Shown here: positions 1 through 7,190 of the stretch, piece by piece
Position numbering within the stretch: the stretch's first letter is position 1
How the letters are laid out: the number at the start of each line of letters is the position of its first letter
Source: B21-G16 sp003644825 [NCBI: Candidatus Zhuqueibacterota bacterium]
GTDB taxonomy: Bacteria > SM23-31 > B21-G16
Length of the DNA: 7,190 bases
Assembly (NCBI GenBank): GCA_003644825.1
Contig: QNDJ01000070.1
Span: 1-7,190, forward strand
Direction: 5' to 3'
Program-made: the position numbers and the translations under genes
Notes under the pieces: model-generated
Told to the model about the DNA's origin: nothing
Databases searched by the model: none
Seen by the model: only the letters and a program-made list of their open reading frames with translations

Positions 1-78
1 CAGGATACCTGTAAACGACCACCTTTAGAAAGCATCAAAATAAGCTACGATTATTTGAATAAAGTTAAATTCTTATAA
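1..78 (+). CDS. Possible C-terminal end of an upstream gene (partial)
   Basis: Reading from base 1, one + frame stays open for 25 codons and stops with TAA at 76-78; the other two + frames stop within the first 30 bases. The peptide ends ISYDYLNKVKFL. It contains an Arg-Pro written as CGA-CC, the same codon choice used for most Arg-Pro pairs in the four complete genes, which mildly supports coding. The stop lies 39 bases before the next start, much like the 40-base gap between the kinase and sulfatase genes, so it could be an earlier member of the same operon. The piece is too short to assign a family, and an open frame of this length can arise by chance. Confidence 0.35.
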   Translation, partial: QDTCKRPPLESIKISYDYLNKVKFL

Positions 79-105
79 ATATTTTTTAGGTTCAACAATA
101 ATTCT

Positions 106-112
106 AAAGGAG
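106..112 (+). promoter_or_regulatory. Shine-Dalgarno site for the oxidoreductase gene
   Basis: AAAGGAG lies five bases before the ATG at 118. This fixes that start rather than the in-frame ATG at 148, which has no purine-rich site in front of it. Confidence 0.75.
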
Positions 113-117
113 TAATA

Positions 118-1539
118 ATGAAAAAAGTAAAAAACCAGAAAAAATCAATGTCAGATAAAACCTCAAGGCGTTCCTTTTTGAAAAAAATCACCCTGAGCAC
201 TGCTATCGCTACAGGGGTTCCATCAATTCTGGTTGCTTCCAGTAAAAATGGAATACTGAGAGAAACCAGGTTGATGAAATCTTACAAAAAGGTTTCATCA
301 AATGACAGAATTCAGGTTGCCCTGATTGGTGCAGGATGGAGAGGAATGGAAGATTTAAAAACCGCTCTTAAAGTTGAAGGAGTTAAAATGGTTGCCGCCT
401 GTGATTTATACGACGGAAGGTTAACAAGGTCAAGAGAACTATTTGGAAAAGATATAACCATCACTCGAGATTATAATGAAATCATTGAGAGAGATGATGT
501 GGATGCTGTTATTATCGGGACACCTGACCATTACCACTCGATTATTGCTGTAGATGCACTCAAAAAAGGTAAAGCAGTTTATCTTGAAAAGCCAATGGTT
601 CAAAAAATCGAGCAGGGACACGACATAATTAAAGCTGAAAAAAGCACAGGTAAAACACTTCAGGTTGGCAGTCAGAGAGTAAGTTCTATAATTTATGAAA
701 AAGCAAAGGAATTATATGAAGCCGGTGAAATTGGTGAGCTCAATTTTGTTGAAGGTTACTGGGACAGATTATCTGCTCTTGGTGCCTGGCAGTATTCTAT
801 TCCGCCAGATGCCTCTGAAAAAACGATTGATTGGGAAAGATTTATAGCTCCAACGGTTAAACGACCGTTTGACCCTATAAGGTTCTTCAGATGGAGAAAC
901 TACCAGGATTATGGAACTGGCGTAGCAGGTGACCTTTTTGTCCATTTATTTTCTGGTTTGCACGTTATAACAGGTTCTCTTGGGCCTGTAAGAATTGTAT
1001 CAACAGGTGGCTTGAGATACTGGAAAGATGGGCGAGATGTTCCTGATGTGTTTATAGGAATATACGATTATCCGAAAACATCAAAACACCCTGCATTTAA
1101 TCTTGTATTAAGGGTCAATTTCGCCGATGGTTCAGGTGGGGGTTCAAAAATCCGCCTTGTGGGATGTGAAGGAGAAATTAAGGTAAGCTGGGATGGTGTA
1201 ACTCTAAAAAAGAGTAAAATGCCAAAGGCACCCGGCTATATGATTGATACTTTTGCTGAAGCAACTCAAAAGAAATTTTTAGAAGAATATAATAAAATGT
1301 ATCCACCGGAACGACCAGAAATGCAGGCCCCAAAAGAGATATTCTACAGAACACCAAAAGGCTACAATGATACTTATGACCACTTTGTGAATTTCTTTAA
1401 TTCTGTTAGAACAGGAAAACCAGTACTTGAGAACTCTATATTTGGTCTAAGAGCAGCAGGACCCGCGCTTGCAAGCAACCTTAGCTATTTCCAGAAAAAA
1501 ATTATAAACTGGGACCCAGAAAAAATGAAAGTTGTATAA
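118..1539 (+). CDS. Tat-exported Gfo/Idh/MocA family NAD(P)-dependent oxidoreductase
   Basis: This 473-residue protein is a sugar or polyol dehydrogenase probably acting in the periplasm. Residues 16-22 (SRRSFLK) are a twin-arginine motif, followed by a hydrophobic stretch to about residue 40, so it should be exported folded with its cofactor, as known for glucose-fructose oxidoreductase. The Rossmann domain (about 64-185) has the dinucleotide-binding G71-A-G-W-R-G76 after a beta strand, and the family EKP motif at 157-159, whose Lys is usually catalytic. The C-terminal substrate domain (about 190-460) has GDLFVH (271-276), where Asp272 and His276 match the usual active-site acid/histidine pair. 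Length is normal for the exported subfamily. The DUF1080 gene follows 102 bases later. Characterised exported relatives oxidise the sugar 3-hydroxyl to a 3-keto group; that activity here is inferred. Substrate and stereochemistry cannot be told from sequence. Family call is secure. Confidence 0.93.
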   Translation: MKKVKNQKKSMSDKTSRRSFLKKITLSTAIATGVPSILVASSKNGILRETRLMKSYKKVSSNDRIQVALIGAGWRGMEDLKTALKVEGVKMVAACDLYDGRLTRSRELFGKDITITRDYNEIIERDDVDAVIIGTPDHYHSIIAVDALKKGKAVYLEKPMVQKIEQGHDIIKAEKSTGKTLQVGSQRVSSIIYEKAKELYEAGEIGELNFVEGYWDRLSALGAWQYSIPPDASEKTIDWERFIAPTVKRPFDPIRFFRWRNYQDYGTGVAGDLFVHLFSGLHVITGSLGPVRIVSTGGLRYWKDGRDVPDVFIGIYDYPKTSKHPAFNLVLRVNFADGSGGGSKIRLVGCEGEIKVSWDGVTLKKSKMPKAPGYMIDTFAEATQKKFLEEYNKMYPPERPEMQAPKEIFYRTPKGYNDTYDHFVNFFNSVRTGKPVLENSIFGLRAAGPALASNLSYFQKKIINWDPEKMKVV

Positions 1540-1631
1540 AATATATAGTTTATAATTTGAGGCTTCCAGAGTATTGAGTAGAAATTGAATAATAGTGCTA
1601 ATAACTTAAGTATTTTTCATTAAATAACAAT

Positions 1632-1636
1632 AGGGG
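1632..1636 (+). promoter_or_regulatory. Shine-Dalgarno site for the DUF1080 gene
   Basis: AGGGG lies five bases before the ATG at 1642. The 102-base gap before this gene shows no clear terminator or promoter, so read-through from the oxidoreductase gene is plausible. Confidence 0.55.
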
Positions 1637-1641
1637 TTATT

Positions 1642-2388
1642 ATGAAAAGTTTAATTATGATAGTAATGTGTCTTTTTATGTGCATTGCAATTGTTGCCTG
1701 TTCAAAAAATAAAGGACAGAAAGAATTGCTGAACAAATTGACAGAAGAAGAAAAAACCGAAGGCTGGGTTCTTCTTTTTGATGGAAAGACAACTAAAGGA
1801 TGGAGAGGATACAATAAAGAAACATTTCCACAAGTTGGTTGGGAAATAGTGGACGGAACACTACATTGCATTGCATCAGGTCGAGGAGAGGCTGGACATG
1901 GTGGTGACATTATAACAGAAAAGACTTATAAGAACTTCATTCTGAAATTAGAATGGAAAATAGCACCAGGAGGTAATAGCGGCATATTTTACAGAGCAGT
2001 AGAAAAACCAGGACGACCTATATGGCAGATGGCACCTGAAATGCAGGTCCTGGATAATGAAAGACATCCTGATGCAAAATTAGGAAAAAATGGTAACAGA
2101 CAGGCTGGTGCTCTTTATGACCTGATACCTGCCAACCCTCAAACAACAAAACCCGCAGGCGAATGGAATAAAGTAAAAATTTATGTAAATGAAGACCATG
2201 TTGAACACTGGCTGAACGGAAAAAAAGTTCTTGAATATAACCTATGGACACCTCAATGGAAAGAAATGGTTAAAAACAGCAAATTTGCAAAATATCCTGA
2301 TTTTGGTGAATACAAAGAAGGACATATAGGTTTGCAGGACCACGGTGATGATGTGTGGTACAGAAATATCAAGATAAAAGAGCTGTGA
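1642..2388 (+). CDS. DUF1080 lipoprotein (3-keto-disaccharide hydrolase-like)
   Basis: This 248-residue lipoprotein has a hydrophobic signal peptide (about residues 4-19) ending in the lipobox I17-V-A-C20. Ser21 after the Cys gives no inner-membrane retention signal, so outer-membrane anchoring is likely if E. coli sorting rules apply. The rest is one DUF1080 (PF06439) jelly-roll domain: LFDGKTTKGW (45-54), GGDIITEKTYKNF (87-99), GGNSGIFYR (110-118), EMQVLDN (133-139) and the C-terminal HIGLQDHGDDVWYRNIKI (228-245). All are family hallmarks and the length is typical. Characterised members cleave glycosides whose sugar has first been oxidised at C3 by a Gfo/Idh/MocA enzyme. The preceding gene is exactly such an enzyme, which supports the same role here. 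An alternative is glycan binding through the concanavalin-like fold. The actual substrate is unknown. Confidence 0.9.
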   Translation: MKSLIMIVMCLFMCIAIVACSKNKGQKELLNKLTEEEKTEGWVLLFDGKTTKGWRGYNKETFPQVGWEIVDGTLHCIASGRGEAGHGGDIITEKTYKNFILKLEWKIAPGGNSGIFYRAVEKPGRPIWQMAPEMQVLDNERHPDAKLGKNGNRQAGALYDLIPANPQTTKPAGEWNKVKIYVNEDHVEHWLNGKKVLEYNLWTPQWKEMVKNSKFAKYPDFGEYKEGHIGLQDHGDDVWYRNIKIKEL

Positions 2389-2457
2389 AAATCGACAAAA
2401 AACAGAAAGATTAATAGATAAAAAATATATTAATGAATTTTATAAGTATTGTTTATT

Positions 2458-2480
2458 ATAAATAAAAAAACTTTATTTAT
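2458..2480. terminator. Weak AT-only hairpin downstream of the DUF1080 gene
   Basis: ATAAATAAA (2458-2466) pairs perfectly with TTTATTTAT (2472-2480) across a 5-base loop, 70 bases after the DUF1080 stop. It has no G-C pair and no T-tract after it, so it may be chance structure in AT-rich DNA. It is the only terminator candidate close behind this gene. Confidence 0.2.
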
Positions 2481-2717
2481 TGGAAGACGAAAACTCCACT
2501 ACAAGAAGGTATGATATAATCAAACAAAATTAAATATTAAGCACTGGTATATACTCCGTTTAATAAATTAAAACTCATAATAAACTTTAATCTATTTAAA
2601 AACAGTTACCTTTAAAAATCACTACGGGTACTTATACAGATATAAATGAAATAATTTAATCCTGATGTGTGCACACAAATTCTATAAATTGAAACCTTAA
2701 CCTTATATTTCAAGCTT

Positions 2718-2752
2718 TTACAGTTAAAGCAATATTTTTAATCTAACTGTAA
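2718..2752. repeat. Perfect 9-bp inverted repeat with 17-base loop
   Basis: TTACAGTTA (2718-2726) is matched by TAACTGTAA (2744-2752) across 17 bases. Arms and spacing would suit either a hairpin in RNA or a two-half-site protein-binding sequence. No gene starts nearby, so a function is not apparent. Confidence 0.45.
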
Positions 2753-2820
2753 TTATATTGTTAATAATTTAACCACATAGTTTGCAAAAAATGCTCCGGG
2801 TTAGTTGAAACCAAAAAGTT

Positions 2821-3023
2821 CCTTAAAAATATTTCTTACATAATACAAGATGTAACCGGAATTGCTCACAAACAGGACATCAAGCATCTTGCTTGTCACC
2901 AAAAACAGTAGGTCAAGCATCTTGCTTGACACCAAAAACAGTAGGTCAAGCATCTTGCTTGACACCAAAAACAGTAAGTCAAGCATCCTGCTTGACAAGA
3001 AAACAAAAAAATAGAACTTTTTT
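2821..3023. repeat. Composite repeat element, copy 1 (5' flank, four 33-bp units, A/T-tract tail)
   Basis: The element starts around CCTTAAAAAT (2821), runs through an AT-rich flank ending in CAG (2873-2875), then four tandem units, and ends with A7 (3005-3011) and T6 (3018-3023) separated by TAGAAC. The same three-part arrangement recurs at 3563-3738. The last 32 bases of the two 5' flanks (2844-2875 and 3589-3620) align without gaps at 24 of 32 positions, so the two are copies of one element and not merely two arrays. Outer limits are approximate. Confidence 0.75.
2879..2996. repeat. Tandem array of four 33-bp hairpin units
   Basis: Units begin at 2879, 2912, 2945 and 2978, an exact 33-base period. 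Each holds arms GTCAAGCA and TGCTTGAC around a 3-base loop; units two and three (2912-2930, 2945-2963) are perfect 8-bp hairpins with loop TCT. The first unit is degenerate, with only the inner 6 bp paired (2881-2886 with 2890-2895). The last has loop TCC. Linkers are near-identical (ACACCAAAAACAGTAG), so this is a tandem repeat and not a CRISPR array with unique spacers. Confidence 0.9.
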
Positions 3024-3087
3024 CACAGCTTAAGAATACCTGCTCCAGCAAATTCTGTTAATTAATTAATATGGTTATTTCTTAAAA

Positions 3088-3164
3088 GCCCTGTTAGGAG
3101 CGAAATGCTTGTAGAAAAAATAGGAAATAACAGTAGAACTCCGATAGAAGCGGTATAAAAATAT
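3088..3164 (+). repeat. Two decayed units of a roughly 49-bp interspersed repeat, + orientation
   Basis: Unit one (3088-3120) reads GCCCTGTTAGGAGCGAAAT then GCTTGTAGAAAA; unit two (3136-3164) reads GAACTCCGATAGAAGCGG then TATAAAAATAT. Starts are 48 bases apart. Both follow the pattern of a short CTCC/GGAG-like stem, GCG, then an AT-rich segment. The pattern resembles intergenic palindromic repeats I recall from Bacteroidota and related genomes (CTCCGTAGGAG followed by TTTGTAGA), but that comparison is from memory. The stems here are imperfect, which indicates decay. Confidence 0.55.
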
Positions 3165-3188
3165 CAATTTAATTATGGACCAGGGTAG

Positions 3189-3207
3189 CTCAAGCTTCCA
3201 GCTTGAG
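3189..3207. repeat. Lone hairpin with the geometry of the 33-bp unit hairpin
   Basis: CTCAAGCT (3189-3196) pairs perfectly with AGCTTGAG (3200-3207) around loop TCC. It keeps the 8-3-8 layout and the inner TCAAGC/GCTTGA of the array hairpins. The outermost and innermost base pairs are both changed on both sides so that pairing is retained. It stands alone, with no neighbouring 33-bp units. Confidence 0.7.
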
Positions 3208-3313
3208 ATTTAGTTCTTTTAAAAACAGTCATTTTAATTACTTCTAAAAATTATTACCATCACCAATTTGTCTATAAATATAATAACTATTTATAAACTG
3301 GCAAGGATATCCC

Positions 3314-3443
3314 ATTCTACAAATGTAATAAAACTGAGAATTGTATACTGTTCATCCCTGCCTGTACTATTACATATAACACCTATGGAGTTCGATATAT
3401 TTTTTATCTCTTATTCTACAATTATGTCACTTCTATCGTAGCT
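3314..3443 (-). repeat. Three decayed units of the roughly 49-bp repeat, - orientation
   Basis: Read on the minus strand, three related units start near 3443, 3394 and 3340. The first contains CTACGATAGAAGTGACAT then AATTGTAGAAT; the second GAACTCCATAGGTGTTATAT; the third TTACATTTGTAGAAT. The spacing of about 49-54 bases and the shared TTGTAGAAT ending match the + oriented units at 3088-3164. The second unit's CTCC/GGTG region still forms a partial stem. Confidence 0.5.
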
Positions 3444-3623
3444 TTTAAATAAGGCATAATGTATAATTGCGAGTATAAGGGCAAAAGCGAATAAAAAATT
3501 TTTAACATAACTATAATCATACATTAATAAGAATCCCTTACCATTTACAGAGATTATAAAAACCCTAAAAATATATCTTTTCATATATTACAAAACATAA
3601 CCAGAATTAATAAAAAACAGTAG

Positions 3624-3708
3624 GTCAAGCATCTTGCTTGACATCATAAACAGTAGGTTAAGCATCTTGCTTGACACCAAAAACAGTAGGTCAAGCATCC
3701 TGCTTGGT
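3624..3708. repeat. Tandem array of three 33-bp hairpin units
   Basis: Units start at 3624, 3657 and 3690, again exactly 33 bases apart. The first is a perfect 8-3-8 hairpin (3624-3642). The second has one C-to-T change that leaves a G-T wobble in the stem (3657-3675). The third has loop TCC and a right arm ending GGT instead of GAC, leaving 6 bp plus two wobbles. As in the other array, the TCC loop occurs only in the last unit. Confidence 0.9.
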
Positions 3709-3738
3709 AAAAAAAACCAATAAAATTGGAGTTTTTTT
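3709..3738 (+). terminator. Terminator-like hairpin ahead of the kinase promoter
   Basis: CCAAT (3717-3721) pairs with ATTGG (3725-3729) around AAA. Eight A residues precede it and T7 (3732-3738) follows after AG. The A- and T-tracts could extend the stem, so termination in either direction is possible. It would shield the downstream promoter from upstream transcripts. The G-C content of the stem is low, so strength is uncertain. Confidence 0.4.
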
Positions 3739-3750
3739 GTAAAATATTCC

Positions 3751-3778
3751 TTGACAATATTATATTTTAGGCTATTTT
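3751..3778 (+). promoter_or_regulatory. Sigma-70-like promoter for the kinase-sulfatase transcript
   Basis: A perfect TTGACA (3751-3756) is followed after 16 bases by TATTTT (3773-3778), a four-of-six match to the -10 consensus. Transcription would begin near 3785, giving a short leader of about 36 bases before the start codon. The -10 box is not strong and the region is AT-rich, so this is a prediction. Confidence 0.5.
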
Positions 3779-3806
3779 TAATAAAAAGAAAAAAAAATTT
3801 AATTAC

Positions 3807-3811
3807 GGAGG
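3807..3811 (+). promoter_or_regulatory. Shine-Dalgarno site for the acetate kinase-PduL gene
   Basis: GGAGG sits nine bases before the ATG at 3821. It is the best ribosome-binding site in the window and supports this start, which also lets the kinase signature begin at residue 4 as in other acetate kinases. Confidence 0.8.
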
Positions 3812-3820
3812 ATTAAAAGT

Positions 3821-5671
3821 ATGAACGTACTTATCCTTAACGGGGGAAGTTCAAGCCTCAAATATTACCTTTTTGATATGAACACGGACACAACTGTGCT
3901 TGAAGGAATGATAAGTAATATAGCGTTGGATGAATGCAATCATAGATATACTGACAGAAAAGGTAAAACAGTTATGGAAGAAGTTAATATAACTGATTAT
4001 GAGCAGGCTTTAAAGCTTGCTTTTGATACAATTCATAAGAAATGCAATATATCCAGTGAGGGACTAAAAATTGTTGGACATAGAGTTGTTCATGGTGGGA
4101 ACAGGTTTCAAAGTCCAATAATAATTGACAAAAATGTCGAAGAAATTATTGAAAGGTACTCTCATCTCGCTCCTTTACATAATCCAATCAACCTAAAAAT
4201 AATCAGATTAGCAAGAAAGTTTTTACCGAATGCTACACATGTTGCTGTATTTGACACAGCTTTTCACAATACAATTCCTGATTATGCATCTGTTTATGGT
4301 ATTCCTTATGAGTACTATAAGAACGACCAGATTCGCAGATACGGTTTTCACGGCAACTCCCATGAATATGTTGCAATCAGGGCATCTCAATTTCTGGAGC
4401 GACCTTTAAGGAGGCTAAAAATTATCACTTGCCACCTTGGAAATGGAGCGAGTGTTTGTGCAATAGATAGAGGAAGATCAATCGATACAAGTATGGGACT
4501 AACACCACTGGAAGGACTTGTAATGGGAACAAGATGCGGAGACATTGACCCGGCTCTGGTTACATACCTTGCCAGAGAAAAAAATCTCTCTCTTGATGAA
4601 ATTGATAATATGTTAAACAAAAAATCTGGACTATTAGGCCTATCTGGAATAAGCAGCAATATGCAACTTATAGAAAAAGCAGCTGAAGAAGGAGACCATC
4701 AGGCGCTTTTAGCTATAAAACTTTTTTGTTACAGGGTAAAAAAATACATTGGAGCATATATGCTTGCTCTGGGCTGGGTAAATGCAATTGTATTTACCGG
4801 TGGAATCGGAGAAAATAGTAGAGGTATTAGGCTAAGGATTCTCCAGAATACTGAAAAGTTCGGAATCGGTATCAGCGAGCAAAAAAATCGCCTTTGCAGG
4901 GTAGATAGGGCTCATCCTGTATTTGACATTAGTCATCGTTCATCTCACGCTCATGTTCTTGTAATTGCAACAAATGAAGAGCTTATGATGGCAAGAAAGT
5001 GTCTTGAAGCAATTGATTATGATATTAGACCTCATATAGCTACAGCTGAAGCTGTTCGACAGATTCCAATAGGAATATCTGCCCATCATGTTCATCTCTG
5101 CAGGTCAGATATAGATGCCCTTTTCGGTGAAGGTTATCAATTAACACCTGAAAAGCCTCTGTCACAACCCGGTCAGTATGCCTGCAAAGAAAAAGTTGAC
5201 CTTAAAGGACCAAGAGGAACTGTGAAGAATGTTCGTATTCTTGGACCTGAACGCAACCAGACACAGGTCGAAATTTCCAGAACAGAAGAATTTATTCTCG
5301 GTATTGATGCCCCTATAAGGGAATCCGGAGACCTTGATGGAACACCATCAATAACAATTATTGGTCCCAAGGGGCCTGTAGAAATTGCCCAGGGTGTAAT
5401 ATGTGCAAAAAGACACATCCATATGACACCTGAAGATGCTGAATTGTTTGATGTATCAAATGGTGATATTGTTATGGTTAAGGTTTCCAGCAAAGGAAGA
5501 GAACTTATTTTTGGTGATGTTGTTGTTCGAGTAAATGAAAACTACTCTCTTGAGATGCATATTGATACTGATGAAGCTAATGCTGCAGAACTATCGGCAA
5601 ATGCTACTGGAATACTTATATCTATACAGCATAAAAAAGAGGTTCAACCCTGGTTAGCTTATGCTCCATAA
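3821..5671 (+). CDS. Acetate kinase fused to PduL-type phosphate acyltransferase
   Basis: This 616-residue cytoplasmic protein joins two enzymes that usually have separate genes. Residues 1-397 are acetate kinase: LILNGGSSSLK (4-14), GHRVVHGG (86-93), FDTAFH (144-149, Asp145 matching the catalytic Asp), RRYGFHGNSH (172-181), CHLGNGAS (204-211), MGTRCGDIDP (235-244), FTGGIGEN (325-332) and ATNEE (383-387). After a short linker, residues about 416-602 are a complete PduL domain: ISAHHVHL (419-426), PLSQPGQYACKEKVDLKGPRG (446-466), the TQVEIS strand (481-486), AKRHIHMTPEDAELF (529-543) and EMHIDTDEANAA (578-589). The His-x-His pairs at 423/425 and 532/534 plus His580 match the metal-binding histidines. 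Together they would convert acetyl-CoA and phosphate to acetyl phosphate, then acetate and ATP; propionyl substrates are possible. There is no encapsulation peptide or microcompartment gene here. Asn179 replaces the usual Thr in GFHGTSH. The frame is continuous with no sign of a frameshift. A sulfatase gene follows 40 bases on. Confidence 0.93.
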   Translation: MNVLILNGGSSSLKYYLFDMNTDTTVLEGMISNIALDECNHRYTDRKGKTVMEEVNITDYEQALKLAFDTIHKKCNISSEGLKIVGHRVVHGGNRFQSPIIIDKNVEEIIERYSHLAPLHNPINLKIIRLARKFLPNATHVAVFDTAFHNTIPDYASVYGIPYEYYKNDQIRRYGFHGNSHEYVAIRASQFLERPLRRLKIITCHLGNGASVCAIDRGRSIDTSMGLTPLEGLVMGTRCGDIDPALVTYLAREKNLSLDEIDNMLNKKSGLLGLSGISSNMQLIEKAAEEGDHQALLAIKLFCYRVKKYIGAYMLALGWVNAIVFTGGIGENSRGIRLRILQNTEKFGIGISEQKNRLCRVDRAHPVFDISHRSSHAHVLVIATNEELMMARKCLEAIDYDIRPHIATAEAVRQIPIGISAHHVHLCRSDIDALFGEGYQLTPEKPLSQPGQYACKEKVDLKGPRGTVKNVRILGPERNQTQVEISRTEEFILGIDAPIRESGDLDGTPSITIIGPKGPVEIAQGVICAKRHIHMTPEDAELFDVSNGDIVMVKVSSKGRELIFGDVVVRVNENYSLEMHIDTDEANAAELSANATGILISIQHKKEVQPWLAYAP

Positions 5672-5696
5672 ACATTTAATTCTAAAAAACTAACAT

Positions 5697-5701
5697 AAGG
5701 A
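5697..5701 (+). promoter_or_regulatory. Shine-Dalgarno site for the sulfatase gene
   Basis: AAGGA lies ten bases before the ATG at 5712. The 40-base gap after the kinase-PduL stop has no terminator-like hairpin, so the two genes are probably co-transcribed. Confidence 0.6.
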
Positions 5702-5711
5702 ACAATATATT

Positions 5712-7145
5712 ATGCAGAAAGTTTTCAGCTCGAGAAGGGATTTTTTGAGAACTGCAGGTCTGGGAATAGCATATACAATGGTACCTCAATTTTTAACCTG
5801 CTCTAAATCTATCAGAAAGGAAAAGTTACCAAATATAATAATAATTTTTTGCGATGACCTTGGATATGGAGACCTCGGGATTTATGGACACCCGACAATC
5901 AAAACACCAAATTTAGATAGGATGGCACTGGAAGGACAAAAATGGACAAACTTTTATGTGGCTGCAAGTGTTTGTACACCTAGCCGTGCAGGTATCTTAA
6001 CAGGACGGCTTCCAATCAGGAGTGGAATGTGCAGTTCTAAACGCCGTGTTCTATTTCCGGATTCTGCCGGAGGTTTGCCAGAAAGTGAAATTACCTTAGC
6101 TGAAGTTTTGAAAACTAAAGGATATAAAACAGCATGTATTGGCAAGTGGCATCTGGGGCACCTACCCCGTTATTTACCCACAAAGAACGGATTTGACTAT
6201 TATTTTGGTATACCTTACAGTAATGATATGGATGATGTAAGTAAACTTCCCTGGAAACAAAAATTCTGGAACCCTAAGACAGAATACTGGAACGTTCCGC
6301 TAATGCAGAACGAAAAAGTAATTGAACGACCAGCAGAACAGACATCACTTACAAAAAGATACACAGATGAAACAATTAAGTTCATAAAAAATAATAAAAA
6401 TAATCCATTTTTTATATATTTAGCTCATACAATGCCTCATGTTCCGCTTTTTGCTTCAAAAAATTTTCAAAATAGAAGCCTCAGAGGTTTATATGGCGAT
6501 GTAGTAGAAGAGATAGACTGGAACGTAGGAAGAATTCTTAGAACCCTTAACGATTTAAAATTAAGCAGTAATACACTTGTAATTTTTACATCTGATAATG
6601 GTCCGTGGTGGCTGACATATAAAGAACTCGGTGGTTCAGCAGGGTTATTACGTGGTGGTAAGGGTTCTACCTGGGAAGGTGGTATGAGAGAGCCTGCTAT
6701 TTTCTGGTGGCCCGGGCATATCAAAAAGGGAACAATTACAGATATTGGCTCTACAATGGATATATTTACAACAATATGTAAACTCACTGGAGCGAAAATT
6801 CCAGATGACCGTATAATCGATGGAGTAGACCTGCGTCCAGTTTTATTTGGAACAGGTCCGAGTCCACGTAAAACAATATTTTATTACAGGGGAACAAAAC
6901 TTTATGCTGTTCGTAAAGGCTCTTACAAAGCCCATTTTTTTACCGAGCCAGGATATGGAAAAAACAGAAAAGTTAAAAAACACAACCCACCTTTACTGTT
7001 CAATCTGGAGCAGGACCCATCTGAAAGGTTTGATATTTCAAAAGAACACCCTGAAATAATCGCAGATATTCTTGAAACAGTTAAAAAGCATAAAGCTAAA
7101 CTTGTAATAGGAGAAAATCAACTGGAGAAAATTATAAAAAAATAA
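5712..7145 (+). CDS. Tat-exported arylsulfatase A/GALNS-like sulfatase
   Basis: This 477-residue enzyme hydrolyses sulfate esters, probably of a glycan, outside the cytoplasm. The N-terminus has the twin-arginine motif SRRDFLR (7-13) and a modest hydrophobic segment; FLTC (27-30) is only a poor lipobox because Thr precedes the Cys, so lipid anchoring is doubtful. Sulfatase hallmarks are complete: metal-binding D48-D49, the formylglycine signature CTPSRAGILTGR (88-99, Cys88 being the residue converted), GKWHLG (144-149), HTMPH (239-243), SDNGP (294-298) and GGKGSTWEGGMREP (315-328, with Lys317). The C-terminal LFNLEQDPSERFD (429-441) is typical of the arylsulfatase A and N-acetylgalactosamine-6-sulfatase type. 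The Cys form needs a formylglycine-generating enzyme or anaerobic maturase, neither encoded here. Length is typical. The sugar substrate cannot be deduced. Confidence 0.93.
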   Translation: MQKVFSSRRDFLRTAGLGIAYTMVPQFLTCSKSIRKEKLPNIIIIFCDDLGYGDLGIYGHPTIKTPNLDRMALEGQKWTNFYVAASVCTPSRAGILTGRLPIRSGMCSSKRRVLFPDSAGGLPESEITLAEVLKTKGYKTACIGKWHLGHLPRYLPTKNGFDYYFGIPYSNDMDDVSKLPWKQKFWNPKTEYWNVPLMQNEKVIERPAEQTSLTKRYTDETIKFIKNNKNNPFFIYLAHTMPHVPLFASKNFQNRSLRGLYGDVVEEIDWNVGRILRTLNDLKLSSNTLVIFTSDNGPWWLTYKELGGSAGLLRGGKGSTWEGGMREPAIFWWPGHIKKGTITDIGSTMDIFTTICKLTGAKIPDDRIIDGVDLRPVLFGTGPSPRKTIFYYRGTKLYAVRKGSYKAHFFTEPGYGKNRKVKKHNPPLLFNLEQDPSERFDISKEHPEIIADILETVKKHKAKLVIGENQLEKIIKK

Positions 7146-7177
7146 TCAACATAAAATTTAAATAAAATTTGAGAGTT

Positions 7178-7190
7178 ATGAAATTATTAC
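7178..7190 (+). CDS. Possible start of a further gene (partial, runs off the window)
   Basis: An ATG at 7178 is followed by Lys-Leu-Leu before the window ends, a common beginning for a signal peptide. The purine run GAGAG (7171-7175) stands just before it, closer than an ideal ribosome-binding site. The gap after the sulfatase is 32 bases, which would fit an operon. With only four codons visible this is a weak call. Confidence 0.25.

Follow-up and report, generated by a model that had tools for sequence, protein, structure and literature searches.

Head-to-tail arrays of a small GTAG REP family with a recurring leader, located within a mosaic of repeats

The intergenic region between a 3-keto-disaccharide hydrolase gene (nucleotides 1642-2388) and an acetate kinase-PTAC fusion gene (3821-5671), both located on the + strand, includes two arrays of short hairpins. 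This locus raises the question of what kind of element these hairpins are, and of how they and the DNA around them could have been multiplied. The window, that is the whole stretch of DNA that was analysed, is the complete contig C70 (1-7190; 7,190 nucleotides) of a genome of 2.48 Mb that is 83.6% complete and consists of 493 contigs. The fusion gene joins acetate kinase and a PTAC phosphotransacylase in one ORF; in the four relatives of the same class that have a kinase match, the kinase part alone was matched (query 1-398 at most). An earlier note on this DNA had described two arrays of 33-bp units, four in one and three in the other, and a recount agrees with it: array 1 includes four palindromes starting at 2880 and array 2 three starting at 3625, with a period of 33 and all on the same strand. 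The features of the region are as follows.

2731-2767, + strand: stretch upstream of the leader, common to contig C78 and, weakly, to 3495-3530 (local alignment against shuffles)
2807-2877, + strand: leader of array 1 (flank alignment, leader profile)
2879-2897, + strand: array 1 unit 1, palindrome without GTAG foot (18.6 bits, partial match)
2908-2930, + strand: array 1 unit 2, GTAG REP
2941-2963, + strand: array 1 unit 3, GTAG REP
2974-2996, + strand: array 1 unit 4, GTAA foot, loop C
2997-3023, + strand: tail 1 (A-tract/T-tract), without stable hairpin
3058-3222, + strand: copy of a dispersed composite repeat (matches on other contigs)
3185-3207, + strand: class A REP, GTAG plus CTCAAGCTTCCAGCTTGAG
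3298-3320, - strand: degenerate REP of another type (beginning GTAGAATGGG), as on contig C84 (0 of 1000 shuffles)
3387-3452, no strand assigned: degenerate segment matching the GGAGCTC-type hairpin region of contig C121 (0 of 1000 shuffles)
3552-3618, + strand: leader of array 2 (flank alignment, leader profile)
3620-3642, + strand: array 2 unit 1, GTAG REP
3653-3675, + strand: array 2 unit 2, GTAG REP
3686-3708, + strand: array 2 unit 3, GTAG REP, loop C, 3' end of the stem decayed
3709-3738, + strand: tail 2 (A-tract/T-tract), common to C78

A tagged unit consists of GTAG (once GTAA), a perfect or near-perfect 8-bp stem and a loop with the sequence TCT or TCC. The foot is GTAA in array 1 unit 4 and is lost in array 1 unit 1. 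Taken unit by unit, the variable loop base is T, T, T, C in array 1 and T, T, C in array 2, the last unit of each array having loop C. One 17-nt spacer is identical between the two arrays and their remaining spacers are 1 to 2 bases off it; a CRISPR array was rejected since the spacers are near-identical 17-nt repeats and not unique. BIMEs, in which REPs are found in alternating orientation, were rejected for the window arrays as well, all seven units being on the + strand with no alternation. An Rfam scan of the window gave no match at E <= 1, and a minus-strand ORF of 65 amino acids across array 1, which had no Pfam match, simply reads through the repeat.

These hairpins belong to the REP elements, a known kind of bacterial DNA repeat, among which they form a small new family. 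The GTAG super-family is described as having a palindrome of 20-40 bp with a stem of mostly 6-13 bp, a short loop, and GTAG at one end (PMC3733652), and the units of the window have a length of 23 nt, an 8-bp stem, a 3-nt loop, and the GTAG tag in five out of seven cases. When folded as single-stranded DNA two of the array units gave z values of -4.2 and -4.5, and REP hairpins folded as DNA ranged from -4.2 to -5.3. A pattern in which foot, outer stem, and loop were given, two mismatches were allowed, and the six inner stem bases were left free had 117 matches in 12 genomes, versus 11 for the reversed pattern. The inner stem bases are fully complementary in 36 of the 51 distinct 23-mers matched, which are not all independent because many come from one genome, and six inner stem types are found: GCA/TGC, GCT/AGC, CCG/CGG, GCG/CGC, CCA/TGG, and ACA/TGT. 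In an alignment of 14 REPs pairing is complete (112 of 112 cells), with a covariation score of 0.519 versus at most 0.081 for slid pairings; this score leans towards structure because its 14 rows were chosen as REPs. The stems covary and the foot and loop stay constant. When 150 of 696 candidates were scored in the genome of the window, a covariance model made from these 14 REPs, 10 of which come from this genome, identified at least 71 hairpins at E <= 0.01 and at least 89 at E <= 1; ten of the 71 are the model's own source sequences and the genome is incomplete. REPs are usually present in more than 100 copies per genome (PMC2817692), a number that is customary and not strictly defining; the family of the window arrays consists of 11 units at four loci, within the total of at least 71 GTAG-type hairpins. 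A search for the palindrome as an exact string in literature text found no match, which says little as sequences in figures are not searchable.

The earlier note had also claimed that the two arrays share their 5' flanks, and this likeness survives comparison with shuffled controls: the local alignment of 2820-2878 with 3562-3618 scored 25, shuffles giving a mean of 10.3 (sd 1.7, maximum 17, 0 of 1000 as good), and the same score was reached by none of 2862 pairs of other stretches from the same intergenic region. When the borders were slightly shifted the score was 24 and the shuffle maximum 21, again with 0 of 1000. The similarity was said to continue further upstream, and so it does in a weaker form, with 3 of 1000 and 15 of 1000 shuffles as good in two tests of array 1 versus array 2; the stretch upstream of the leader gave 0 of 1000 when array 1 was compared to C78. 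Further copies exist in the genome, and thus neither of the two outcomes named as refuting in the earlier note occurred. The family is found on contig C78 as two units, both with loop T, and on contig C349 as two units, the second with loop C, in an array cut by the contig end; the spacers of C78 and C349 are 15 and 16 nt long. Leader similarity is strong between arrays 1 and 2 (0 of 1000 shuffles as good), fair between array 2 and C78 (3 of 1000), weak between array 1 and C349 (11), array 1 and C78 (24), and C78 and C349 (43), and absent between array 2 and C349 (442).

A genome-wide search with a profile of the copies, proposed in the earlier note, was carried out with an AT-rich leader profile built from the two window arrays, C78, and C349. 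These four match by construction because the profile was made from them, and one place was added, C376, whose contig ends directly after the leader; this leader is by eye nearly identical to that of C349 and therefore C376 counts as one more place and hardly as independent evidence. Below these five strong matches C111 followed at E 0.005, with noise from about 0.05, and C111 was rejected as a further array as no unit of the window array family could be seen by eye behind the leader match. The tails, described before as similar, match weakly between arrays 1 and 2 (13 of 1000 and 17 of 1000 shuffles in two tests); tail 2 matches the C78 tail (0 of 1000), and tail 1 does not (468 of 1000 shuffles as good). 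The match of array 1 to C78 runs on through the tail to 3173 with 71% identity. The arrangement of flank, array, and tail therefore stands at arrays 1 and 2 and C78, with tail 1 decayed, and at C349 and C376 the leader is present and the contigs end. As a block, leader, array, and tail are well supported for arrays 1, 2, and C78 and less so for C349; the larger block round the hairpins is real but rare.

Two explanations of this block that do not involve a transposase acting on the hairpins bear on these data. Plain segmental duplication, in which one stretch at the locus was doubled to generate arrays 1 and 2 with no mobile element, would agree with the two arrays being each other's best leader match and with their common period of 33, identical spacer, and loop-C ends. 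However, leader and array are also found on C78 and C349, tail 2 is closer to the C78 tail than to tail 1, and the DNA from one array to the next consists of other repeats. We consider this explanation improbable; duplication could account for the second copy at this locus, not for the whole family. The constant order of leader, array, and tail at arrays 1, 2, and C78 also recalls a MITE-like non-autonomous transposon, one that would end within leader and tail and be mobilised by a transposase without action on REP hairpins. Terminal inverted repeats are absent, in that no inverted-repeat pair links any leader with the corresponding tail, and conservation of tail 1 is poor, which leaves a MITE highly improbable.

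The DNA between the arrays includes a composite repeat (3058-3222) that carries the class A REP GTAGCTCAAGCTTCCAGCTTGAG, preceded by two further hairpin segments identified by eye at about 3087-3114 and 3135-3156. With 40 of 97 candidates scored, a query spanning 3040-3260 matched the genome at least 34 times, its own site being counted. Since the units are GTAG REPs and the stretch between the arrays consists of other dispersed repeats, the region is a GTAG-REP mosaic and not a new class of element. The composite repeat itself is about 300 bp long or more, has several hairpins in fixed order with the class A REP among them, and is commoner than the window arrays; 26 copies of the class A hairpin were aligned, and further copies of the composite are found for example at loci L030, L034, L047, and L048.

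The position of the arrays raises the alternative that they are a cis-regulatory array, the hairpins and tails being kept as terminators or as RNA 3'-end stabilisers between the hydrolase and AckA-PTAC genes. Nucleotides 2350-3850 include five terminator-like sites where 0.6 are expected, and both genes are transcribed from the + strand; yet four of the five sites are read from the minus strand and so point against both genes, and the only + strand site is the class A REP. Folding of the tails gave weak hairpins for tail 2 (z -0.86 for the + strand, -1.97 for the - strand) and C78 (z -1.89) and no structure for tail 1. Furthermore, the window array family is also present at unrelated loci, C78 and C349, and at E <= 1 REPs were absent from the stretches fetched around the AckA loci of four class relatives. 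The hairpins may serve the host as terminators, but such a role seems unlikely as the explanation of the arrays.

The exact pattern GTAGGTCAAGCATCYTGCTTGAC was found in eight stretches among 84,980 species genomes, a set in which the genome of the window is perhaps not included. The hosts are two Phycisphaerae MAGs, one Sedimentisphaerales, one Calditrichota (two stretches), one Marinimicrobia (two stretches), and one Ignavibacteria. Because seven of these eight outside stretches have a single unit, head-to-tail arrays of the exact 23-mer are known in the genome of the window only. Within its class, of which six genomes including this one were available (the family being represented by one genome), none of the five others has the 23-mer within three mismatches. 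With at most 150 candidates scored per genome, the REP model matched at least 0, 10, 1, 0, and 0 times in these class relatives (G001 to G005) and at least 67, 15, 4, 19, 93, and 38 times in G006 to G011. One of the relatives, G002, has on contig C182 (L082 / L139) 11 GTAG-CCGAGCCTG hairpins round a Y1 transposase match, all in one orientation and many of them 41 bp apart.

Y1 transposases were found in 9 of 11 genomes, namely the six with the exact pattern and the five class relatives; none was found in G001 and G011. The transposase family was also matched in 5 of 14 control genomes, so its presence alone is weak evidence. G003 to G005 have Y1 transposases together with 1, 0, and 0 REP matches. 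The Ignavibacteria MAG G011 has its 38 REP matches without a Y1 transposase, either as a REP family lacking its transposase or through a gap in the genome. The position of the hairpins at the transposase loci is stronger evidence than the presence of the transposase. Among 32 such loci (30 of 39 matches and the two of the window's own genome) perfect-stem GTAG hairpins are found in 11, 29 hairpins in total, where 50 rounds of shuffling gave 0.02 on average and never more than 1; 21 loci have none. When tetranucleotides were compared at the 32 loci GTAG came first of 256, and the next has 9.

At L140, in a Calditrichota MAG, the gene of a REP-associated tyrosine transposase (RAYT, also known as TnpAREP; 1223-1864) is flanked by close versions of the window palindrome. 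The upstream one (1107-1127) is GTCAAGCATCTTGCTTGAC, with GTCGG in place of GTAG, and the two downstream (1940-1961 and 2003-2024) are GTAG versions with a 4-nt loop. Each palindrome lies near an opposite-strand GTAG hairpin, GTAGGACAACCATCCTGGTTGTCC, in a BIME-like setting. The best NCBIfam match of the protein is the REP-associated tyrosine transposase, at 76.6 bits versus a cut-off of 80.

The genome of the window has two Y1 transposases, located on contigs C338 and C167. That of C338 (L008, 1-870) is IS200-like with no adjoining GTAG hairpin; by eye it has AGCTCC-type hairpins on both sides, and this type of hairpin also opens the composite repeat of the window. The one on C167 is the remnant of a RAYT: the contig start truncates it, its frame has one TAA stop, and sister REPs, GTAGGTCAACCGTCTCGGTTGAC, lie inside this frame. 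An intact cognate RAYT was not found in this incomplete genome. On C167 (L009, 1-4676) the remnant, with three REP-like palindromes, continues in frame into a stretch matching DUF1156, an anti-phage-associated protein (profile 490-907 of 960; 108.9 bits, far below the cut-off of 1000). A DUF499-like gene comes next (152.1 bits versus a cut-off of 1200), and the arrangement suggests that a RAYT has inserted into a defence gene.

We propose, with a probability of about 0.72, that the units are GTAG REPs seeded by a RAYT acting on single-stranded DNA, with later block-wise copying of an array, leader and tail included, and tandem amplification of its units. The RAYT would recognise the hairpin in a single DNA strand, make a cut next to it, and join it elsewhere, in this way seeding copies in this genome; a seeded array, together with leader and tail, would then have reached a few loci as one block, and tandem amplification would have altered its unit number. 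To the host the hairpins may be almost neutral, although they perhaps influence transcript ends to some degree. The movement of these copies by a RAYT, and the block and unit copying that followed, we infer from sequence comparison. The suggestion of the earlier note that the element is possibly mobile or duplicated thus gains indirect support as to mobility, because GTAG REPs, to which the units belong, are linked to RAYT transposases. The absence of a visible target-site duplication would fit IS200-type transposition. The exclusion of local slippage in the earlier note is not supported for the number of units: the shared spacer, the others being 1 to 2 bases off it, the loop-C last units, and the differing counts look like tandem amplification of an inherited array, and unit number therefore probably changes in this manner.

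In other species TnpAREP binds and cuts single-stranded REPs at CT, and in one case also at CA, and joins the strands, and the mode of REP spread is still called open in the same account (PMC8266576). Several observations weigh against the proposed origin: the few copies, the head-to-tail order, the only own RAYT found being a broken remnant, the other own transposase (C338) being IS200-like with no GTAG hairpin next to it, the REPs of G011 without a Y1 transposase, the Y1 transposases of G003 to G005 with few REPs, the 21 of 32 hairpin-free loci, and, at L140, the upstream palindrome without GTAG and the 4-nt downstream loops. CA occupies the two bases 5' of the foot in all six tagged array units, and as a suggestion only it may be a cut site. 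A doubtful extension of this is that the block of leader, REP array, and tail is the unit that the RAYT transposes, with cuts at the CA before the foot of the six tagged units. If so, one excision would free a whole number of 33-nt units, which would explain head-to-tail arrays of variable length, and leader and loop-C last unit would mark the ends.

The feature of the window is real and of a known kind: a small family of GTAG REPs that stand head to tail in arrays preceded by a recurring leader, the whole being embedded in a repeat mosaic. One REP palindrome links MAGs labelled Calditrichota, Marinimicrobia, Ignavibacteria, and Planctomycetes-type (Phycisphaerae, Sedimentisphaerales) and a small class represented by six available genomes, and the arrays with their recurring leader are material for the question of how REPs multiply, by single-strand transposition, tandem amplification, or both. 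As it is the case for BIMEs, several REPs are found close together in one intergenic region, and the L140 RAYT locus does alternate; the units of the window differ from BIMEs in having all one orientation. A closer likeness is that to the group 3 REPtron Sm of Stenotrophomonas maltophilia, in which REPSm has the format GTAG, 8-bp perfect palindrome, 3-nt loop, and 23 nt (PMC8266576). The foot, palindrome length, loop length, and total length are the same, the hairpin is one of single-stranded DNA, and a RAYT is flanked by such hairpins, here in other MAGs. In contrast, the loop is TCT or TCC in the window and GCT in Sm (PMC8266576), and the window has head-to-tail arrays with leader and tail, few copies, and no intact cognate RAYT found. 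A few REP families are described as regularly associated with similar DNA tracts, and units can be tandemly repeated together with flanking DNA (PMC3733652). The window arrays resemble these REP clusters in combining tandem units with flanking DNA; the tracts of that description are palindromes round the REPs, whereas those of the window are an AT-rich leader and an A/T-tract tail.
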